Part shown: positions 1 through 64,000 of the stretch, one piece after another
Position numbering within the stretch: position 1 is the first letter of the stretch
Layout: every line of letters begins with the position of its first letter
DNA from: Pseudonocardia sp. ICBG1293
Lineage (GTDB): Bacteria > Actinomycetota > Actinomycetes > Mycobacteriales > Pseudonocardiaceae
Length of the DNA stretch: 64,000 nt
Direction: 5' to 3'
NCBI RefSeq assembly: GCF_020131355.1
Contig: NZ_JAHLEL010000006.1
Location: forward strand, 372,001 to 436,000
Position numbers and translations under genes: made by a program
Notes under the pieces: generated by a model
Databases searched by the model: none
What the model was told of the DNA's origin: nothing
What the model saw: only the letters and a program-made list of their open reading frames with translations

Positions 1-104
1 CTGGTGTGCATTCGTCTTTCCGGCTCGGAAAGTTACATGCATGTGGGCGCGGTCCCACCCCTCCGGGTGAAACTTTTCCGACGTGTGCCGCTGACCTGCG
101 ACGT

Positions 105-722
105 TCAGCCGGGTGATCGGCTCAACGGTACTGCGCCGACCGGCGGCAGACCCGCGGCGGTCGACACGAGGGAGGCGAACGCGACGGCGTGTCGGGCCAG
201 ATCCCCGTCGCTCTCCGTGGGCGACCAGGAGGCGCGCAGCTCGACGTCGTCCTCCCGCGGCGGCTCCTCGCCGGGGCCGCCGCCTCCGCTCAGCCCACCG
301 AAGCGGACCGAGGAGGTCTGGGTGACGGTGCCGCCCAGCGCGGTGAACCCGGCGCCGGCGTGCTCGAGCGCGTCGGTCAGCCAGGACCAGCCGATCCGCG
401 GGAGCATGTCGTCGCCGAGCTGGCCGGGCTCGAGCCGGGCCTGTACGAAGCAGACCAGCCGGAAGGTGCCCTCCCAGCGTTCCTGGCCGTCGGGGTCGTG
501 CAGCAGGATCAGCCGGCCGGAGGTGTCCGGCTCGTCGAGGTCGTCGGTCCCGTCGCCGCGGTGTCCGATGTCGGCCTCGACGCTGGTCGCCCAGCTGAAC
601 GGCGCGAGCCGGGGTGGGGCCTCGAGCGACCGCACCACGAGCTCCGGGCGCGGTCGGACCGACGCGAGCGAGCGGACCGCACTGCGGAACGCTGCTGGTG
701 GTGGTGAGTTCGGGTCCGGCAC
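105..722 (-). CDS. DUF3000 family protein
   Basis: Conserved actinobacterial protein of unknown function, the counterpart of M. tuberculosis Rv2680, which lies in the same neighbourhood as the haem genes. The start chosen is the GTG at 722 (protein begins [12 protein letters not shown]). An upstream start at 785 would add 21 low-complexity residues and run further into the hemE leader. The product is about 205 residues with no signal peptide or membrane segment. It is divergent from hemE, about 95 bp apart, so the two probably share a promoter region. No catalytic motif was recognised. The family call rests on sequence resemblance and synteny. Confidence 0.75.
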
Positions 723-817
723 GGCGTCGGACTCTAGGGTGCGATACCCGTCGTACCTGGCAGGCGCGCCGGGGCGCCCGCGCACCGGGCCGGTCCGCGT
801 GGGACCATCCGGAGGTC

Positions 818-1912
818 ATGACTGCAGGCATCGTCTCCGCGCCCCCCGCCCGCCGCGACCTCGCGGGGGCACCGTTCCTCGACGCGGCCCGGGGCGTGAC
901 CCCCTCCCGGCTGCCGGTCTGGTTCATGCGTCAGGCGGGCCGGTCGCTGCCGGAGTACCGGGCCCTGCGTCGGGACAACGCGATGCTCGAGGCGTGCCTG
1001 ACGCCGGACCTGACCTGCGAGATCACCCTGCAGCCGGTCCGCAGGCACGACATGGACGCGGCCATCCTGTTCTCCGACATCGTGGTGCCGCTGTACCTGG
1101 CCGGCATCGGGGTGGACATCGTGCCGGGGACCGGTCCGGTGGTGGACTCGCCGGTCCGCACCGCCGCCGACGTCGACGCCCTGCCCGAGCTCGCACCGGA
1201 GCAGGTGGCGCGCGTCACCGAGGCGATCGGCCTGCTGCTGCCGGAGCTGGGCCGGGTCCCGCTGATCGGTTTCGCGGGGGCGCCGTTCACCCTCGCCTCC
1301 TACCTGATCGAGGGCGGGCCGAGCCGCAACCACGAGCGGACCAAGGCCCTCATGCGCTCCGCGCCGGAGGTCTGGCACGCCCTGCTCGGCAAGCTCGCCG
1401 TGCTCACCGGCACGTTCCTGCAGCAGCAGGTCGCGGCCGGGGTCGACGCGGTGCAGCTGTTCGACTCCTGGGCCGGTGCCCTGTCCGAGCGCGACTACCG
1501 GGAGTTCGTGCTGCCGCACTCGGCGACCGTGCTCGGGGCGCTGGCCGGGGCCGGGGTACCGCGGATCCACTTCGGGGTCGGCACCGCCGAGCTCCTGGGC
1601 GCGATGACCGACGCCGGCGCCGACGTGATCGGCGTCGACTGGCGGACCCCGCTCGACGTCGCCGCCCGCCGCGCCGGGGGAGCGGTGCCCGTGCAGGGCA
1701 ACCTCGACCCGGCCGTGCTGTTCGCCGGCCAGGACGCCGTCGACGCCGAGGTCGTGCGGATCGCCGCCGAGGGCGCCCGCACCCCCGGTCACGTGTTCAA
1801 CCTCGGCCACGGGGTCCTGCCGCCCACCGACCCGGACGCGATCACCCGCACCGTCGAGACGGTGCACGCCCAGCCCGTGGCCGGGCCGACGGGCGACCGC
1901 ACCCCGCGATGA
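818..1912 (+). CDS. hemE: Uroporphyrinogen III decarboxylase
   Basis: Cytoplasmic enzyme that removes four carboxyl groups from uroporphyrinogen III to give coproporphyrinogen III, the last step shared by all haem routes before they split. The 364-residue product has the family length and the N-terminal signature [11 protein letters not shown], with the conserved Asp of the active site in ILFSDI. Start: ATG at 818 behind a GGAGGT ribosome-binding site. An in-frame upstream extension to 614 is not supported. The stop overlaps the next start (ATGA), which indicates translational coupling with the oxidase. M. tuberculosis Rv2678c-Rv2677c has the same gene order. Confidence 0.97.
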
Positions 1913-3474
1913 CCCGCGTCGCCGTCGTCGGCGGCGGGGTCTCCGGGCTGGCCTGCGCGCACCGGCTGCGGACACTGCTGGGCCCGGCCGCGGAGATCGT
2001 CGTCCTGGAGCAGCGTGACCGCCTCGGCGGTGTGCTGCGGACCGTCGACCTGGCGGGGACGCCGTTCGACGTGGGCGCCGAGGCGTTCCTCGTCCGGCGT
2101 CCCGAGGTCCCGGCGCTGCTGGCGGAGATCGGCCTGGCGGACGCCCTGACCCACCCGACCCCGGCGACCGCGACGATCCGTGCCGGTGGACGCACCGTCG
2201 GCCTGCCCCGCGGCACCCTGATGGGCGTGCCCGGCCGGGACGCCGACCTCGGTGGCGTGCTGTCCACCGCCGGACGGGCCGCGGTCGCCGCCGAGCCCTC
2301 GGTCCCCCTGGACTGGGAGCCCGGTGGCGACGTCGCGCTCGGGACGCTGCTGCGCCGCCGGTTCGGTCCCGAGGTCGTCGACCGGATCGCCGACCCGCTG
2401 CTCGGCGGCGTCTACGCCGGCCGGGTCGACACGCTCGGCCTGCGCGCCACCGTCCCCGCGCTCGCGGCCGCACTCGACGCCGGGGCCGGGTCGCTCACCG
2501 AGGCCGCGAGCACCGGGATGAGCGCGTCCGGCCAGCGCGCCGGCACCCTCGCCGCCGGCACCCCCGCCGCGGACTCCCCGGCCGGCGCCACCACGACGTC
2601 CCGGGCCGGCGGCGCCGGGGCACCGGCCGTCGGCGGCGGTCGCGGTGCGGCGCGGGCCGCGGGAGACGCCCGGGAGCCGTCCGCCGTGCCCCAGCCGGTC
2701 GCGGCCGGGCCGGTGTTCGGCGCCGTGCGCGGCGGCTACCGGGAGCTGCTCGCGGGGCTGGTCGCGGCCGCCTCGGCGACCGTGCGCACCGGGGTCACCG
2801 TGCGGGAGCTGCGGCGCAGGCCCGACGGCTGGCGGCTGGTCCTCGGTCCCGTCCCGCAGCCGGAGGCGCTCGACGTCGACGCCGTCGTGCTCGCGGTCCC
2901 CGCTCCGGCCGCCCGCAGGCTCCTGGAGCCGGTCGTGCCCGCCGCCGGCGCCGCGGCCGGACGGATCGAGCTGGCGTCCTCCGCGGTCGTCGCGCTGGCC
3001 TACCGGGCCGCCGACGTCGCCGGCATGCCCGCCACCTCGGGCTGTCTGGTCGCCGCGGACGAGCCGTTGTCGGTCAAGGGCGTCACCCACGCGTCGACGA
3101 AGTGGGCACACCTCGGCGACGACGGCCTGGTCCGGGTGCGGGCCTCGATCGGCCGGTTCGGCGAGGAGCCGAGCCTGCAGGTCGACGCCGCCGAGCTCGT
3201 CGCCCGGGTGCGCGCCGACCTGGCCGTCCTCGACGGTGTCGACGCCGTGCCGGTCGCGTCGGTCGTGCAGCGGTGGGGCGGTGGCCTGCCGCAGTACGGC
3301 GTCGGTCACGGCGGCGTCGTCGACGCGCTGGAGGGCGCCGTCGCCGCCGTCGGGGGCCTGGAGGTCGCCGGATCCATGCTGCGCGGGGTCGGCGTGCCCG
3401 CCTGCGTGGCGACCGCCCGGGCCGCCGCCGAGCGGCTCGCCCGGGCCCTGCCCCCGGCCCCCACCGGTCGCTGA
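1909..3474 (+). CDS. hemY: Coproporphyrinogen III / protoporphyrinogen oxidase (HemY type)
   Basis: FAD-dependent oxidase. In Actinobacteria the HemY-type enzyme (CgoX) converts coproporphyrinogen III to coproporphyrin III in the coproporphyrin-dependent pathway. The N-terminus has the dinucleotide-binding motif [15 protein letters not shown], followed by the LEQRDRLGG segment. The C-terminus has the second FAD contact, [18 protein letters not shown]. At 521 residues it is longer than usual. Residues about 198-265 (nt 2500-2706) are an Ala/Gly/Thr/Pro-rich stretch absent from typical family members, probably a surface loop. It overlaps hemE by 4 nt, and hemQ follows 33 bp downstream. It is unrelated to E. 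coli HemG. Confidence 0.93.
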
Positions 3475-3507
3475 GGGCACCCTCACCGGCCGCGTACCAT
3501 CCCCGGC

Positions 3508-4203
3508 ATGGCCCGCGTGGACGTCAAAGCGATCAACGACACCATCCGCTACACCATGTGGTCGGTCTTCCGGGTCGAGCCCGGGCGCCTCGGTGACGAC
3601 CGGTCGGCCGCCGCCCGCGAGGCGACCGAGTACCTGGACTCGCTCGCCAACAAGGACGTCACCGTCCGCGGGGTCTACGACCTCGCCGGGGTCCGGCACG
3701 ACGCCGACTACATGATCTGGTGGCACGCCTCGGAGATCGAGTCGCTGCAGGCCGCCTACTCCGACCTGCGTCGCACCACCGCGCTCGGCCGGGCCAGCGT
3801 GCCGGTCTGGAGCCAGACCGCGCTGCACCGCCCGGCGGAGTTCAACAAGAGCCACGTCCCGGCGTTCATGGCCGGGGAGGACCCGAAGCGCTACGTCTGC
3901 GTCTACCCGTTCGTCCGGTCCTACGAGTGGTACCTGCTGCCCGACGCCGAACGGCGGACGATGCTCGCCGACCACGGCAAGGAGGCCCGGGACTACGCCG
4001 ACGTGCGCGCCAACACCGTGCCGGCCTTCGCCCTCGGCGACTACGAGTGGATCCTGGCCTTCGAGGCCGACGAGCTGTACCGCATCGTCGACCTGATGCG
4101 ACACCTGCGCGGCACCGAGGCGCGCCGCCACGTCCGCGAGGAGATCCCCTTCTACACCGGGCCGCGGGTCGAGGTCGGCGACCTCGTCGCCTCGCTGCCC
4201 TGA
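3508..4203 (+). CDS. hemQ: Coproheme decarboxylase (HemQ / ChdC)
   Basis: Chlorite-dismutase-fold enzyme that uses peroxide to decarboxylate Fe-coproporphyrin III (coproheme) to haem b, the final step of the Gram-positive haem route. The 231 residues carry the conserved core [10 protein letters not shown] and the DHGKEARDY segment expected to hold the proximal His. It follows hemE-hemY. The ferrochelatase step must be encoded elsewhere. A TACCAT box ends 7 nt before the ATG with no Shine-Dalgarno, so it probably also has its own leaderless promoter. It converges on msrB with a hairpin between the two genes. Counterpart of Rv2676c. Confidence 0.95.
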
Positions 4204-4211
4204 GCACCGGG

Positions 4212-4235
4212 CGGGGCCGCCGACCGGCGGCCCCG
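4212..4235. terminator. Bidirectional hairpin between hemQ and msrB
   Basis: Perfect 10-bp GC stem (CGGGGCCGCC paired with GGCGGCCCCG) and a 4-nt loop, lying in the 39 bp between two convergent stop codons. There is no T-tract, as is common for actinobacterial terminators. The function is inferred from position. Confidence 0.6.
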
Positions 4236-4242
4236 GGGCGGG

Positions 4243-4695
4243 TCACCCGTCGGCGGGCTCGAGGGTCAGCGACACCGAGTTGATGCAGTAGCGCAGGTCG
4301 GTCGGGGTGCCGTAGCCCTCCCCGGCGAACACGTGACCGAGGTGGCCGTGGCAGGTCGCGCACAGCACCTCGGTGCGCGTCATCCCGAGGGTGGAGTCGG
4401 TGCGCTCGATGACGGCGTCACCCGCGAGCGGGGTGAAGAACGACGGCCACCCGCAGTGCGACTCGAACTTGGAGTCGCTGCGGAACAGCTCCGCCCCGCA
4501 GGCCCGGCAGCGGTAGACGCCGGTGGTCGTGGTGTCGGTGTACTCGCCGGTGAACGGGCGCTCGGTCCCGGCCTTGCGGAGCACCTGGTACTCGTCCGGG
4601 CTGAGCTGGGCCCGCCACTGCTCGTCGGTCTTCTGCACCGGCGCCGCCGGCAGCTCGGCGTCGGAGGTGGTGGTGTTGCGGCTGACCAGACCCAT
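4243..4695 (-). CDS. msrB: Peptide-methionine (R)-S-oxide reductase MsrB
   Basis: Reduces the R-sulfoxide of methionine residues in oxidised proteins, using thioredoxin. The 150-residue product has the structural zinc site (C63-x2-C66 and C112-x2-C115), the HCGWPSF signature and the catalytic Cys137 in RYCINSVSL. Start at 4695: the strand reads TACCGT, 6 nt, ATG, with no Shine-Dalgarno, which fits a leaderless transcript. M. tuberculosis also has msrB (Rv2674) beside hemQ. It is convergent with hemQ. Confidence 0.97.
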   Translation of the reverse strand: MGLVSRNTTTSDAELPAAPVQKTDEQWRAQLSPDEYQVLRKAGTERPFTGEYTDTTTTGVYRCRACGAELFRSDSKFESHCGWPSFFTPLAGDAVIERTDSTLGMTRTEVLCATCHGHLGHVFAGEGYGTPTDLRYCINSVSLTLEPADG

Positions 4696-4737
4696 GCATC
4701 CACGGTAACCCGTTGATCGGTCGTGTGCCGCCGGTCC

Positions 4738-5019
4738 TCAGACCCAGGTGGCGACGACGAACCCCGCGGCGTTCGCGATGACCCAGGCCGCGACGAGCAG
4801 CAGCAGCACCGTCACCGCGACCGCGGCGGTGCGCTGCGGGCCCCGGAGCCGGTTCGCCGACTCCGCGAAGTCCCCGACGCCGCGGATGTAGCCCTCCACC
4901 GAGCACGACGGCACCCGCTGCATGCGGTCCAGGTGCGCGGCGAAGGCCCGCGCCTCGGGGTCCTCGGGGTCGAGACCGAGAAGGTCGTCGTCGAACCGGG
5001 GGGACCGGTCGGAACTCAT
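4738..5019 (-). CDS. Small single-span membrane protein, unknown function
   Basis: About 93 residues. An acidic N-terminal half (DDDLLGLDPEDPEARAFAAH) is followed by one hydrophobic segment near the C-terminus (AVAVTVLLLLVAAWVIANAA), so it is probably a tail-anchored protein with its N-terminus in the cytoplasm. The region before the membrane segment resembles the DUF2537/DUF3040-type small actinobacterial proteins only loosely, so no family is assigned. The ATG at 5019 is preferred over the GTG at 5025 because a TATCGT box ends 6 nt before it. It is divergent from the LigD-like polymerase, and the two promoters overlap within 36 bp. Confidence 0.7.
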   Translation of the reverse strand: MSSDRSPRFDDDLLGLDPEDPEARAFAAHLDRMQRVPSCSVEGYIRGVGDFAESANRLRGPQRTAAVAVTVLLLLVAAWVIANAAGFVVATWV

Positions 5020-5054
5020 GGGCACACGATAGCGGCCGGGGGTAGGTTCGCCGC

Positions 5055-6083
5055 GTGGCGAGCCGTGAGGTCGTGATGCTGCAGGTGGACGGGCCGGACG
5101 GTCCGCGTGAGGTCCGCCTGACCAGCCCGGACAAGGTCGTGTTCGGCGAGCTCGGCATCACCAAGCGCGAGGTGGTCGAGTACTACCTCGCGGTGGGGGA
5201 GCCGATGGCCGCCGCACTGCGGGACCGCCCGACGAACCTGAAACGGTTCAACTCGGGGGTGGACGGTGAGCCGTTCTTCGTCAAACGGGTCCCGAAGGGC
5301 GCACCGGACTGGGTGCGGACCTGCACCGTGACCTTCCCCAGCGGCCGGACCGCCGAGTCGGTGTCGGTCACCGAGCCGGCGACGATCGCCTGGGCGGCCA
5401 ACCTCAACACCCTCGACTTCCACCCGTGGCCGGTGCGCTGCGCCGACACCGACCACCCCGACGAGTTGCGCATCGACCTCGACCCGCAGCCGGGCACCGA
5501 CTTCGGTGACGCCGTCGTCGTCGCGCAGACGCTGCGCGAGGTCCTCACCGAGGCCGGGCTGACCGGCTGGGCGAAGACCTCCGGCGGGCGGGGCGTGCAC
5601 GTCGCCTGCCCGATCCGGCCCGAGTGGGACTTCGTCGAGGTGCGGCACGCCGTGATCGCGGTCGCCCGTCGGGTCTGCCGGCGCATCCCGGAGCTGGCCA
5701 CCGTGGACTGGTGGAAGGAGGAGCGTGGCGAGCGGGTGTTCCTCGACTACAACCAGGCCGCCCGTGACCGCACCATCGCCTCGGCCTGGTCGGTGCGGGG
5801 CCTGCCCGCCGCGACCGTCTCCATGCCGGTCACCTGGGACGACCTGGGGGAGGTGGACCCGGCCGCGTTCACCCTGCGCACCGTCCCCGGCCTGCTGGAG
5901 CGCCACGGCGACCCGCACGCCGGTGCGGACGGGGAGCGCGGGAGCTGCGCGACGGCGTTGGAGTGGTACGCCGAGGACGAGGCCGAGCGGGGCCTGGGGG
6001 ACCTGCCCTATCCGCCGGAGTACCCGAAGATGCCCGGCGAGCCGTTGCGGGTGCAGCCGAGCCGGGCGCGACGGCAGGACTGA
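5055..6083 (+). CDS. Stand-alone LigD-type polymerase domain (archaeo-eukaryotic primase superfamily)
   Basis: DNA polymerase/primase of the NHEJ LigD polymerase-domain family, here without ligase or nuclease domains, like mycobacterial PolD1/PolD2. Such enzymes fill gaps and can insert ribonucleotides at DNA ends. Of 342 residues, the catalytic motifs are intact: motif I DLD in RIDLDPQPG (about residues 140-142), motif II in KTSGGRGVHV, and the third acidic residue in RVFLDYNQ. GTG start at 5055, 6 nt after a TAGGTT box (leaderless type). A second paralogue lies head-on at 6455-7417. No ku or ligase gene is in the window. Confidence 0.93.
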   Translation: MASREVVMLQVDGPDGPREVRLTSPDKVVFGELGITKREVVEYYLAVGEPMAAALRDRPTNLKRFNSGVDGEPFFVKRVPKGAPDWVRTCTVTFPSGRTAESVSVTEPATIAWAANLNTLDFHPWPVRCADTDHPDELRIDLDPQPGTDFGDAVVVAQTLREVLTEAGLTGWAKTSGGRGVHVACPIRPEWDFVEVRHAVIAVARRVCRRIPELATVDWWKEERGERVFLDYNQAARDRTIASAWSVRGLPAATVSMPVTWDDLGEVDPAAFTLRTVPGLLERHGDPHAGADGERGSCATALEWYAEDEAERGLGDLPYPPEYPKMPGEPLRVQPSRARRQD

Positions 6084-6180
6084 GCCACCGGGCGGTGCCA
6101 CGTGCGGCCGTGTCCCGGGGTGGTGCACCCCTCGTCCGGTGGGGTCGGCCGGATCGCCCGGGGTGGCAGAATCGTCTGCC

Positions 6181-6375
6181 ATGTACGCGGTCCTCGACGA
6201 CGGCCCCTACGCGGGCGAGCAGGTGCGCGTGGACCCCGACGCGACCGGCCGCCCGCCGCGGACGATCGAGCTGGCCGACCCCGGCGGGGACCCGAGGGGC
6301 TACGTCCTGGTCGGCCCGCACGCCGACGCCGACCGCTGGATCTACCGTCGCACCCGCGGCGACGTCGACGAGTGA
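6181..6375 (+). CDS. Short hypothetical protein
   Basis: 64 residues starting MYAVLDDGPYAGEQVRVD and ending WIYRRTRGDVDE, rich in Asp, Gly and Pro. It has no membrane segment and no recognised domain. The codon pattern (strong third-position G/C) matches its neighbours, which argues for a real gene. It lies between two convergent polymerase-domain genes and ends 20 bp before a long hairpin. The function is unknown. Confidence 0.6.
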   Translation: MYAVLDDGPYAGEQVRVDPDATGRPPRTIELADPGGDPRGYVLVGPHADADRWIYRRTRGDVDE

Positions 6376-6394
6376 TCCGGTCGCGGGGAACGAG

Positions 6395-6457
6395 TGATCA
6401 TCGGTTGTGGAGCGCAGCGACCGCGGGGCGGGCCGGATCCTCCACAACCGGTGATCA
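6395..6457. terminator. Long inverted repeat between convergent genes
   Basis: Arms 6395-6412 and 6440-6457 are complementary at 17 of 18 positions (TGATCATCGGTTGTGGAG on the left), with a 27-nt loop. The right arm overlaps the stop codon of the second polymerase-domain gene. It probably ends transcription from both sides. The AT-richer arm sequence is unlike a standard GC stem, so a repeat-element remnant is an alternative. Confidence 0.55.
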
Positions 6458-7417
6458 TCCGTCGCGTTCGCGGGCGCGCTTGCGGCGCTTCCCCTCGTGC
6501 ATGGCCGCGACCCGCGGCACCGGGATCGCCCGGCCCTCGGTGAGCAGGACCTCCGGCAGCGGGGTCGGCTCGGGCCGCAGCGCCGACCAGGTCGGACGCC
6601 CGTCGAGCAGCCCCGCGACCGTGGTCACGGTGAAGTCGGTGGGCGTCACCGAGTCCAGCTCGTCCCAGGTGAGGGGGAACGACACCGGCAGACCGGGGCG
6701 GGCGCGCGGGCTGTAGGGCGCGGCCAGGGTGGCCCCGCCCACGCGGGTCGGGTCGAGGAAGACCCGGTCGCCGCGGTCGTCCCGGATGAACGCGGTCGTC
6801 GCGACGTCGGGGGCCAGCGCTGCGGCGCGGGCGCACACCGCGCGGGTCGCGGCGGACGCGTCGTCGACCGGGAGCGGCTCCGACAGGGGCACCACCAGGT
6901 GCAGGCCGGTCGCACCGCTGGTCTTCACCGCGGCGGCGAGGCCCAGCTCGGCCAGCGCCGCCCGGACCGGGTGCGCGGCGGCGACGACCCGGTCGAACCC
7001 GGCGTCCCCGGGCGGGTCGAGGTCGACCACGAGCTCGTCGGTGGTCGTCGCGCCGTGCGGGACGAGCGTCGGGTGGAACTCGACGGCACGCTGGTTGCCG
7101 AACCACAGCAGGGTGGCGCGGTCATGACAGAGCGGGTAGTGCACGGTGCGCTGCGACGAGTCCGCCCACACGTCCACGGTCGGGATCCAGTCCGGCGCCC
7201 CGCGCGGCAGGTTCTTCTGCATGAACGGCGCCTGGCCGGGGCGGGCCCGCACCACCGACAGCGGGCGGCCGGCCAGCGCGGGCAGCATCAGCCCGCTCAC
7301 CTCGTCGAGGTGGTCGAGCAGGGCCCGCTTGGTGACCCCGGCGCCGTCGAAGGCCTCGGCGTCGAGGCTGGTCAGCTCCACCCCGTCGCGGACCTCGTCG
7401 ACCTGCCGGCGCGCCAC
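6455..7417 (-). CDS. Second stand-alone LigD-type polymerase domain protein
   Basis: Paralogue of the protein at 5055-6083. 320 residues with motif I in VVDLDPPG, motif II in KTSGATGLHLVVP and the third acidic residue in RVFLDPTR, so catalytic residues are retained. It begins with MARRQVDEV and contains the family's MQKNLPRGAPDWIP segment. The C-terminal tail is basic (HEGKRRKRARERDG), which may bind DNA. It lies 3 bp after the last gene of the osmoprotectant operon on the same strand, so read-through from that operon is possible. Role inferred: end processing or gap filling in NHEJ or base repair. Confidence 0.9.
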   Translation of the reverse strand: MARRQVDEVRDGVELTSLDAEAFDGAGVTKRALLDHLDEVSGLMLPALAGRPLSVVRARPGQAPFMQKNLPRGAPDWIPTVDVWADSSQRTVHYPLCHDRATLLWFGNQRAVEFHPTLVPHGATTTDELVVDLDPPGDAGFDRVVAAAHPVRAALAELGLAAAVKTSGATGLHLVVPLSEPLPVDDASAATRAVCARAAALAPDVATTAFIRDDRGDRVFLDPTRVGGATLAAPYSPRARPGLPVSFPLTWDELDSVTPTDFTVTTVAGLLDGRPTWSALRPEPTPLPEVLLTEGRAIPVPRVAAMHEGKRRKRARERDG

Positions 7418-7420
7418 CGC

Positions 7421-8395
7421 TCAGCTCCCGATGAACCCGCGCCCGGCCAGCCAGGACCGTGCGACGTCGCGGGGGCTCTGGCCGCCTGCGGAGACCCGGC
7501 CGTTGAGCTGCTGCATGGTCTGCTGGTCCAGGGCCGCGGTGATCGGGGCGAACAGCTCGGCGACCTGCGGGGCGCGGTCGAACACGTCGGAGCGGAAGAC
7601 CGGTACCGCGCTGTAGGCGATGTGGTAGCCGCGGTCGTCGCGCAGCACCCGCAGGCCCAGGGCGGGGATGCGGCCGTCGGTGGCGGCGACCTCGCCGAAC
7701 AGGCACACGCCGTCCGCGGTGGACTGGAAGATCAGCCCCTGCTCCAGGGCCTGGCGCCGGTCGCGGGGGATCTCGAAGCCGTAGGCACGCTGGAGCCCGG
7801 CGAGCCCGTCGGTGCGGGAGGCGTACTCGGTCTCGACGCAGACGACGCCGGGCTGCCCGGAGCGCACGTAGGCGGCCATGTCGCTGATCGTGTCCAGGTT
7901 CAGCCGCGCCGCCGTCGCCCCGTCGACGACGAAGGAGTAGGTGTTGTCGAACCCGGCCCGGTCCAGCCACACCACGCCGTTCTGCGCGCGGTCGCGGGTG
8001 CGCAGCTCGGCCAGCACCCGGTCGTCGGACAACGTGCGTGTCTCGCGCAGGTACGACGCCCACGCGGTGCCGGTGTACTCCCAGTAGGTGGAGATGTCGC
8101 CGGACAGCAGTGCCTGCCGGGTGACGTCGGAGCCCCCGACGTTGCACCGGTCGGTCACCGAGGCCCCGGCCGACTCCAGCACGGCGATCGAGATCTGGCA
8201 GAGGATCTGCTGCTCGTCGAAGTTCTTGCCGCCCACCACGTAGCTCCGGCCCGACAGGTCGGCACCCGGTGCCAGCGTCCCGGCGGAGGCGCGCGGCCCG
8301 CCGCCGGCGAGCCCGGTACAGCCGCCCGCCAGCAGCGCGACGACGAGCAGGACTGGGACCAGCGTCCGCAGCCTGCGGACGGGGAAGGGGCTCAC
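7421..8395 (-). CDS. Glycine betaine/osmoprotectant ABC transporter binding lipoprotein (copy 2)
   Basis: OpuAC-type substrate-binding protein, 324 residues, anchored to the membrane through a lipobox ending at Cys26 (LLAGGC) after a hydrophobic signal peptide. The start is the GTG at 8395 (VSPFPVRRLRTL), with AGGA about 8 nt upstream; the long upstream extension is not credible. The mature part has the conserved VVGGKNFDEQ and WEYTGTAWASY segments of choline/betaine receptors. It is last in the operon and closely similar to the receptor at 8551-9522, so it arose by tandem duplication. The two may differ in ligand (betaine, carnitine, choline or ectoine are all possible). Confidence 0.92.
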   Translation of the reverse strand: MSPFPVRRLRTLVPVLLVVALLAGGCTGLAGGGPRASAGTLAPGADLSGRSYVVGGKNFDEQQILCQISIAVLESAGASVTDRCNVGGSDVTRQALLSGDISTYWEYTGTAWASYLRETRTLSDDRVLAELRTRDRAQNGVVWLDRAGFDNTYSFVVDGATAARLNLDTISDMAAYVRSGQPGVVCVETEYASRTDGLAGLQRAYGFEIPRDRRQALEQGLIFQSTADGVCLFGEVAATDGRIPALGLRVLRDDRGYHIAYSAVPVFRSDVFDRAPQVAELFAPITAALDQQTMQQLNGRVSAGGQSPRDVARSWLAGRGFIGS

Positions 8396-8550
8396 GGTTT
8401 CGTCCTGGTTCGCAGGGGTGGTCCGGTCAGCCGACCACGATCGGCCCCCCGGCGCAACGCTCATCGGCACACGGTGACCGAGCCGGAACACACGGCGACC
8501 CCGCACCCGGTGGAGCCGGGGGCGGGGTCGCGGTGGGCGCGTACCGAGGG

Positions 8551-9522
8551 TCAGCCGATGAAGCCCTTCTGGGTCAGCCACTCGCGCGCGACGTCGCGCT
8601 CGTTCTGGCCGAAGGAGGACACCTTGCCGTTCAGGTCCAGGATGGTGTTGTAGTCCAGGGCCTGGGAGATCGGCGCCAGCACCTGCCGGACGGCCGGGTT
8701 GGCGTTGTAGACGTCGGCCTTGATGGTCGGCGCCGCGTTGTAGGTGACGTGGTAGCGCTTGTCGTCGTCGAGGACCTTCAGCTTCAGGCCGGGGATCCGG
8801 CCGTCGGTGGTGAAGACCTCGCCGAACAGGCACTTGTTGTCCGCGGTGGCCTGGTAGATCACGCCGGTGGCGAGCACCTGCGGGTTCTGGGCGGTGAAGT
8901 CGTAGGTCGACTCCAGCCCGCGCAGGCCGTCGTCACGGGAGTTGTACTCGGTCTCCACGCACATCGAGCCGGCCGGTGCCCGGCCCGACTTGATGTAGTC
9001 CGCCATCTGCGACAGCGTCGTGATGCCGAGCTCCTGCGACTTCGCCTCGGTCATGGCGAAGGCGTAGGTGTTGTTGAAGTTGGCCTTGTCCAGCCACTGG
9101 ATCTGGTTCTGCTGCAGGTCACGCTGGGCGACGAGGTCGTAGAGCTCGTTGTCGTCGGTGATCCGGCGGGTCTCCTTGAAGAAGGACGCCCAGGCGGTAC
9201 CGGTGTACTCCCAGTAGATGTTGATGTCGCCGGCCAGCAGCGCCTGGCGGGTGACGTCGGTGCCGCCGGTGTTGCACCGGTCGGTGACGTTGCCGCCCGC
9301 CGACTCGAGCGCGGCGACGGTGATCTGGCAGAGCACCAGCTGCTCGTCGAAGTTCTTGCCGCCGACGACGTAGTTCTGCCCGCTCAGGTCGCCGGCCTGG
9401 GCCAGGGAGCCGCCGGAGGCCGAGGGGCCGCTGCCGCTCAGGCCGCCACAGCCCGCGAGGGCGACGGCCGCGGCGGCGGCCATCGCCGTCAGGGCCAGAT
9501 GCCGGGATCGTCCGAACTTCAC
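8551..9522 (-). CDS. Glycine betaine/osmoprotectant ABC transporter binding lipoprotein (copy 1)
   Basis: 323 residues. Signal peptide with lipobox LAGC (Cys25), then VVGGKNFDEQLVLCQ and YWEYTGTAWASF as in the OpuAC family. Start GTG at 9522 with a GGAGG site 4 nt upstream. It binds a quaternary-amine osmolyte outside the membrane and delivers it to the two permeases encoded upstream. It shares with its downstream paralogue the ending RDVARxWLxxxGFIG and paired Cys residues that may form a disulfide. Confidence 0.93.
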   Translation of the reverse strand: MKFGRSRHLALTAMAAAAAVALAGCGGLSGSGPSASGGSLAQAGDLSGQNYVVGGKNFDEQLVLCQITVAALESAGGNVTDRCNTGGTDVTRQALLAGDINIYWEYTGTAWASFFKETRRITDDNELYDLVAQRDLQQNQIQWLDKANFNNTYAFAMTEAKSQELGITTLSQMADYIKSGRAPAGSMCVETEYNSRDDGLRGLESTYDFTAQNPQVLATGVIYQATADNKCLFGEVFTTDGRIPGLKLKVLDDDKRYHVTYNAAPTIKADVYNANPAVRQVLAPISQALDYNTILDLNGKVSSFGQNERDVAREWLTQKGFIG

Positions 9523-9577
9523 GTGTCCTCCAGGGAATGCGGTGCTGCGGGGATTCGGGGGCGAGGGGGGTCGCGCG

Positions 9578-10384
9578 TCAGCCGGCGTTGCGGCGGACGG
9601 CGTACTCGGCGAGACCGGCGAGCCAGTCCACGAGCAGGGCCAGCGCGGCCACGAAGGTCGCCGCGACGAGGGTGCCGGTGGGACGCCCGAGCTCGAGCAT
9701 TCCCTTGATCGGCTCGCCGAGACCGCCGGCGCCGACGTAGGTCGCCAGGGCCGCGGTGCCGACGTTGAGCACGAGCGCGACGCGGACGCCGGCGACCATG
9801 ACCGGCGTCGCGAGCGGGAGCTCGACGCGCAGCAGGGTCTGCCGCGCGGACATCCCGATCCCGCGGGCCGCCTCGATCAGCGACGTGTCGACCTGCTGGA
9901 GCCCGACCACGGTGTTGGTGAGCACCGGTAGCAGCGCGGCCAGGGCGAGCGCGACGACGGCGGTGGGCAGCCCCAGGCCGAGCGGGGAGAACGCGAGCAG
10001 CACGATCACACCGAACGCGGGCAGCGCCTGCATGAACCCGGTGAACGCCAGGATCGGACGCTGGATGCGGCGGGCCGCCGGGCGGCTGATCGCGATGCCG
10101 GCCGGGATCGCCACGATGATCACGACGAGGGTGGACAGCCCGGTGAGCAGCAGGTGCTCGCCGAGCCGCTGGCCGAGCGAGGCCGCGTTGATCACCGAGG
10201 CCTCGACGTCGTCGAGGCCCTGGGAGGCGGCGTAGAGCAGCACCAGCACCACACCGGCGACGGCGATGAGCGGGTTGACGACGAGCGACCGGTCCAGCCG
10301 CCGCGTCCTGCGGACGGTGGTCTCGTCGGCGGCGGCCTCGGACGGTCCCGCGGCGCCGGTCGCCTCCGGGGCGGGGGCGCTCAC
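9578..10384 (-). CDS. Osmoprotectant ABC transporter permease
   Basis: 268-residue membrane protein of the ProW/OpuBB class, with six or so hydrophobic segments after a 45-residue Ala/Glu-rich cytoplasmic N-terminus. The EAA-type loop that contacts the ATPase is at SLIEAARGIGMSARQTLLRVELPLA. It overlaps the ATPase gene by 4 nt. It probably pairs with the other permease (11447-12130) to form the channel. Confidence 0.93.
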   Translation of the reverse strand: MSAPAPEATGAAGPSEAAADETTVRRTRRLDRSLVVNPLIAVAGVVLVLLYAASQGLDDVEASVINAASLGQRLGEHLLLTGLSTLVVIIVAIPAGIAISRPAARRIQRPILAFTGFMQALPAFGVIVLLAFSPLGLGLPTAVVALALAALLPVLTNTVVGLQQVDTSLIEAARGIGMSARQTLLRVELPLATPVMVAGVRVALVLNVGTAALATYVGAGGLGEPIKGMLELGRPTGTLVAATFVAALALLVDWLAGLAEYAVRRNAG

Positions 10385-11454
10385 GAACCGGCCTTGGTCT
10401 TGAGGCCCTCGACCAGGTCACGCCACCAGAGCGCGCCCTGCAGCTTCTGCTGCTCGTCGACCACCCCGACCAGCTCGGTCTGGGAGTCGAGCATGACGTC
10501 GACGGCGTCGTAGACGGTGCCGGTGCGGGGCACCGTCACCAGCTTCGGCAGGTCCGCGGTACCCGGCAGGTAGGCCCAGCGCACCGGACGGCCCTGCGCG
10601 TCCGCCTCGTAGGTGGGCGATCCGTTGCGCGCAGCCGTGCCGTCGAGGTCGACCGACTGCAGCTCCAGGCGGGACAGCTCCAGCAGCGACAGCCGTCGTA
10701 CCGCGGCACCGGCGCCGACGAACTCGGCGACGAAGTCGTTGGCCGGGTGGGTCAGGATCGTGTCGGGCGTGTCGTACTGCTGCAGCGTGCCGCCGGGCCC
10801 GAAGACCGCGATCCGGTCGCCGAGCTTGACCGCCTCGGTGAGGTCGTGGGTGACGAAGCAGATGGTCTTGGCGATCTGCTGCTGCAGCTCCAGGAACTCG
10901 TCCTGGATGCGCTCGCGGGTGATCGGGTCGATGGCGCCGAAGGGCTCGTCCATCAGCATCACCGACGGGTCCGCGGCGAGACCGCGGGCGACGCCGACGC
11001 GCTGCTGCTGGCCGCCGGAGAGCTGGCGCGGGTAGCGGTCCCGGTAGTCCTTGGGCTCCAGCCCGACCAGGTGCAGCAGCTCGTCCACCCGGGCGGTGAT
11101 CCGGTTGCGGTCCCAGCCCAGGATCCGCGGGACGACGGCGATGTTGTCGCCGATCGTGAAGTGCGGGAACAGCCCGACCTGCTGGATGACGTAGCCGATG
11201 CGGCGGCGCAGCTCGTCGGCGTTGACGTCGGTGACGTCGTCGCCGTCGAGCAGGATCCGGCCGGTCGTGGGCTCGATGAGCCGGTTCATCATCTTCAGCG
11301 TGGTCGTCTTGCCGCAGCCCGACGGCCCGATGAACATCGAGATGGAGCCCTCGGGCACGTGCAGGTCGAGTTCCTGCACGGCCGGGGTGGTGGACTTCGG
11401 ATAGGTCTTGCTGATGCCTTCGAGAGCGATCATCGGCTTGCCGGAATCAGACAC
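10381..11454 (-). CDS. Osmoprotectant ABC transporter ATPase with C-terminal CBS region
   Basis: 357-residue ProV/OpuBA-like ATPase. Walker A GPSGCGKT at residues 43-50, signature LSGGQQQR, Walker B VMLMDEPFG and a switch His in FVTHDL. About 120 C-terminal residues (VPRTGTVYDAVDVMLDSQ region) look like a CBS-type module, which in OpuA senses ionic strength. The GTG start at 11454 overlaps the upstream permease gene by 8 nt, so the operon is tightly coupled. Confidence 0.95.
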   Translation of the reverse strand: MSDSGKPMIALEGISKTYPKSTTPAVQELDLHVPEGSISMFIGPSGCGKTTTLKMMNRLIEPTTGRILLDGDDVTDVNADELRRRIGYVIQQVGLFPHFTIGDNIAVVPRILGWDRNRITARVDELLHLVGLEPKDYRDRYPRQLSGGQQQRVGVARGLAADPSVMLMDEPFGAIDPITRERIQDEFLELQQQIAKTICFVTHDLTEAVKLGDRIAVFGPGGTLQQYDTPDTILTHPANDFVAEFVGAGAAVRRLSLLELSRLELQSVDLDGTAARNGSPTYEADAQGRPVRWAYLPGTADLPKLVTVPRTGTVYDAVDVMLDSQTELVGVVDEQQKLQGALWWRDLVEGLKTKAGS

Positions 11455-12130
11455 GGATCCCCCTCGGGGTGGTGAAGCGCTGCACGATCCAGAAGACGAC
11501 CTCGTAGACCGCAGCCACGACGAGGCAGCCGAGCGTGGCCGCCAGAACCTGGTTGAACGAGTTGACCGATCCCAGCCGTTGCAGGCCGAGGAAGAGCGAG
11601 GAGCCGAAGCCCGGGCCGTTGATGGCGCCGGCGACCACCGCGATCCCGATGATGATCAGGACGGCGACCCGGATACCGGATAGGATCACCGGCCAGGCCA
11701 GCGGGAGCTGGATGGTGAACATCCGCCGGACCGAGCCCATGCCCATGCCGCGGGCGGACTCGAGGACGGCGTCGTCCACCGAGGAGAGCCCGGCGACCAC
11801 GTTGCGCAGCACCGGGTAGATCGCGTAGATCGTCAGCGCCGTCAGCGACGGGGTGACGCCCAGCCCGAGGATCGGCTGCAGCAGACCGAACAGCGCCAGG
11901 GACGGGATCGTGAGGGCCGCGGAGAACACGATCAGCAGCGCCTCCCGGGACCCCGCGCGCACCGGCCTGCTCCACGACTCGGGGGTCAGCCGATTGGTGT
12001 GCAGCAGGGTGCCCGCCACCAACGAGATCACGACCGCGATTCCGACCGAGATCGCGACCAGCAGGAAATGCTGCTGGCCGTAGAACACCAACTGGCTCAG
12101 TTGGGTGCCGACATAGGTGAAGAAATCCAC
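11447..12130 (-). CDS. Osmoprotectant ABC transporter permease, first gene of the operon
   Basis: 227-residue permease with five to six membrane spans and an EAA-like loop (AVLESARGMGMGSVRRMFTIQLPLA). Start GTG at 12130 with GGAG 6 nt upstream. It leads a minus-strand operon: permease, ATPase, permease, receptor, receptor. It is homologous to the second permease, so the channel is a heterodimer. Confidence 0.92.
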   Translation of the reverse strand: MDFFTYVGTQLSQLVFYGQQHFLLVAISVGIAVVISLVAGTLLHTNRLTPESWSRPVRAGSREALLIVFSAALTIPSLALFGLLQPILGLGVTPSLTALTIYAIYPVLRNVVAGLSSVDDAVLESARGMGMGSVRRMFTIQLPLAWPVILSGIRVAVLIIIGIAVVAGAINGPGFGSSLFLGLQRLGSVNSFNQVLAATLGCLVVAAVYEVVFWIVQRFTTPRGIRV

Positions 12131-12539
12131 CGTGCTCCTTCCGCCCGGGGTCCGTGCCCGCCGCTCGGGGCAGGGCCACGGTCCTTCCGCACCACTCGTC
12201 GTCGGGTCCGTTCGGCGTTACACCCTCCCGAACGACGTGACCGGGAGCTCGCGGGTACCCGCCGGTGCGGTGGGTACGACCTGCGACGACCCGGTCGCCG
12301 GACGAAGCCTAGCCGCAGAACGGGGCCCCGGTCAGCCGACGGGACCGTTCCACGACGATGGCATGGCCATTCCGGAAACGTTTCGCACGCCCGTTCTCGC
12401 AGGTGGGGATGGGCGACATCGGTGGTCCCGCAACCGCGCCGGAAAACGGCGGATACGCAATCGTGACCTTCCGGGTCGGATTCGTCGCATCCCGACGACG
12501 GTCCGGACCTACCCAGGGTGAGCCGCTCGGAGCACGCTG
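12131..12539. other. Intergenic leader of the osmoprotectant operon
   Basis: 409 bp without a convincing gene. It must hold the promoter for the minus-strand transporter operon. It contains a perfect 10-bp palindrome GAAACGTTTC at 12375-12384, about 245 bp before the operon start, and it is less GC-rich than its surroundings around 12360-12480. No riboswitch fold was recognised. Confidence 0.5.
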
Positions 12540-14156
12540 TTACGGCGGGCAGACCACCGGCTGGGACGGCGCCCGGCCGTCCAGCAGGGCACGGTCGACC
12601 ACGTCGGTGACGCACGGGGTCCGCGGGTAGGCCCCGGTGCCGCTGCCCTGCCAGCGCACCAGCCGCCCGGTCGCGAGCTGCTGGGCGGTCCGCTCGGCAC
12701 CGCTCTGCGGCGAGCGGGGGTCCTGCGCGGTCCCGATCACCACGACCGGGGGCGGGGGAGTGCCCCCGGGCGCCGCGGGGGCGACCGGCCCGCCCGAGGG
12801 CCACGGCCCGCACGTCACCAGCTCCTGGGCGGCGGCCACGCCGAACAGCGGGAAGCGCTGCGCCCACTGCCCGGCCAGGTCCGCGGCCTCCCCCGGGGTG
12901 ACCCGCCCCCGGCTGTCGTTGCACCGGGTGGCCAGGGCGGCGTCGAAGCGGCCCTGGGGGCCCCCGAGCGGGGCGAGGATGCGGACCAGGCCGGCCGGGT
13001 CGCCGTCGCCGGCGGCGACCAGCGCGGACTGCAGCTCCGGCCAGCGCGCGGGCTGGGACATGACCGACCGGACCGCGCGCAGCGTCGCCCCGGCGGTGAC
13101 GGCGTCGCCGTCGCCGACGGGCAGCGCGGTGCGCGACAGCCGGAACACGAGCTCGTCGAGGTAGCCGCGCGGGTCGGGGCCCAGCGGGCAGGCGGGGGAC
13201 GCGGTGCAGGCGCCGGCGAAGGCGTCGAAGGCCCGCTCGGCGGCGGCGGTCGTGGTCTCGGTGCGGGCCGGCTCGTCGAGGGTGGGGTCGCCGGGGCCGT
13301 CGAGCACGACCCGCCCGGCGGAACCGGGGTGGGCGGCGACCCAGGCGGCCCCGGCGTCCGCGCCGTCACCGACGGCGAGCAGGTCGAGCCGGGCCGGCCC
13401 CAGCACCGCGCGCAGCGACTCCAGGTCGTCGGCGCCGCTCGCGGCCCGGTAGCTGGTCAGGGTGCCCGACAGCAGCAGGTTGCAGTCCTGCACCACCTCG
13501 CGGGCGCGCTGCAGCAGCGCCGACATGGCGGCCTCGTCGCGGCGGTCGGGGCCGGCGTCGAGCAGCGCGATGCGGGCGTCGACCGGGGCGCAGTCGAGCA
13601 GGTCCTCCCCGGCGCCACGCCGGTCCATGCCGATCACCTGGTAGCGGTCGAGCACGGCGGCGGGCAGCCGTGCGGCGAGGCTCACCGCGGCCCGGGCCGA
13701 GCCGTCGGTGCCGGTGTCACCGAGTACGACCAGCGCCGGACGCCCGTCCGGCGCCCCCGGGGTGGTGACCCGGGTCAGGCCGAGCCGGGCCGGGCCCAGT
13801 TCGGGCCGGTCCCGGTCGGCGGGGACGGTGAGCCGGGCGCAGCCGACGGACAACGCGCGCCCGGCGGGCAGCGGGGTGCCCGCGGTGGTCAGCGCGGCGA
13901 CGGTGTCGGCGGTGCAGTCGGTGAACCCGGTCGTCCGGACCGGGTCCGGGCCGGGCAGCAGGTCGGGGTCGGCGGGCGGGCCCGCGGCCGAGGTCGGGGG
14001 AGCGGCGGGCAGCTGCTCACCGCGCACCGCCACCGGCGGTCGCTGCGACGGCCCGACGGCGCATCCGGCGAGCAGCAGGGCGGCGAGCAGCAGGGCGGCG
14101 AGCAGCAGGGCGGCGAGCAGCAGGACCCCGAGCACACTCCACCGCCGCACGAGCAC
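12540..14156 (-). CDS. TAP-like alpha/beta-hydrolase-fold lipoprotein, probably catalytically dead
   Basis: 538 residues. Signal peptide with lipobox LAGC (Cys32), then an alpha/beta-hydrolase fold of the tripeptidyl-aminopeptidase (SlpD/SlpE) type: VIGMDRRGAGE oxyanion region and the TAP C-terminal block (YPRTPCVTDVVDRALLDG). The nucleophile turn, normally GxSYGTYLG, reads AVGDGADAG, so Gly stands where Ser should be. The catalytic His of the GHG motif is Thr (GTG). The Asp in GTAQDPRSP is kept. Two of three triad residues are therefore missing, which suggests a binding rather than a hydrolytic role at the cell surface. Divergence limits the alignment by eye. Confidence 0.8.
   Translation of the reverse strand: MLVRRWSVLGVLLLAALLLAALLLAALLLAGCAVGPSQRPPVAVRGEQLPAAPPTSAAGPPADPDLLPGPDPVRTTGFTDCTADTVAALTTAGTPLPAGRALSVGCARLTVPADRDRPELGPARLGLTRVTTPGAPDGRPALVVLGDTGTDGSARAAVSLAARLPAAVLDRYQVIGMDRRGAGEDLLDCAPVDARIALLDAGPDRRDEAAMSALLQRAREVVQDCNLLLSGTLTSYRAASGADDLESLRAVLGPARLDLLAVGDGADAGAAWVAAHPGSAGRVVLDGPGDPTLDEPARTETTTAAAERAFDAFAGACTASPACPLGPDPRGYLDELVFRLSRTALPVGDGDAVTAGATLRAVRSVMSQPARWPELQSALVAAGDGDPAGLVRILAPLGGPQGRFDAALATRCNDSRGRVTPGEAADLAGQWAQRFPLFGVAAAQELVTCGPWPSGGPVAPAAPGGTPPPPVVVIGTAQDPRSPQSGAERTAQQLATGRLVRWQGSGTGAYPRTPCVTDVVDRALLDGRAPSQPVVCPP
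14066..14125 (-). repeat. Four 15-bp tandem repeats inside a signal peptide
   Basis: The unit CGGCGAGCAGCAGGG (plus strand) is present four times, the last with one end change. On the coding strand each unit gives five residues (LLLAA), building the hydrophobic core of the lipoprotein signal peptide. Because the unit is a multiple of 3, slippage would lengthen or shorten the core without a frameshift. Confidence 0.9.
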
Positions 14157-14225
14157 CGATCATGCCCGGACCGGGGTGTGGCCACGGTGAGCGGCCCCCG
14201 CCGCGCCGCTCCTGCCGCCCCGCTG

Positions 14226-14978
14226 CTACCGCGCGGTCCAGCCGCCGTCCTGGGACAGCGAGGTTCCGGTGATCGACGCCGACGCCGGGCCCCAGAGCAG
14301 CGCGGCCAGCTCCGCGGTCTCGGCGGGCTCGATCAGCCGCTTCACCGCGACCGGGGTGAGCATGATCTTGGTGACGACCTCGTCCTCGGAGATGCCGTGG
14401 GTGCGGGCCTGGTCGGCGATCTGGGCCTCGACCAGCGGCGTGCGGACGTAGGCGGGGTTGATGCAGTTGCTGGTCACGCCGTGCTCGGCGCCCTCCAGCG
14501 CGGTGACCTTGGACAGTCCTTCGAGGCCGTGCTTGGCCGAGACGTAGGCCGACTTGTACGGCGAGGCCCGCAGACCGTGCGCGGAGGAGATGTTGACGAC
14601 CCGGCCCCAGCCGCGGGCGTACATGTGCGGCAGCGACCGGCGGATCAGCCGGAACGGCGACTCCAGCATCAGACGCAGGATGTGGGAGAACGTGTCCGGG
14701 TCGAACTCCTCCAGCCGCGAGACGTGCTGGCGGCCGGCGTTGTTGACCAGGATGTCGACGTCGGTGGGCAGCCGCTCCACGGCGTCGAGGTCGGACAGGT
14801 CACAGCCCAGCGGTGTGACCAGGTCGCTCTCGGCGGCCAGCGGAGCCACCCGGTCCTCGGCGAGGTCCACCGCGTAGACCCGTGCACCGTCGGCGACGAG
14901 CCTGCGGGCCACGGCGGCCCCGATCCCGCTGCCCGCCCCGGTGACGAGGGCCGTCCTGCCGTCCAGCACTGCGCTCAT
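14226..14978 (-). CDS. 3-hydroxybutyrate dehydrogenase (SDR family)
   Basis: 250-residue short-chain dehydrogenase/reductase. NAD-binding TGAGSGIG, NNAG, catalytic Ser in ISSAHG and the YxxxK pair in YVSAKHG. The C-terminal half (ITGTSLSQDGGWTAR) and overall pattern match D-3-hydroxybutyrate dehydrogenases, which interconvert 3-hydroxybutyrate and acetoacetate in ketone-body/PHB use. The start at 14978 is supported by a TACGGT box 7 nt upstream (leaderless type). Substrate assignment is by family resemblance only. Confidence 0.85.
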   Translation of the reverse strand: MSAVLDGRTALVTGAGSGIGAAVARRLVADGARVYAVDLAEDRVAPLAAESDLVTPLGCDLSDLDAVERLPTDVDILVNNAGRQHVSRLEEFDPDTFSHILRLMLESPFRLIRRSLPHMYARGWGRVVNISSAHGLRASPYKSAYVSAKHGLEGLSKVTALEGAEHGVTSNCINPAYVRTPLVEAQIADQARTHGISEDEVVTKIMLTPVAVKRLIEPAETAELAALLWGPASASITGTSLSQDGGWTAR

Positions 14979-15045
14979 GCCGACGACCGTACGGTCGCCG
15001 GTCGGCCCAGCAGATGTGAGCCGGATCACCGGCCTCGTCGGTGGG

Positions 15046-15720
15046 TCAGGAGACCCGGGGGCGGTCGTCCCGGCGGGCCGCGTCGAGCTCGAGGCGGACC
15101 GCGACGGGCAGGTCCGCCCGGCCCAGTGCGTCGCGGATGTCGGGCAGGACCTCGGCGTCCAGACGGCGGCAGATCTCGGCGACCTCGCCGTCGGCGATGT
15201 CCTCGCCGACCCACACGGTGGCGCGGACCGCGGGCGCCGAGGCACTGCCGACCGTCCGGGCCCGGGCCCGGGTCACCCCGGGCAGCGACGCGGCGCCGTC
15301 GGCCACGGCGTCGGCGGCGGCGGAGGCGCCGATCCGGATCTCGGTGTCGGGACCGCCGTCCAGGACCAGGTCGGGCCGGGTCTCCGGACGCAGCGAGCGC
15401 GCGGCCCACCACAGCCCGAGCAGCACCAGCAGCAGGCCCGCGACGCCCGCGACCACGCGGGCGGCGGTGCCGTGGGCCAGCAGGAACTGCTCGACCATCG
15501 GGTCCAGCAACGGGCGCCGGGGCCGGTTCCCGCCGAACACCCCGGCCACCAGGAGGACGGTGAGGATCCCGGCGGCGAGCAGCACCGTACCGGCCACCAC
15601 CAGCCCGGTACGGGCGCCGCCGGCGGACCGGTACTGGGCGCGGCGCGCGGTCCGCGCGGCGCGCCGGGGGTCCCCGGAGGTCGTACCGGTGCTCCCGGTC
15701 GGGGTCACGGCGTCGGCCAT
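15046..15720 (-). CDS. AmaP-like membrane anchor of the Asp23 cluster
   Basis: 224 residues. Basic N-terminus, two membrane segments (GLVVAGTVLLAAGILTVLLV and AARVVAGVAGLLLVLLGLWW), then a soluble C-terminal domain with alternating beta/alpha pattern. This is the layout of AmaP, which anchors Asp23 to the membrane in staphylococci. It is the last gene of the operon. Its ATG overlaps the upstream stop by 1 nt (TGATG). Confidence 0.75.
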   Translation of the reverse strand: MADAVTPTGSTGTTSGDPRRAARTARRAQYRSAGGARTGLVVAGTVLLAAGILTVLLVAGVFGGNRPRRPLLDPMVEQFLLAHGTAARVVAGVAGLLLVLLGLWWAARSLRPETRPDLVLDGGPDTEIRIGASAAADAVADGAASLPGVTRARARTVGSASAPAVRATVWVGEDIADGEVAEICRRLDAEVLPDIRDALGRADLPVAVRLELDAARRDDRPRVS

Positions 15721-16268
15721 CACTGCACTCCCTTCGCACCCGGCTGTTCCGGGGTGGCGCGCACGGTCAGACGCGGGCGCCGCGTCAGCGGCAGCGCGTC
15801 GAGCACCCCCGAGGCGGCGCCCCGGGCCGCCTCCCGCAGCGCGTCGGTGTCGCCACGGCCGCGGGCGTTCACCACGACCGACCGGGCGGACGCGGTCACC
15901 GACGCCGCCGTCACCGGGTCCACGGCGCGGACGCGGGAGCCGACCAGCCGGGCCAGCACCCGGGGGGCGGTGGCGACGGTGAGCCCGGGTGACGGGGAGT
16001 CGAGGGCGACGTCGTGGCGGCGGGCGAGCAGGCCGACCAGCAGCAGTACCGCGCCGACGACGATCGCCCCGACCGCGATCCAGAGCACCGGCGGTGCGGT
16101 CCACAGGGTGTTCTGGACGGTGGTGCGCCAGTCCCGCCAGGGGACGAGCAGCCCGGCCCCGGAGACCCGGCCGACCCACGCGGCCACCACCTCGGCGACG
16201 ACGAGCGCGCCGACGGCGGCCACCACCAGGCTCAGCAGGGGCGCGAGAACGCGGAGCAGGACACGCAC
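15720..16268 (-). CDS. DUF6286 membrane protein of the Asp23 cluster
   Basis: 182 residues with an N-terminal membrane span (PLLSLVVAAVGALVVAEVVA), a second span (APPVLWIAVGAIVVGAVLLLVG) and a soluble domain. The segment WRDWRTTVQNTLW between the spans fits the DUF6286 family, which accompanies Asp23 genes in actinomycetes. The function is unknown. It was probably transcribed with its neighbours from 18136 downwards. Confidence 0.75.
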   Translation of the reverse strand: MRVLLRVLAPLLSLVVAAVGALVVAEVVAAWVGRVSGAGLLVPWRDWRTTVQNTLWTAPPVLWIAVGAIVVGAVLLLVGLLARRHDVALDSPSPGLTVATAPRVLARLVGSRVRAVDPVTAASVTASARSVVVNARGRGDTDALREAARGAASGVLDALPLTRRPRLTVRATPEQPGAKGVQ

Positions 16269-16304
16269 GGTCCGGCCTCCTCTTCCGACTCGAACAGGGA
16301 CGGT

Positions 16305-16733
16305 CTACTGCACGCGCGGGGAGTCCGGGCGCGGCCGGGCGTCGTCCGGCGCGAGGGCCTCGACCTCGACGGTCAGGCCACGCAGCCGGTGCCCGGTGCT
16401 ACGGCGCAGATCGGCGTCGATCCGCTCCCGGACGTCGGCGACGGCGGCCCGCACCGACCCGGGATGGGCCAGGGTCAGCCGCAGCCGGACGTCGACCTCG
16501 CCGGCGTCGCCGGTCGCGGCACCGACGGCGGCCCCGACCGTGCCGCGCGCCGGGCCCGGCCGCCGGGTCACCCGGGCCGTCGGGCCGGACTCACCGACGT
16601 CGACACCGGCCACCCGCCGGGCGCGGTGCCGGGTCGCGGGCGCGGTGTCCGCGGCGTACTCGACGATCCGGCGCAGCACCGCCGGGTCGATCTCCAGGAC
16701 CCCGCGCTCGGCGGGGTCGGGGAGGCTGCTCAC
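16305..16733 (-). CDS. Asp23/Gls24 family envelope stress protein
   Basis: 142 residues starting GTG (MSSLPDPAERGVLEIDP). It carries the Asp23 core: a first strand (LEIDPAVLRRIVEYAA), VDVRLRLTLAHPGSVRAAVADVRERI and the closing LRGLTVEVEAL. It overlaps the DUF2273 gene by 4 nt. Asp23 proteins form a membrane-associated network linked to cell-envelope stress. Confidence 0.8.
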   Translation of the reverse strand: MSSLPDPAERGVLEIDPAVLRRIVEYAADTAPATRHRARRVAGVDVGESGPTARVTRRPGPARGTVGAAVGAATGDAGEVDVRLRLTLAHPGSVRAAVADVRERIDADLRRSTGHRLRGLTVEVEALAPDDARPRPDSPRVQ

Positions 16734-16906
16734 CGGTCGCGGCCCCGGCCGAGGCCGGACAGGTCCAGCTCGCCGTCGAGGAGCCGGCCGACGACCAGCC
16801 CGATGATGCCGAGCACCAGCGTGATGACGAAGGCCAGGAAGCCGCCGGTGGCGCCGGCGACGCCCAGCAGGAGGCCTGCGAGCAGGCCGGTCTGGGTGGC
16901 GTTCAT
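16730..16906 (-). CDS. DUF2273-type small membrane protein
   Basis: 58 residues. Translation from the ATG at 16906 gives MNATQTGLLAGLLLGVAGA, followed by a second hydrophobic segment (FLAFVITLVLGIIGLVVG) and a charged tail ending GRGRDR. Two spans joined by a Gly-rich turn are typical of the DUF2273 proteins found beside Asp23/Gls24 genes. Overlaps on both sides (its start with the stop of the J-domain gene, its stop with the next GTG) show it belongs to the operon. Confidence 0.8.
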   Translation of the reverse strand: MNATQTGLLAGLLLGVAGATGGFLAFVITLVLGIIGLVVGRLLDGELDLSGLGRGRDR

Positions 16907-17250
16907 GAGAGGTCCTCTCCGGGACGGGTGGTGCGGGGGTCGAACCAGCCGGGCCGGTCGACCCGGGGGTGCGTGCGACGCCGGACGGTGCGGATCAGGG
17001 CGACCAGGACCCGGGTCGGCAGCGGCAGGTCGCGCACGATCTCGATCGGGGCGTCGTAGCGGCGGTCGTCGGGGTCGGGCGCGCGGTCGCCGTGCGGGTC
17101 GGCGGCCAGCGCGCGGAACCGGGCCAGCCCGGCGCGGAAGACCTCCGGGTCACCGCCGCGGTCGGGGTGGTGGGTGCGGACGAACGAGCGGTAGGCCGAC
17201 CGCTGCGCGGGGGTCAGGCCCCCGTGCCCGCCGGGATCCGGCTCGTCCAT
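16903..17250 (-). CDS. J-domain protein in the Asp23 operon
   Basis: 115 residues. The N-terminal half has the J-domain pattern LTPAQRSAYRSFVRTHHPDRGGDPEVF with the HPD tripeptide that stimulates DnaK ATPase. No Gly/Phe or zinc region follows, so this is a truncated type III J protein. The C-terminal half is basic and ends GWFDPRTTRPGEDLS. Being inside an Asp23 operon suggests a chaperone link to the envelope network. That link is inference. Confidence 0.75.
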   Translation of the reverse strand: MDEPDPGGHGGLTPAQRSAYRSFVRTHHPDRGGDPEVFRAGLARFRALAADPHGDRAPDPDDRRYDAPIEIVRDLPLPTRVLVALIRTVRRRTHPRVDRPGWFDPRTTRPGEDLS

Positions 17251-17270
17251 CCGTCGCCACCTCCACCACC

Positions 17271-17645
17271 TCAGGGGACCTCCACGTCGACGACCGTCAC
17301 GTCGATCGGGACCCCGCCGACCACCGGTGCGACAGCGGCCCGCAGCGCCGCGACGGTAGCCGGGATCGGCCGGTCCAGGTGCAGCACCACCCCGATCTCG
17401 ACCGGTTCGTCGGCACGTCCGACCAGGACGCCCACCACGCGCCGCCCGGGCAGCCAGGTCGCGACGGTGCCGAACGCGCCGCCGTCGAGCCGGACGACCG
17501 ACGGGTGCGCGAGGACGGCCTCGGCGACCAGCTCGGCCGGCTCGGGTTCCCGCCGGCGCGCGGCCACCTCGGCGGCGCCGGGCGGACCGGTGACGACGGC
17601 AGCGGGGGACCGGGCGCTGCGCGCGGTCGGCTCGCGCATCGTCAC
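17271..17645 (-). CDS. Divergent Asp23-like protein
   Basis: 124 residues. Pro/Ala/Arg-rich N-terminus, then a strand pattern like the Asp23 core (VGVLVGRADEPVEIGVVLHLDRPIP and VPIDVTVVDVEVP). Shorter and more diverged than the neighbours at 16305 and 17642. It overlaps the upstream gene by 4 nt, so it is co-expressed. Confidence 0.65.
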   Translation of the reverse strand: MTMREPTARSARSPAAVVTGPPGAAEVAARRREPEPAELVAEAVLAHPSVVRLDGGAFGTVATWLPGRRVVGVLVGRADEPVEIGVVLHLDRPIPATVAALRAAVAPVVGGVPIDVTVVDVEVP

Positions 17646-18136
17646 TCCACGACGCGGCCGGTCGGGGCGGGTGCCACCGGCACCTCGTCGCGGCCGTCGT
17701 CCTCGCCGGCCAGGTGGATGTCGTTCACCGAGATGTTGACCTCGATGACCTCCAGCCCGGTCATCCGCTCGACGGCGCCGACGACGTTGCGGCGCACGGC
17801 CGTGGCCAGGTCGGCGATGGCCACCCCGTACTCGACGACGACGTCCAGGTCGACCGCGGCCTGCTTCTCGCCGACCTCGACGGCCACGCCCGCCACGGTC
17901 GAGGCACCGCTGGTGCCGCCGCCGGGGATGCGCTCGCGGAGCGCACCGAAGGCGCGGGACGCGCCCGAGCCCATCGAGTACACGCCGGACACCTCACGGG
18001 CGGCGATGCCGGCGATCTTCTGCACGACGGACGCGGCGATCGTGGTGCGCCCCTGGCCGGTGCCCTCGGCCAGGCGGGCGGCGGGTGCGGCGCCCGGTGT
18101 GGTGGTGGGGGTGGTGGTCGGGGTGCCGGAGGTCAT
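17642..18136 (-). CDS. Asp23/Gls24 family envelope stress protein, first gene of operon
   Basis: 164 residues. Thr/Pro-rich start, then the most typical Asp23 domain of the cluster: TTIAASVVQKIAGIAAREVSG, VDLDVVVEYGVAIADLATAV and LEVIEVNISVNDIHL. The ATG at 18136 has a GAGGAG site upstream. It heads the seven-gene minus-strand operon 18136-15046. Confidence 0.9.
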   Translation of the reverse strand: MTSGTPTTTPTTTPGAAPAARLAEGTGQGRTTIAASVVQKIAGIAAREVSGVYSMGSGASRAFGALRERIPGGGTSGASTVAGVAVEVGEKQAAVDLDVVVEYGVAIADLATAVRRNVVGAVERMTGLEVIEVNISVNDIHLAGEDDGRDEVPVAPAPTGRVVE

Positions 18137-18252
18137 CGGGTGCTCCTCTCACGGGCCGGTCCCGGGTGGGGGCCGGCCGCGGTGCGTCTGCTGTCCCCCG
18201 TGAGATGCCCATCCCGGGCGCTCCCTCACGGTGGTTCACTCGTTCGGACCGG

Positions 18253-18954
18253 TCACGCTCGGGGAGCGGTGCGGACGTAGTGCAGCAGCAGCGTCCCGTC
18301 CGCGGCCGCCTCGTGGCCGGCCAGCCGCAGCGCACGGGGCACCGGCAGGGTCCGGGGCCCGGTCGCGATCCGCCCCTCGGGGCCCCCGGCCAGCACCGGG
18401 ACCAGGGTGAGCCGCAGCTCGTCGACGACGTCGGCCTCGACCAGCGACCCGAGCAGCGTGGGCCCGCCCTCGCACAGCACCGACCCGTGGCCGCGGCGGG
18501 CGAGTGCGGCGAGCAGCGTGGTGGGGGAGAGGTCGTCGAGGAGCACGACCTCGGCACCCGCCGCGGCGAGTGCCGCCCGCCGCTCGGCGGGGGCGGCGGC
18601 CGTGGTCAGCACGACCGGCGCGGTGACGGTGTCGGTGAACAGCCGCGCGCCGGGGTCCAGCCCGGCCGACCCGGTCACCACGACGACCGGCGGGGGCGAC
18701 CCCGGCACCCGGCCGTCCGGGCCGGGCCGCCGCGGCCGGATCCCGCGGTAGTCCTCGTCCCGCGCGGTGCCCGCCCCGACCAGCACGCAGTCGGCCGACC
18801 GGCGCAGGGCGCGGAACAGGTCCCGGTCGGCCGGCGTGGACAGACCGCCGGACCCGGCCCCGCCCGCGGTCACCGCCCCGTCGGCGGAGCTGACCATGAC
18901 CGCGGTGAGCCGCGGCCGCGGAGGCGGGTGACCGGACGAGGGCGCGGTGGACAC
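18253..18954 (-). CDS. Pyrimidine reductase family protein (RibD C-terminal domain)
   Basis: 233 residues from the GTG at 18954 (VSTAPSSGHPPP). Matches the RibD reductase domain: TAVMVSSADGAVT at the N-terminus, a VLVGAGTARDEDY turn and the NADPH-site segment VLCEGGPTLLGSL. In riboflavin synthesis this domain reduces the ribose of the aminopyrimidine intermediate. No deaminase domain is present. M. tuberculosis Rv2671 (RibD-like) also lies near the haem block. Whether it acts in riboflavin synthesis or as a DHFR-like reductase cannot be told here. Confidence 0.85.
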   Translation of the reverse strand: MSTAPSSGHPPPRPRLTAVMVSSADGAVTAGGAGSGGLSTPADRDLFRALRRSADCVLVGAGTARDEDYRGIRPRRPGPDGRVPGSPPPVVVVTGSAGLDPGARLFTDTVTAPVVLTTAAAPAERRAALAAAGAEVVLLDDLSPTTLLAALARRGHGSVLCEGGPTLLGSLVEADVVDELRLTLVPVLAGGPEGRIATGPRTLPVPRALRLAGHEAAADGTLLLHYVRTAPRA

Positions 18955-19005
18955 GTCCCGAGCATCCCGCCGTGCGGGCGACGTGACGCACGGGGGTGTT
19001 CTGCC

Positions 19006-19024
19006 GTAGGGCAGCCTCACTTAT
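19006..19024 (+). promoter_or_regulatory. Probable IdeR/DtxR iron box
   Basis: GTAGGGCAGCCTCACTTAT matches the IdeR consensus TTAGGTTAGSCTAACCTAA at 13 of 19 positions. It ends about 30 nt before the start of the iron-siderophore permease operon. IdeR-Fe(II) binding here would repress import when iron is ample. Predicted from sequence and position. Confidence 0.6.
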
Positions 19025-19053
19025 GGTGAGCGGAGCCGCACCGGACGGGTGGG

Positions 19054-20139
19054 GTGTCGGTCGAGCAGGGGGCCACGAGCAAGGTGAACGCGATCCGTGT
19101 CCGGCCACCGTCGGTGCAGGAGCCGGCGTCCCCGCGTCGGTCACTGCGCCGCAGGCGGCTGATCGGCCTCGCCGCGCTGGCCGCGGCGCTGCTGCTGGCG
19201 GTGCTGGCCAGCATCGCGATCGGGACCAAGGTCATCCCGGTGCACGAGGTGTTCTCCGCGCTGGTCGCCCCGACCGGCAGCGAGAACGACGTGGTGATCC
19301 GCTCCCTGCGGATCCCGCGCACCCTGCTCGGGCTGCTGGTCGGGATCGCGCTGGGCCTGGCGGGTGCGCTCGTGCAGGGGTTCACCCGCAACCCGCTCGG
19401 TGACCCGGGCCTGCTGGGCGTCAACGCGGGCGCGGCGTTCTTCGTCGTCATCGGCATCTACGTCTTCGGCGTGAGCACGCTGTTCGGCTACGTCTGGTTC
19501 GCCTTCGCCGGCGCGCTGGTCGCCAGCGTCGTGGTGTTCGTGATCGGCACCCGGGCGCCCGGCGGTGCCACCCCGGTGTCGCTGGCACTGGCCGGCGCGG
19601 CGGTGAGCTTCCTGCTCCAGGCGGGCACCTCCTCGGTGGTGCTGCTCGACGAGACCAGCCTCGACGCGTACCGGTTCTGGGTGGTCGGCTCGCTCGCGGG
19701 GCGCGACGCCGCGGTCGGCGGCCAGGTCGTGTGGTTCATCCTCGCGGGCACGGCGCTGGCACTGGCCAGCGCGCCCGCCCTGAACGCGCTGTCCCTCGGT
19801 GACGACGTGGCCACCTCGCTGGGCCACTCGGTCCGCCGGACCCGGGTCGTCGGCGTCGTCGCGATCACGCTGCTCGCCGGGGCCGCCACCGCCGCCTGCG
19901 GGCCGATCGCGTTCCTCGGGCTGATCGTGCCGCACGTCGTGCGGGTGTTCACCGGGCCCGACCACCGATGGCTGCTGCCCGCCTCCGGGCTGGCCGGCGC
20001 GGTGCTGCTGCTGCTCGCCGACGTCGTCGGTCGGGTGGTGGCCCGCCCCGGTGAGCTGCAGGTCGGCATCGTGGTCGCACTGATCGGCGGGCCGTTCTTC
20101 ATCGCGCTGGTGCGCCGTCGCAAGCTCGGGGCCGTGTGA
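19054..20139 (+). CDS. FecCD-family iron-siderophore permease (first subunit)
   Basis: 361-residue BtuC/FecCD membrane protein with about ten spans. Family marks include [24 protein letters not shown] and the ATPase-contact loop [23 protein letters not shown] start at 19054; an internal GTG (KVNAIRV) is an alternative. It lies directly behind a likely IdeR box and overlaps the second permease by 4 nt. It moves ferric-siderophore through the membrane as a heterodimer with the next protein. No binding protein is in this cluster. Confidence 0.94.
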
Positions 20140-21236
20140 TGGGCACCGTCACCGGACCCCGGCCGGCCGAGGTGGTCGTGGCCGGTCGCCGTGCCGTCCG
20201 CGCGGGCCGCTTCTCCGGCGTGCTGCGCGTGCGCACCGCGGTGGTGCTGCTCGCCTGCGCCGTCGCACTGGTGCTCGCCGCCGCGGTGAACATGGGCCGC
20301 GGCGACTACCCGATCGCGATCACCGACGTGCTGGCGACGCTGTTCGGCGGCGGCGATGCGGGCCAGCAGCTCGTCGTGCTGGAGCTGCGCCTGCCGCGCA
20401 CCCTGGTCGGGGCCCTGGTCGGCGGCGCGCTCGCCGTGTCCGGGGCCATCCTGCAGGCGGTCGCCCGCAACCCGCTGGCGAGCCCGGACATCATCGGCGT
20501 CCAGTGGGGGGCCAGCGCGGCGGCGGTGTTCGTCATCGTGCTGGGCGGCGGCGCGGCCGGGGTCGGCGGCGCGTTCGCCTCGCTCGGCATCCCGCTCGCC
20601 GCGCTGGTCGGCGGGCTCGTGGCCTCGGTCGCGGTGTACGTGCTGGCCTGGCGCAAGGGCATCCAGGGCTTCCGGCTGGTGCTGATCGGGATCGGCATCC
20701 AGGCCGTGCTCGTGGCCGCGGTGCAGTGGCTGCTGACCGTCGCACAGATCTACCAGGCCGCGCAGGCCCAGGTCTGGCTGAACGGCAGCCTCAACGCCCG
20801 CAGCTGGAACGAGGTCGTCCCGCTGTCGCTCGCGATGCTGGTGCTGGTTCCCGCGGCACTGGTCCTGGTGCACCTGCTGGGTGCCCTGCGCTTCGACGAC
20901 GACACCGCCCGCGGCCTGGGCGTGCGGGTGAACGGCGCCCGCACCGCGCTGCTGCTCGTCTCCGTCGGTCTCGCCTCGGTCGCCACCGCGGCCGCGGGCC
21001 CGATCGCCTTCATCGCGCTGGTCACCCCGCAGATCGCGCGCCGGCTCTGCCGGGTCGGTACCCCGCCGATCGGGGTCTCGCTCGTGCTGGGCGCGGCGCT
21101 GACCGTGCTGTCCGACCTGATCGCCCGCACCGCACTGGGGTCCGTCGAGCTCCCGGTCGGCATCGTGACCGCGGTGCTCGGCGCCCCGTTCCTGCTGTAC
21201 CTGCTCGCCCGCACCCGCCAGGAGGCCCGTCGATGA
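20136..21236 (+). CDS. FecCD-family iron-siderophore permease (second subunit)
   Basis: 366 residues, homologous to the preceding protein: [44 protein letters not shown] and [20 protein letters not shown]. The second Met (20139) is an equally good start. It overlaps both neighbours (ATGA at 21233), so the three transporter genes are translationally coupled. Confidence 0.94.
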
Positions 21237-22129
21237 GCACCGTCGAGGACATCAGTGTCGCGGGGGCCACCGCCTCCCCGACGACGACCGCGGGTGCGCC
21301 CGTCCGCCCCGGCGAGGTCCGGCTGTCGGCGGAGCAGGTCACGCTCGGCTACGGCGACCGCACCATCGTCGACGGGCTCGACCTGGAGGTGCTGCCCGGT
21401 GCGGTCACCACCGTGATCGGCCCGAACGGCTGCGGCAAGTCCACCGTGCTGCGCGCGCTGGGCAGGCTGCTGCCCGCCCGGGTCGGGCAGGTGCTGCTCG
21501 ACGGCAAGCGGATCGACCGCACCCCGACCAAGGAGGTCGCGCGGGTGCTGGGGATCCTGCCGCAGTCGCCGCTGGCGCCCGAGGGGCTCACCGTCGGCGA
21601 CCTGGTCGCCCGCGGTCGACACCCGCACCAGGCCTGGTACCGGCAGTGGTCCTCGGACGACGAGCGCGCCGTCGCCGAGGCGCTGACCTGGACGGGCCTG
21701 TCCGACCTCGCCGAACGCCCGGTCGACGAGCTGTCCGGCGGTCAGCGCCAGCGGGCCTGGATCTCGATGGCCCTGGCCCAGGAGACCGACCTGCTGCTGC
21801 TCGACGAGCCGACCACCTTCCTCGACCTGGCCCACCAGGTCGACGTGCTCGAGCTGGTGCGGCGGCTGCAGTCCGAGGCCGGCCGCACCGTGGTCATGGT
21901 GCTGCACGACCTGAACCTGGCGGCGCGCTACGCCGACCGGCTCGTCGCGATGAAGGACGGCCGGATCGTCGCGGCCGGGGCGCCGGCCGAGGTCATCACC
22001 GAGGAGCTGCTGGCGGAGGTGTTCGGGCTGCGCGCCCGGGTGCTGCCCGACCCGGTCACCGGCACCCCGCTGGTCGTCCCGGACGCGGGTCCGTCGCTGC
22101 GCGCCCCGGAGCCGATCGCCGAGGCATGA
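21233..22129 (+). CDS. Iron-siderophore ABC transporter ATPase (FepC/FecE type)
   Basis: 298 residues. Walker [10 protein letters not shown], signature [15 protein letters not shown], Walker [17 protein letters not shown] and switch His in [14 protein letters not shown], all typical of siderophore importers. It energises the two FecCD permeases. A Thr/Ala-rich N-terminal extension of about 25 residues precedes the domain. Confidence 0.95.
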
Positions 22130-23364
22130 TCTCCGGCGTGACCTCCGGCGACGACCGACCGCCCTTCCTCGCGACCCGCGCGGTGCACGCGGGCAACGAC
22201 GTCGACGCCGGGACCGGCGCGATCCGCCGCCCGATCGTCGCGGCCAACTCCTACGCCCTGCCCGAGGATCCCTCGGAGCTGGACTGGTCGGGCACTGCGA
22301 CCCGGCTCTACACCCGCAACGGCGGGGCGAACCAGGGCTGGCTGGAGGACAAGCTCGTCGCCCTGGAGGACCCGGCCGGGGTGTCGCCGGGCGGGTGCGC
22401 CGCGGTCGCCCTGGCCTCGGGCGTCGCGGCGTTGCACGCGGTCTTCTTCACGTTCCTGCGCACCGGCGACCACGTCGTCAGCTCCGACGTCACCTACGTC
22501 GCCACCCACCGGCTGCTCACCGAGCTGCTGCCCGACCGGTGGGGGATCACCGCCACGCTGGTCGACTCCTCCGACCCGGACGCGGTGCGCGCCGCGATCG
22601 GCCCGCGGACCCGCCTGGTGCACGTCGAGACCCCGGCCAACCCGACCACCCGGATCACCGACGTCGACGCCGTCGCCGCGATCGCGCACGAGGCGGGCGC
22701 CCTGCTCAGCGTCGACGCCACCTTCGCGACGCCGGTGCTGCAGCGTCCGCTGGAGCGGGGCGCGGACCTCGTCGTGCACTCGCTGACCAAGTACGTCAAC
22801 GGCCACGGCGACGCGATGGGCGGCGCCGTGCTCGGTCGCCGTGAGCTCGTGGAGCGAATCCGGGCCGACGCGATGGTCGACGCCGGCGGCGTGATCAGCC
22901 CGTTCAACGCCTGGCTGATCGCCCGGGGCGCGGTGACCCTGCCGATGCGGATGCGCGCGCACTGCGCCGGTGCGCAGCAGGTCGCGGAGTACCTGGAGTC
23001 CCGCCCGGAGGTCGCCTACGTTGCCTACCCGGGCCTGGCGTCGCACCCGCAGCACGCGCTCGCGACCCGCTCCCTGGACGGCGGGTACGGCGGGATGCTG
23101 GCCTTCGCCCTGGCCGGGCCGCCGGAGCTGCAGAACCGGTTCGTCGCCGCCCTGCGCGTCATCACCTCGGCGGTGTCGCTGGGCCATGACGAGTCGCTGA
23201 TCGTGCACGTCGGCGCCGGCGGTGAGGGCCGTGCGGCGTACTTCCCGCCGGAGTTCCGCCGCTGGGGCCACCTGCGGCTGTCGGTGGGGCTGGAGGACCC
23301 GCGCGATCTCGTCGCCGATCTCGCGCGGGCCCTGGACGCCGTCGCGGGCGGCCTCAGCCGATGA
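22126..23364 (+). CDS. Trans-sulfuration PLP enzyme (cystathionine gamma-lyase/synthase type)
   Basis: 412 residues of the Cys/Met-metabolism PLP family. Schiff-base Lys in [12 protein letters not shown], phosphate-binding [14 protein letters not shown]-ring Asp in [10 protein letters not shown]. Overlap with the ATPase stop (22126-22129) puts it in the iron-import operon, so it may also be iron regulated. Lyase, gamma-synthase and methionine-gamma-lyase activities cannot be told apart by eye. Convergent overlap of 11 bp with the acyl-CoA dehydrogenase gene. Confidence 0.85.
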
Positions 23365-24511
23365 GCGACCGGCCGACGATCTCCTTCATGATCTCGTTCG
23401 TGCCGCCGTAGATCGCCTGCACACGGGAGTCCACGAACGCACGGGCGATCGGGTACTCGAGCATGTAGCCGTAACCGCCGTGCAGCTGCACGCAGCGGTC
23501 CACGACCCGGTTCTGCAGGTCCGAGCACCACCACTTGGCCTTCGCCGCGTCGGGGACCGACAGCTCGCTCCCGCCGTTGTGCTCGGTGATGCAGCGGTCC
23601 ACGAACACCCGGGCGATGGAGACCTCGGTGTCCATCTCGGCGAGCTCGAAGCGGGTGTTCTGGAAGTTCGCCACCGGGCGGCCGAACGCCTTGCGCTCCT
23701 TGGTGTACTCCAGCGTCATCTTCACGGCGGCCTCGGCGCCGGCCACCGAGGCGACGGCGATCGAGAGCCGCTCCTGGGCGAGGTTCTGCATGAGGTAGAC
23801 GAAGCCCTGACCGACCTCGCCGAGCCGGTTCGCATCGGGCACCCGGACGTCGGTGAAGCTCAGCTCCGCGGTGTCCTGGGCCTTCATGCCGACCTTCTTC
23901 AGGCGTCGGCCGCGCTCGAAGCCCTCCATCCCGCGCTCCACCACGAACAGGGTGAAGCCGAGGTGCTTGGCGTCGGGGTCGGTCTTGGCGACGACGATGA
24001 CCAGGTCGGCGAGGATGCCGTTGGTGATGAAGGTCTTGGAGCCGTTGAGGATCCAGTCGTCGCCGTCGCGCCGGGCGTTGGTGGCGATGCCCTGCAGGTC
24101 CGAACCGGTGCCCGGCTCGGTCATGGCGATCGCGGTGATCAGCTCGCCGGAGCAGAAGCCGGGTAGCCAGCGCTTCTTCTGCTCCTCGCTGCACAGCCGC
24201 AGCAGGTAGGGCTGCACGACGTCGTTGTGCAGCGGGAAGCCGATGCCGCTGGCCCCGGCGGCGACGATCTCCTCGGCCAGGATCGCGTTGTAGCGGAAGT
24301 CCTCGACGCCGCCGCCGTACTCCTCGGGGACCGCGGTGCCGAGCAGGCCTGCCGCACCCGCCGCGGTCCATACCGCCCGGTCGACCTGTCCGTCCTCCTC
24401 CCACTGCTCGTGGTGGGGGGTGACCTCCTTCGCGATGAAGGTCCGGCACAGATCGCGGAACGCGTCGTGTTCGTCGTCGAAGATCTCGCGCTGTATGGTC
24501 GGCAGTCTCAC
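23354..24511 (-). CDS. Acyl-CoA dehydrogenase
   Basis: 385-residue flavoprotein that oxidises acyl-CoA to the trans-2-enoyl-CoA. Family signatures: AIAMTEPGTGSDLQGIATNA, LNGSKTFITNG, FGRPVANFQ and the C-terminal [16 protein letters not shown]. The start is the GTG at 24511 (VRLPTIQREIF); the far longer upstream frame is spurious. A perfect 12-bp palindrome lies immediately upstream. The chain-length preference cannot be read from the sequence. Confidence 0.92.
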   Translation of the reverse strand: MRLPTIQREIFDDEHDAFRDLCRTFIAKEVTPHHEQWEEDGQVDRAVWTAAGAAGLLGTAVPEEYGGGVEDFRYNAILAEEIVAAGASGIGFPLHNDVVQPYLLRLCSEEQKKRWLPGFCSGELITAIAMTEPGTGSDLQGIATNARRDGDDWILNGSKTFITNGILADLVIVVAKTDPDAKHLGFTLFVVERGMEGFERGRRLKKVGMKAQDTAELSFTDVRVPDANRLGEVGQGFVYLMQNLAQERLSIAVASVAGAEAAVKMTLEYTKERKAFGRPVANFQNTRFELAEMDTEVSIARVFVDRCITEHNGGSELSVPDAAKAKWWCSDLQNRVVDRCVQLHGGYGYMLEYPIARAFVDSRVQAIYGGTNEIMKEIVGRSLIG

Positions 24512-24512
24512 A

Positions 24513-24524
24513 TACCGGCCGGTA
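24513..24524. promoter_or_regulatory. Palindromic operator candidate before acyl-CoA dehydrogenase
   Basis: TACCGGCCGGTA, a perfect 12-bp palindrome ending 1 nt from the start codon. Similar ACCG-N-CGGT dyads are bound by TetR-type regulators of fatty-acid degradation genes in actinomycetes. No regulator gene is adjacent. Confidence 0.45.
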
Positions 24525-24580
24525 ACTCCGGGCGTCTCCACGGGCCGTCGCTGACCCGCGCGTGCCGGTAGGGTGCGCCC

Positions 24581-25675
24581 GTGGATCTCGTCGACGCCGT
24601 CGCCAACGTGTGGGACCGGGCCGTGGTCGGCCATCTCGCCGACCTGCGGCGGATGCCCCGGGACGCCGTGGTGGGCTTGCCGCAGGGGATCCTGTTCCGG
24701 TACCGGCCGCTGTCCGGCGTGGATCCGTCCGACGGGGACCCGGTGCTGCTCGTGCCCCCGTTGGGCGCCCCCGACTTCGCCTACGACCTGCGCCGCGGCT
24801 GCTCGCTGGTGGAGCACCTGCTGCAGCAGGGCCGCACCGTCTACCTGATCGACTACGGCCCCAAGTCGTTCTCCGACCGCACCCTGGGCATCGAGAGCTG
24901 GGTCGACGAGCTGCTGCCCGCGATGATCCGCCACGTCGCCGAGGACACCGGCGGGAAGGTGCACCTCGTCGCCTGGTCGCTCGGCGGGATCTTCGCGCTG
25001 CTCACCGTCGCCGCGGCGGTGCAGGCCCGCAGCCCGCTCCCGGTGCGCTCGATCGCCACGATCGGCACGCCGGTCGACATCTCCCGGGTGCCGCTGGTGG
25101 CGCCGATCCGCCCGCTCGCGCAGATCACCGGTGGCCGGTTGATCTCCTCGATCTACCGGGGCGTCGGCAGCTTCCCGGCGCCGATGGTCAGCTGGGCGTT
25201 CCAGCTGACCGCGGTGGACAAGCTCGTCACCAAGCCGCTGGCGATCGCCTCCCGGATCGACGACCGGGACTGCCTGGCCCAGATCGAGGCCGTCGACCAC
25301 CTGATGAGCAACATGCACGGTTACCCGGGCCGGGTGTTCGGGCAGATCTTCCACCTGCTGCTGCGCAGCAACGATCTCGCGAGCGGCGGGCTGCGCCTGG
25401 GTGGGCGGGACGTGGAGCTGTCCGACGTGCCGGTCCCGGTGCTCGTCGTCGCCGGGCGGGACGACGTCATCGCCCCGCTGCGGGCGGTGCGTGCCGGGGT
25501 GCCGCTGCTGACCGGGAGCCCGGAGGTGCGGTTCACGACCTCGCCGGGCGGGCACCTGGGCGTGCTCACCGGGCGCCGGGCCCGCGGGACGACCTGGCCG
25601 GAGCTGGACCGGGCCCTGGCCGACTGGGACGCCGACGCCCCGGCTGCCGAGGGCCCGGCCGCCGCCGGCGCCTGA
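24581..25675 (+). CDS. Alpha/beta hydrolase, PhaC-like
   Basis: 364 residues resembling the catalytic half of polyhydroxyalkanoate synthases and related hydrolases. Nucleophile elbow AWSLGG (Ser, not the Cys of true PHA synthases), catalytic Asp in GRDDVIAP and His in GGHLGVL. VLLVPPLGAPDFAYDL is the oxyanion region. The GTG start lies 6 nt after a TAGGGT box (leaderless type). It is divergent from the acyl-CoA dehydrogenase, which suggests a lipid or ester substrate. The C-terminus ends in an Ala/Pro-rich tail. Confidence 0.8.
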   Translation: MDLVDAVANVWDRAVVGHLADLRRMPRDAVVGLPQGILFRYRPLSGVDPSDGDPVLLVPPLGAPDFAYDLRRGCSLVEHLLQQGRTVYLIDYGPKSFSDRTLGIESWVDELLPAMIRHVAEDTGGKVHLVAWSLGGIFALLTVAAAVQARSPLPVRSIATIGTPVDISRVPLVAPIRPLAQITGGRLISSIYRGVGSFPAPMVSWAFQLTAVDKLVTKPLAIASRIDDRDCLAQIEAVDHLMSNMHGYPGRVFGQIFHLLLRSNDLASGGLRLGGRDVELSDVPVPVLVVAGRDDVIAPLRAVRAGVPLLTGSPEVRFTTSPGGHLGVLTGRRARGTTWPELDRALADWDADAPAAEGPAAAGA

Positions 25676-25734
25676 TCCGCGCCGGTCCGGCCGCCGTGGG
25701 CGCCTGATCCGTCCCGGTCGGGCCCGGGCCGCGC

Positions 25735-25788
25735 CTGACCGGGTGTGGCCCGCTGACCGGGTGCGGCCCGCTGACCGGGTGCGGCCTG
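25735..25788. repeat. 18-bp tandem repeat, three copies
   Basis: Unit CTGACCGGGTGCGGCCCG repeated head to tail three times, with one base change in the first copy and a diverged end in the third. A fourth, more degenerate copy follows near 25810. Non-coding. Confidence 0.85.
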
Positions 25789-25923
25789 CCGGCCGGCTCC
25801 GGTCCGACGACCGGGTGCGGGAGCCGCTCGGTGTCGTCCGTCCGGTCCCACGGCCCCGGCGGGTCCACGGCCGACGGGAGGCCCGCAGCTCGCGATGATC
25901 CGCGGTTCGCGCGGTGATCCGGC

Positions 25924-25951
25924 GCCCGCGCGCGTCCGGACGCGCGCGGGC
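25924..25951. repeat. Perfect 28-bp palindrome
   Basis: The two 14-nt halves (left half GCCCGCGCGCGTCC) are exact reverse complements with no loop. It could form a cruciform or bind a dimeric protein. The adjacent 19-bp repeats reuse part of its right half. Confidence 0.8.
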
Positions 25952-26094
25952 TGCGGATCACCGCGCGGGCTGCGGATCACCGCGCGGGCCACGCCCCGGT
26001 GGGCGCGGGCCGGTGCGCGCGGGGGCGGATCGGGGCGGACCGGCGATCATCGTGGGGTCCGGCGGACGCGGCGACGGTTGACCGGATAGGTCTC

Positions 26095-27221
26095 TAGTGT
26101 TGCGGTAACTAGGTTACTTTACTCACGGGCTGGTTTACGGGATCATGAGCTGTGCCGTTGACTGTGACCGTGGACGTTCCGGCCGCCGACCGCGAGGTGC
26201 TGGAGTCCTGGCTGCGTTCCTCGTCGGTTTCGGCGGGACTGGCCCGACGGGGCAGGATCGTGTTGCTGGCCGCGGACGGGGTGGCGGTCAAGGACATCGT
26301 CACACTGGTCGGGGCGTCGAAGGCGACGGTGATCGGGTGGAAGAAGCGTTACGCCGCTGAGGGGATCGCCGGGCTGGCCGACCGGCCCAAGGCGGGCCGG
26401 CCGCCGGTGATCGACGAGGTCGCGGTCGTGCTCGCCACGCTGGAACCGCCGCCTGAGCGGCTCGGAGTCACGCACTGGTCGTCACGGCTGCTCGGTGCCG
26501 AGCTCGGGATCTCCCACGTGTGGATCGGCAAGATTTGGCGGCGGTGGGGGCTGCAGCCGTGGAAGTCCGAGACGTTCAAGTTCTCCACCGATCCCGAGCT
26601 CGAAGCCAAGGTCCGCGACATCGTCGGGTTGTATCTGAACCCGCCGGACAAGGCCGTCGTGCTCTGCGTCGACGAGAAATCCCAGGTCCAGGCCCTGGAC
26701 CGGACAGCGCCGATCCTGCCGATCATGCCCGGTATCCCGGAGAAACGGACGCATGACTACGTCCGTCACGGCACCACCACGCTGTTCGCGGCGTTAGAGG
26801 TCGCGACCGGGCGGGTCGAGCAGGCGTGCCTGCCGCGGCATCGCCATCAGGAGTTCCTGCGGTTCCTCAAGCAGGTCGCGAAGGCCTACCCGCGGCGCAA
26901 GCTGCACCTGGTGGTGGACAACTACGCGACCCACAAGCACCCCGCAGTGAAGGCCTGGCTGGCCCGCAACCCGCGGATCACCCTGCACTTCACCCCGACC
27001 TCGGGATCGTGGCTGAACATGGTCGAGGTCTTTTTCGGGGTCATCACCCGCCAGGCCATTCGCCGTGGCAGCTTCGGCAGCGTCAGAGAACTGATCGGCG
27101 CGATCGGCCGGTTCATCGACGGCTGGAACGAACGCTGCCACCCGTTCATCTGGACCAAACCCGCAGACCACCTACTCAACCACTGCCGACCCGGTCAAAG
27201 AACATCGTTTACGCGACACTA
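26095..27221 (+). mobile_element. IS630-family insertion sequence
   Basis: About 1.13 kb with a single transposase. The ends read TAGTGTTGCGGTAAC on the left and the complement of CTAGTGTCGCGTAAAC on the right (about 13 of 16 positions match), and both abut a TA dinucleotide (26095-26096 and 27220-27221), the target duplication of IS630/Tc1-type elements. The transposase stop codon TAG uses the right-hand TA. The left end, right end and open reading frame are intact, so it may be active. Confidence 0.85.
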
Positions 27222-27222
27222 G
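26152..27222 (+). CDS. IS630-family transposase
   Basis: 356 residues. N-terminal helix-turn-helix (VAVKDIVTLVGASKATVIGW) and linker, then a DDE catalytic domain: first Asp in LCVDEKSQ, second in LVVDNYATHKH, Glu in SWLNMVEVFF. The GTG at 26152 follows an AT-richer leader. Cuts at TA and moves by cut-and-paste. The third-position GC is slightly lower than in chromosomal neighbours. Confidence 0.95.
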   Translation: MPLTVTVDVPAADREVLESWLRSSSVSAGLARRGRIVLLAADGVAVKDIVTLVGASKATVIGWKKRYAAEGIAGLADRPKAGRPPVIDEVAVVLATLEPPPERLGVTHWSSRLLGAELGISHVWIGKIWRRWGLQPWKSETFKFSTDPELEAKVRDIVGLYLNPPDKAVVLCVDEKSQVQALDRTAPILPIMPGIPEKRTHDYVRHGTTTLFAALEVATGRVEQACLPRHRHQEFLRFLKQVAKAYPRRKLHLVVDNYATHKHPAVKAWLARNPRITLHFTPTSGSWLNMVEVFFGVITRQAIRRGSFGSVRELIGAIGRFIDGWNERCHPFIWTKPADHLLNHCRPGQRTSFTRH

Positions 27223-27230
27223 GCGATTTA

Positions 27231-27351
27231 GAGGTCATTTCAGAACGAGGTCGACGTGTCTGTTGTAGACGACAAGCGGCTATCTGACCTGCCGTTTGAT
27301 CTGTCGTCGAGGGGTCAATGGAAACTCGACAAGTCGTTCTGAAACGACCTC
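27231..27351. mobile_element. MITE, copy A (121 bp)
   Basis: Non-coding element with terminal inverted repeats GAGGTCATTTCAGAACGA / GAGGTCGTTTCAGAACGA (17 of 18) and TTA direct repeats on both sides (27228-27230, 27352-27354). Its sequence is the exact reverse complement of the element at 37785-37905. The terminal 15 bases match the ends of the IS5-like element at 38892-40488, so that transposase could move it. It sits 6 bp from the IS630 element. Confidence 0.85.
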
Positions 27352-27362
27352 TTAGTCACTGT

Positions 27363-28025
27363 ATGAGTGCAGGGGAGACGCTGTCGGAGCGCCTGGCCGA
27401 CGACATCATGGAGATCATCCGGGCCGGGAACCTCGGCCCGGGGGACCAGCTCGCGTCCTCCCGCGACCTGGCGCGACGGTTCGAGGTCACCACCCCGACC
27501 GTCCGCGAGGCGCTGCGACGCCTGGAGGCCACCGGCGCGGTCGAGTTCCGGCACGGCTCGGGCACCTACGTCGGGGCCGGGGTCGGCAGGCGGCTGCTCG
27601 CCAATCCGCACCGGCCGTCCCGGACCTCCGACGGCGTGCACGAGCTCGTCCGCGCCCGGCTCGTCCTGGAGCCGCCGATCGCGGCCGCCGCGGCCCGGGA
27701 GCGCGACGCCGCGGGGCTGGCGATGCTCGCCGAGAGCGTCACCAACGCCCTGCACCCGCCGGTGGGGGACCTCCGCCCGGCCGTGCACTTCCACGTGGCG
27801 CTGGCCGCGACCAGCGGCAACGCGCTCCTGCGGGAGACGGTGGAGGCGCTGCTGCACGTCCGCGCGCACGACCAGGTCGAGATCCGGCACCGCTACGACG
27901 ACCGCGAGCGTGACCACGCCGAGCACGTCGCACTGCTCGACGCGGTCCGCTCCGGCGACGCGGACCGGGCCGAGCGCCTCTGCCGCGAGCACCTCGCCTC
28001 GATCGCCGCGGCGGTGGGCGCATGA
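27363..28025 (+). CDS. GntR/FadR-type transcriptional regulator
   Basis: 220 residues: winged helix-turn-helix (PGDQLASSRDLARRFEVTTPTVREALRRL) and a helical FCD-type C-terminal domain with His and Arg residues that usually bind a metal and a carboxylate. The start is ATG 27363 (MSAGETLSERL). The reading frame continues upstream into the MITE, whose 15 codons are not native. The MITE boundary lies 11 bp before the start, so the native promoter has been replaced. It overlaps the creatininase gene by 4 nt and probably controls it. Confidence 0.9.
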   Translation: MSAGETLSERLADDIMEIIRAGNLGPGDQLASSRDLARRFEVTTPTVREALRRLEATGAVEFRHGSGTYVGAGVGRRLLANPHRPSRTSDGVHELVRARLVLEPPIAAAAARERDAAGLAMLAESVTNALHPPVGDLRPAVHFHVALAATSGNALLRETVEALLHVRAHDQVEIRHRYDDRERDHAEHVALLDAVRSGDADRAERLCREHLASIAAAVGA

Positions 28026-28798
28026 GCGGGCGGGCCGGGACCCGGAGGCTGGGGGAGATGACGACGGTCGAGGCGGCCGCGGCCGTCGTCGACAGTCCGG
28101 TCGTGCTGCTGCCGGCAGGAGCCTTCGAGCAGCACGGACCGGGACTGCCGCTGGCGACCGACCTGATCCGGGCCGAGGCGGTCTGCGACCGGGTCGCCGA
28201 CGCGCTGGGCGGTACCGCGGTCGTCGGGCCGTCGCTCCCGGTGGGGGTGTCGCCGCACCACCTGGCCTTCGCCGGGACCGTCAGCCTGACCACCACGACG
28301 TTCGCCACGCTCGTGCGCGAGTACGTCGACGGCCTGTACCGGCACGGCTGGCGCCGGATCTGCGTCGTGACCGGGCACGGCGGGAACGACGCCACCCTCG
28401 CGACGGTCGCGCAGGACCTCCTCGCGGCGCGCCCGGACCTGCAGTTCGCCTGGAGCCCGCTCACCCCGCTGGCCGCCGAGGTCGTCGCCGCGGCCGGACC
28501 GCCCGAGGTCAGTGGGCACAGCGGGCAGGCGGAGACGGCGCAGATGCTCGCCGTCGCGCCGCACCTGGTGCACACCGACCGGCTCGAGGCCGGGACCACC
28601 CGCACGGCCGAGCTCGACGCGTTCGGTGCGCTCGCCCGGCGGCGCGGCGGTCCGTCGCTCACCGCGGCCTACGACCGGCTGTCCGGCAACGGGGTCCTCG
28701 GCGACCCCCGCCGGGCCGACGCCGAGCACGGCGAGGCGATCGTCGCCGCGATCGTCGAACGCATCACCGACTTCGTCACGGCCTGGCTCAAGGCCTGA
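28022..28798 (+). CDS. Creatininase family amidohydrolase
   Basis: 258 residues. Metal-binding motifs of the family are present: GAFEQHGPGLPLATD, VTGHGGND and SGHSGQAET. Members hydrolyse creatinine, formamidopyrimidines or similar cyclic or linear amides, and some act in cofactor synthesis (MftE-like). There are no mycofactocin genes nearby, so a catabolic amidohydrolase controlled by the upstream GntR protein is more likely. Substrate unknown. Confidence 0.88.
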   Translation: MSGRAGTRRLGEMTTVEAAAAVVDSPVVLLPAGAFEQHGPGLPLATDLIRAEAVCDRVADALGGTAVVGPSLPVGVSPHHLAFAGTVSLTTTTFATLVREYVDGLYRHGWRRICVVTGHGGNDATLATVAQDLLAARPDLQFAWSPLTPLAAEVVAAAGPPEVSGHSGQAETAQMLAVAPHLVHTDRLEAGTTRTAELDAFGALARRRGGPSLTAAYDRLSGNGVLGDPRRADAEHGEAIVAAIVERITDFVTAWLKA

Positions 28799-28932
28799 CG
28801 CCGGCTCCGACCCGTACCGACCACAGCACTCCCGCGGTGGCGCCGCCCGGTGCCCCCGTCGCACGACCCTGCCCGGGACCGGGCGGGGCCACAGCACCGG
28901 CCGTCGACGACGCCGACCGAAGGGGAACTCCG

Positions 28933-30078
28933 ATGACCGCACCGCGACCACACACCCCGTCCCGTCCGCCGCGCCGTCCCGTCCGCCGCGCCCTGCGGTC
29001 GCGCCGGCTGCTCGCCACGGCGGCCGCCTGCCTGACCGTCGCGGCGCTGACCACCGGCGCCGCCGCAGCCGCCGTGGGCCCGGCCGCCGTGGGCCCCGCC
29101 GCAGGAGCCGCCGTGGGCCCGGCCGCCGTGGGCCCGGCCGCCGTGGGGCCCACGGGCGCGGTCCCGGCCGGCTCCCGTACCGCCGTCCCCGCCGGCGGCC
29201 CGCCGGCCACGACCGCGCCCGCCAGACCCGGTCCTCCGTCGAGCCCCGGCTGCGGCACCGCTCCGGCCTGGGCCCCGGGCACCACCGCCGTCCGGACCCT
29301 GGACAGCGGGGGCCTGCAGCGCACCGTGCGCGTGCACCTGCCCGACGGCTACCGCGCCGACCGGCCCACCCCGGTGGTGCTGGTCTTCCACGGCCGCGGC
29401 AACGACGGGGCCACCACCGAGAACGTCTCCGGCCTGTCCGGGCTGCCCGCCGTCGTCGCCTACCCCGACGGGGTGCCCGGTGGCGAGGACAAGCGCGCCT
29501 GGCAGGGCGCGCCGTACTCGGCGCCGGGGGTCGACGACGTCGTCTTCACCGGCTCGCTGCTCGACGAGCTGGAGTCCACGCTCTGCGTCGACCCCGGCCG
29601 GGTGTTCGCCACCGGCAAGTCCAACGGTGGCGGCTTCACCGAGATCCTCGCCTGCCGGATGTCCGACCGGATCGCCGCGATCGCCCCCGTCGCCGGGGCC
29701 TACTACCGCGCGGGCGAACCGCCGTGCCGCCCCGGCCGTCCGGTGCCTGCGCTGTTCGTGCACGGCACCGACGACGCCACGATCCCCTACACCGGCGACG
29801 CCGACCGCGGACTGCCCGCCATCCCGGCGAAGGTCGCCGAGTGGGTCGCCCGCGACGGCTGCCACGCCCGGCCGCAGACCCGCCGGATCGAGCCCGACGT
29901 CACGATCGCGACCTGGCGCGGCTGCCGCGACGGCGCCCGGGTGTCCCACGTCGCCGTCGACGTCGGCGGCCACACCTGGCCGGGCGCGACCGCCTACTCC
30001 GGCGGCGGCGTCACCACGCAGACCGTGCGCGCCACCGCGCTGGTCGGGGACTTCTTCGGGCTCGGGGGCCGGAGGTGA
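28933..30078 (+). CDS. Secreted polyester/feruloyl-type esterase (LpqC-like)
   Basis: 381 residues. Basic signal peptide (RRALRSRRLLATAAACLTVAA), then an Ala/Val/Gly/Pro repeat stretch made from 15-bp units (AAVGP), then a catalytic domain: VVLVFHGRGNDG oxyanion region, nucleophile Ser in TGKSNGGGFT, Asp in HGTDDATIPY, His in VGGHTWPG. These mark the PHB-depolymerase/feruloyl-esterase (CE1) family. Cys pairs may form disulfides. Probably exported and acting outside the cell. ATG at 28933. It overlaps the AbgT gene by 4 nt, so the product may feed that transporter. Confidence 0.87.
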   Translation: MTAPRPHTPSRPPRRPVRRALRSRRLLATAAACLTVAALTTGAAAAAVGPAAVGPAAGAAVGPAAVGPAAVGPTGAVPAGSRTAVPAGGPPATTAPARPGPPSSPGCGTAPAWAPGTTAVRTLDSGGLQRTVRVHLPDGYRADRPTPVVLVFHGRGNDGATTENVSGLSGLPAVVAYPDGVPGGEDKRAWQGAPYSAPGVDDVVFTGSLLDELESTLCVDPGRVFATGKSNGGGFTEILACRMSDRIAAIAPVAGAYYRAGEPPCRPGRPVPALFVHGTDDATIPYTGDADRGLPAIPAKVAEWVARDGCHARPQTRRIEPDVTIATWRGCRDGARVSHVAVDVGGHTWPGATAYSGGGVTTQTVRATALVGDFFGLGGRR

Positions 30079-31610
30079 GCGCGCCCGCCACCACCGAGGA
30101 CCGGGAGCTGCCCCGGCTGGTCCGCGCGATGGCCGTCGTCGAGCGGGTCGGGAACGCGCTGCCGCACCCGTTCTGGCTGTTCTGGGTGCTCTCGGCGATC
30201 CTCGCCGTGGTCAGCGCCGGGCTCGCCGCGGCGGGCGTCGCGGTCGTCGCCCCCGACGGTGAGCCGGTCGCGGTGCGGAACCTGCTCTCCGGCGACGGTC
30301 TCGCCATGGCCGTCTCCTCGATGATCGACAACTTCGCCGAGTTCCCGCCGATGGCCACCATCGTCACCGTGATCATGGGTGTCGCCGTCGCCGAGCGCAG
30401 CGGGCTGCTGGCCGCCGCCATGCGGGCCGGGGTCGCCCGGGTCCCGGCGTCGCTGGTGGTGTTCGCGGTCGCGTTCGCCGGAACCGTCGCCCACGTCGCC
30501 TCGGCGGCGGCGTACGTGATCCTGGTGCCGCTGGGCGGGCTCGCCTTCCGCGCGGTCGGCCGGTCGCCGATCCTCGGGATCGTCGTCGCCTACACCGCCA
30601 TCGCCTCGGGCTACGACGCCAGCCCGGTCCCCACCCCGAACGACGCGATCTTTGCCGGCATCACCACCGCCGCGGCGCGGATCGTGGACCCCGCGGTGGT
30701 GGTGACCCCGGTCGGCAACTGGTTCTTCAACATCGCCTCCTCCGTCGTCCTCGCACTGGTGATCACGGTGGTGACCCGGCTGGTCCTGGCCAAGCGCCCG
30801 GACCTCGACCCCGACCCCGACGCCCCCGACGACGACGTCGCCGGGCTGAGCCTGTCCGCGGCCGAACGGTCCGGCCTGCGCCGCGCCGGCTGGGTGCTGC
30901 TGGGTGGCGCGGTGCTGCTCGTCGCGGTCATGGCCCCGGCGTGGTCCCCGCTGCGCGGCGAGAACGGGTCGATCGTCGAGTCGCCGCTGGTGGAGGGGAT
31001 CGGCGCGGTCATCGCGCTGCTGTTCGGCCTGCTCGGCACGGTCTTCGGACGCGCGGTCGGGACGATCACCACGGCCGCCGACGTCCCGCGGCTGATGGCC
31101 GACGGGATCCGGCAGATGGCCCCGGTGCTGGCGCTGTTCTTCGCGATCGCCCAGTTCCTGGCCTACTTCGACTGGACCCACGTCGGGGACGTGCTCGCCG
31201 TCGTCGCCGCGGACGCGTTGCGCACCACCGGTGTCCCGATCCCGGTCGTGTTCCTGATGGTGCTGGCGGTGCTCACGGTGGTGAACGTGATGGTCACCAG
31301 CGGGACGGCGATGTGGTCGATCGCGGCGCCGGTGATCGTGCCGATGCTGATGCTGGTCGAGGTCCCGCCGGAGACCACCCAGGCGCTGTTCCGGATCGCC
31401 GACTCGGGCTCGACGGCGATCACCCCGATGAGCCCGTACTTCGTGATGGCGCTGGGGTTCCTGCAGCGCTACCGCAAGGACGCGGGCATCGGGACGCTCG
31501 CGTCCTACACCCTGCCCCTGGCCGTCGCCATGACGGTGGTCTGGACGTTGCTGTTCTTCGCCTGGTGGGCACTGGGGATCCCGCTGGGCCCGGGGGCACC
31601 GGTCCGCTGA
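30075..31610 (+). CDS. AbgT-family transporter
   Basis: 511-residue membrane protein with about eleven to thirteen spans. It has the AbgT marks HPFWLFWVLS, the hairpin region FAEFPPMATIVTVIMGVAVAE and the conserved SPVPTPNDAIF and ITPMSPYFVMALGF segments. AbgT proteins import p-aminobenzoyl-glutamate or export sulfonamides. GTG start overlapping the esterase stop. Placed downstream of GntR-creatininase-esterase, it may move the amide or ester substrate of that set. That link is inference. Confidence 0.9.
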   Translation: MSAPATTEDRELPRLVRAMAVVERVGNALPHPFWLFWVLSAILAVVSAGLAAAGVAVVAPDGEPVAVRNLLSGDGLAMAVSSMIDNFAEFPPMATIVTVIMGVAVAERSGLLAAAMRAGVARVPASLVVFAVAFAGTVAHVASAAAYVILVPLGGLAFRAVGRSPILGIVVAYTAIASGYDASPVPTPNDAIFAGITTAAARIVDPAVVVTPVGNWFFNIASSVVLALVITVVTRLVLAKRPDLDPDPDAPDDDVAGLSLSAAERSGLRRAGWVLLGGAVLLVAVMAPAWSPLRGENGSIVESPLVEGIGAVIALLFGLLGTVFGRAVGTITTAADVPRLMADGIRQMAPVLALFFAIAQFLAYFDWTHVGDVLAVVAADALRTTGVPIPVVFLMVLAVLTVVNVMVTSGTAMWSIAAPVIVPMLMLVEVPPETTQALFRIADSGSTAITPMSPYFVMALGFLQRYRKDAGIGTLASYTLPLAVAMTVVWTLLFFAWWALGIPLGPGAPVR

Positions 31611-31652
31611 GGGGACGGACCGGGGCGGTGACCGGGGGCGTGGGGGAGACTG

Positions 31653-32645
31653 GTGCAGGTGCGCCACCTCGACGTCCCCGGTTCCGGTCCGGCCCCGTGG
31701 TCGGTGATCGGCCTGGGCACCTGGCAGTTCGGCACCGGCGAGTGGGGCTACGGCGACGCGCTGGAGGCCGGGCGGATCGTCGCCCGCGCCCGCGAGCTGG
31801 GCGTCACCGTGTTCGACACCGCGGAGCTCTACGGCCCGCTGCGCAGCGAGCGGATCCTGGGCGACGCGCTGCGCGCCGCCGGCGGACCCGGGTGGCGCGA
31901 GGAGGTCGTGCTCGCGACGAAGTTCTTCCCGATCCTGCCGCTCGGCCCGGTGCTGCAGCAGCGCGCGGTCGCCTCCGCCGCCCGGCTCGGCGTCTCCGCC
32001 CTGGACCTCTACCAGGTGCACAAGCCGCACCCGCTGCTCGGCGACTCCTCGGCGATGCGCGGGATGGCGGCCCTGCAGCGGATCGGGCTGGTCCGTGACG
32101 TCGGGGTCTCGTCGTACCCGCTGCACCGCTGGCAGGCCGCCGAGGCGGCGCTGGGCGGGCCGGTGCTGTCCAACCAGGTGGAGTTCAGCCTGCTGCGTCG
32201 CGAGCCGGCGGTGGACCTGGTGCCGCACGCCGCCGCGCACGGGCGGGTCGTCATGGCCTACAGCCCGCTCGCCCAGGGCCTGCTCACCGGCCGCTACGAC
32301 CCCGGGCACCGCCCGACGAACACGGTCCGCGGCAGCAAGCCCGAGTGGCTGCCGGAGAACCTGGCCGCGCTGGCCCCGCTGACCGACGCCCTGCGCGACG
32401 TCGCCTCGGCCCACGACGCGACGCCGTCGCAGATCGCGCTGGCGTGGGTGGTGCACCACCCGAACACCGTCGCGATCCCCGGGGCGTCGAGCGTCGCGCA
32501 GCTGGAGTCCAACGTGGCCGCGGCGGGGATCGCGCTGACGCCGGGCGAGCACGCCGGGCTCACCGCGGTCGCGCAGCGGGTCCGGCTGCGCACCGGACCC
32601 GCCACGCTGCCCGCCGTCGCGCGGGAGCTGCTCACCCGCCGCTGA
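31653..32645 (+). CDS. Aldo/keto reductase
   Basis: 330-residue TIM-barrel NADPH-dependent oxidoreductase. The catalytic tetrad is visible: Asp and Tyr in DTAELYG, Lys in LATKFF, His in YQVHKPH. The NADP site is near the C-terminus (IPGASSVAQLESNV). Start GTG 31653 behind GGGGA. Stand-alone gene, convergent with the dienelactone hydrolase 4 bp away. Substrate unknown. Confidence 0.93.
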   Translation: MQVRHLDVPGSGPAPWSVIGLGTWQFGTGEWGYGDALEAGRIVARARELGVTVFDTAELYGPLRSERILGDALRAAGGPGWREEVVLATKFFPILPLGPVLQQRAVASAARLGVSALDLYQVHKPHPLLGDSSAMRGMAALQRIGLVRDVGVSSYPLHRWQAAEAALGGPVLSNQVEFSLLRREPAVDLVPHAAAHGRVVMAYSPLAQGLLTGRYDPGHRPTNTVRGSKPEWLPENLAALAPLTDALRDVASAHDATPSQIALAWVVHHPNTVAIPGASSVAQLESNVAAAGIALTPGEHAGLTAVAQRVRLRTGPATLPAVARELLTRR

Positions 32646-32649
32646 GCGG

Positions 32650-33354
32650 CTACTTGACGTGCTCGCGCAGGAACTGCGTCGCGCGGGCCCAGGCGATCTC
32701 GGCCTGCTCGGGGTCGTAGGTCCCCATGTGGTTCTCGTCGTTGAAGAACGCGTGCCCGGCCGGGTACTGCAGGAACTCGGGGCGGGTGCCGGACTCGGCC
32801 TGGATGCGGTCGGCGAGGGACTCCACCGCGTCCGGCGGGGCCATGGTGTCCTCGGACCCGAAGTGGCCCTGCACCGCCGCGGTCAGGTCGGCGAACGAGG
32901 GGTAGTCCTCCTTGAGCACCCCGTAGAACGGCACCGCGGCCGCGACCTTGTCGCCCTGCTGGGCGGCGAGGACCAGCACGAAGCCGCCGCCCATGCAGAA
33001 GCCGACCGCGCCGACGGCCGAGGAGGTGACGTCGTCGCGCCCGAGCAGGAACTCCACGGCCCCGGCCAGATCGGTCGCCGCGCCGTTCACGGGCAGCTCG
33101 CCCATCAGCGCCCCCGCCTCGTCGGAGTCGTGCGTGGTGCGCCCGCCGTACAGGTCGGGGGCGAGCGCGACGAAGCCCTCGGCCGCGAACCGGTTCGTGA
33201 CGTCGACGATGTGGTCGGTCAGGCCCCACCACTCCTGGATGACGATCAGACCGGGTCCCGCCCCGGACTCCGGCAGGGCCAGGTAGCCGTGCGCGGTGCC
33301 GCCGCCGGAGGGGAAGGTGACGTTCTGCGCGGGGTTCTCGTTGGTGTGTGCCAC
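32650..33354 (-). CDS. Dienelactone hydrolase family protein
   Basis: 234-residue alpha/beta hydrolase with the family's Cys nucleophile in GFCMGG, Asp in GSEDTMAP and His in AGHAFFND, plus IQEWWGL near the N-terminus. GTG start at 33354 (VAHTNENPAQ). The far longer upstream frame is spurious. Many such enzymes are general carboxymethylenebutenolidase-like esterases. No chlorocatechol genes are near, so a dienelactone substrate is not implied. Confidence 0.92.
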   Translation of the reverse strand: MAHTNENPAQNVTFPSGGGTAHGYLALPESGAGPGLIVIQEWWGLTDHIVDVTNRFAAEGFVALAPDLYGGRTTHDSDEAGALMGELPVNGAATDLAGAVEFLLGRDDVTSSAVGAVGFCMGGGFVLVLAAQQGDKVAAAVPFYGVLKEDYPSFADLTAAVQGHFGSEDTMAPPDAVESLADRIQAESGTRPEFLQYPAGHAFFNDENHMGTYDPEQAEIAWARATQFLREHVK

Positions 33355-33474
33355 GGGCGCGATGACATCACGACGGTGCCGGTGCCGCCCGCCGGGAAGA
33401 TCGTTGCGTCGTGTGACGGAGGACCCTCCGTTAATCATGAGCCTCGCAAACGATATGGGTCTATCGTCACCGCC

Positions 33475-34839
33475 ATGCTCGCCGGGACCGCCACCCGCAC
33501 CGCGCACGACGCCGCGGTGGAGAACCTGCGCCGGGCGCGCGCCGGAGCCGGCGCCGTCCAGCTCGGGAAACCGTCGTCGAACCTGTTCCGGTTCGGCGAC
33601 CGTGACACCGGTGCCGCCGCGCGCCGGCTGGACACCTCCGCACTGGACGGTGTGCTCGGTGTGGACCCGGACCGGCGCACGGCCGAGGTCCAGGGCATGG
33701 CGACCTACGAGACCATCGTGGACGCCACCCTCGTCCACGGGCTGATGCCGTTGGTCGTGCCGCAGCTCAAGACCATCACCCTCGGGGGAGCGGTCACCGG
33801 CCTCGGGGTCGAGTCGACGTCGTTCCGCGCCGGGCTGCCGCACGAGTCGGTTCTGGAGATGGACGTGCTCACCCCGGCGGGGGAGCTGCTGCACGTCACC
33901 CCCGACGGCGAGCACGCCGACCTGTTCGCGGCGTTCCCCAACTCCTACGGCACGCTCGGCTACGCGGTGCGGCTGGTCGTGGAGCTGGCGCCGGTCACGC
34001 CGTTCGTCAAGCTCACCCACCACCGGTACCCGAGCGCGTCCGCGGCGTCGGCGGCGATCGAGCGGTTCGTGGCGGCGGGCGAGGTGGACTTCCTCGACGG
34101 CGTCGTGTTCGGACCCGACGAGCAGTACCTGACCACCGGGGAGTTCGTGCAGGCCCCGATGCCGGGCGCCCGGATCTCCGACTACACCGGCCAGGAGGTG
34201 TTCTACCGGTCGCTGCAGCGCCGTCCGGTCGACCACCTGACCGTGCACGACTACCTGTGGCGCTGGGACACAGACTGGTTCTGGTGCTCGCGCGCGTTCG
34301 GCGTGCAGCACCCGCTGGTCCGCCGGTTCTGGCCGCGCCGTCTGCGGCGCTCGGACGTCTACCGCCGCCTCGTCGCCCTCGACCAGCGCTACGGCGCGTC
34401 GAACCGGGTCCGGGAGGCACTCGGCGGGACCGCCGAGGAGATGGTCGTGCAGGACGTCGAGATCCCGGTGGAGCGGCTCGCCGAGTTCCTGGAGTTCTTC
34501 CACCGGGAGATCCCGGTGCTGCCGGTCTGGCTGTGCCCGCTGCAGCTGCGCGGGGAGCGGAGCTGGCCGCTCTACCCGATGGAGCCGGGCAGGCTCTACG
34601 TCAACGTCGGGTTCTGGTCCTCGGTGGCGGAGAAGCCGGGGGACCGGTGGGCACACAACCGGCTGATCGAGCAGTGCGTCGCCGACCTGGGCGCGCACAA
34701 GTCGCTGTACTCGACCGTGCACTACGGCGAGGACGAGTTCTGGTCGCACTACAACGGTGCGGCCTACCGGGCGGTGAAGCAGCGGTACGACCCGGACGGT
34801 CGGTCACCCGACCTGTTCGCCAAGGTCACCGGCCGCTGA
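33475..34839 (+). CDS. tmsA: FAD-dependent 10-methylene fatty acid reductase (TmsA/BfaA type)
   Basis: 454 residues, an FAD-binding type 4 (PCMH) oxidoreductase related to sterol delta-24 reductase (VVPQLKTITLGGAVTGLG, ESTSFRAGLPHESV). In mycobacteria and other actinomycetes this protein works with a neighbouring CFA-like methyltransferase to turn oleoyl chains of phospholipids into 10-methyl stearate (tuberculostearic acid); this subunit reduces the 10-methylene intermediate. ATG at 33475, 7 nt after TATCGT (leaderless type). The methyltransferase follows 38 bp downstream. The pairing makes the call strong. Confidence 0.88.
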   Translation: MLAGTATRTAHDAAVENLRRARAGAGAVQLGKPSSNLFRFGDRDTGAAARRLDTSALDGVLGVDPDRRTAEVQGMATYETIVDATLVHGLMPLVVPQLKTITLGGAVTGLGVESTSFRAGLPHESVLEMDVLTPAGELLHVTPDGEHADLFAAFPNSYGTLGYAVRLVVELAPVTPFVKLTHHRYPSASAASAAIERFVAAGEVDFLDGVVFGPDEQYLTTGEFVQAPMPGARISDYTGQEVFYRSLQRRPVDHLTVHDYLWRWDTDWFWCSRAFGVQHPLVRRFWPRRLRRSDVYRRLVALDQRYGASNRVREALGGTAEEMVVQDVEIPVERLAEFLEFFHREIPVLPVWLCPLQLRGERSWPLYPMEPGRLYVNVGFWSSVAEKPGDRWAHNRLIEQCVADLGAHKSLYSTVHYGEDEFWSHYNGAAYRAVKQRYDPDGRSPDLFAKVTGR

Positions 34840-34877
34840 CGAGCGCACCGCGGGGATCGACAGGGGAGGGATCGGCG

Positions 34878-36155
34878 ATGACAGGAGTACTGGAACGGCG
34901 GGCCACGACGACCGAGCCGGTGGCGGGGATCCTGTCCCACGTCCTGGGTTCCACGCGTGAGCTGCGGGTGGAGGGGTTCGACGGGTCGAGGTCGGGTCCC
35001 GACGACGCCCCGGTCACGTTGCGGGTCAACTCGCCCCGGGCACTGGCCCGGCTGGTGAGCGCCCCGGGATCGCTCGGGCTGGCCCGGGCGTACGTGACCG
35101 AGGAGATCGACGTCGACGGGGACCTCTACACCGCGCTGCGGGCGATGGCCGAGGTGACGCTGCACTCGATCCCGCGCCGGGAGCAGCTGTGGCTGGCGCG
35201 CCGGCTGCTGCCCTACTGGCGCGAGCACCGGATGCCACCGCCCGAGCTGGAGGCCCGTCCGAAGGGGCTGCTGCACTCCCGTCGGCGTGACTCGCAGGCC
35301 ATCTCGCACCACTACGACGTGTCCAACCGGTTCTACGAGTTCGTGCTCGGCCCGTCGATGACCTACACCTGTGCGGCCTACCCCGACGCGGACGCGTCGC
35401 TGGAGACGGCACAGGCGACGAAGTACGAGCTGGTCGCGACCAAGCTGGACCTCGAGCCGGGGATGCGGCTGCTCGACGTCGGCTGCGGCTGGGGCGGCAT
35501 GGTCCGCCACGCCGCCCGCGAGCACGGCGTCCGCGCGCTCGGGGTGACCCTGTCCCGCGAGCAGGCCGCCTGGGCGCAGGAGGCCATCGAGCGGGAGGGG
35601 CTGTCCGAGCTGGCCGAGGTCCGTCACCTCGACTACCGCGACGTCCCCGACGGCGTCTACGACGCGGTGTCCTCGATCGGGCTGACCGAGCACATCGGCA
35701 AGGCGAACCTGGACTCCTACTTCGCGTCGATGTATGCGAAGCTGCGCCCGGGCGGGCGGATGCTCAACCACTGCATCACCCAGCCGCACCGCCCCGACCA
35801 CCGCCACACCGACGCCTTCATCGACCGCTACGTGTTCCCCGACGGGGAGCTCGAGCCGGTCGCGGCGCTGGTGGACGCGATGAACGAGGCCGGCTTCGAG
35901 ATCCGGCACGAGGAGAACCTGCGCGAGCACTACGCCATGACGCTGCGGGACTGGGGCGCGAACCTGGAGCGCAACTGGACCGACGCCGTCGCCGAGGTCG
36001 GTGTCGGCCGGGCCCGGGTGTGGCGGCTCTACATGGCCGCGTGCCGGCTGGGCTTCGAGCTGAACAACATCCAGCTGCACCAGGTGCTGGGCGTGAAGCT
36101 CGCCGACGGCGGAGCCGCCGGCTTCCCGCTGCGCGGGGAGCACGGGGCGTACTAG
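34878..36155 (+). CDS. tmsB: CFA-synthase-like phospholipid methyltransferase (TmsB/BfaB type)
   Basis: 425 residues of the cyclopropane fatty acid synthase family. SAM-binding LLDVGCGWGG at about residue 197, SNRFYEFVLGPSMTYTCA and the conserved SIGLTEHIG region. Next to tmsA it most likely adds the 10-methylene carbon from SAM to unsaturated phospholipid chains rather than making a cyclopropane. ATG 34878 behind an AGGGGAGGG site. The stop TAG lies at the left edge of a 7.6-kb IS nest; removing the nest restores the same stop, so the protein is intact. A tmsC gene was not seen. Confidence 0.87.
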   Translation: MTGVLERRATTTEPVAGILSHVLGSTRELRVEGFDGSRSGPDDAPVTLRVNSPRALARLVSAPGSLGLARAYVTEEIDVDGDLYTALRAMAEVTLHSIPRREQLWLARRLLPYWREHRMPPPELEARPKGLLHSRRRDSQAISHHYDVSNRFYEFVLGPSMTYTCAAYPDADASLETAQATKYELVATKLDLEPGMRLLDVGCGWGGMVRHAAREHGVRALGVTLSREQAAWAQEAIEREGLSELAEVRHLDYRDVPDGVYDAVSSIGLTEHIGKANLDSYFASMYAKLRPGGRMLNHCITQPHRPDHRHTDAFIDRYVFPDGELEPVAALVDAMNEAGFEIRHEENLREHYAMTLRDWGANLERNWTDAVAEVGVGRARVWRLYMAACRLGFELNNIQLHQVLGVKLADGGAAGFPLRGEHGAY

Positions 36156-36202
36156 GGCGCGTCTCCTAACCCGGCTGGTCGGGCCTGCGCGATGATCAGT
36201 AG

Positions 36203-36800
36203 GTGTCGCGCCGTGCCGTCCTGACCGATGCCCAGTGGGACCGACTCGAGCCGTTACTGCCCTCGTCGGACGGGATGCCAGGGCGCCCGTTCGCCGATCA
36301 CCGCAGAGTGATCGAGGGGATCATCTACCGGTTCCGCTGCGGGCGGGCCTGGCGTGATGTCCCGGTCGAGTTCGGGCTGTGGCAGACCCTATGGAAACGC
36401 CACCGCCGCTACTGCGGTGACGGCACCTGGGACCAGGTTCTCGCAGCTCTGCTCGCCGATGCCGACTCCGCCGGTCTCGTGGACTGGGCCGTGTCGGTCG
36501 ACTCGACGATCATCCGCGCTCACCAACACGCCGCGACCCTGCAGCGGGACACAGGGGGCCGGATCGAACTACAAGAATCTGCTGATCGAGCCGCCCGATC
36601 ACGCGTTGGGCCGCTCCCGCGGAGGGCTCGGCACGAAGATCCACCAGCTCGTTGACGGACACGGCCGCCCGCTGGTCGTACTGGTCGGCCCTGGCCAGGC
36701 CGGTGACGCCCCGATGTTCGCGCACCTGATGTCACATCTGAGCGTCGGACGGGTCGGTCCGGGCCGACCGCGGACCCGACCCGAGCGGGTCCGCGCATAA
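36203..36800 (+). pseudogene. IS5/IS427-like transposase, 5' part
   Basis: The first frame from 36203 (MSRRAVLTDAQWDRLEPLLP) runs to about RAHQHAATLQRDTGG, then the homology continues in another frame (GSNYKNLLIEPPDHALGRSR to GRPRTRPERVRA). The switch lies at a run of G residues near 36557, as in the two-frame transposases of this group, which use programmed frameshifting. The gene ends at the insertion point near 36797. The DDE domain is incomplete here. Confidence 0.85.
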
Positions 36801-37781
36801 GAGCGTCCGGCGATTGATGGTTATCGGAGTCGACGGGTCGTGGGTCGGGTTGTCCAGCGGTAGCGGCTGCGGGCACGGTTGATCAGCCGGCGGATCACGG
36901 TGAGCGCGGCGGCGAGGTTGAGGTAGAACTCGACGATGATCTTCCGGCGATCGGTGAACCGGCGCAGCTTGCCGTAGCCGTTCATCCAGGAATGGGTGCG
37001 CTCGACCGGCCACCGCTTACCGACCTGGATCGGGGCGGGCCGGCCCTTGGTGGCGATCTGTGCGTCGAACCCGAGTCGTTCGAGCAGATCGCGGGTCTTG
37101 CCTGAGTCATAGCCCCGGTCCAGGTGCAGGCACGGTCGCTCGGGCAGCGGCCCGATCATGTCGTAGATCCCGATCAGGGTCGGTTTCAGCAACGGCGAGT
37201 CGTGGTCATTGGCGCGGGCGCTGATCAGGTGCAGCGGGATCCCCGCACCGTCGCAGACCACGGAGCGTTTGGTGCCCTGTTTGCCCCGGTCGACCGGGTT
37301 ACAGCCGGCGCCCTCGCCACCGCAGGGAGCCTTGGTGATCGCTCCGTCGGCAGACAGATCGTCGAGGTCGAGACCGATCATCTGGTCATAGCCGGCCAGC
37401 GCGGCCCGAAGGACCTGCTCCCCGACGCCGGCGGCGGCCCACTGGGCGAGACGGCGGCGGATCGTGCGGTCCGAGCAGCCGGGGGTGGCGATGCGTTCGT
37501 AGCCGCTGCCGTGCACCAACGCCGCGAGCACGTGCTCGAACACCAGGCGGTCGGGGATACGGCGGCGGTGACATCCCCACGGATGGGCCGGGTCGAACTC
37601 CGGGCGCCGCTCTGCCTCGATCAGGGCAGCGAACTCGACCCAGAGGGGGTCGATCAGCGATTCTGGCAATAGAGGCACGGACCCTCCAGGCGACCATCAG
37701 GACATCAGCAATCCCATGATCACTTGCAGGTCCGTGTCTCTACCAACACCGACACACGGCCACCTCTACTGCCGGACGCTC
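36801..37781 (-). mobile_element. IS5-family element (IS-c), 981 bp
   Basis: Terminal repeats begin GAGCGTCCGGC at both ends. Flanked by TAA at 36798-36800 and 37782-37784. One transposase on the minus strand. The right flanking TAA is shared with the MITE that follows. Confidence 0.85.
36821..37678 (-). CDS. IS5-family transposase (IS-c)
   Basis: 285 residues. N-terminal DNA-binding region (IDPLWVEFAALIEAERRPEF), then DDE-fold segments: DGAITKAPCGGEGAGCNPVD, LDRGYDSGKTRDLL with the second Asp and KRWPVERTHSW with Glu. The frame is complete and about 35% resembles the IS-a transposase next door (rough estimate by eye). Probably functional. Confidence 0.93.
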   Translation of the reverse strand: MPLLPESLIDPLWVEFAALIEAERRPEFDPAHPWGCHRRRIPDRLVFEHVLAALVHGSGYERIATPGCSDRTIRRRLAQWAAAGVGEQVLRAALAGYDQMIGLDLDDLSADGAITKAPCGGEGAGCNPVDRGKQGTKRSVVCDGAGIPLHLISARANDHDSPLLKPTLIGIYDMIGPLPERPCLHLDRGYDSGKTRDLLERLGFDAQIATKGRPAPIQVGKRWPVERTHSWMNGYGKLRRFTDRRKIIVEFYLNLAAALTVIRRLINRARSRYRWTTRPTTRRLR

Positions 37782-37784
37782 TAA

Positions 37785-37905
37785 GAGGTCGTTTCAGAAC
37801 GACTTGTCGAGTTTCCATTGACCCCTCGACGACAGATCAAACGGCAGGTCAGATAGCCGCTTGTCGTCTACAACAGACACGTCGACCTCGTTCTGAAATG
37901 ACCTC
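37785..37905. mobile_element. MITE, copy B (121 bp), inverted
   Basis: Exact reverse complement of 27231-27351 over all 121 positions. TAA flanks at 37782-37784 and 37906-37908, each shared with a neighbouring IS element. No coding capacity. Its first 15 bases (GAGGTCGTTTCAGAA) equal the right end of the IS5-like element at 38892-40488. Confidence 0.88.
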
Positions 37906-37908
37906 TAA

Positions 37909-38888
37909 GAGGTCGCGCGGATTGGTTGGTGATCATGGACGTCGTGCAGGTCGGGCGTTCCAGCGGTGTGTGGTCCAGGCCTGCCGAATCAAGCTACGGA
38001 GTGTGACGATCGTGTCGGCGAGGTCGAAGAACGCGTCGACGACGATTTCTCGTCGTTCGTAGCAGCGCTGCAGCCGGTTGAAGCTGTTGTGCCAAGCGTT
38101 GGTCCGCTCGACGTGCCAGCGGCGGGTGGCCTGGATCGGCGCTTTCTCACCCTTGTGCGCGATCTCGCCGTGCAGGCCTCGTTCGGCCAGCGTGTCGCGG
38201 GTCTTGCCGGAGTCATAGCCGGCGTCGAGGTGCACGGTGATGTCGTCGGGCAGCGGGCCGAGAGCATCGAGGCGGTCGAGGGTGGGGCCCAGTAGCGGGG
38301 AGTCGTGCCGGTTGGCTCCGGCCAGGACTCGGCCCAGCGGGATGCCGTATCCCTCGACGAGCACCGAACGTTTCATACCCTGTTTGCGCCGGTCCACCGG
38401 CGACGGACCGGCGACCTCGCCGCCGCCGGGGGCCTTGGTGATGGCGCCATCGACGGCGATGTCGTGCAGCAGCAGACCGACGATGCGGTCGTAGGCGTCC
38501 AGGACGATCCGACGCAGCTGGGCGAAGACCCCGAGCCTGATCCACTCGTCACGACGATCGCGGATGGTGGTCGCCGAGCAGGTGCTGTCAGCGATGCCCT
38601 CATACGAGCAGCCGAACCGCAGTACCTGCAGGAGCTTGTCGAACACGATCCGATCCGCGATCCGGCGGCGATGGCAGCCCAGCGGATGGGTGGGATCGAA
38701 CTCGTCTCGATGAGGCAGCAGCGCGGTGAACTGGTCCCACAACGGCTCGGTCAGCCATGATGGCAGGGTGGGCACGCGGCCTCCAGACGATCACGAAGCG
38801 TAGATAACTTCATGATCGGCAGGCCCGTACCCGCCCTCGCCCCCAGACACTCGACCGCGGCCAAGCTGTGACCAATCCGCGCGACCTC
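37909..38888 (-). mobile_element. IS5-family element (IS-a), 980 bp
   Basis: Perfect 18-bp terminal inverted repeats GAGGTCGCGCGGATTGGT. Flanks are TAA on the left (37906-37908) and TTA on the right (38889-38891), both fitting the TNA target of IS5/IS1031-type elements. The mismatch shows that the two flanks are not a simple duplication. Confidence 0.9.
37933..38775 (-). CDS. IS5-family transposase (IS-a)
   Basis: 280 residues. DDE segments: VDGAITKAPGGGEVAGPSPVD, LDAGYDSGKTRDTL and RRWHVERTNAWHNSFNRL. N-terminal MPTLPSWLTEPLWDQF. Intact frame, so it is potentially active. Same family as the IS-c protein but clearly a different element by sequence and ends. Confidence 0.93.
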   Translation of the reverse strand: MPTLPSWLTEPLWDQFTALLPHRDEFDPTHPLGCHRRRIADRIVFDKLLQVLRFGCSYEGIADSTCSATTIRDRRDEWIRLGVFAQLRRIVLDAYDRIVGLLLHDIAVDGAITKAPGGGEVAGPSPVDRRKQGMKRSVLVEGYGIPLGRVLAGANRHDSPLLGPTLDRLDALGPLPDDITVHLDAGYDSGKTRDTLAERGLHGEIAHKGEKAPIQATRRWHVERTNAWHNSFNRLQRCYERREIVVDAFFDLADTIVTLRSLIRQAWTTHRWNARPARRP

Positions 38889-38955
38889 TTAGACGTCGTT
38901 TCAGAAGTGGTGGGCCCGGTTCTGCCGGTGACGGCGGGGCTGGCAGCATCGGCTG

Positions 38956-39549
38956 ATGGTCGCGCCTCGTGTGTCTGAGAAGACGAAGATTTTCGAGTTG
39001 GAGATCGTCCTGACCGAGGTGGTGCCGGCGGTCCGGCGTCGGGTGCAGGTGCCGGGCGAGGTCGACTTGGCGGTGTTGCACGAGGTGGTGCAGTCAGTGA
39101 TGGGCTGGACGAACTCTCATCTGCACGAGTTCGAGATCGTCGGGCGCCGCTACGGGATCCCAGACCCGGACTGGCCCGGACAGGATGTCGCCGACGAGAC
39201 GAAAGAGAAGCTGTTTCGGCTGGTCAAGGCTGGTGACCGGTTCGGTTACGTCTACGACTTCGGTGACAACTGGGCCCACGAGATCACCGTCGAGGCGGTC
39301 GCGGCCGTCGAGCCGGGAGTGTGCTATCCGCGATGCGTCGCCGGGCAGGGGGCGTGCCCGCCCGAGGACGTCGGCGGGATCGGGGGGTATGAGGACTTCC
39401 AGGCCGTGCTCGCCGACCCTGACCATCCCGACCGCGCCGAGCGCCTGGAGTGGGCGGGCGGGCCGTTCGACCCGCACCGCTTCGACCCTGACGAGGCCGA
39501 CCGGGCCTTGGAGTGGCTGGCCTGGCGGCCGCTGGCCCCGACCTCGTAG
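38956..39549 (+). CDS. Plasmid pRiA4b ORF-3 family protein (IS passenger)
   Basis: 197 residues (MVAPRVSEKTKIFELEIVLT). Family segments: LEIVLTEVVPAVRRRVQVPG, GDRFGYVYDFGDNWAHEITV and CPPEDVGGIGGYEDFQAVLAD. This family is best known from the second gene of IS1096-type elements, where a resolvase or regulatory role was proposed but its function is not established. Here it lies between the ends of an IS5-type element, so it travels with an unrelated transposase. Confidence 0.88.
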   Translation: MVAPRVSEKTKIFELEIVLTEVVPAVRRRVQVPGEVDLAVLHEVVQSVMGWTNSHLHEFEIVGRRYGIPDPDWPGQDVADETKEKLFRLVKAGDRFGYVYDFGDNWAHEITVEAVAAVEPGVCYPRCVAGQGACPPEDVGGIGGYEDFQAVLADPDHPDRAERLEWAGGPFDPHRFDPDEADRALEWLAWRPLAPTS

Positions 39550-39580
39550 GCGAGTGCCTCAGCGAGGGCTGGGTCGACCA

Positions 39581-40420
39581 TCACTTCGGCTTCGGCTTGG
39601 TGAGGCGGCGGTGGCAGATCAGGGCGCAGGCCAGCGATAACAGCGCGGTGATCGTGGATTCGGCGCGGTCGTAGCGCAGCGCGAGGCGGCGGAAGTCCAG
39701 CAGCCAGGACATGGTGCGCTCGACGACCCAGCGGACCCGCCCGAGCCGGGTGGAGTCCTCGATCCCGCGCCGGGCGATCCGCACCCCGATCCCACGCCCA
39801 CTCAGGTAGCGGCGGCAGCGGGGATAGTCGTAGCCCTTGTCGGCGTGCACCTTGTCCGGCCGACGTCGCGGACGCCCCGGCTGTCCCGCCCGTTCGCGGA
39901 CGCCGGGGTTGGTGTCCAGCAGCGGGGCGAGCATCCGACTGTCGTGGGTGTTCGCCCCGGTGACCAGCGCATGCAGCGGGAGCCCGCCTCGGTCGCAGAG
40001 CACGTGGTACTTGCTGCCCGCCTTCCCGCGATCGGTCGGCGAGGGCCCGGTGGCCTCGCCGCGGCGCTTGGCCCGCACGCTCACGCTGTCCACCGCCGCC
40101 CGCGACCAGTCCAGCAGGCCCTGCTGGGCGAGGCGGTCGAGCATCACCCGGTGCAGCTGGGCCCAGACCCCGGCCTGCTGCCACTGCCGTAGCCGCCGCC
40201 AGCAGGTCACTCCGGACCCACAGCCGAGCTCGGCGGGCAGCGCGTTCCAGCTGATCCCGGTCTTGAGCACGAACACGATCCCGGCCAGAGCGGCCCGATC
40301 CGGCACCCGCGGACGGCCTGTCCGTCCCCGCTTGTGCTTGCGCGGCTTGGGCAGCAGCGGCTCCACCAGCGCCCACAGCTCGTCGCTCACCAATCGCTCG
40401 ACACAAGATCGCCGCGCCAC
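39581..40420 (-). CDS. IS5-family transposase (IS-b)
   Basis: 279 residues. Helix-rich N-terminus (LVEPLLPKPRKHKRGRTGRP), then DDE motifs: first Asp in AAVDSVSVRAKR, second in VHADKGYDYPRCRR and Glu in VRWVVERTMSWLLDFRRL. The frame is complete. Because the MITE ends match this element's ends, it is the best candidate for mobilising them. Confidence 0.93.
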   Translation of the reverse strand: MARRSCVERLVSDELWALVEPLLPKPRKHKRGRTGRPRVPDRAALAGIVFVLKTGISWNALPAELGCGSGVTCWRRLRQWQQAGVWAQLHRVMLDRLAQQGLLDWSRAAVDSVSVRAKRRGEATGPSPTDRGKAGSKYHVLCDRGGLPLHALVTGANTHDSRMLAPLLDTNPGVRERAGQPGRPRRRPDKVHADKGYDYPRCRRYLSGRGIGVRIARRGIEDSTRLGRVRWVVERTMSWLLDFRRLALRYDRAESTITALLSLACALICHRRLTKPKPK

Positions 40421-40491
40421 GACCGGACATGATCAGCTACCAGCGCCGATCCACACAGGACCGACACGCCGACTTCTGAAACGACCTCTAA

Positions 40492-42096
40492 GCTTGGTTT
40501 TTAACCTGTGTGTTGTCGTCGCGCGGTGATGGTGCGGTCGCGTTTGACCGTTTTCCCGACGTCGTGGCTGGTCGGGGTGTGCCGGTTGCGGGAGCCGGGT
40601 GGGCGGCCGGGACCGGGTCGGCTGGGTTTCGGTGCACTGGCCGGGAGGACGGTCCGCGCGCGGATGTTCCGAAAGGCGCGGCGAACCCGGGCCGGGGTGA
40701 GCCGGGTGGGGGCGGCGGGTCGTTCCCAGGGGCGGCGTAGGTCGGCGGCCAGTGGTCGGGCCAGGCGGAGTTGGGTGTGGGAGGCGATGATCAGCCAGGT
40801 CCAGCGGTCGGCGGCTTCGGGGGTGCGCAGCTTCGGGGTTGTCCAGCCGAGGGTCTGCTTGAGCAGGCGGAATGTGTGCTCGAGATCGAATCTGCGGAGG
40901 AACGCCTGCCACCAGCGGTCCACGTCGGCGGCGCTCGCGTCGGTGGCGGAGCTCCATAGCCACACGGGCTTCGGGTCGCGGTCGCCGGGTAGGTGGTCGA
41001 CCTGCAGCCGGAGCAGGGTGCCCTCGATGATCGGCAGTTCGCCGGCGTGGTCGATCCAGCACGTGCGCCGGGTCAGCCGGGGGTGGACCCGGTCCCAGCT
41101 GGTCGCGACGGCAGTGCCGTAGCGGGTGGTCTTGGTCGTCGTGGTGTGCACCGGTTCGATCCAGGTGGCGGGCCGGTTCAAGGCGATCTCCGGGCCGTGC
41201 TTGGGTGGGCGCCCGGTCGTGCCGGGCAGCCGTGGCGGCTTGGGCAGGCGCAGGACCCGGTCCGAGCGCAGTCGTCCGACCAGCTCGACGGGCAGATCGG
41301 CCAGTACGTAGGCGAGGCGGGTGATGTCGTATCCGGTGTCGGTGACGATCACGATGTCCGGGTCCCCGGGGCGCCAGTGCCCGGCGCTGGTCAGTCGCTC
41401 GATGACCGCGCGTAGCTGGGTGGCGGTCACCGCGGTGGCGTCGTCGGCCGGGCCGAGTCGAACCGCGTCCAGGACCGCCGTCCACGACGTCCGGCCCGTC
41501 TCCAGGGCGGCGACGAACGAGTATGGCCAGCCCGGGATCAGCTGCGCGTTGCCCTTTCCGCGTCCGTAGACATGGCAGAACAGCCGCTGATCGCTGGTCG
41601 TAGCGTCCGGGCGCAGCCACGGGCTGACATCCACGGCGAGCACGATCCGACCGTCGACGGCACGGGGCAACGGGAGACCGGCCAGCACCCGGCGCAGCCT
41701 CCGGGCGGAGATCCTGCCACAGGCCAACGCGTCGTACATCGCGCCGTGCCCGCGACGGTGCTCAGCCACCAAGGTCAGCTCCGGTAGCGAGCGAACCGGG
41801 CCGTCCGCGCACAACACGGCGTCGGTGAGCTCGAACAGCGCATCCGCTCGCGCAGTCAACGACGCGTAGAACTCCTGCCGAAACCCGGCAAGATCACCCC
41901 GCCCGACCGGAGTGTCACCGAGCACCACTGGCCCGGCAGAAGCCACACTGACCACCACGGCCACCGCTTTCGTCTTCGATGTTCTGTGGAAGGAACCCGA
42001 AGATGATCAAGCGGTGGCCGTACCCATGTCCCGCCGACACGCCGCCCGAACTACATCAACCTCCCAGCAGCAGCTCCGGAAGGTTAAAGATCAAGC
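40492..42096 (-). mobile_element. IS element with NF041680-type transposase, about 1.6 kb
   Basis: Ends GCTTGGTTTTTAACCT (left) and the complement of GCTTGATCTTTAACCT (right), flanked by TAA (40489-40491) and TAA (42097-42099). The left TAA is shared with the preceding IS-b. One transposase, whose TAA stop codon lies within the left terminal repeat. Confidence 0.8.
40501..41964 (-). CDS. Transposase, NF041680 type (IS701-related DDE)
   Basis: 487 residues: GRGDLAGFRQEFYASLTARAD, LVAEHRRGHGAMYDAL, a first Asp in VLAVDVSPWLRPDA, second in VTDTGYDITRLAYV and a Glu in RFDLEHTFRLLKQTLGWTTP. The C-terminal 60 residues are Arg/Pro-rich and basic. Frame intact. Common in Streptomyces and Pseudonocardia genomes. 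Confidence 0.85.
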   Translation of the reverse strand: MAVVVSVASAGPVVLGDTPVGRGDLAGFRQEFYASLTARADALFELTDAVLCADGPVRSLPELTLVAEHRRGHGAMYDALACGRISARRLRRVLAGLPLPRAVDGRIVLAVDVSPWLRPDATTSDQRLFCHVYGRGKGNAQLIPGWPYSFVAALETGRTSWTAVLDAVRLGPADDATAVTATQLRAVIERLTSAGHWRPGDPDIVIVTDTGYDITRLAYVLADLPVELVGRLRSDRVLRLPKPPRLPGTTGRPPKHGPEIALNRPATWIEPVHTTTTKTTRYGTAVATSWDRVHPRLTRRTCWIDHAGELPIIEGTLLRLQVDHLPGDRDPKPVWLWSSATDASAADVDRWWQAFLRRFDLEHTFRLLKQTLGWTTPKLRTPEAADRWTWLIIASHTQLRLARPLAADLRRPWERPAAPTRLTPARVRRAFRNIRARTVLPASAPKPSRPGPGRPPGSRNRHTPTSHDVGKTVKRDRTITARRQHTG

Positions 42097-42099
42097 TAA

Positions 42100-42397
42100 G
42101 GCCTACTCCTCACGCGCCATCCGCGCCCACCTGCGCGGACGACGGATCGTCGCGGTCATCCCGGAGCCGGCTGACCAGCAGGGACACCGGAAACGACGCG
42201 GCACACGCGGCGGCCGACCACCGGCGTTCGACCGGGTCGACTACCGCGGCCGCAACGTCGTCGAACGCGGGTTCTGCGAGGTCAAGCAGTGGCGCGGCCT
42301 CGCGACCCGCTACGACAAACTCGCCCTGACCTACCGCGGCGGAGTTGCACTGAAGGCCATCGTCACCTGGTTGCGCACTTTAGGAGACACGCCCTAG
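42100..42397 (+). pseudogene. IS5/IS427-like transposase, 3' part
   Basis: Continuation of the gene cut at 36797: KAYSSRAIRAHLRGRRIVAV, then the Glu-bearing NVVERGFCEVKQWRGLATRY and TWLRTLGDTP, ending in the TAG made by the TA target and a following G. The upstream part of this frame (41912-42096) belongs to the neighbouring element and is not part of the gene. Confidence 0.88.
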
Positions 42398-43800
42398 TAC
42401 TCCAGCCGCAGTTTGTGATGTTGATGTGCGCTAAGCTTCGATCTTGTGCAGGTGGAGGAGGATCTCGAGGCGTGGGCCGGTGGCCTGGATGGGCTGTTCG
42501 GGCTGGTGGCGGGCCGGTTCTTCCGGACGGAACCGCGGCGTCGGGCGCGGGCGTATGTGCGGGGGTTGTTGGCGCCGTTGGCGGGGAAGAACGGGTGGAC
42601 GCTGGCCGAGGTCGCCGGTGACACGACTCCGGATGGGATGCAGCGGCTGCTCAACTCCGCGACCTGGGATGTCGACGGTGTCCGTGATGACCTGCGGGAT
42701 TACGTCGTCGAGCACCTCGGCGAGTCCGGTGGGGTGCTGATCGTCGATGAGACCGGGTTCCTGAAGAAGGGGACGAAGTCGGCGGGGGTGCAGCGCCAGT
42801 ACTCGGGCACTGCCGGGCGGGTGGAGAACTGCCAGCTCGGAGTCTTCTGTGCCTATGCCACGAGCAAGGGCCGGACGTTGATCGACCGCGAGCTCTACCT
42901 GCCCAAGTCCTGGACCGGTGATCGGGAACGCTGCCGAGCCGCGGCGGTGCCTGAGGAGATCGAGTTCGCCACCAAGGCCACGCTGGCCAAGGAAATGCTC
43001 GGCCGTGCCCTCGATGCCGGGGTTCCCGCAGGATGGGTGACCGCGGACGAGGCATACGGGCAGGACTACAAGTTCCGCACCTGGTGCGAGCAGCGCCGGA
43101 TCGGCTACGTCGTCGCGGTTCCGCGCAGCCAGTCCGTCCCGTTGTCCCTGGACGCCGACATCTGTCAGATCAGCGGCTCACGACGGGCCGACGACCTGGT
43201 CGCCCGCGCTCCCGGACGGGCGTGGAAGCGCCGCTCAGCCGGTCCGGGTGTGAAGGGAGAACGCTTCTACGACTGGGCCGTGGCCTCGCTGTATCCGCCC
43301 GAGAACGCCCCGGCCGGATGGGGCCGATGGCTACTGGTCCGACGTCAGATCCTCACCGACACACAGCTCTCCGCCGGCGAGGAGCCCGATCTGGCCTACT
43401 ACCTGTGCGCCGGCCCGCCCGGCACCACCGACGACGATCTCATCCGCGTCGCCGGCCCGCGGTGGGCGATCGAGGAGTGCTTCCAGACCGCGAAGAACGA
43501 GGTCGGGCTCGACCACTATCAAGTGCGGCGTTACGACGCCTGGTACCGCCACGTCACCCTGGCTATTCTCGCCCACGCCTACCTCTCGGTCACCGCGGCG
43601 ATCGCCCCAAAAGACCTGATCACGGGCTCATCCCGCTCACCCTCGCCGAGATCCGACGTCTCCTGGCACCTCTGATCCACATTCCCACCCAGGCGCCGTG
43701 CTGGGCCTGGTCGACCTGGCGACGTCGCCACCAACACCGAGCCCGCGAAAGCCACTATCGACGACGAAGACAGCTCAGCTAACGAAGTGCGGCTGGAGTA
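42398..43800 (+). mobile_element. IS701-family element, 1.4 kb
   Basis: Perfect inverted ends TACTCCAGCCGCA. The target CTAG follows on the right (43801-43804). The left CTAG is split by the IS427-like element (C at 36152, TAG at 42395-42397). YTAR targets are typical of IS701. It is the oldest layer of the nest. Confidence 0.88.
42446..43782 (+). pseudogene. IS701-family transposase with C-terminal frameshift
   Basis: 409 residues in the first frame: VLIVDETGFLKKGTKSAGVQ (first Asp), GWVTADEAYGQDYKFRTW (second), WAIEECFQTAKNEVGLDHY (Glu). After about AAIAPKDLI (near 43620) the expected tail appears in another frame (LIPLTLAEIRRLLAPLIHI to 43782), which indicates loss of one base. The DDE residues are upstream of the shift, so residual activity is possible. 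Confidence 0.8.
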
Positions 43801-43807
43801 CTAGGGG

Positions 43808-44647
43808 TCAGCGGAGACGGCGCGTGGCCGCGACGGCCCGCGCGCCGTACCCGCCCCCGAAGAGCACCGCGTGCACCAGCAGCGGGAACAGCTGGTGCAG
43901 GTCGACCCGCTCGCGCCGGCCGTCGGCGAGCGGGAACCGCTCGTCGTAGGCGGCGAGGACGACGTCGAGGTACGGCAGCCCGAACAGGGCCAGCATCGCG
44001 AGGTCGGACTCCCGGTGCCCGCCGTGCGCGGCCGGGTCGACCAGCCACGTCGCGCCGTCCGCCGCCCACAGCACGTTGCCCGACCACAGGTCACCGTGCA
44101 GCCGGGCGGGCGGCTCGTCCGGCCCGGCCAGGACGTTGATCCGCCCGCACACCCGCTCGACGACGGCAGCACCGGCCGTGTCCACGGCACCGCGGTCCCG
44201 GGCCGCCCGCAGGTAGGGCAGCACCCGATCGGCGGCGAACCAGGCGCCCCAGGGCCCGTCGTGGCGCCGGTTGTCCATCCGCGCGTGCCCGATCCACGCC
44301 CGTACCGGTCCGCCCGGTGGCGGCGTCCCGAAGCCGTCGGCGCCGGCGGCGTGCAGCGTCGCCAGCTCCCGGCCGAGCCGTTCCGCGGCGGCGGGCGTCG
44401 CCCGGCCCGGGGGGACGAGCCCGGTGACCAGGAGCGCGTCGTCGAGGCCGAGCACGTGGGGGACCGGTGGCCCGCCCGGCACGGCGATCCAGCGCAGACC
44501 GGCGGCCTCGGCCCGGGCCGCGCCCGGGTCCGCGGAGGCGTCCTTGACCACGACGTCGGTGCCGTCGTCGAGGGTGGCGCGCGCCGGGTACCCGGAGGGC
44601 CCGTCCCGCACCGCACGACCGGTCAGCCGGGCGACGCGGTCGGTCAC
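43808..44647 (-). CDS. Fructosamine kinase family protein
   Basis: 279 residues of the fructosamine-3-kinase/aminoglycoside phosphotransferase fold. Catalytic loop LHGDLWSGNVLW, the metal Asp in WLVDPAAHGG and DVVVKDASADP near the N-terminus. Phosphorylates fructose-lysine adducts so that glycated proteins are repaired. The GTG start overlaps the ptpA stop by 4 nt; the same pairing of a phosphatase with this kinase suggests co-expression. The stop codon lies 3 bp from the IS nest, but the gene is whole. Confidence 0.9.
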   Translation of the reverse strand: MTDRVARLTGRAVRDGPSGYPARATLDDGTDVVVKDASADPGAARAEAAGLRWIAVPGGPPVPHVLGLDDALLVTGLVPPGRATPAAAERLGRELATLHAAGADGFGTPPPGGPVRAWIGHARMDNRRHDGPWGAWFAADRVLPYLRAARDRGAVDTAGAAVVERVCGRINVLAGPDEPPARLHGDLWSGNVLWAADGATWLVDPAAHGGHRESDLAMLALFGLPYLDVVLAAYDERFPLADGRRERVDLHQLFPLLVHAVLFGGGYGARAVAATRRLR

Positions 44648-45102
44648 GCGTTCCGGGTGACGTACTCGACCAGGCCCGGCATCGCCGCGACGATCATGGC
44701 GTGGACCTCGGCGAACCCGTCCGGGCCGCTGTAATAGGGGTCGGGCACCTCGGCGCCCGCGGGGGCCGCCGGGTCGAACGAGCGCAGCAGCCGTACCCGC
44801 TTGGGGTCGGGCACCGACTGCTCGAGGGTCCGCAGGTGCCCCATGTCCAGCGCGACCAGCAGGTCCGAGGAGAGGATCTCGGAGTCGACCTGGCGGGCGC
44901 TGTGCTCGGTGTCGTACCCGTGCTCGGCGAGCACCTGGGCGGCGCGGTCGTCCATCGGCTGCCCGATGTGCCAGTGACCGGTCCCGGCGCTGGTCACCCG
45001 CACCCGGTCGGCGAGCCCGGCGGCCTCGACCTCGGCGGCGAGGATCTTCTCGGCGATCGGGGACCGGCAGATGTTGCCGGTACAGACGAAGACGACGTTC
45101 AC
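44644..45102 (-). CDS. ptpA: Low-molecular-weight protein-tyrosine phosphatase
   Basis: 152 residues from GTG 45102 behind GGAGGA. P-loop VCTGNICRSP (Cys7 nucleophile, Arg13) and the general-acid Asp in VPDPYYSG. Same family and position as M. tuberculosis PtpA (Rv2234), next to the Rv2228c-Rv2231c block. Cytoplasmic here; secretion is not implied. Divergent from the cobC-like gene. Confidence 0.94.
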   Translation of the reverse strand: MNVVFVCTGNICRSPIAEKILAAEVEAAGLADRVRVTSAGTGHWHIGQPMDDRAAQVLAEHGYDTEHSARQVDSEILSSDLLVALDMGHLRTLEQSVPDPKRVRLLRSFDPAAPAGAEVPDPYYSGPDGFAEVHAMIVAAMPGLVEYVTRNA

Positions 45103-45208
45103 TGCGACGTTCCTCCGGGGAGCGGGGGTACCGACGTCGACCCTGACGCTCGGGTGGGTGGCCGGGCCATTGTCCACCGCGCACCGGTGCGCGCCGTAGG
45201 GTGGCCCG

Positions 45209-46300
45209 ATGCCGTTCGATCACCATGCGGCCGGGACGGATCACGCGGGCGGGCACGACCTGCGGCACCACGGCGACGCCGAGGCCACCGACGGGCTCGT
45301 CGACTTCGCCGTCAACGTGATCGGCGACGGCCCCCCGCCGTGGCTGCGCGACCGGATCGCCGCCACCCTCGACGGCCTCGGCCGCTACCCGCGCGCCGAC
45401 CACGACGCCCGCGCCCGCGCCGCCGTCGCCGACCGGCACGGCCGCCGGCCCGACGAGGTCCTGGTGCTCGCCGGCAGCGCGGAGGGCTTCGCCCTGCTGC
45501 CGGCGCTGCGACCGCGGCTGGCCGCCGTGGTGCACCCCGGGTTCACCGAGCCGGAGGCCGCGCTGCGCGCCGGCGGGGTGCCGGTGGTGCGGGTGCCGAC
45601 CGACGCCGCCGCCGGGCACGCGCTCGACCCGGCCGCGGTGCCCGCGGACGCCGACCTGGTCGTCGTCGGGAACCCGACCAACCCCACCGGGGTGCTGCAC
45701 CCCGCCGCGACGCTGCGCGGGCTGGCCCGTCCCGGGCGGGTCCTGCTCGTCGACGAGGCGTTCGCCGACGCCGTCCCCGGTGAGCCGGAGACCCTCGCCG
45801 GCGACGCCGGTGTCCCCGGCCTGCTGGTCCTCCGGTCGCTGACCAAGACGTGGGCGCTGGCCGGGCTGCGTGCCGGCTACGCACTCGGCGACCCCGGGCT
45901 GCTCGCCCGTCTCGCCGCGCCCCGTCCCCCGTGGCCCGTCTCGACCCCCGCGCTGGAGGCGGTGATCGCCTGCTGCGAGCCCGACGCGGTCTCCGCGGCC
46001 GACCAGCGGGCCCGCGAGCTGGCCGCGCACCGGGTCGCCATGGCCACGGCGCTGTCCGCGATCGAGGGCGTCGCCGTGTCCGCCGGGGTCGCCCCCTACC
46101 TGCTGCTGCACCTGCCCGACGGCACCGGCGAGCGGGTCCGCCGGATGCTGCGCGAGTCCGGGGTCGCGGTGCGCCGCGGCGACACCTTCCCCGGGCTCGG
46201 ACCCGACCACGTGCGTGTCGCCGTCCGCCCGCCGGAGACGGCGCGACGCCTGGTCGAGGCCCTCGACGAGGCGCTGCGCCGGCTGGAGGTGTCGGCGTGA
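45209..46300 (+). CDS. CobC-like PLP-dependent aminotransferase
   Basis: 363 residues of fold-type I class II aminotransferases, like Rv2231c. PLP Lys in [19 protein letters not shown], Asn in NPTNPTG and Asp in VDEAFAD. CobC (L-threonine-phosphate decarboxylase) makes the aminopropanol arm of cobalamin; Rv2231c has been annotated that way and as a histidinol-phosphate aminotransferase-like enzyme. No other cobalamin genes are in the window. ATG 6 nt after a TAGGGT box (leaderless type). Overlaps the next gene by 4 nt. Confidence 0.88.
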
Positions 46301-47481
46301 GCGCGCTGCGCGACGTCGTCGCCGCCCTCGACGCCGCCTACCCGCCGCGGCTGGCCATGGACTGGGACGCGGTCGGGCTGGTCTGCGGCGACCCCGACGA
46401 CACCGTGTCGCGGGTGCTGTTCGCGGTCGACCCGACCCCGGAGACCGTCGACGAGGCGATCTCCTCCGGTGCGCAGCTGCTGGTCACCCACCACCCGCTG
46501 CTGCTGCGCGGGGTGCACGGCGTCGGTGCCGACACCCCGAAGGGTGCGCTGCTGCACCGGCTGATCCGGGCCGGGGTCGCGCTGTTCACCGCGCACACCA
46601 ACGCCGACGTCGCCGACCCGGGCGTGTCCGACGCGCTCGCCGCCGCGCTGGGCCTGGGTGTGTCCGGCCCGCTGGAGCCCACCCCCGGCGAGCCGCTGGA
46701 CAAGATCGTCACCTTCGTGCCGGTCGGGCCGGCCATCGGCGCCGTGCACGCCGCCCTGTCCGGGGCCGGGGCCGGGGCGATCGGCAACTACTCGCACTGC
46801 TCGTTCGCCACCGCCGGGACCGGGCAGTTCCTCCCGCTCGACGGCGCCGCACCGGCCATCGGGGCGGTGGGGAGACTGGAGCGGGTCGCGGAGACCCGGC
46901 TGGAGATGGTGCTGCCGCGCTCCCGGCGCCGTGACGTCGTCGCCGCCCTGCGGTCCGCGCACCCCTACGAGGAGCCCGCGTTCGACCTGCTCGAGATGGC
47001 GCCGCTGCCGTCGTCGCGGGGGCTGGTCCGGATCGGGGAGCTCGACGCCGCCGAGCCGTTCGCCGCGTTCACCCGCCGGGTCGCCGCCGCGCTGCCCGCG
47101 ACGGCCTGGGGGGTGCGCGGCGCCGGTGACCCGGACCGCCCGATCCGCCGGGTCGCGGTCTGCGGGGGCGCAGGCGACTCGGCGCTGGACACCGCCGCCC
47201 GGGCCGGGGTGGACGCGTTCGTGACCGCCGACCTGCGCCACCACCCGGCGTCGGAGCACGCACTGGCCGGGACCGGCCCCGGCGGTCCCACCCCCGCACT
47301 GGTCGACGTCGCGCACTGGGCCTCCGAGTGGCCCTGGTGCGGCCAGGCCGCCGACGTCGTGGCCGCCGCCCTCGGCGGTAGCGTCACCGTCGCGGTCTCG
47401 CGGGCCCGCACCGATCCCTGGACCACCGCTGCGCGCAGCGGGTCCGACCCCACAGCAGGACAACCGGAGGCGAGTGCATGA
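46297..47481 (+). CDS. Nif3-like dinuclear metal centre protein
   Basis: 394 residues (GTG 46297). The two-part Nif3/YbgI fold is marked by [12 protein letters not shown] (metal His pair), [13 protein letters not shown] and, at the C-terminus, [12 protein letters not shown] and [11 protein letters not shown]. The central insert ([21 protein letters not shown]) resembles a PII-like domain as in the longer members. Hexameric metal protein of unsettled function, called GTP cyclohydrolase I type 2 in some annotations. Rv2230c counterpart. Confidence 0.93.
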
Positions 47482-48203
47482 AGGCCGATCCCACCGCGCA
47501 GGCGAAGCTGGTGACGCTGGCCGAGGTGGACGCCGAGATCGGCCGGCTCACCCACCGGCGGTCGACGCTGCCCGAGCTGGCGCAGCTGGCCGAGGCCGAG
47601 CAGCGGGTCCGCGCGGCCCGCGACGCCCAGGTCCGAGCCGAGACCCGGGCCGGGGACCTCGACCGCGACATCGCCCGCCTGGAGCGCGACGTGGAGGGCG
47701 TCCGCGCCCGCACCGACCGTGACCAGCAGCTGCTCGCCGGGTCCGGGATCGGCGCGAAGCAGGCCACCGAGCTCCAGCACGAGCTGGAGACCCTGGCCCG
47801 GCGCCAGGGCGTCCTGGAGGACGAGCAGCTCGGCATCATGGAGGAGCGCGAGGCCGTCGGCATCGAGCTCGACCACGCCCGCGGCGAGCTGGCCGAGGCC
47901 GAGACCGCGGTCGACGAGGTGACGGCGAAGCGCGAGTCGGCCGAGGGCGACATCGACGCCACCCGTGCCGGGCGCGACCGGGCCCGCGCCGAACTCGTCG
48001 CCGCGCTGCCCGCGGACCTGCTCGCCGACTACGAGCGCATCCGCGCCGGCGGCCGGGTCGCGGCCGGGCAGCTGCGCGAGTCCCGCTGCGGAGCGTGCCG
48101 GCTCGAGCTCGACCGGACCTTCCTCAACCAGGTCCGCACGGCGCCCGCCGACGAGGTCGTCCACTGCGAGGAGTGCGGCGCGATCCTGGTGCGTGGCCGG
48201 TGA
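47478..48203 (+). CDS. Coiled-coil zinc ribbon protein (DUF164, Rv2229c family)
   Basis: 241 residues. About 180 residues of charged heptad pattern (long antiparallel coiled coil), then a C-terminal zinc ribbon with CGAC and CEEC pairs. Overlaps both neighbours. Related to Helicobacter HP0958 and CT398-type proteins linked to RNA or secretion factors; role unknown in actinobacteria. Synteny with Rv2230c-Rv2228c supports a joint function. Confidence 0.92.
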
Positions 48204-49351
48204 AGCTGGTCATCGAGGCGGACGGCGGCTCCCGCGGCAACCCCGGGCCCGCCGGCTACGGGGCGGTCGTGCTCGACGCCGGAGCCCGCCAGGTCCTCGG
48301 GGAGGTCTACGACGGCCTCGGGACCACCACCAACAACGTCGCCGAGTACCGCGGCCTGATCGCCGGGCTCACCGCCGCCCGTGACCTGGGGGCCACCGAG
48401 GTCGAGGCCCGGATGGACTCCAAGCTCGTCGTCGAGCAGATGAGCGGGCGCTGGAAGATCAAGCACCCGGCGCTGGCCGAGCTCGCCGACACCGCGCGCG
48501 AGCTGGCCGCGGACTTCGACGCGGTCACCTTCGTCTGGATCCCGCGCAAGGACAACGCCCGCGCCGACGCGCTCGCCAACCGTGCGATGGACGGGGGGTC
48601 CAGCCCGACCCTGGACCCGTCCGCCGCGCCGGGCCCGGCTCCCAAGCCGCCCGCGGGAGTGTCCGCGTCGACCGACTCGGCGGCCACCGCCGCGGCGTGG
48701 ACCGGGCAGACGGGGTCCCCGGTGCGGCTGATCCTGCTGCGCCACGGTCAGACCGAGCTGTCGGTCGAGCGCCGCTACTCCGGCCACGGCGACCCCGAGC
48801 TGACCGGGCTGGGGCAGCAGCAGGCCGCCGCCGCGGCCCGTGCCCTCGCGCAGCGGCTCGCCGGCCAGGACGTCGAGCCGGCCGCCGTGCTGTCCTCGCC
48901 GCTGCGCCGGGCCCGCCAGACCGCGGCCGCGGTCGCCGAGACCACCGGCGCGGACCTGGAGATCCGGGACGCCCTGATCGAGACCGACTTCGGCGGTTGG
49001 GAGGGACTCACCTTCACCGAGGCCCGCGAGCGCGACCCCGAGCTGTACGGCCGCTGGCTGGGCTCGGCCGACGTCGAACCGCCCGGCGGGGAGAGCTTCC
49101 GCGCGGTGGGGGAGCGGGTCGAGGCCGAGCGGGCCCGGATCGTCCGGGAGTTCGCCGGCCGGACGGTGATCCTGGTCAGCCACGTCACGCCGATCAAGAT
49201 GCTGCTGCGTACCGCGCTGGGCGCGGGCGACGAGGTGCTCTACCGCATGCACCTGGACCTGGCGTGCCTCAACATCGCCGACTTCTACCCCGGCGGGGGC
49301 GCCTCGGTGCGCCTGGTCAACGAGACGTCCTACCTGGACGACCTCCGGTAG
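48200..49351 (+). CDS. Bifunctional RNase H / acid phosphatase
   Basis: 383 residues with two domains as in Rv2228c. Residues 1-135: type I RNase H (EADGGSRGNPG, NNVAEYRGL, MDSKLVV, with the DEDD-type acidic residues; basic-protrusion-free). A Pro/Ala linker (about 135-170). Residues 175-383: histidine-phosphatase domain with LLRHGQTE and the second His in VSHVTPIK. The RNase H half removes RNA from hybrids; the phosphatase half is related to alpha-ribazole phosphatase (CobC), which fits the cobC-like gene upstream. Confidence 0.95.
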   Translation: MKLVIEADGGSRGNPGPAGYGAVVLDAGARQVLGEVYDGLGTTTNNVAEYRGLIAGLTAARDLGATEVEARMDSKLVVEQMSGRWKIKHPALAELADTARELAADFDAVTFVWIPRKDNARADALANRAMDGGSSPTLDPSAAPGPAPKPPAGVSASTDSAATAAAWTGQTGSPVRLILLRHGQTELSVERRYSGHGDPELTGLGQQQAAAAARALAQRLAGQDVEPAAVLSSPLRRARQTAAAVAETTGADLEIRDALIETDFGGWEGLTFTEARERDPELYGRWLGSADVEPPGGESFRAVGERVEAERARIVREFAGRTVILVSHVTPIKMLLRTALGAGDEVLYRMHLDLACLNIADFYPGGGASVRLVNETSYLDDLR

Positions 49352-49538
49352 CCACCGGACCGGCGCGCCGTCCTGGATCGATACCGTCCTGACCCGTTCG
49401 GGCGGTGTCGACTCCGGACAGTTGTTCCCCTTCCTCGCCTGAGCGATGCTGCGCGTGCACCGTACGGGGTGGTCGACCTACGGAGCGTGAACGGCGGTCC
49501 CGGTGTCGGCGGGGAACAGGGAGACGGTGAGGACAGCG

Positions 49539-49706
49539 ATGTCGCAGATCCACGAGCACGACTACGGCTACGACCTGGCACACGAGATGAAGGTGGTCGC
49601 GCGGCTGCCGCAGCAGCGGCGCGGCAGCTCCCGCCCGCTCGGCGTCCCGGCCCGCGAGATGGACCCGGACACCGACCTCGGCCACGACATGGCCCACGAG
49701 TTCTGA
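49539..49706 (+). CDS. Acidic His-rich 55-residue protein with a repeated decapeptide
   Basis: From ATG 49539 (GAGGA 5 nt upstream) the product starts MSQIHEHDYGYDLAHEM and ends DTDLGHDMAHEF. The decapeptides at residues 8-17 (DYGYDLAHEM) and 46-55 (DLGHDMAHEF) agree at six positions (D, G, D, A, H, E). The middle is basic (PQQRRGSSRP). It has a clear ribosome-binding site and a downstream hairpin terminator, so it is a stand-alone small gene. No family is recognised. A GTG at 49503 would add 12 residues. Confidence 0.65.
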   Translation: MSQIHEHDYGYDLAHEMKVVARLPQQRRGSSRPLGVPAREMDPDTDLGHDMAHEF

Positions 49707-49727
49707 TCCCCGTCCCACCGTCCGCGA

Positions 49728-49757
49728 CCGGCCCCGCCCCCTTCCGGGCGGGGCCGG
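49728..49757 (+). terminator. Hairpin after the 55-residue protein
   Basis: Perfect 12-bp stem (CCGGCCCCGCCC with GGGCGGGGCCGG) and a 6-nt loop, 22 bp after the stop. No T-tract. It could also serve the convergent permease gene. Confidence 0.65.
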
Positions 49758-49866
49758 AGCGCTGTGCGGACCGTGCGGCGCGGACCGTGCGGTCCCCGCG
49801 TCGCGGCCCGCGCTCCGCGCTGCCCGCGGCGTCCGCAGACCCCGCCGGCCGCGTCGGGCCGTCCGG

Positions 49867-51123
49867 CTACTGTGGCACCACCGCGAGCGCGGCCCAGAGC
49901 GCGGTCGTCGCGGCGAGCAGGCCCAGCGGCACGGAGACCGCGCCGAGCCGCAGGAACGTCGCGAGCCGCGGCGGGTCTCCGTGGGCGGTGGCGATGCGGC
50001 GCCACAGCAGGGTGGCGAGCGACCCCGCGTAGGTCAGGTTCGGCCCGATGTTGACGCCCAGCAGCATCGCCAGGATCAGCCCGGGGTGCGCGGCCGGGCC
50101 GAGCGCGGTGAGCAGCACCAGCGTGGCGGGCAGGTTGTTCACCAGGTTCGCCAGAACCGCCGCGACGGCCGCGGTCACCAGCAGCCCGGCCAGGTCCGGG
50201 GCGTCGGGCAGCAACGAGCCGATCCAGCCGGACAGTCCTTGCGCTCCGAGCCCGGCCACGACCACGCCCAGGGCGAGCACGAACAGGCAGAAGCCGGGTG
50301 AGGCCGCGGCGACCAGGCGCAGCGGCCCGGTCTCCCGGCGCACCAGCGCCCGCACCGCCAGCACCGCGGCCCCGGCCGCCGCGACCCAGCCGGGACCCAC
50401 GCCCAGCGGTGAGGCCACCGCGAACCCGGCCAGGGTCAGCCCGAGCACCGTCAGCGCGACGACCGGCGCGTGTGGTGCCGGCACCGCGGGGTCGACCGGT
50501 GGCGGCTCCGGCGTCCCGGCCAGGTCGCGCCGGAACACCCACCTCAGCACCAGGTACTCGACGACGATCACCGTCAGCCAGGGCCCGACCATCAGCCCGG
50601 CGAAGGTCAGGAAGCCCACCCCCGACGCCGAGAACGCGAGCAGGTTGGTCAGGTTCGACACCGGCAGCAGCCCCGACGCGGAGTTCGACAGGTGCGCGCA
50701 GGCGAACGAGTGCGGTCGCGAGGCCACGCCGAGGCGCGTCGCCGTCGCCAGCACCACCGGGGTCAGCAGCACCACCGTCGCGTCCAGGCTCAGCACCGCG
50801 GTCGTCCCGGCCGCGGCGGCGAACACCGCGACCAGCAGCCGTCGCGGGGACCCGGCGGACGCCGTCGCGAGCCGCGCGCCGAGCCAGCGGAACACACCCT
50901 CGGCGTCGGCGAGGTGCCCGAGCAGCAGGATCGCGGCGAGGAAACCGACGGTCGGGGTGAGCTCGCCGATCTCGGTCCACGCCCCGGCCGGGGTCACCAG
51001 CCCGGCGCCGACGGCGACCAGCGCGGCGGGGACCGCGACCACGGCCTCGGGCAGCCCGAACGGGCGCAGCGTCGCGGCGGCGAGGACCGCGGCCAGCAAC
51101 GCGACCGCGAGCAGCAGGCTCAC
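49867..51123 (-). CDS. ArsB/NhaD-like (SLC13-type) permease
   Basis: 418 residues, about ten to eleven spans. The segments SNSASGLLPVSNLTNLLAF and LLGVNIGPNLTYAGSLATLLW are the two substrate-site loops of the ion-transporter superfamily that includes ArsB arsenite pumps and NhaD antiporters. GTG 51123 overlaps the stop of the TauE gene. No ars genes or ArsR regulator lie nearby, so arsenite export is only one possibility. Confidence 0.83.
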   Translation of the reverse strand: MSLLLAVALLAAVLAAATLRPFGLPEAVVAVPAALVAVGAGLVTPAGAWTEIGELTPTVGFLAAILLLGHLADAEGVFRWLGARLATASAGSPRRLLVAVFAAAAGTTAVLSLDATVVLLTPVVLATATRLGVASRPHSFACAHLSNSASGLLPVSNLTNLLAFSASGVGFLTFAGLMVGPWLTVIVVEYLVLRWVFRRDLAGTPEPPPVDPAVPAPHAPVVALTVLGLTLAGFAVASPLGVGPGWVAAAGAAVLAVRALVRRETGPLRLVAAASPGFCLFVLALGVVVAGLGAQGLSGWIGSLLPDAPDLAGLLVTAAVAAVLANLVNNLPATLVLLTALGPAAHPGLILAMLLGVNIGPNLTYAGSLATLLWRRIATAHGDPPRLATFLRLGAVSVPLGLLAATTALWAALAVVPQ

Positions 51124-51884
51124 GTGAACAGCAGCGCGACGCCGACGGCCAGGCCGAGCAGGACCACCGCCCAGCGCAGCAGGGTCTCCGGCATCCGGCG
51201 CGCGACCAGGGCCCCGACGTACCCCCCGACCAGCGTGGTCGGAGCGAGCAGCGCGACGGCGAGCCAGTCGACCGGGGCGCCGAGGGCGAACACGACCACG
51301 GTCACCGTCGCCACGACCAGCGACAGCACGCCCTTGAGCGCGTTGAGCCTGCGCAGCTCGTCGTGGGCGAACAGCGACAGCGTCGAGATCAGCACCACGC
51401 CCAGCGCCCCGCCGAAGTAGCCGCCGTAGACCGCGGCGAGGAACACCGCGACGAGCAGCGCCCGGGTGCGGTCGCGGCCGTCGGCGACCGGGCCGCCGAT
51501 CCGCCGTTTCAGCCACGGCCCGGCCGCCATCGTCAGGCTGGCCACGATGACCAGCACCGGGACGACGGCGTCGAACACCGAACCGGGCAGCACCAGCAGC
51601 AGCCCGCAGCCGACGGCGCTGCCCACAGCCGCGGCCACCGCGGTCAGCGCGATCCGGCGGCCCTGCCCGGGCAGCTCGCGCCGCGCGCCGGCCACCAGCC
51701 CGGCGTAGCCCGGCCACTGCGCGACGGAGTTCGTCACGTTCGCCGCCAGCGGCGGAAACCCCACCCCGAGCAGCGCCGGGAACACCAGCAGCGATCCGCC
51801 GCCCGCGACGGCGTTCACCGCACCCGCGAGCAGCCCGGCCACCAGCAGGAACACCAGCGCCCACGGCTGGGAGAGGTCGATCAC
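51120..51884 (-). CDS. TauE/SafE family anion exporter
   Basis: 254 residues with eight spans and the internal repeat typical of the family (GAVNAVAGGGSLLVFPALL and YGGYFGGALGVVLISTLSLF). Start GTG 51884, which lies 6 nt after a TACCGT box; the adjacent GTG at 51887 is less well spaced. Members export sulfite, sulfoacetate or other organic anions. It is cotranscribed with the permease at 49867 and divergent from selO. Confidence 0.88.
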   Translation of the reverse strand: MIDLSQPWALVFLLVAGLLAGAVNAVAGGGSLLVFPALLGVGFPPLAANVTNSVAQWPGYAGLVAGARRELPGQGRRIALTAVAAAVGSAVGCGLLLVLPGSVFDAVVPVLVIVASLTMAAGPWLKRRIGGPVADGRDRTRALLVAVFLAAVYGGYFGGALGVVLISTLSLFAHDELRRLNALKGVLSLVVATVTVVVFALGAPVDWLAVALLAPTTLVGGYVGALVARRMPETLLRWAVVLLGLAVGVALLFT

Positions 51885-51957
51885 CACCGGACGGTATCCC
51901 GGTGGAACGGCGCGCTGCTCCCCGGCAGCGGGCCGCGCGGGTCCGTAGCCTGGAGCG

Positions 51958-53388
51958 ATGACCGCAGCCACCGAGATCGCGTTCGAGAACACCTTCGTCC
52001 GCGACCTGGACGGGCTCTTCGTGCCCTGGCAGGCCGCCCCGGCGCCGGACCCGCGGCTGGTGCTGCTCAACGAGTCCCTGGCCCGCGAGCTGGGCCTGGA
52101 CCCGGCGCAGCTGCGCACCCCCGACGGGCTGGCGCTGCTCACCGGCACCGCCGTGCCCGACTCGGCGACGACCGTCGCGCAGGCCTACGCCGGGCACCAG
52201 TTCGGCAACTACTCACCCCGGCTGGGCGACGGCAGGGCGCTGCTCGTCGGCGAGCTCGTCGCCCCCGACGGCACCCGCCGCGACCTGCACCTCAAGGGCT
52301 CCGGGCGGACCCCGTTCGCCCGCGGCGGCGACGGGAAGGCCCCGCTCGGGCCGATGCTGCGCGAGTACGTGATCTCCGAGGCCATGCACGCCCTCGGCGT
52401 GCCGTCGACCCGCTCGCTCGCCGTCGTCGCGACCGGGGAGCCGGTCCTGCGCGAGCGCGGCCCGGAGCCGGGCGCCGTCCTCGCCCGCACCGCCGCCAGC
52501 CACCTGCGGGTCGGGACGTTCCAGTTCGCGGCGGCGACCGGCGACACCGCGCTGCTGCGCCGGCTCGCCGAGTACGCCGTCGCCCGGCACCACCCCGGCG
52601 CGTCGTCACCGCGGGAGCTCTACCGCGCGGTCATCACCGCGCAGGCCGAGCTGGTCGCGCGGTGGATGCAGATCGGGTTCGTGCACGGGGTGATGAACAC
52701 CGACAACATGACGATCTCCGGCGAGACCATCGACTACGGCCCCTGCGCGTTCCTCGACGCCCACGACCCGGCGACCTGGTTCTCCTCGATCGACTCCGGC
52801 GGCCGCTACGCCTACGGCAACCAGCCCGGCATCGCCCAGTGGAACCTGGCCCGCTTCGGCGAGGCCCTGCTCCCGCTGCTCGCCGACTCCCAGGACGAGG
52901 CGGTCGAGCTGGCCACCGAGGAGCTGACGGGCTTCGCCGACAGCTATCTCGCCGCCCGCGACCGCGGCTACCTCGCGAAGATCGGAGTCGGCACGCCCGA
53001 GCTGCTCGGTGGCCTGTTCGCGCTGCTGGCGGACCAGAGGCCCGACCACACCCTGTTCTTCCGGCGCCTGTCCGACGCCGCCCGCGGCGACACCGGGCCG
53101 GTGCGTGCCCTGCTCGGCGACCCCACCGCGCTCGACGCCTGGCTGGAGTCCTGGCGCGCCGCGGGCCCGGACGCCGACGCGATGGACCGGGTCAACCCGG
53201 TGTACGTGCCGCGCAACCACCTGGTGGAGGAGGCGCTCGGGGCGGCCGTCGTCGACGGCGACCTGGAGCCGGTGCAGTGGCTGCTGCAGGTCCTGGCCGA
53301 CCCGTTCACCGAGCGGGAGGGCTACGAGCGCTACGCGCAGCCGGCCGGTCCGGACGCGCCGCCGTTCATGACGTTCTGCGGGACCTGA
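51958..53388 (+). CDS. selO: Protein adenylyltransferase SelO
   Basis: 476-residue pseudokinase-fold enzyme that transfers AMP from ATP to protein hydroxyl groups (AMPylation), known from E. coli and human SELENOO as a redox-stress factor. ATP-site segments [33 protein letters not shown] and [10 protein letters not shown]. The C-terminus ends MTFCGT, with a Cys near the position where eukaryotic forms have selenocysteine. ATG 6 nt after TAGCCT (leaderless type), although GGAG is also present. Confidence 0.95.
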
Positions 53389-53520
53389 GCGGCGCGCCGC
53401 GGTCGTCGGCGGGGTGCCGCGCCGGGGCGCCCACCGGCGCGGACGGCGCCCCCCGGGCCGACGGCGGCCCGGGCCGCGCCGCGCCGGCGGAGGCCGTGCG
53501 GACCGCGTGCGCGGCGCGGG

Positions 53521-53526
53521 TATCCT
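53521..53526 (+). promoter_or_regulatory. -10 box of rnpB
   Basis: TATCCT lies 7 nt before the first base of the P1 helix at 53534, the spacing expected for transcription starting at the mature 5' end. A clear -35 was not identified. Confidence 0.55.
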
Positions 53527-53533
53527 CGTCAAC

Positions 53534-53942
53534 GCGGACGAGTCGGTCGGGCGGCCGCGGCGGGACCCCCGGGTCCCGCCGAGGAAAGTCCGGACTCCAC
53601 AGGGCAGGGTGGTTGTCAACGGCAACCCGGGGCGACCCGCGGGACAGTGCCACAGAGAACAGACCGCCACGCGGCTCCCCGGAGCCGCGGGGTAAGGGTG
53701 AAACGGTGGTGTAAGAGACCACCAGCACCCCGGGTGACCGGGGTGGCTCGGTAAACCCCACCCGGAGCAAGGTCGAGAGGCCGTACGTGTACGGCTGCGC
53801 AGGCGCACGAGGGCTGCCCGCCCGAGCCTGCGGGTGGACCGCTGGAGCCTGCCGGCGACGGCAGGCCGAGATGGATGGTCGCCGAACGGAGCACCGCGAG
53901 GTGCCCGGGAACAGGATCCGGCTTACAGACCGACTCGTCCGC
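53534..53942 (+). ncRNA. rnpB: RNase P RNA, bacterial type A
   Basis: Catalytic RNA that trims tRNA 5' leaders. The conserved blocks are in order: GAGGAAAGTCCGGACTCCAC near 53580, CCACAGAGAACAGACCGCC, GGGTAAGGGTGAAACGGTG, GTAAACCCCACCCGGAGCAA, GAGATGGATGGTCGCC and the 3' block AGGATCCGGCTTACAGACC. The ends pair perfectly over 15 bp (P1: 53534-53548 with 53928-53942). The last 27 nt serve as the left attachment site of the integrated element downstream. The gene stays complete. Confidence 0.96.
53916..53942 (+). other. attL: 3' end of rnpB
   Basis: 27 nt identical at 26 positions to 62650-62676 (mismatch A at 53933 versus G at 62667). It contains the CTTACAGACC block and the 3' strand of P1. 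This is the crossover region left by site-specific integration of the element that follows. Confidence 0.88.
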
Positions 53943-53976
53943 CCCGCTCTCCCCGACATGCGCCGGGGGAGCGGGG
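53942..53976 (+). terminator. Hairpin after rnpB, contributed by the element
   Basis: CCCCGCTCTCCCC pairs with GGGGGAGCGGGG around a 10-nt loop, with one bulged T, right after P1. It lies on the element side of attL, so the element supplies the rnpB terminator. Confidence 0.6.
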
Positions 53977-54115
53977 TTCGATCGTTGACCAGCGGAAACT
54001 CTCTCGCGACCTCTCGTCGTCTCTCGACGGTCTGCGACGTCCCACGGCCCAGCGACGGCCCGGGACATGATCATGCTCGTCGCGCTGTCCCGGCTCTTCC
54101 CCACACGCCCGGCCC

Positions 54116-54247
54116 GCTGGTGATCTCCTCGCGGCGCGGGTTCACCCCTGCCAGGCCGGGGAGCGGGGTGCAGGGCACGGGGTCCCGCCTTGCACCCCGC
54201 TCCCCGGCCTGGCTGCCGTTTCGGCGCGCCGTGAGGAGATCACCAGC
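54116..54247. repeat. Nested 132-nt inverted repeat near attL
   Basis: Outer arms 54116-54138 and 54225-54247 pair at 22 of 23 positions. Inner arms 54150-54172 and 191-213 of the same hundred (54191-54213) pair perfectly over 23 bp, with an 18-nt loop. Together they can fold one long hairpin. It lies in a 380-bp stretch without genes. Candidates are a single-strand replication origin, the cis transfer locus (clt) or a strong terminator. Confidence 0.7.
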
Positions 54248-54360
54248 CCCGCCGCACTCCCCTGATCTCCGAGCAGTGTCGGGTCCGGGCGGAGCCCGGG
54301 TCCTTCGGTCTTCATGGCGGCTCCGGGATTCGCCGAGTCTCCTGCTCTACGGTGAGCGGT

Positions 54361-54705
54361 GTGACACCCGATCCGGAAGGCGCGGCCGCCGAGCTGGCAC
54401 GAGCCGAGCACCTCTTGGAGCGCTCGGAGACTGAGCTGACCGAGTGCTCGACCGCCTACGACTCCGATCCCACCGAAGGCAGGAGGATCGAGTACCGGGC
54501 CGCGCTCGAACGGTGGCGCGACAGGAGCCGCGGGATGAAGGCTGCAGAGGACCTATGCCTGACCTACCAGCTCGTCGAGCTTGACGCTGCGCAGGTCGAG
54601 TTCCTGAACCGCTTTCGCGTCGACCGTGAGCAGGACGCCCAGAAGGCCGAGCGGATGATCGAGCTGCTCGACCGGCTCGGCGAAGCGCGACGACGTCTCG
54701 GCTGA
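54361..54705 (+). CDS. Hypothetical helical protein of the AICE
   Basis: 114 residues, charged and almost wholly helical (AAAELARAEHLLERSETELTE, then QDAQKAERMIELLDRLGEAR), with a likely coiled coil and no membrane span. GTG 54361 lies 7 nt after TACGGT (leaderless type); the GTG at 54352 overlaps that box and is less likely. Less extreme GC than the core genome. No function recognised. Confidence 0.65.
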   Translation: MTPDPEGAAAELARAEHLLERSETELTECSTAYDSDPTEGRRIEYRAALERWRDRSRGMKAAEDLCLTYQLVELDAAQVEFLNRFRVDREQDAQKAERMIELLDRLGEARRRLG

Positions 54706-54815
54706 CGACTGCTCCCGAGCCTGGCTCTGGAGATCCGGCGCGTCCTCCGTTGGCCTGGGGCCGGGTAGCCGAGCCACGGCGCCGCGAACGGGCCGGAGGT
54801 GTAGTGAGCGAGCGA

Positions 54816-54856
54816 CGGGGCCGGCGTGGCCGGCCCCGCGCCGCCGGAGGCGGCGC
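54816..54856. repeat. Two adjacent GC hairpins
   Basis: 54816-54838 is a perfect 10-bp stem with 3-nt loop (CGGGGCCGGC arm) and 54838-54856 an 8-bp stem with 3-nt loop (GCGCCGCC arm). They lie between two convergent AICE genes. Termination is most likely; a role in transfer or replication is possible. Confidence 0.55.
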
Positions 54857-54927
54857 CTTGATCCTCAAGAGGCGGATTCGGCAGCACGCGGACGTGAGCC
54901 GTCGTTTCGGTCCGGTCGGGCTGTTGG

Positions 54928-55461
54928 TCAGCCTGCGACCCGCGGGGCCGAGAAGACGTAGACCAGGGCGGGTTCGGTGAGGCCGTCGCCGAACCGGTGG
55001 GTGACCTCGGCGATCCGCTCAGCGCCGGAGCGGTCGTAGAGCCCGGCGGCGGCGGTGTCCTTGGCCATCACGTCGAAGACCACAGTCCGGCCGATGAGCT
55101 GGGCGTGGTGACGTAGGGCGAGGATCAGGAAGCCCGCGAGGCCCGTCCCGCGGTGCCCGGGGTCCAGGAACAGGCGAGCCATGACGGCGATGTCGGTGCC
55201 GTGGCCGCCGGTGTGTTCGATCCAGGCGCGGGCCGCGTCGTCGTCCGGCTGGGCATCGGTGAGCGTGACCTGCCCGACCGGGACGTCGTCGACGACGGCG
55301 GTCCAGCTCCGGATCTCGTGCGGGTGCTCCAGCCATGCCCGGGGATCGGCGATGCCCTCCACCGGGTATCCGTCGTGGGCGTGGACCCGCTCCAGTACTC
55401 CGGCGAGTGCGGGAAGGTCGCCGTCCTGGCGTTCGCGGACGGTGCGCACTGGCTCGGTCAC
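54928..55461 (-). CDS. GNAT family N-acetyltransferase
   Basis: 177 residues (GTG 55461, overlapping the regulator stop by 4 nt). GNAT core: VVDDVPVGQVTLTD, IAVMARLFLDPGHRGTGLAGFLI (acetyl-CoA loop with the RGTGLA turn) and DVMAKDTAAAGLYDRSGAER. Cotranscribed with the GntR repressor. It may acetylate a small molecule or a protein. AICEs often carry such cargo, but the substrate is unknown. Confidence 0.88.
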   Translation of the reverse strand: MTEPVRTVRERQDGDLPALAGVLERVHAHDGYPVEGIADPRAWLEHPHEIRSWTAVVDDVPVGQVTLTDAQPDDDAARAWIEHTGGHGTDIAVMARLFLDPGHRGTGLAGFLILALRHHAQLIGRTVVFDVMAKDTAAAGLYDRSGAERIAEVTHRFGDGLTEPALVYVFSAPRVAG

Positions 55462-56243
55462 TGGTCCTCCACCGGCATGTCGTAGTCGAGAGCGGAGTAG
55501 TCCGCGCGCATCACGAAGCGGGTCACCTCGAACGGTTCTCGGTCGGCGTTGATCCCGGTGTGCCACAGCTCGATCACCGGGACGCCGTCGGGGATTGTCA
55601 TGCGCTGGGCCTCCTCGCGAGTGGGCATCCTCGCCGAGATCTCCTCGCGGACGTGGGTGATCACGTGGCCGAGGGCGGCGAACTGGCCGTAGATGCCCTC
55701 CGGACCGAGGTCGGCGGAGTGGCCGAGGGGGTTGCCCTCGACCAGGCTCCACGCGGCGTAGGTGACACCGATCTGCAACGGCTCGTCGTCGGCGAAGTAC
55801 CAGTTCTCGCGCTGCACGACCGGGGTCCCGGGGTCGATCCCGAGCCGCTCGGCGACTTCCGCGGGTGCCTCGACCCTGGTGATGCGGGAGTCGACGTGCG
55901 GGGTCCGGCCCTGGGCGACGGCCTCGGCGCCGAACGGGCCGAGCTCGTTGGTGGAGCGCATCGCGGCGCTGTAGCGGCGGCGACCGAAGCGCATCCACCG
56001 CGGCTTGCTGCGGACGAACACTCCGCGGCCGTGGTGGGCGCTAACCAGGCCCTCGCGGCGCAGGGCGGCGATGGCCTCGCGGGCGGTGTTGCGGGCGGCG
56101 CCGTGCTGCTCGGCGAGCGCGCGCTCTGAGGGGAGCTTGTCGCCGGGCGGGTACTCGCCCGAGGTGATCGCCTCGCGCAGCTCGTGCGCGATGGCTCGGT
56201 AGTCGCTGTTGGCGCCCCGCGGCGCCCGTGCCGAAGACGTCAT
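55458..56243 (-). CDS. GntR/HutC-type repressor, KorSA-like
   Basis: 261 residues. Winged helix at the N-terminus (PPGDKLPSERALAEQHGAARNTAREAIAALRREGL region) and a UTRA ligand-binding domain. In pSAM2, KorSA of the same class silences pra and so keeps the element integrated. Here the divergent gene is indeed a Pra homologue. The ATG at 56243 sits 6 nt after TATCGT (leaderless type), and a dyad operator overlaps the upstream promoter, so autoregulation is likely. Confidence 0.88.
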   Translation of the reverse strand: MTSSARAPRGANSDYRAIAHELREAITSGEYPPGDKLPSERALAEQHGAARNTAREAIAALRREGLVSAHHGRGVFVRSKPRWMRFGRRRYSAAMRSTNELGPFGAEAVAQGRTPHVDSRITRVEAPAEVAERLGIDPGTPVVQRENWYFADDEPLQIGVTYAAWSLVEGNPLGHSADLGPEGIYGQFAALGHVITHVREEISARMPTREEAQRMTIPDGVPVIELWHTGINADREPFEVTRFVMRADYSALDYDMPVEDQ

Positions 56244-56260
56244 GTCTTCACGATAGCGAA

Positions 56261-56320
56261 CTGGCCTGAGCCAGCCACTTGACCCGCTGGCTCAAGGCTG
56301 CTGTACTGGCTCAAGCCAGT
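56261..56320. promoter_or_regulatory. GntR operator cluster between korSA-like gene and pra
   Basis: Two dyads of the form CTGGC-N4-GCCAG: 56261-56274 (CTGGCCTGAGCCAG) and 56306-56319 (CTGGCTCAAGCCAG, extended by A/T to 16 bp), plus a half site CTGGCTCAAG at 56287-56296. All lie in the 105-bp divergent promoter region. The spacing puts the first dyad at the repressor's own -35/-10 and the last before pra. Confidence 0.75.
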
Positions 56321-56348
56321 GAGGCGACACACAACCAGGAGGTCAGTC

Positions 56349-56771
56349 ATGGCGATCACCAACAAGTTCCCCGTCGCGATGGGCGACGTGTTCCCGCACG
56401 GCGCGTTCGTCGTCTCGGAGGTCGAGCCGGTGCGCGACTTCGACAAGTCCACGCCGGGGCGCCCGGTGCAGCAGCTCGACAAGGAGTCCGGTCTCCCGGT
56501 GTGGTCGGTGTCGGTCCTCGACGCCGACCCCGCTGCACGCCGGACGGACAAGACGGTGACGGTGAAGATCGCCGCGCCGCACCAGCCGGTCCCGCCCGAG
56601 GCCGCCGCGGGGTTGCCGTTCCGCCCGGTCGAGTTCGACGGGCTGACCGTGACGCCGTATGTGCAGGAGTCCGGGGGCCGGCCCCGGGTGGCCTACAGCT
56701 TCCGGGCGGCCGGGATGCGCGCTCCCGGGCACCAGCGTCCCGCCCCGGGCAAGAACCAGGACGCAGCCTGA
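56349..56771 (+). CDS. pra: Pra-like replication/integration/excision activator
   Basis: 140 residues (ATG 56349 with AGGAGG 6 nt upstream). Family pattern: FPVAMGDVFPHGAFVVSEVEPV, VQQLDKESGLPVWSVSVLD, DKTVTVKIAAPHQPVPP and FRPVEFDGLTVTPYV. In pSAM2, Pra activates the rep-xis-int genes. The gene is intact and under the repressor operators, so the regulatory switch of the element still looks whole even though downstream genes are broken. Confidence 0.85.
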   Translation: MAITNKFPVAMGDVFPHGAFVVSEVEPVRDFDKSTPGRPVQQLDKESGLPVWSVSVLDADPAARRTDKTVTVKIAAPHQPVPPEAAAGLPFRPVEFDGLTVTPYVQESGGRPRVAYSFRAAGMRAPGHQRPAPGKNQDAA

Positions 56772-56891
56772 GACGCGCTCTCGCCTGCTCTCGCAGGTGG
56801 AGGGGGGCCCGCTGCAACGGGCTCCCCCTCCGGATCTCCCTCACCTCACGCCCTAGCCAGGCATCAGAGTTCGGAAGGACACCGACCCTAG

Positions 56892-57335
56892 ATGAACACC
56901 CAGCTTGTACCCGCCCCCACTGCCTCGACGGTGGTTCCGGTGGCCCTGCTCGTGGAGGCCGGCCTCCGTCGGGTCGCCGCCGCGATCCGCGATACCGCCC
57001 CGCCGCCGCCCGGGGACCCGCTCGCCCACGCCGCCCGTGCCCGTCGTCTGGCCGAGCTGCACTCGCGCCGGGCCCGCTGGTGGGCGGTGTTGGAGCGCAG
57101 CATCGTCGGCGACCACGCCATGCCACTCATCCACGCCCAGGCCGCCTACGCCGCCGTGACCGCCGCCGAGCGCGAGGCCCGGTTCTGGTCCGACACCGCC
57201 GCCGACTGGCAGGCCCGCGCCGAGCAGCGTCCGACCTCGGAGGTCGCGGGGGCCATGTCGAACTGGGCCGACCTCGGCCTGATCGAGCCGGTCGCCCCTG
57301 GCCTGCCCGGCGCCTCGGCGGTGGTGGCCCGATGA
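56892..57335 (+). CDS. Hypothetical AICE protein
   Basis: 147 residues (ATG 56892), mostly helical with many Ala and Arg: VALLVEAGLRRVAAAIRDTA, then AAYAAVTAAEREARFWSDTA. No membrane span and no recognised domain. Overlaps whiB by 4 nt (ATGA), so it starts the operon that continues into traB-repSA-xis-int. A modest AAGGA site lies 11 nt upstream. Confidence 0.7.
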   Translation: MNTQLVPAPTASTVVPVALLVEAGLRRVAAAIRDTAPPPPGDPLAHAARARRLAELHSRRARWWAVLERSIVGDHAMPLIHAQAAYAAVTAAEREARFWSDTAADWQARAEQRPTSEVAGAMSNWADLGLIEPVAPGLPGASAVVAR

Positions 57336-57691
57336 GTGCGGTGTCGTCCGGGCGGCCGGTGCTGCGGCTGGTCCCGATCACCGACCCGGCTGTCGTCGTC
57401 TCCGGGCCCGGGTGGCGTGACGACGCGGCGTGCGCTGGGTTGGACACCGAGCTGTTCTTCCCGGTCGATGACCGCGCCGTCTCGGTGGAGCCGCCGCGTC
57501 GGGTGTGCCGGGGCTGCCCCGTGCGCGCGGCGTGCCTGGCCGACGTCCTGGCCACGGAGGACCCGGCGCGGCGGTTCGGGATCACCGGCGGCACCACCCC
57601 GGCCGAGCGTCGGACCCTGCACCGCGCCGGACTCACCATCACCACCGTCCCCGCCAGCACGGTCCCGACGGCTGGGGGTGACGTCGCGTGA
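57332..57691 (+). CDS. WhiB-family iron-sulfur regulator
   Basis: 119 residues. Four Cys for the 4Fe-4S cluster at 34, 59, 62 and 68 (C-x24-C-x2-C-x5-C), and the G[VI]xGG turn as FGITGGTTPAERR. WhiB proteins bind sigma factor region 4 and respond to redox or nitric oxide. A WhiB gene within the replication-transfer operon is common in actinomycete plasmids and elements. Its targets here are unknown. Confidence 0.92.
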   Translation: MSAVSSGRPVLRLVPITDPAVVVSGPGWRDDAACAGLDTELFFPVDDRAVSVEPPRRVCRGCPVRAACLADVLATEDPARRFGITGGTTPAERRTLHRAGLTITTVPASTVPTAGGDVA

Positions 57692-57858
57692 GCGCCACCG
57701 CGAAGCCACCGCGCCTGCCGCGGTGCGAGGTCTGCCGTGTCCCGCTGCATGAGCGGCCCGACCCGCGGCGCCGTCGGTGCGCCGACCACCTCGACCAGCT
57801 CGTCCTGGTCTCGCTCACCACCGTCCGCACCACCCGCCGGAAGGGGAACCGTCGATGA
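57688..57858 (+). CDS. Small Cys-pair protein of the AICE
   Basis: 56 residues from GTG 57688: MSATAKPPRLPRCEVCRVPL, a basic stretch (DPRRRRCADHLDQL) and a C-terminal RKGNRR. The CxxC plus C/H residues could bind one zinc ion. Coupled on both sides (GTGA with whiB, ATGA with traB). Unassigned; possibly a small DNA-binding or transfer accessory protein. Confidence 0.6.
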   Translation: MSATAKPPRLPRCEVCRVPLHERPDPRRRRCADHLDQLVLVSLTTVRTTRRKGNRR

Positions 57859-59508
57859 TCACCACCACCACCGTCACCACCGTCACCGCCGTCACTCCGG
57901 CCGCCGAGGTGCCGCTGTCGTGGGAGCAGATCAGCATGGTCGGCGGCGCCGCCCTGGCAGCCGTGCTCTACGTGCTCTACCGGATCGGGCACTACCTGGC
58001 CCGGGTCCTGGAAGCCCTCGCCACGGCCGCCGTTGTGTTCGTCGCCCTCTACCTCGCCGCCAAGGGGATCGTCCTCGCGCTGGTGTGGGCGGTCCGGCAC
58101 TGGCGCACCACCTCCACGGTCACGGTGGTGTCGGCGTGGTGCTGGTTCCTCGGCTGGGCCTCGCTGCTCGCCGTCACCCTCGCCCTGGCGGCCGCGCTGG
58201 GGCTGTGGCGGATCGCGGCGCCGCTGCCGTTCGACCACTGGGCGGGACGGCGGATCCGGTCGTGGTGGCAGCGCTGGGCCGTCTACGCCCCGCGGATGCC
58301 GCGCTGGCTGCGCTCCTGCAACCTGACCGTCCCCGACCGGGCCGGGGCCACGGTCATCCAGGTCAACCCGCTCCGACGGACCGCGACCGCGCCCCGGTCC
58401 CGGCCGCGCCGCGACCAGCTCCCGCGCATCCTGTCGGTGCGTTCCGGCCCGTCCTGGGACGAAGTGACGGTGCGTCTGGTGCCGGGGCAGACCCCGGAGG
58501 ACTTCGACACCGCCGCCCGGGCGCTGGCCGTCGCTCGCGGGGTGAACCGCTGCCAGGTCCGCGAGCTGGGCCCGAACGTGGTGTCGATCGACTACCAGCG
58601 CCGCAACCTGCTCGACCGCGTCATCGACGCCCCGGCCCTCGACGCGATGGCCGGCCTCACCGGCGACGCGATCGACCTGGACCGGGTGCTGTCCGGGGCG
58701 ACCGAGTACGGGACCGAGTGGCGGCAGTCGATCCGCGGCAGCCACACCCTCGTCGGCGGCGCCACCGGCGCGGGCAAGGGCTCCCTGATGTGGGCACCCC
58801 TGCTCTCGATCGCCCCTGCGATCCGGGACGGCCTCGTGCGGGTCAACGGGATCGACCCGAAGGGCATGGAACTCGCGTATGGCCGGCGACGTGTTCCACC
58901 GCTACGCCGTCACCAGCAAGGACGCTCTGGCGCTGCTCGACGACTTGGTCGAGCAGATGGAGACCCGCAAGCGCGAGCACGCCGGAACTACCCGGCTCGT
59001 CCCGATCACCGCCGAGACGCCGTTGGAGATCGTGGAGTTCGACGAGATCGGCGCCCTGCTGCGCTACGTCGGCGACCGCAAGACCCGGGAGGCGATCACC
59101 GAGCGGATCGCCTTGTTGACCACCCAGGGCCGTGCCCTTGGGTTCACCGTGCGCGGGTACGTGCAGGAGCCGACCAAGGACACCGTCCCGGTCCGGGAGC
59201 TGTTCCCGCGCCGCATCTGCCTGCGCGTGGCCTCCAAGTCCCACGTCGGGATGGTGCTGGGGGATCAGGCGTATGACCGGGGTGCGTGGGCGAATCGCAT
59301 CGGGGAGTCCGAACCCGGCGTCGGCTACCTGTTCGGCGAGGGCGTCCGCGAACCCCTGCGGGTCCGGGCGTCCTGGGTGCCGGACGAGGCGATCAAGGCT
59401 CTCGAACGGTTCGTGACCGCACCCTCCCCGGACCCGGCCCGGCGGCCGGCGCCGGTGCTGCCGTTCCGGCCTGGCACACCCGCCCTGCCCGCCGGAGGTG
59501 CCGCATGA
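57855..59508 (+). pseudogene. TraB/FtsK-type DNA translocase, frameshifted
   Basis: Homologous to AICE TraSA/TraB, a hexameric double-strand DNA pump that moves the element between mycelial cells. First frame from ATG 57855: three or four membrane spans (to about residue 130) and the Walker A motif GATGAGKGS at about residue 301, up to GIDPKGMELAYG. From 58881 the homology jumps to the +1 frame (DVFHRYAVTSKDAL, Walker B in LEIVEFDEIGAL, RALGFTVRGYVQEPTKDT) and ends at 59508. One extra base in GGCCGGC explains it. Neither half has both Walker motifs, so transfer is probably lost. A sequencing error cannot be excluded. Confidence 0.85.
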
Positions 59509-61190
59509 CGGCCCCGGAGAGCCCCGCCGCCCCGATCGACCAGGACAAGCTCAGCCGAGCACAGAAAGCCATGCTGGCGCTGTCCAACGAGGTCGCCACG
59601 CAGCTCGCGGAAGACCACGGCGTCTGCGTCCGCCCGCTGGCCATGCGGCGGATCGACCAGAGCAGCGGGCGGGTCGACGTCGTCCCCGTCCCGTGCGGGT
59701 CGACGCGGGAGGACCAGTGCCGCCCGTGCGCGGAGAAGGCCCGACGCCTGCGGATGGTCCAGTGCCGCGAGGGCTGGCACCTCGAGGACGAACCGATCGC
59801 CAAGCCCGCTGACCCGACCGCCGCGCAGAAGGAGCTGATGACGGTCCGGGCGGACCTGCACGCCGCCTACACCGACGCCCGCGCCTAGGGCGACGAGGAG
59901 GAGTGCGAGGAGATCCGCGAGACCGTCGCCGAGGTCGACCAGGAACTACGCGCTCTCGGGGTCCGCGGGCGCCTGGCGCCGCTCGACCCGACACCACAGA
60001 CCGTGCGCCGCTCGACCCGCCGTCGGCAGGACGCACCGAACCTGCCCCGCCGCCCGGTCGAGGACCGCACCCTCGGGCGGGTGTTCGGCGGCAAGTACCG
60101 GCCCTCCACGTTCCTCACCCTGACCCTGGACACCTACGGGCGGGTGGACAAGCACGGCGCCGCGCTCGACCCGGACTCCTACGACTACCGCCGGGCCGCC
60201 CGCGACGCGATCCACTTCCCCAAGCTGCTCGACCGGTTCTGGCAGAACACCCGCCGCTGTGTGGGCTGGGACGTGCAGTACTTCGGCACCGTCGAGCCGC
60301 AGAAGCGTGGGGCACCGCACTTCCACGCCGCCATCCGGGGCACGATCCCGCGCTCGGAGCTGCGGGCGATCACCGCCGCGACCTACCACCAGGTGTGGTG
60401 GCCGCCCCACGACGAGATCGTCTACAGCGGGGACCGGCTCCCGCGCTGGGACCACCACCACCGCGCGTTCGTCGACCCGCAGACCCGCGAGCCCCTGCCG
60501 ACCTGGGACGAGGCCACCGACCCCGACACCCTGACCACCCCGGCGCACACAGTCGTGTTCGGGCCGCAGGTCCACGTCAAGGGCATCCTCGGCGGTTCTG
60601 AGGAGGCCGGCCGCCACATCGGCTACCTGACCAAGTACCTCACCAAGTCCGTCGGGCAGGCCGCGGGCCTCGACGAGTCCGCCACCGCGCGCCAGCGGGA
60701 GCACGCCCGCCGCCTGGCCGCCGAGCTGGCCGTCACGCCGTGCTCGCCGCGCTGCCCGATCTGGCTGCTCTATGGCATCGAGCCCAAGGGCGTCCGGCCC
60801 GGGACGACGCCAGGGCATTGCAAGGGCAAGGCGCATAAGCCCGAGCACCTCGGGATCGCCGGTCGCCGGGTGCTGGTCTCGCGCAAGTGGTCCAACAAGA
60901 GCCTGTCGGACCACCGGGCGGAGCGGACGGCGTTCGTTCGGCAACTCCTTGACCGCGCCGGGGTCCAGCCCGCCTACGCCGTCGACGACGGCCCGTTCGA
61001 GTGGCAGACCACGAAGCCCGGTGACACCGACGTGCCACCCCGGACCGTGCTGCTGCTCCACGCGATCAACCAACGGAGCCGATGGCGCGCGGACTACGAC
61101 GCCGCCGTCCTCGCCACCATCGACGCACCACCCGACGACCGTTCGGCAACCGGGCCCGGCGACGCCCCGGAGGACCGTCGTGCAGCGTGA
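59505..61190 (+). pseudogene. RepSA-like rolling-circle replication initiator, in-frame stop
   Basis: One frame from ATG 59505 to 61190 matches AICE Rep proteins (VCVRPLAMRRID, two CxxC-type pairs near CRPCAEKARRLRMVQCREGW, then STRRRQDAPNLPRRPV, HUH motif in RGAPHFHAAI near residue 271 and the catalytic-Tyr region IGYLTKYLTKS near 372), except for TAG at 59886-59888 (codon 128). The codon after reads on in frame (GDEEECEEIRETV), so a single nonsense change, for example GAG to TAG, is the likely cause. Restart at GTG 60003 would keep the HUH domain but lose the N-terminal Cys region. Confidence 0.87.
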
Positions 61191-61380
61191 GCGACCGGAG
61201 ATCCATCCGCTGTGGACGGCCGCTGAGCTGTCCCACTATCTCGGCGTTCCCGTCCAGACCCTCTACCAGTGGAAGTGGCTCGGCCAGGGCCCGCCCGTGC
61301 ACAAGATCGGCCGCCACCTGCGGTACGACCCGTCCGAGGTGCGTGCCTGGATCGCCGCTTCCCGCTCGGAGGTGGCGTAG
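61180..61380 (+). CDS. xis: Excisionase / helix-turn-helix protein
   Basis: 66 residues from GTG 61180 behind GGAGGA. MerR/AlpA-type winged helix: LWTAAELSHYLGVPVQTLYQWKWLGQGPPVHKIGRHLRYDPSEVRAWI. Directly before int, 2 bp apart. It should bend attL/attR DNA and direct the integrase to excise. Frame intact. Confidence 0.9.
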   Translation: MQRERPEIHPLWTAAELSHYLGVPVQTLYQWKWLGQGPPVHKIGRHLRYDPSEVRAWIAASRSEVA

Positions 61381-61382
61381 CC

Positions 61383-62642
61383 ATGGGACACGTCGAAGAC
61401 CGCTGGTGGCGCGAGGAGCGAGATCCCGCCACCGGCCGAACGGAGCGGCGCAAGACCGAGCGGTTCGGCCGTGGACACCGCTACCGGGTCCGGTTCCTCG
61501 ACCCCGACGGCCGCGAGCGCAGCCGCAGCTTCCCGGACCGCCGGAAGCGCGCCGCCGACGAGTTCCTGGTCAGTATGGAGAGCGACAAGAGCCACGGCAG
61601 TTACATCGACCCGAAGGCTGGTCGGATCACCTTCGGCGACTACGCGGGCCGCTGGCTCGCCTCGCAGACGTTCGAGGCGTCGACCCACAACAGCGTGACG
61701 TGGAGGCTGAACGCGCAGATCCTGCCGTTCTTCGAGCGGCGCGAGCTGGGTGCCATCAGCCCGACCGACGTCCGCACCTGGATCCGCGGAATGCAGGATC
61801 GCGGCGTCGCCGAGAGCTACCAGGCCGGATGCTTCGCGCACGTCTCGTCGATCCTCACCGCGGCGGTCGACGACCGGCTCATCCGCGAGAACCCGTGCCA
61901 CGCCCGGTCGGTGGTCCGGCCCAAACGCCCGCCGGTGAAGGTGATCCCGTGGTCCCGCCAGCGGGTGGACTCGATCCGGGCGGCGATGCGAGACCGACTC
62001 GCGATCTTCGTCGCGCTCGGCGCCGGGTGCGGGCTGCGCCAGGGGGAGGCGTTCGGCATGTCCCCGGACGACATCGACCGGAAGGCCGGCGTCCTGCACG
62101 TCGTTCGGCAAGTGCGCCTCGTCGACAGCCGACTCGTGTTCGCGCCGCCCAAGCGCAACAAGACCCGCGACGTCCCGATCCCGACCAGCGTGCTGGACCT
62201 GGTCGACGACCACATGAATCGGTTCCCGCCGGTGCCGGTCACGCTGCCATGGCGCACCCCGTCCGGCGAACCGACGACCGTCCCGCTGTTGATCACCGAC
62301 GAGCGCGGGGGAGCGCTGCGGCGCAACCACTTCAACGAAGCCGTGTGGAACCCGGCCCGGAAGGCTGCCGGTGTCCAGAACCCGACCCGGCAGGACGGGA
62401 CGCACGCACTCCGCCACTACTACGCCTCGGTCCTGCTCGACGCGGGGGAGAACATCCGGGCGCTCTCCGAGTACCTCGGCCACCACGACCCCGGGTTCAC
62501 GCTCCGGACCTACACCCACCTGATGCCGTCCAGCTCGGCCCGCACCCGCCGCGCCATCGACGCCGCGTTCGGGGGCCGCGAGGATCGACCCGACGGCCCC
62601 GGGCCGGCCCAGAGCGATTCACAGGTCTCTGACCTGCGGTGA
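61383..62642 (+). CDS. int: Tyrosine-family site-specific integrase
   Basis: 419 residues. SAM-like N-terminal arm and core-binding domain (ITFGDYAGRWLASQTFEAST), then the catalytic domain with Arg in GCGLRQGEAFGM, HxxR in THALRHYYAS, His in LGHHDPGF and the nucleophile Tyr in LRTYTHLMPS. The C-terminus ends 7 bp before attR, the usual AICE layout, and it should recombine the 27-bp rnpB repeat. Intact, so the element might still excise. Confidence 0.95.
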   Translation: MGHVEDRWWREERDPATGRTERRKTERFGRGHRYRVRFLDPDGRERSRSFPDRRKRAADEFLVSMESDKSHGSYIDPKAGRITFGDYAGRWLASQTFEASTHNSVTWRLNAQILPFFERRELGAISPTDVRTWIRGMQDRGVAESYQAGCFAHVSSILTAAVDDRLIRENPCHARSVVRPKRPPVKVIPWSRQRVDSIRAAMRDRLAIFVALGAGCGLRQGEAFGMSPDDIDRKAGVLHVVRQVRLVDSRLVFAPPKRNKTRDVPIPTSVLDLVDDHMNRFPPVPVTLPWRTPSGEPTTVPLLITDERGGALRRNHFNEAVWNPARKAAGVQNPTRQDGTHALRHYYASVLLDAGENIRALSEYLGHHDPGFTLRTYTHLMPSSSARTRRAIDAAFGGREDRPDGPGPAQSDSQVSDLR

Positions 62643-62649
62643 CATCTGC

Positions 62650-62676
62650 ATCCGGCTTACAGACCGGCTCGTCCGC
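62650..62676 (+). other. attR: copy of the rnpB 3' end
   Basis: 27-bp repeat of 53916-53942 with one difference. In the P1 helix that difference would give a G-U wobble instead of A-U, so this copy could also complete a working RNase P RNA. No rnpB sequence precedes it. Confidence 0.88.
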
Positions 62677-62718
62677 ACCCCAGCCTCCGACCTGCCGGTC
62701 GACCCGGACCGGCCGGGC

Positions 62719-63360
62719 TCAGGTCGTGGTCGGGGAGGGGCCGAGCGCGGTCCTGACCGCGAACCCGCCGAGCACGGTGCCCGCGACCCATCGCTGGACG
62801 GTCATCACCCGCGGTCGCGCGGCCAGGAACCCGGAAACCGATGCCGCGGTGAGGACGATCAGGCCGTTGACGGTGACGGCGACGGCGATCTGGACGGCCC
62901 CGAGCTGGAGGAGCTGGCTCCCGGTGGCGCCGTCGGCGGGAGTGACGAACTGGGGCAGGAGCGCGGCGTACATCAGCGCGATCTTGGGGTTCAGCAGGTT
63001 GGTGAGCAGCCCCATGCCGAACAGGCGGCGGTCGCGTTCGGGGGCGAGGTCGCGGGCCTCGAACGGCGATCGCCCACCCGGGCGCAGCATGCCCCAGGCC
63101 AGCCACGCGAGGTACAGCGCTCCCGCGATCTTGACCGTGGTGTAGGCGGCGGGGACGGCAACGAACAGCGCCGAGAGACCGGCCGTCGCGGCGAGGAGAT
63201 AGCAGCCGAAGCCCACCGCGGTACCGGCCAGGGACACGAGCCCGGCGCGTCGGCCCTGCGAGATGGCTCGCGAGGTCAGGTACACCATGTTGGGTCCGGG
63301 CGTGAGGACCATGCCGAGGGCGATCACGACGACCCCCAGCGCTGCGGACGGTTCGATCAC
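62719..63360 (-). CDS. LysE/RhtB family amino acid exporter
   Basis: 213 residues, six spans. Family start LGMVLTPGPNMVYLTSRAISQGRRAGL, with the conserved PGPN and the LLTNLLNPKIALMYAALLP segment. Exports amino acids or homoserine-type compounds. First chromosomal gene beyond the integrated element. Followed at a 118-bp distance by the BKACE-type gene on the same strand. Confidence 0.93.
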   Translation of the reverse strand: MIEPSAALGVVVIALGMVLTPGPNMVYLTSRAISQGRRAGLVSLAGTAVGFGCYLLAATAGLSALFVAVPAAYTTVKIAGALYLAWLAWGMLRPGGRSPFEARDLAPERDRRLFGMGLLTNLLNPKIALMYAALLPQFVTPADGATGSQLLQLGAVQIAVAVTVNGLIVLTAASVSGFLAARPRVMTVQRWVAGTVLGGFAVRTALGPSPTTT

Positions 63361-63478
63361 GGCGGCTCCCTACCGAGGGGTTCGTGACCGCGAGCCAAGC
63401 ACGGCGGTGGCCGGGTGGACCAGGGGTGCCAGGAGTGGTCTGCGTCGCGCGAGGGGCCCCGATCCGCCCCGTGGGTGC

Positions 63479-64000
63479 TCACCCCCGGGGACGGCCCCGG
63501 CGGCCCCGCGCGATCGTCAGCGCCGCCTCGACGAGCTCGGGGTTGCCCGCCGCCACCCGGCCGTCGGGCAGCTCGCCGGTGTCCTCCAGGCCGATCCGGA
63601 AGCCGTGCCCCCGCTGCACGGCCTGCCGCAGCACCGGCCAGGTCGCGGCTCCCATGCCGTGCTGGACCTGTTCGAGCGCCACGCCGTTCTCCGCGAGCAG
63701 GGACTCCATCCGGACCGCGTGGTCGCACGCCGCCGACGGTTCGGGTTCCATCGGCTCGACCACGATCCGGACGAAGCGGTCGTGCCGCCCGCGCTCGAGG
63801 AACCGCTCGACGTCGGCGACGGAGAAGACGCAGGCCTCGACACCGACGCCCCGCGCGACGAGCAGATCGGTGAGCTCGGTGATGCCGTCCTCACCCTGGT
63901 TCGCCGGGACCAGGTCGGGGAGCTCGTCCCACGCCGCGACGGTGGCCAGCCGCCGCGCCGGATCCGGCTCGATCTGGGCGAACGTCGTCATGGAGACCGG
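63479..64000 (-). CDS. BKACE (3-keto-5-aminohexanoate cleavage) family protein, partial
   Basis: The C-terminal about 174 residues of a DUF849/BKACE protein; the frame runs past the window edge (PVSMTTFAQIEPD...), so the ATG at 63991 is probably internal. Family features: RLATVAAWDELPDLVPANQ, GVGVEACVFSVADVERFL, HGMGAATWPVLRQAVQ and RIGLEDTGELPDG. These enzymes condense beta-keto acids with acetyl-CoA (Kce and relatives). Whole members are about 270-300 residues, so roughly 100 N-terminal residues, with the metal His pair, lie outside. Confidence 0.82.
   Translation of the reverse strand, partial: PVSMTTFAQIEPDPARRLATVAAWDELPDLVPANQGEDGITELTDLLVARGVGVEACVFSVADVERFLERGRHDRFVRIVVEPMEPEPSAACDHAVRMESLLAENGVALEQVQHGMGAATWPVLRQAVQRGHGFRIGLEDTGELPDGRVAAGNPELVEAALTIARGRRGRPRG

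Follow-up and report, generated by a model that had tools for sequence, protein, structure and literature searches.

The window, by which we mean the whole 64-kb stretch of DNA that was analysed, contains a full-length gene for the class A RNase P RNA (rnpB), which is the single match to RF00010 genome-wide at E ≤ 0.001, and the 3' end of this gene occurs twice (Table 1). As a sequence-only reading of this DNA had claimed, the last 27 nt of rnpB recur downstream, the sole mismatch between the two copies being A53933 in the resident copy (attL) versus G62667 in the distal copy (attR), and the distal copy starts 7 bp after the end, at 62642, of a tyrosine integrase gene whose frame is indeed open over 419 aa. 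The repeat is not a chance match, because a 23-nt pattern of the rnpB end (≤1 mismatch) occurs 0–2 times per genome in 62 genomes of the same genus (at least once in 57 of them), while the same pattern read backwards, used as a control, was never found in these 62 genomes.

Table 1. Features of the putative 8.7-kb element, its target gene and its right flank.
Positions	Strand	Feature	Evidence
53539..53941	+	rnpB, RNase P RNA class A	RF00010, 275.2 bits, model 1-367 of 367
53916..53942	+	attL core, rnpB 3' end (trailer and the P4 and P1 3' strands)	26/27 vs 62650-62676
53942..53976	+	terminator-like hairpin right after rnpB, element left end (putative function)	fold of 53942-53982
54116..54247	.	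61-nt imperfect inverted repeat, arms separated by 10 nt	arms 84% complementary
54352..54705	+	ORF, 117 aa, no family found	ORF list and family profile searches
54928..55461	-	GNAT acetyltransferase, cargo	PF00583, E 6.5e-9
55458..56243	-	GntR/UTRA regulator	PF07702 9.2e-25, PF00392 8.6e-22
56349..56771	+	small protein with weak similarity to the SCO3933 regulatory family	NF051478 19 bits, cut-off 80; G014 homologue 82.5% identical
56892..57335	+	ORF, 147 aa, without Pfam family	G014 homologue 48% identical
57332..57691	+	WhiB-like regulator	PF02467 1.3e-16
57688..57858	+	small Cys-containing ORF	G014 homologue 72% identical
57855..59508	+	traB/FtsK-type translocase gene with a frameshift near 58870-58890	PF01580, NF041214, both below cut-off
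59505..61190	+	repSA replication initiator gene, in-frame TAG at 59886-59888	PF20199 9.7e-21 and 1.5e-76 on two pieces
61180..61380	+	Xis-like HTH_17 protein (putative excisionase)	PF12728 1e-10
61383..62642	+	tyrosine integrase, uninterrupted, 419 aa	PF00589 1.6e-16
62650..62676	+	attR core, displaced original rnpB 3' end	62650-62685 = G027 empty site, 36/36 nt
62719..63360	-	LysE translocator, host gene adjoining rnpB at the empty site (right flank)	PF01810

The segment between the repeats had been described as holding a full pSAM2-like gene set, and this stands for the families, since RepSA, an Xis-like HTH_17 protein, Int, GntR-UTRA and Whib are recognised and FtsK/TraB weakly, but not for the state of the genes, as traB lies in two frames and repSA contains an in-frame TAG. 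The integrase residues R219, H341, R344, H367 and Y377, which we take to be the catalytic ones, are invariant across a five-row alignment (A1). The translocase family is weak on the window pieces (PF01580 with E 0.00044 and 20.2 bits against a cut-off of 24 for the first; NF041214 with E 8.8e-6 and 24.5 bits against a cut-off of 800 for the second) and firm in the homologue of a relative, G014, which is 591 aa long, uninterrupted and above the PF01580 cut-off, and to which the two pieces are 62% and 82% identical. RepSA is recognised on both sides of the TAG. In G014 both traB and repSA are single open frames, and P. asaccharolytica (L112) and M. andamanensis (L130) likewise have a repSA without interruption. 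The two interruptions may be lesions or sequencing errors; the window copy looks decayed, and because both genes are interrupted the element is probably unable now to replicate or transfer by itself. The inverted repeat at its left is a possible replication or transfer site.

Gene-restoring integration is known at tRNA, tmRNA and some protein genes. With pSAM2 and other AICEs the locus shares Int, an Xis-like protein, RepSA, an FtsK-type Tra and a GntR regulator, an int gene beside one att site, att sites in direct repeat of which one overlaps the target gene, and an element that carries the 3' end of that gene; it differs from them in using an RNase P RNA gene instead of a tRNA gene and in its interrupted traB and repSA. 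No tRNA gene was found within the 64-kb window, the 3' end of a tRNA gene being the usual, not obligatory, AICE site. The locus also resembles the tRNA/tmRNA islands, a class defined on tRNA and tmRNA genes in the passages at hand of the Islander paper (PMC4383910), in which likewise a structured RNA gene is split, the island restores it and a displaced fragment marks the far end; here the proximal end holds an intact rnpB and the distal end a displaced rnpB fragment, the target is a ribozyme and not a tRNA or tmRNA, and the restored strands lie in helices P4 and P1. It is unlikely, although worth bearing in mind, that this target has been described before, whether as the non-tRNA site of the pSLS-type AICE integrases in a 2011 survey or as an entry in a genomic-island mapping study. 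All AICEs of the pSLS subfamily, which have tyrosine integrases, form an exception to integration at tRNA 3' ends, and their site goes unnamed in the text available from the survey (PMC3218068); they share with the present element the AICE type, a tyrosine integrase and a non-tRNA site. Against this, no paper naming rnpB as the site of an AICE was found among the full-text matches listed, and in most of the listed papers that mention rnpB or RNase P RNA the passages concerned other matters.

An empty site is provided by G027, a genome of another species, in which rnpB runs directly into the LysE gene without an element between. Its rnpB is 93.7% identical to that of the window over 521 nt and its LysE shares 95% amino acid identity with that of the right flank; the stretch that separates LysE from the gene end is unlike the window's. 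The sequence-only reading had named element-free relatives that still carry 53943-62676 next to rnpB as evidence that would count against it, and none appeared. Its main claim, that an AICE-type element has integrated at the rnpB 3' end, is supported by this empty site together with many other elements at the same site, and the 8.7-kb pSAM2-like element between the two gene-end copies was very probably placed there by its own tyrosine integrase, recombining the attP of a circular form with the gene end.

The two copies of the gene end can be assigned by the same comparison. The end of rnpB in G027 is identical to attR up to 9 nt past the core and differs from attL at 53933, where it has G. Because this gene end equals attR and not attL, the element is the most likely source of the rnpB tail now in use, and we infer that the 5' part of the gene is host DNA and the last ~25 nt element DNA. 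The reverse assignment, in which the resident tail is host DNA, attR is the copy brought by the element and the exchange took place right of the A/G difference, gains from the fact that one base alone separates the two copies and that the resident A gives a better-paired P1 (10 Watson-Crick pairs) than G does (9 and one G-U pair); it is nevertheless improbable, since the match of attR to the empty site continues past the core and the elements of G014 and G020 have left ends homologous to the sequence that follows rnpB in the window.

The arrangement which the sequence-only reading had suggested seeking at actinomycete rnpB ends, an adjacent integrase with a distal repeat, is recurrent. Of 55 Pseudonocardia rnpB genes, 11 are followed by an integrase or a piece of one (62 genomes, 5 without a pattern match, G035 with no full rnpB in its piece and G040 with no RF00010 match both dropped, some pieces being as short as 0.5 kb). 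At 23 of 56 named integrase loci a copy of the rnpB end follows int (22-nt pattern, ≤1 mismatch), and rnpB itself lies upstream on the same contig at 16 of the 23 copy-bearing loci, 7.3–20.6 kb from the copy (genome searches covered 38 of the 56 loci); locus L134 also has rnpB upstream, its contig ending 388 bp after int. In a sample of the order, the pattern was present in 105 of 200 genomes searched (reversed-pattern control, 0), 17 of which held at least two copies. One copy was rnpB itself in all 17, and in 11 the copies shared contig and strand at a distance of less than 25 kb. In these 11 the second copy invariably followed rnpB on its 3' side, and 10 of the pairs enclosed an integrase, intact or broken. 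A scan of the phylum, with pattern matches in 3 of 246 genomes, was uninformative. All of these patterns contain CCGG, and copies sharing the P1 part alone are invisible to them.

That all integrases of ~50% identity use rnpB was rejected, as 33 of the 56 named loci, a few of them near contig ends, had no rnpB-end copy downstream. These sister integrases, among them a paralogue in the same genome (G000:C44) with no rnpB-end copy beside it and no clear flanking repeat, are what favours the view that the integrase targets another sequence and that the rnpB end is a neighbour or a hitch-hiking match. This is very improbable on three counts: the label 'rnpB copy' clusters on the integrase tree, where 6 changes account for it and shuffled labels take 20.3 on average (none of 500 shuffles as low; 62 rows, namely 54 of the 56 named loci, the window and 7 others, with L165 and L167, both without a copy, left out and the second integrase class absent); the attR copies follow each host's rnpB allele, single differences aside; and the rnpB site is used convergently by differently placed integrases of ~36% identity. 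Least credible of all, and next to negligible, is the view that the distal copy arose by segmental duplication or is a fragment of an rnpB pseudogene, with an unrelated element lying between by chance, which could appeal to the many short repeats of the G+C-rich window DNA and to a duplicated part of just the last 27 nt, but is already contradicted by the adjoining rnpB and LysE of the empty site and by the recurrence of the same rnpB end, with nearly the same left edge, flanking integrase-bearing elements of several families in many species.

Mobile forms outside chromosomes were also sought. No phage form with an rnpB-type attP was found, the phage integrase relatives being at most 32% identical (best 20 of 778). 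Among the best 20 of at least 5000 plasmid integrase relatives, two Streptomyces records, NBC_00562 (whole; integrase 45% identical) and JCM17656 (17 kb; 50%), had no rnpB-end copy at ≤3 mismatches, and in plasmid NBC_00723 the integrase match was 50% over 44% of the query. Short-query searches for phage or plasmid attP forms returned weak matches alone, with best E-values of 0.03–0.3.

The sequence-only reading placed the crossover in the P1 helix strand, which is probably not where it lies. The P4 3' strand is part of the shared core, which starts in or just before that strand, 1–6 nt ahead of CCGG, in 29 of 29 attL/attR comparisons (L161, L162 and L134 left out; L125 counted twice and L140 three times for their several copies; rnpB and copy on separate contigs in 5 of 26 genomes, L121, L132, L135, L144 and L163), and in the window the A53933/G62667 difference, at core position 18, implies an exchange to the left of 53933. 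P1 was accordingly rejected as the best reading, and because the shared core begins in the P4 strand the crossover probably lies there. Pairing in P4 is kept at 216 of 216 pairs in 27 hosts, with four of the eight pairs (CCGG/CCGG) fixed by the parsing pattern, and its alleles, AAG/CTT in 4 hosts and ACG/CGT in 23, differ by a two-sided change. In P1, the host 5' strand and the resident 3' strand, of which the CTCG part is fixed by the search pattern, form 277 Watson-Crick and 12 G-U pairs with one mismatch in 290; the tail in P. asaccharolytica has one P1 mismatch. The displaced attR tails have a predicted pairing with the host P1 that is almost equal to that of the resident tails.

A mechanism can be proposed from these comparisons, in which Int would cut within the short core in the P4 3' strand, somewhere in 53916-53932, splitting rnpB, while the attP-borne copy of the gene end would rebuild the gene at once and the original end would be displaced to attR, 8.7 kb away; the Xis-like protein together with Int would excise the element. 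The rebuilt RNase P RNA is most likely a mosaic to which the host contributes ~380 nt and the element ~25 nt, and in which P4 and P1 would each form between a host and an element strand, and the element's copy of the gene end likely keeps rnpB working. A broader joint reading is offered tentatively and is, as a whole, somewhat doubtful: mobile elements of actinobacteria, with at least two integrase classes, would use rnpB as a general integration hotspot, each integration exchanging the 3' end of an essential ribozyme (one P4 strand, one P1 strand and, in some, a terminator-like hairpin); the element tail would have to fit the P4 allele of the host, AAG/CTT or ACG/CGT, so that the host range of the element would follow from ribozyme structure; and imperfect tails, such as that in P. 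asaccharolytica, could alter RNase P during residence.

RNase P RNA, an essential catalytic RNA, would here be an integration target for which elements supply the P4 and P1 strands, and such elements would be missed by island finders based on tRNA and tmRNA genes, to whose targets rnpB would be added. They would let mosaic RNase P RNAs be studied as a natural experiment and raise the question of whether RNA structure limits which hosts an element enters. For integration vectors in Pseudonocardia, Micromonospora and Actinoplanes, the rnpB end also suggests itself as an att site that is conserved.

The left end of the element deserves a separate remark. The 41-nt piece 53942-53982 folds at -28.6 kcal/mol (z -3.85; none of 200 shuffles equally stable), compared with a z of -0.83 at the G027 empty site, and this element-borne hairpin may end the rebuilt rnpB transcript. 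It is not an element-specific feature, which was ruled out by similar hairpins after rnpB in several genus members without a downstream integrase, and because of these its origin may be a host terminator that was captured. Homologues of the element left end without int are present in G002, G033 and G043, where they may be scars.

Comparative analysis shows that in several families of actinobacteria the RNase P RNA gene (rnpB) is a recurrent target for elements of AICE type and for others related to them, and this recurrence gives the main point of the sequence-only reading, an AICE-type element at the end of rnpB, firmer support than the window by itself had provided. The rnpB gene in the window is the only RF00010 match in the whole genome (E <= 0.001), and its 27-nt end, which includes one base past the Rfam end, is repeated beyond a tyrosine integrase gene with a single difference (A53933/G62667). 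Between the repeats lie genes for Xis-like HTH_17, FtsK/TraB-type, whiB-like and GNAT proteins and a GntR-UTRA regulator, together with repSA, while the 64-kb window contains no tRNA genes. The gene families of the "full pSAM2-like gene set" claimed earlier are thus present, but "full" was wrong, as traB is frameshifted and split over two frames and repSA has an in-frame TAG, where each is one open frame in the related element of another Pseudonocardia genome, G014. The window's traB pieces match the FtsK and TraB families weakly, under curated cut-offs, and the assignment rests on the G014 homologue (62 and 82% identity to the pieces), which scores above the PF01580 cut-off. Because traB and repSA are both interrupted, the window copy is probably decayed, unless the breaks are sequencing errors. 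An inverted repeat near the left end is a possible replication or transfer site.

Positions of the element and its parts in the window
Feature	Position	Strand	Remarks
rnpB	53539-53941	+	RF00010, full-length, 275 bits
rnpB end (attL core)	53916-53942		27 nt
Inverted repeat	54116-54247		imperfect, 61 nt, arms separated by 10 nt; between rnpB and the element's first gene
traB frame break	about 58870-58890		
repSA stop codon	59886-59888		in-frame TAG
Tyrosine integrase gene	ends 62642		7 bp before rnpB-end copy; open over 419 aa
rnpB-end copy (attR core)	62650-62676		

The comparison with a relative lacking the element, as the sequence-only reading had suggested, is provided by the Pseudonocardia genome G027. 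Its rnpB is 93.7% identical to that of the window (521 nt) and is directly followed by a LysE gene, the same gene that follows attR in the window (95% amino acid identity), with no element or integrase found within 17 kb. The G027 rnpB end equals the window attR over 36 nt, past the 27-nt core, and has G at the position of the resident A53933; the remaining short spacer to LysE differs between the two in length and sequence. On the simplest reading, attR would be the former host rnpB end and the tail now used by rnpB would have arrived with the element, the basis being one base compared with another species. An element origin of the resident tail is strengthened by homology of the sequence 3′ of the window rnpB to the left ends of the G014 and P. 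asaccharolytica (G020) elements, which has no such match in G027. In three further genomes, G002 (L195/L059), G033 (L176) and G043 (L175), a left-end homologue lies directly 3′ of rnpB and no integrase was found within about 18 kb; these are probable scars of lost elements. At locus L066 (G001:C2:440000-458000), an rnpB-end copy at 9262 (-) without rnpB is followed by sequence resembling the element's left end, and tblastn with the window element proteins gave no match in this region.

The 41-nt piece directly 3′ of the window rnpB folds into a hairpin (−28.6 kcal/mol, z −3.85), as does the same piece in G014 (z −2.33), G020 (z −5.08) and the probable scar of G002 (z −3.83), the corresponding piece at the empty site of G027 having a z of −0.83. 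Since similar hairpins occur 3′ of rnpB in some Pseudonocardia genomes without a downstream integrase, it may be a host terminator captured by the element, the function being inferred.

The survey of actinomycete rnpB ends for an integrase and a distal copy, also proposed earlier, found the arrangement again in the genus, in named loci and in the order. The rnpB-end pattern is present in 57 of 62 Pseudonocardia genomes (reversed pattern, 0/62), and among 55 rnpB genes, each with 0.5-18 kb of downstream sequence, 11 are followed by an integrase or integrase piece. Three are of the window's class, with the integrase placed at the far end, towards attR (the window's own genome G000, G014 and G020), and eight belong to a second class, about 36% identical to the window's, that adjoins rnpB convergently (G007, G009, G015, G018, G021, G029, G054, G058), several being fragmentary or frameshifted. 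The rnpB end thus serves as one site for two integrase classes that differ in identity and placement. A paralogous integrase (L089, G000:C44:56475-57689; 54% identical) lies away from rnpB in the window's own genome; no obvious repeat was seen to flank it.

Outside the genus, named genomes scanned with an integrase alignment yielded 56 loci, 23 of which carry an rnpB-end copy (<=1 mismatch in 22 nt) 3′ of the integrase gene, in Micromonospora, Dactylosporangium, Actinoplanes, Pseudosporangium, Asanoa, Jidongwangia and Winogradskya; no such copy was seen downstream of the integrase in the other 33. For 16 of the 23, rnpB lies upstream on the same contig, 7.3-20.6 kb from the copy, and in L134, whose contig ends shortly past int, rnpB is upstream too. 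The rnpB label can be mapped onto a 62-integrase tree with 6 changes, where shuffled labels need 20.3 on average (0/500 shuffles as low). Related integrases adjoin rnpB convergently, the placement of the second class, at two Glycomyces loci (L153, L154). Tandem accretion of elements at rnpB is suggested by two or three consecutive copies of the rnpB end in Micromonospora sp. ALFpr18c (L125), Actinoplanes lutulentus (L140) and G512. An 18.4-kb circular record from Streptomyces sp. NBC_00562 (L246, NZ_CP107792.1) has the look of an excised AICE, as it encodes an integrase with 45% identity to that of the window along with FtsK, prim-pol and HTH proteins. A search of this record for the rnpB end found no copy.

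Across the order, 105 of 200 genomes searched matched the pattern and 17 of these have at least two copies (reversed control, 0), one always being the end of rnpB itself. In 11 of the 17, from four families (f1, f8, f15, f16), the copies are less than 25 kb from each other on the same contig and strand, and in every case the second lies 3′ of rnpB. An integrase lies between in ten. Six of these (G000, G073, G085, G463, G470, G512) have one that resembles the window's in type and placement, broken in G073 and G470 and with one stop in G463; in G507, G530, G534 and G535 it is about 36-37% identical, near rnpB and convergent. None was detected in G460 at E <= 1e-10. The remaining six (G094, G397, G471, G476, G500, G518) have copies on different contigs or far apart. 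Three exact, widely spaced copies lie on one G476 contig (C1:1846367, 3250466, 3992829), the third being rnpB itself; the other two may be secondary-site insertions or dispersed fragments. In G471, a copy (C164:6269-6479) follows two partial, under-cut-off rnpB matches (model 161-303) beside a convergent integrase, and full rnpB is on a different contig; C164 would carry a second, damaged rnpB or be foreign.

AICEs with tyrosine integrases are described mostly at tRNA 3′ ends, the pSLS subfamily excepted, whose site is not named in the available survey text (PMC3218068). Sites catalogued in the accessible parts of the sources fall in tRNA or protein genes, apart from one that is intergenic (PMC9513070), or in tRNA and tmRNA genes (PMC4383910). 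The terms rnpB and RNase P are absent from the main text of PMC10654092 and PMC10111431, and RNase P from PMC3364876. A full-text literature search covering few subscription papers gave no rnpB-targeting element among the matches listed; the accessible portions mention rnpB or RNase P RNA for phylogeny, annotation, promoters, polyadenylation or in references, not as an integration site (PMC2705793, PMC5462765, PMC2824730, PMC8776855, PMC2516327, PMC4256840, PMC3541175, PMC10673834, PMC3701705). There is a real chance that this target is already listed somewhere without comment.

The shared core starts 1-6 nt ahead of CCGG in all 29 attL/attR comparisons (26 genomes), the search patterns themselves including CCGG, so that copies sharing only P1 would be missed. 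This start falls inside the 3′ strand of helix P4, which has a bulged U, or immediately ahead of that strand. On the right the end is not constant, and the core measures 27-140 nt. By analogy with integrases using tRNA 3′ ends, exchange probably occurs at the constant left edge, and everything to its right (the remainder of P4, P1 and the trailer) would be rebuilt from the element, giving a mosaic RNase P RNA. Host 5′ and resident 3′ strands of P4 pair at 216 of 216 positions in 27 hosts, the parsing pattern itself setting half of these positions. The helix occurs in two forms that differ on both sides, AAG/CTT in 4 hosts and ACG/CGT in 23. For P1, 277 of 290 positions are Watson-Crick and 12 G-U, with one mismatch, in P. 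asaccharolytica. These pairings show that element tails match the host ribozyme. The displaced attR copies would pair almost equally (274 and 16), and pairing alone therefore cannot identify the element's copy. In the window P1, the resident tail forms 10 Watson-Crick pairs and the displaced tail nine plus one G-U.
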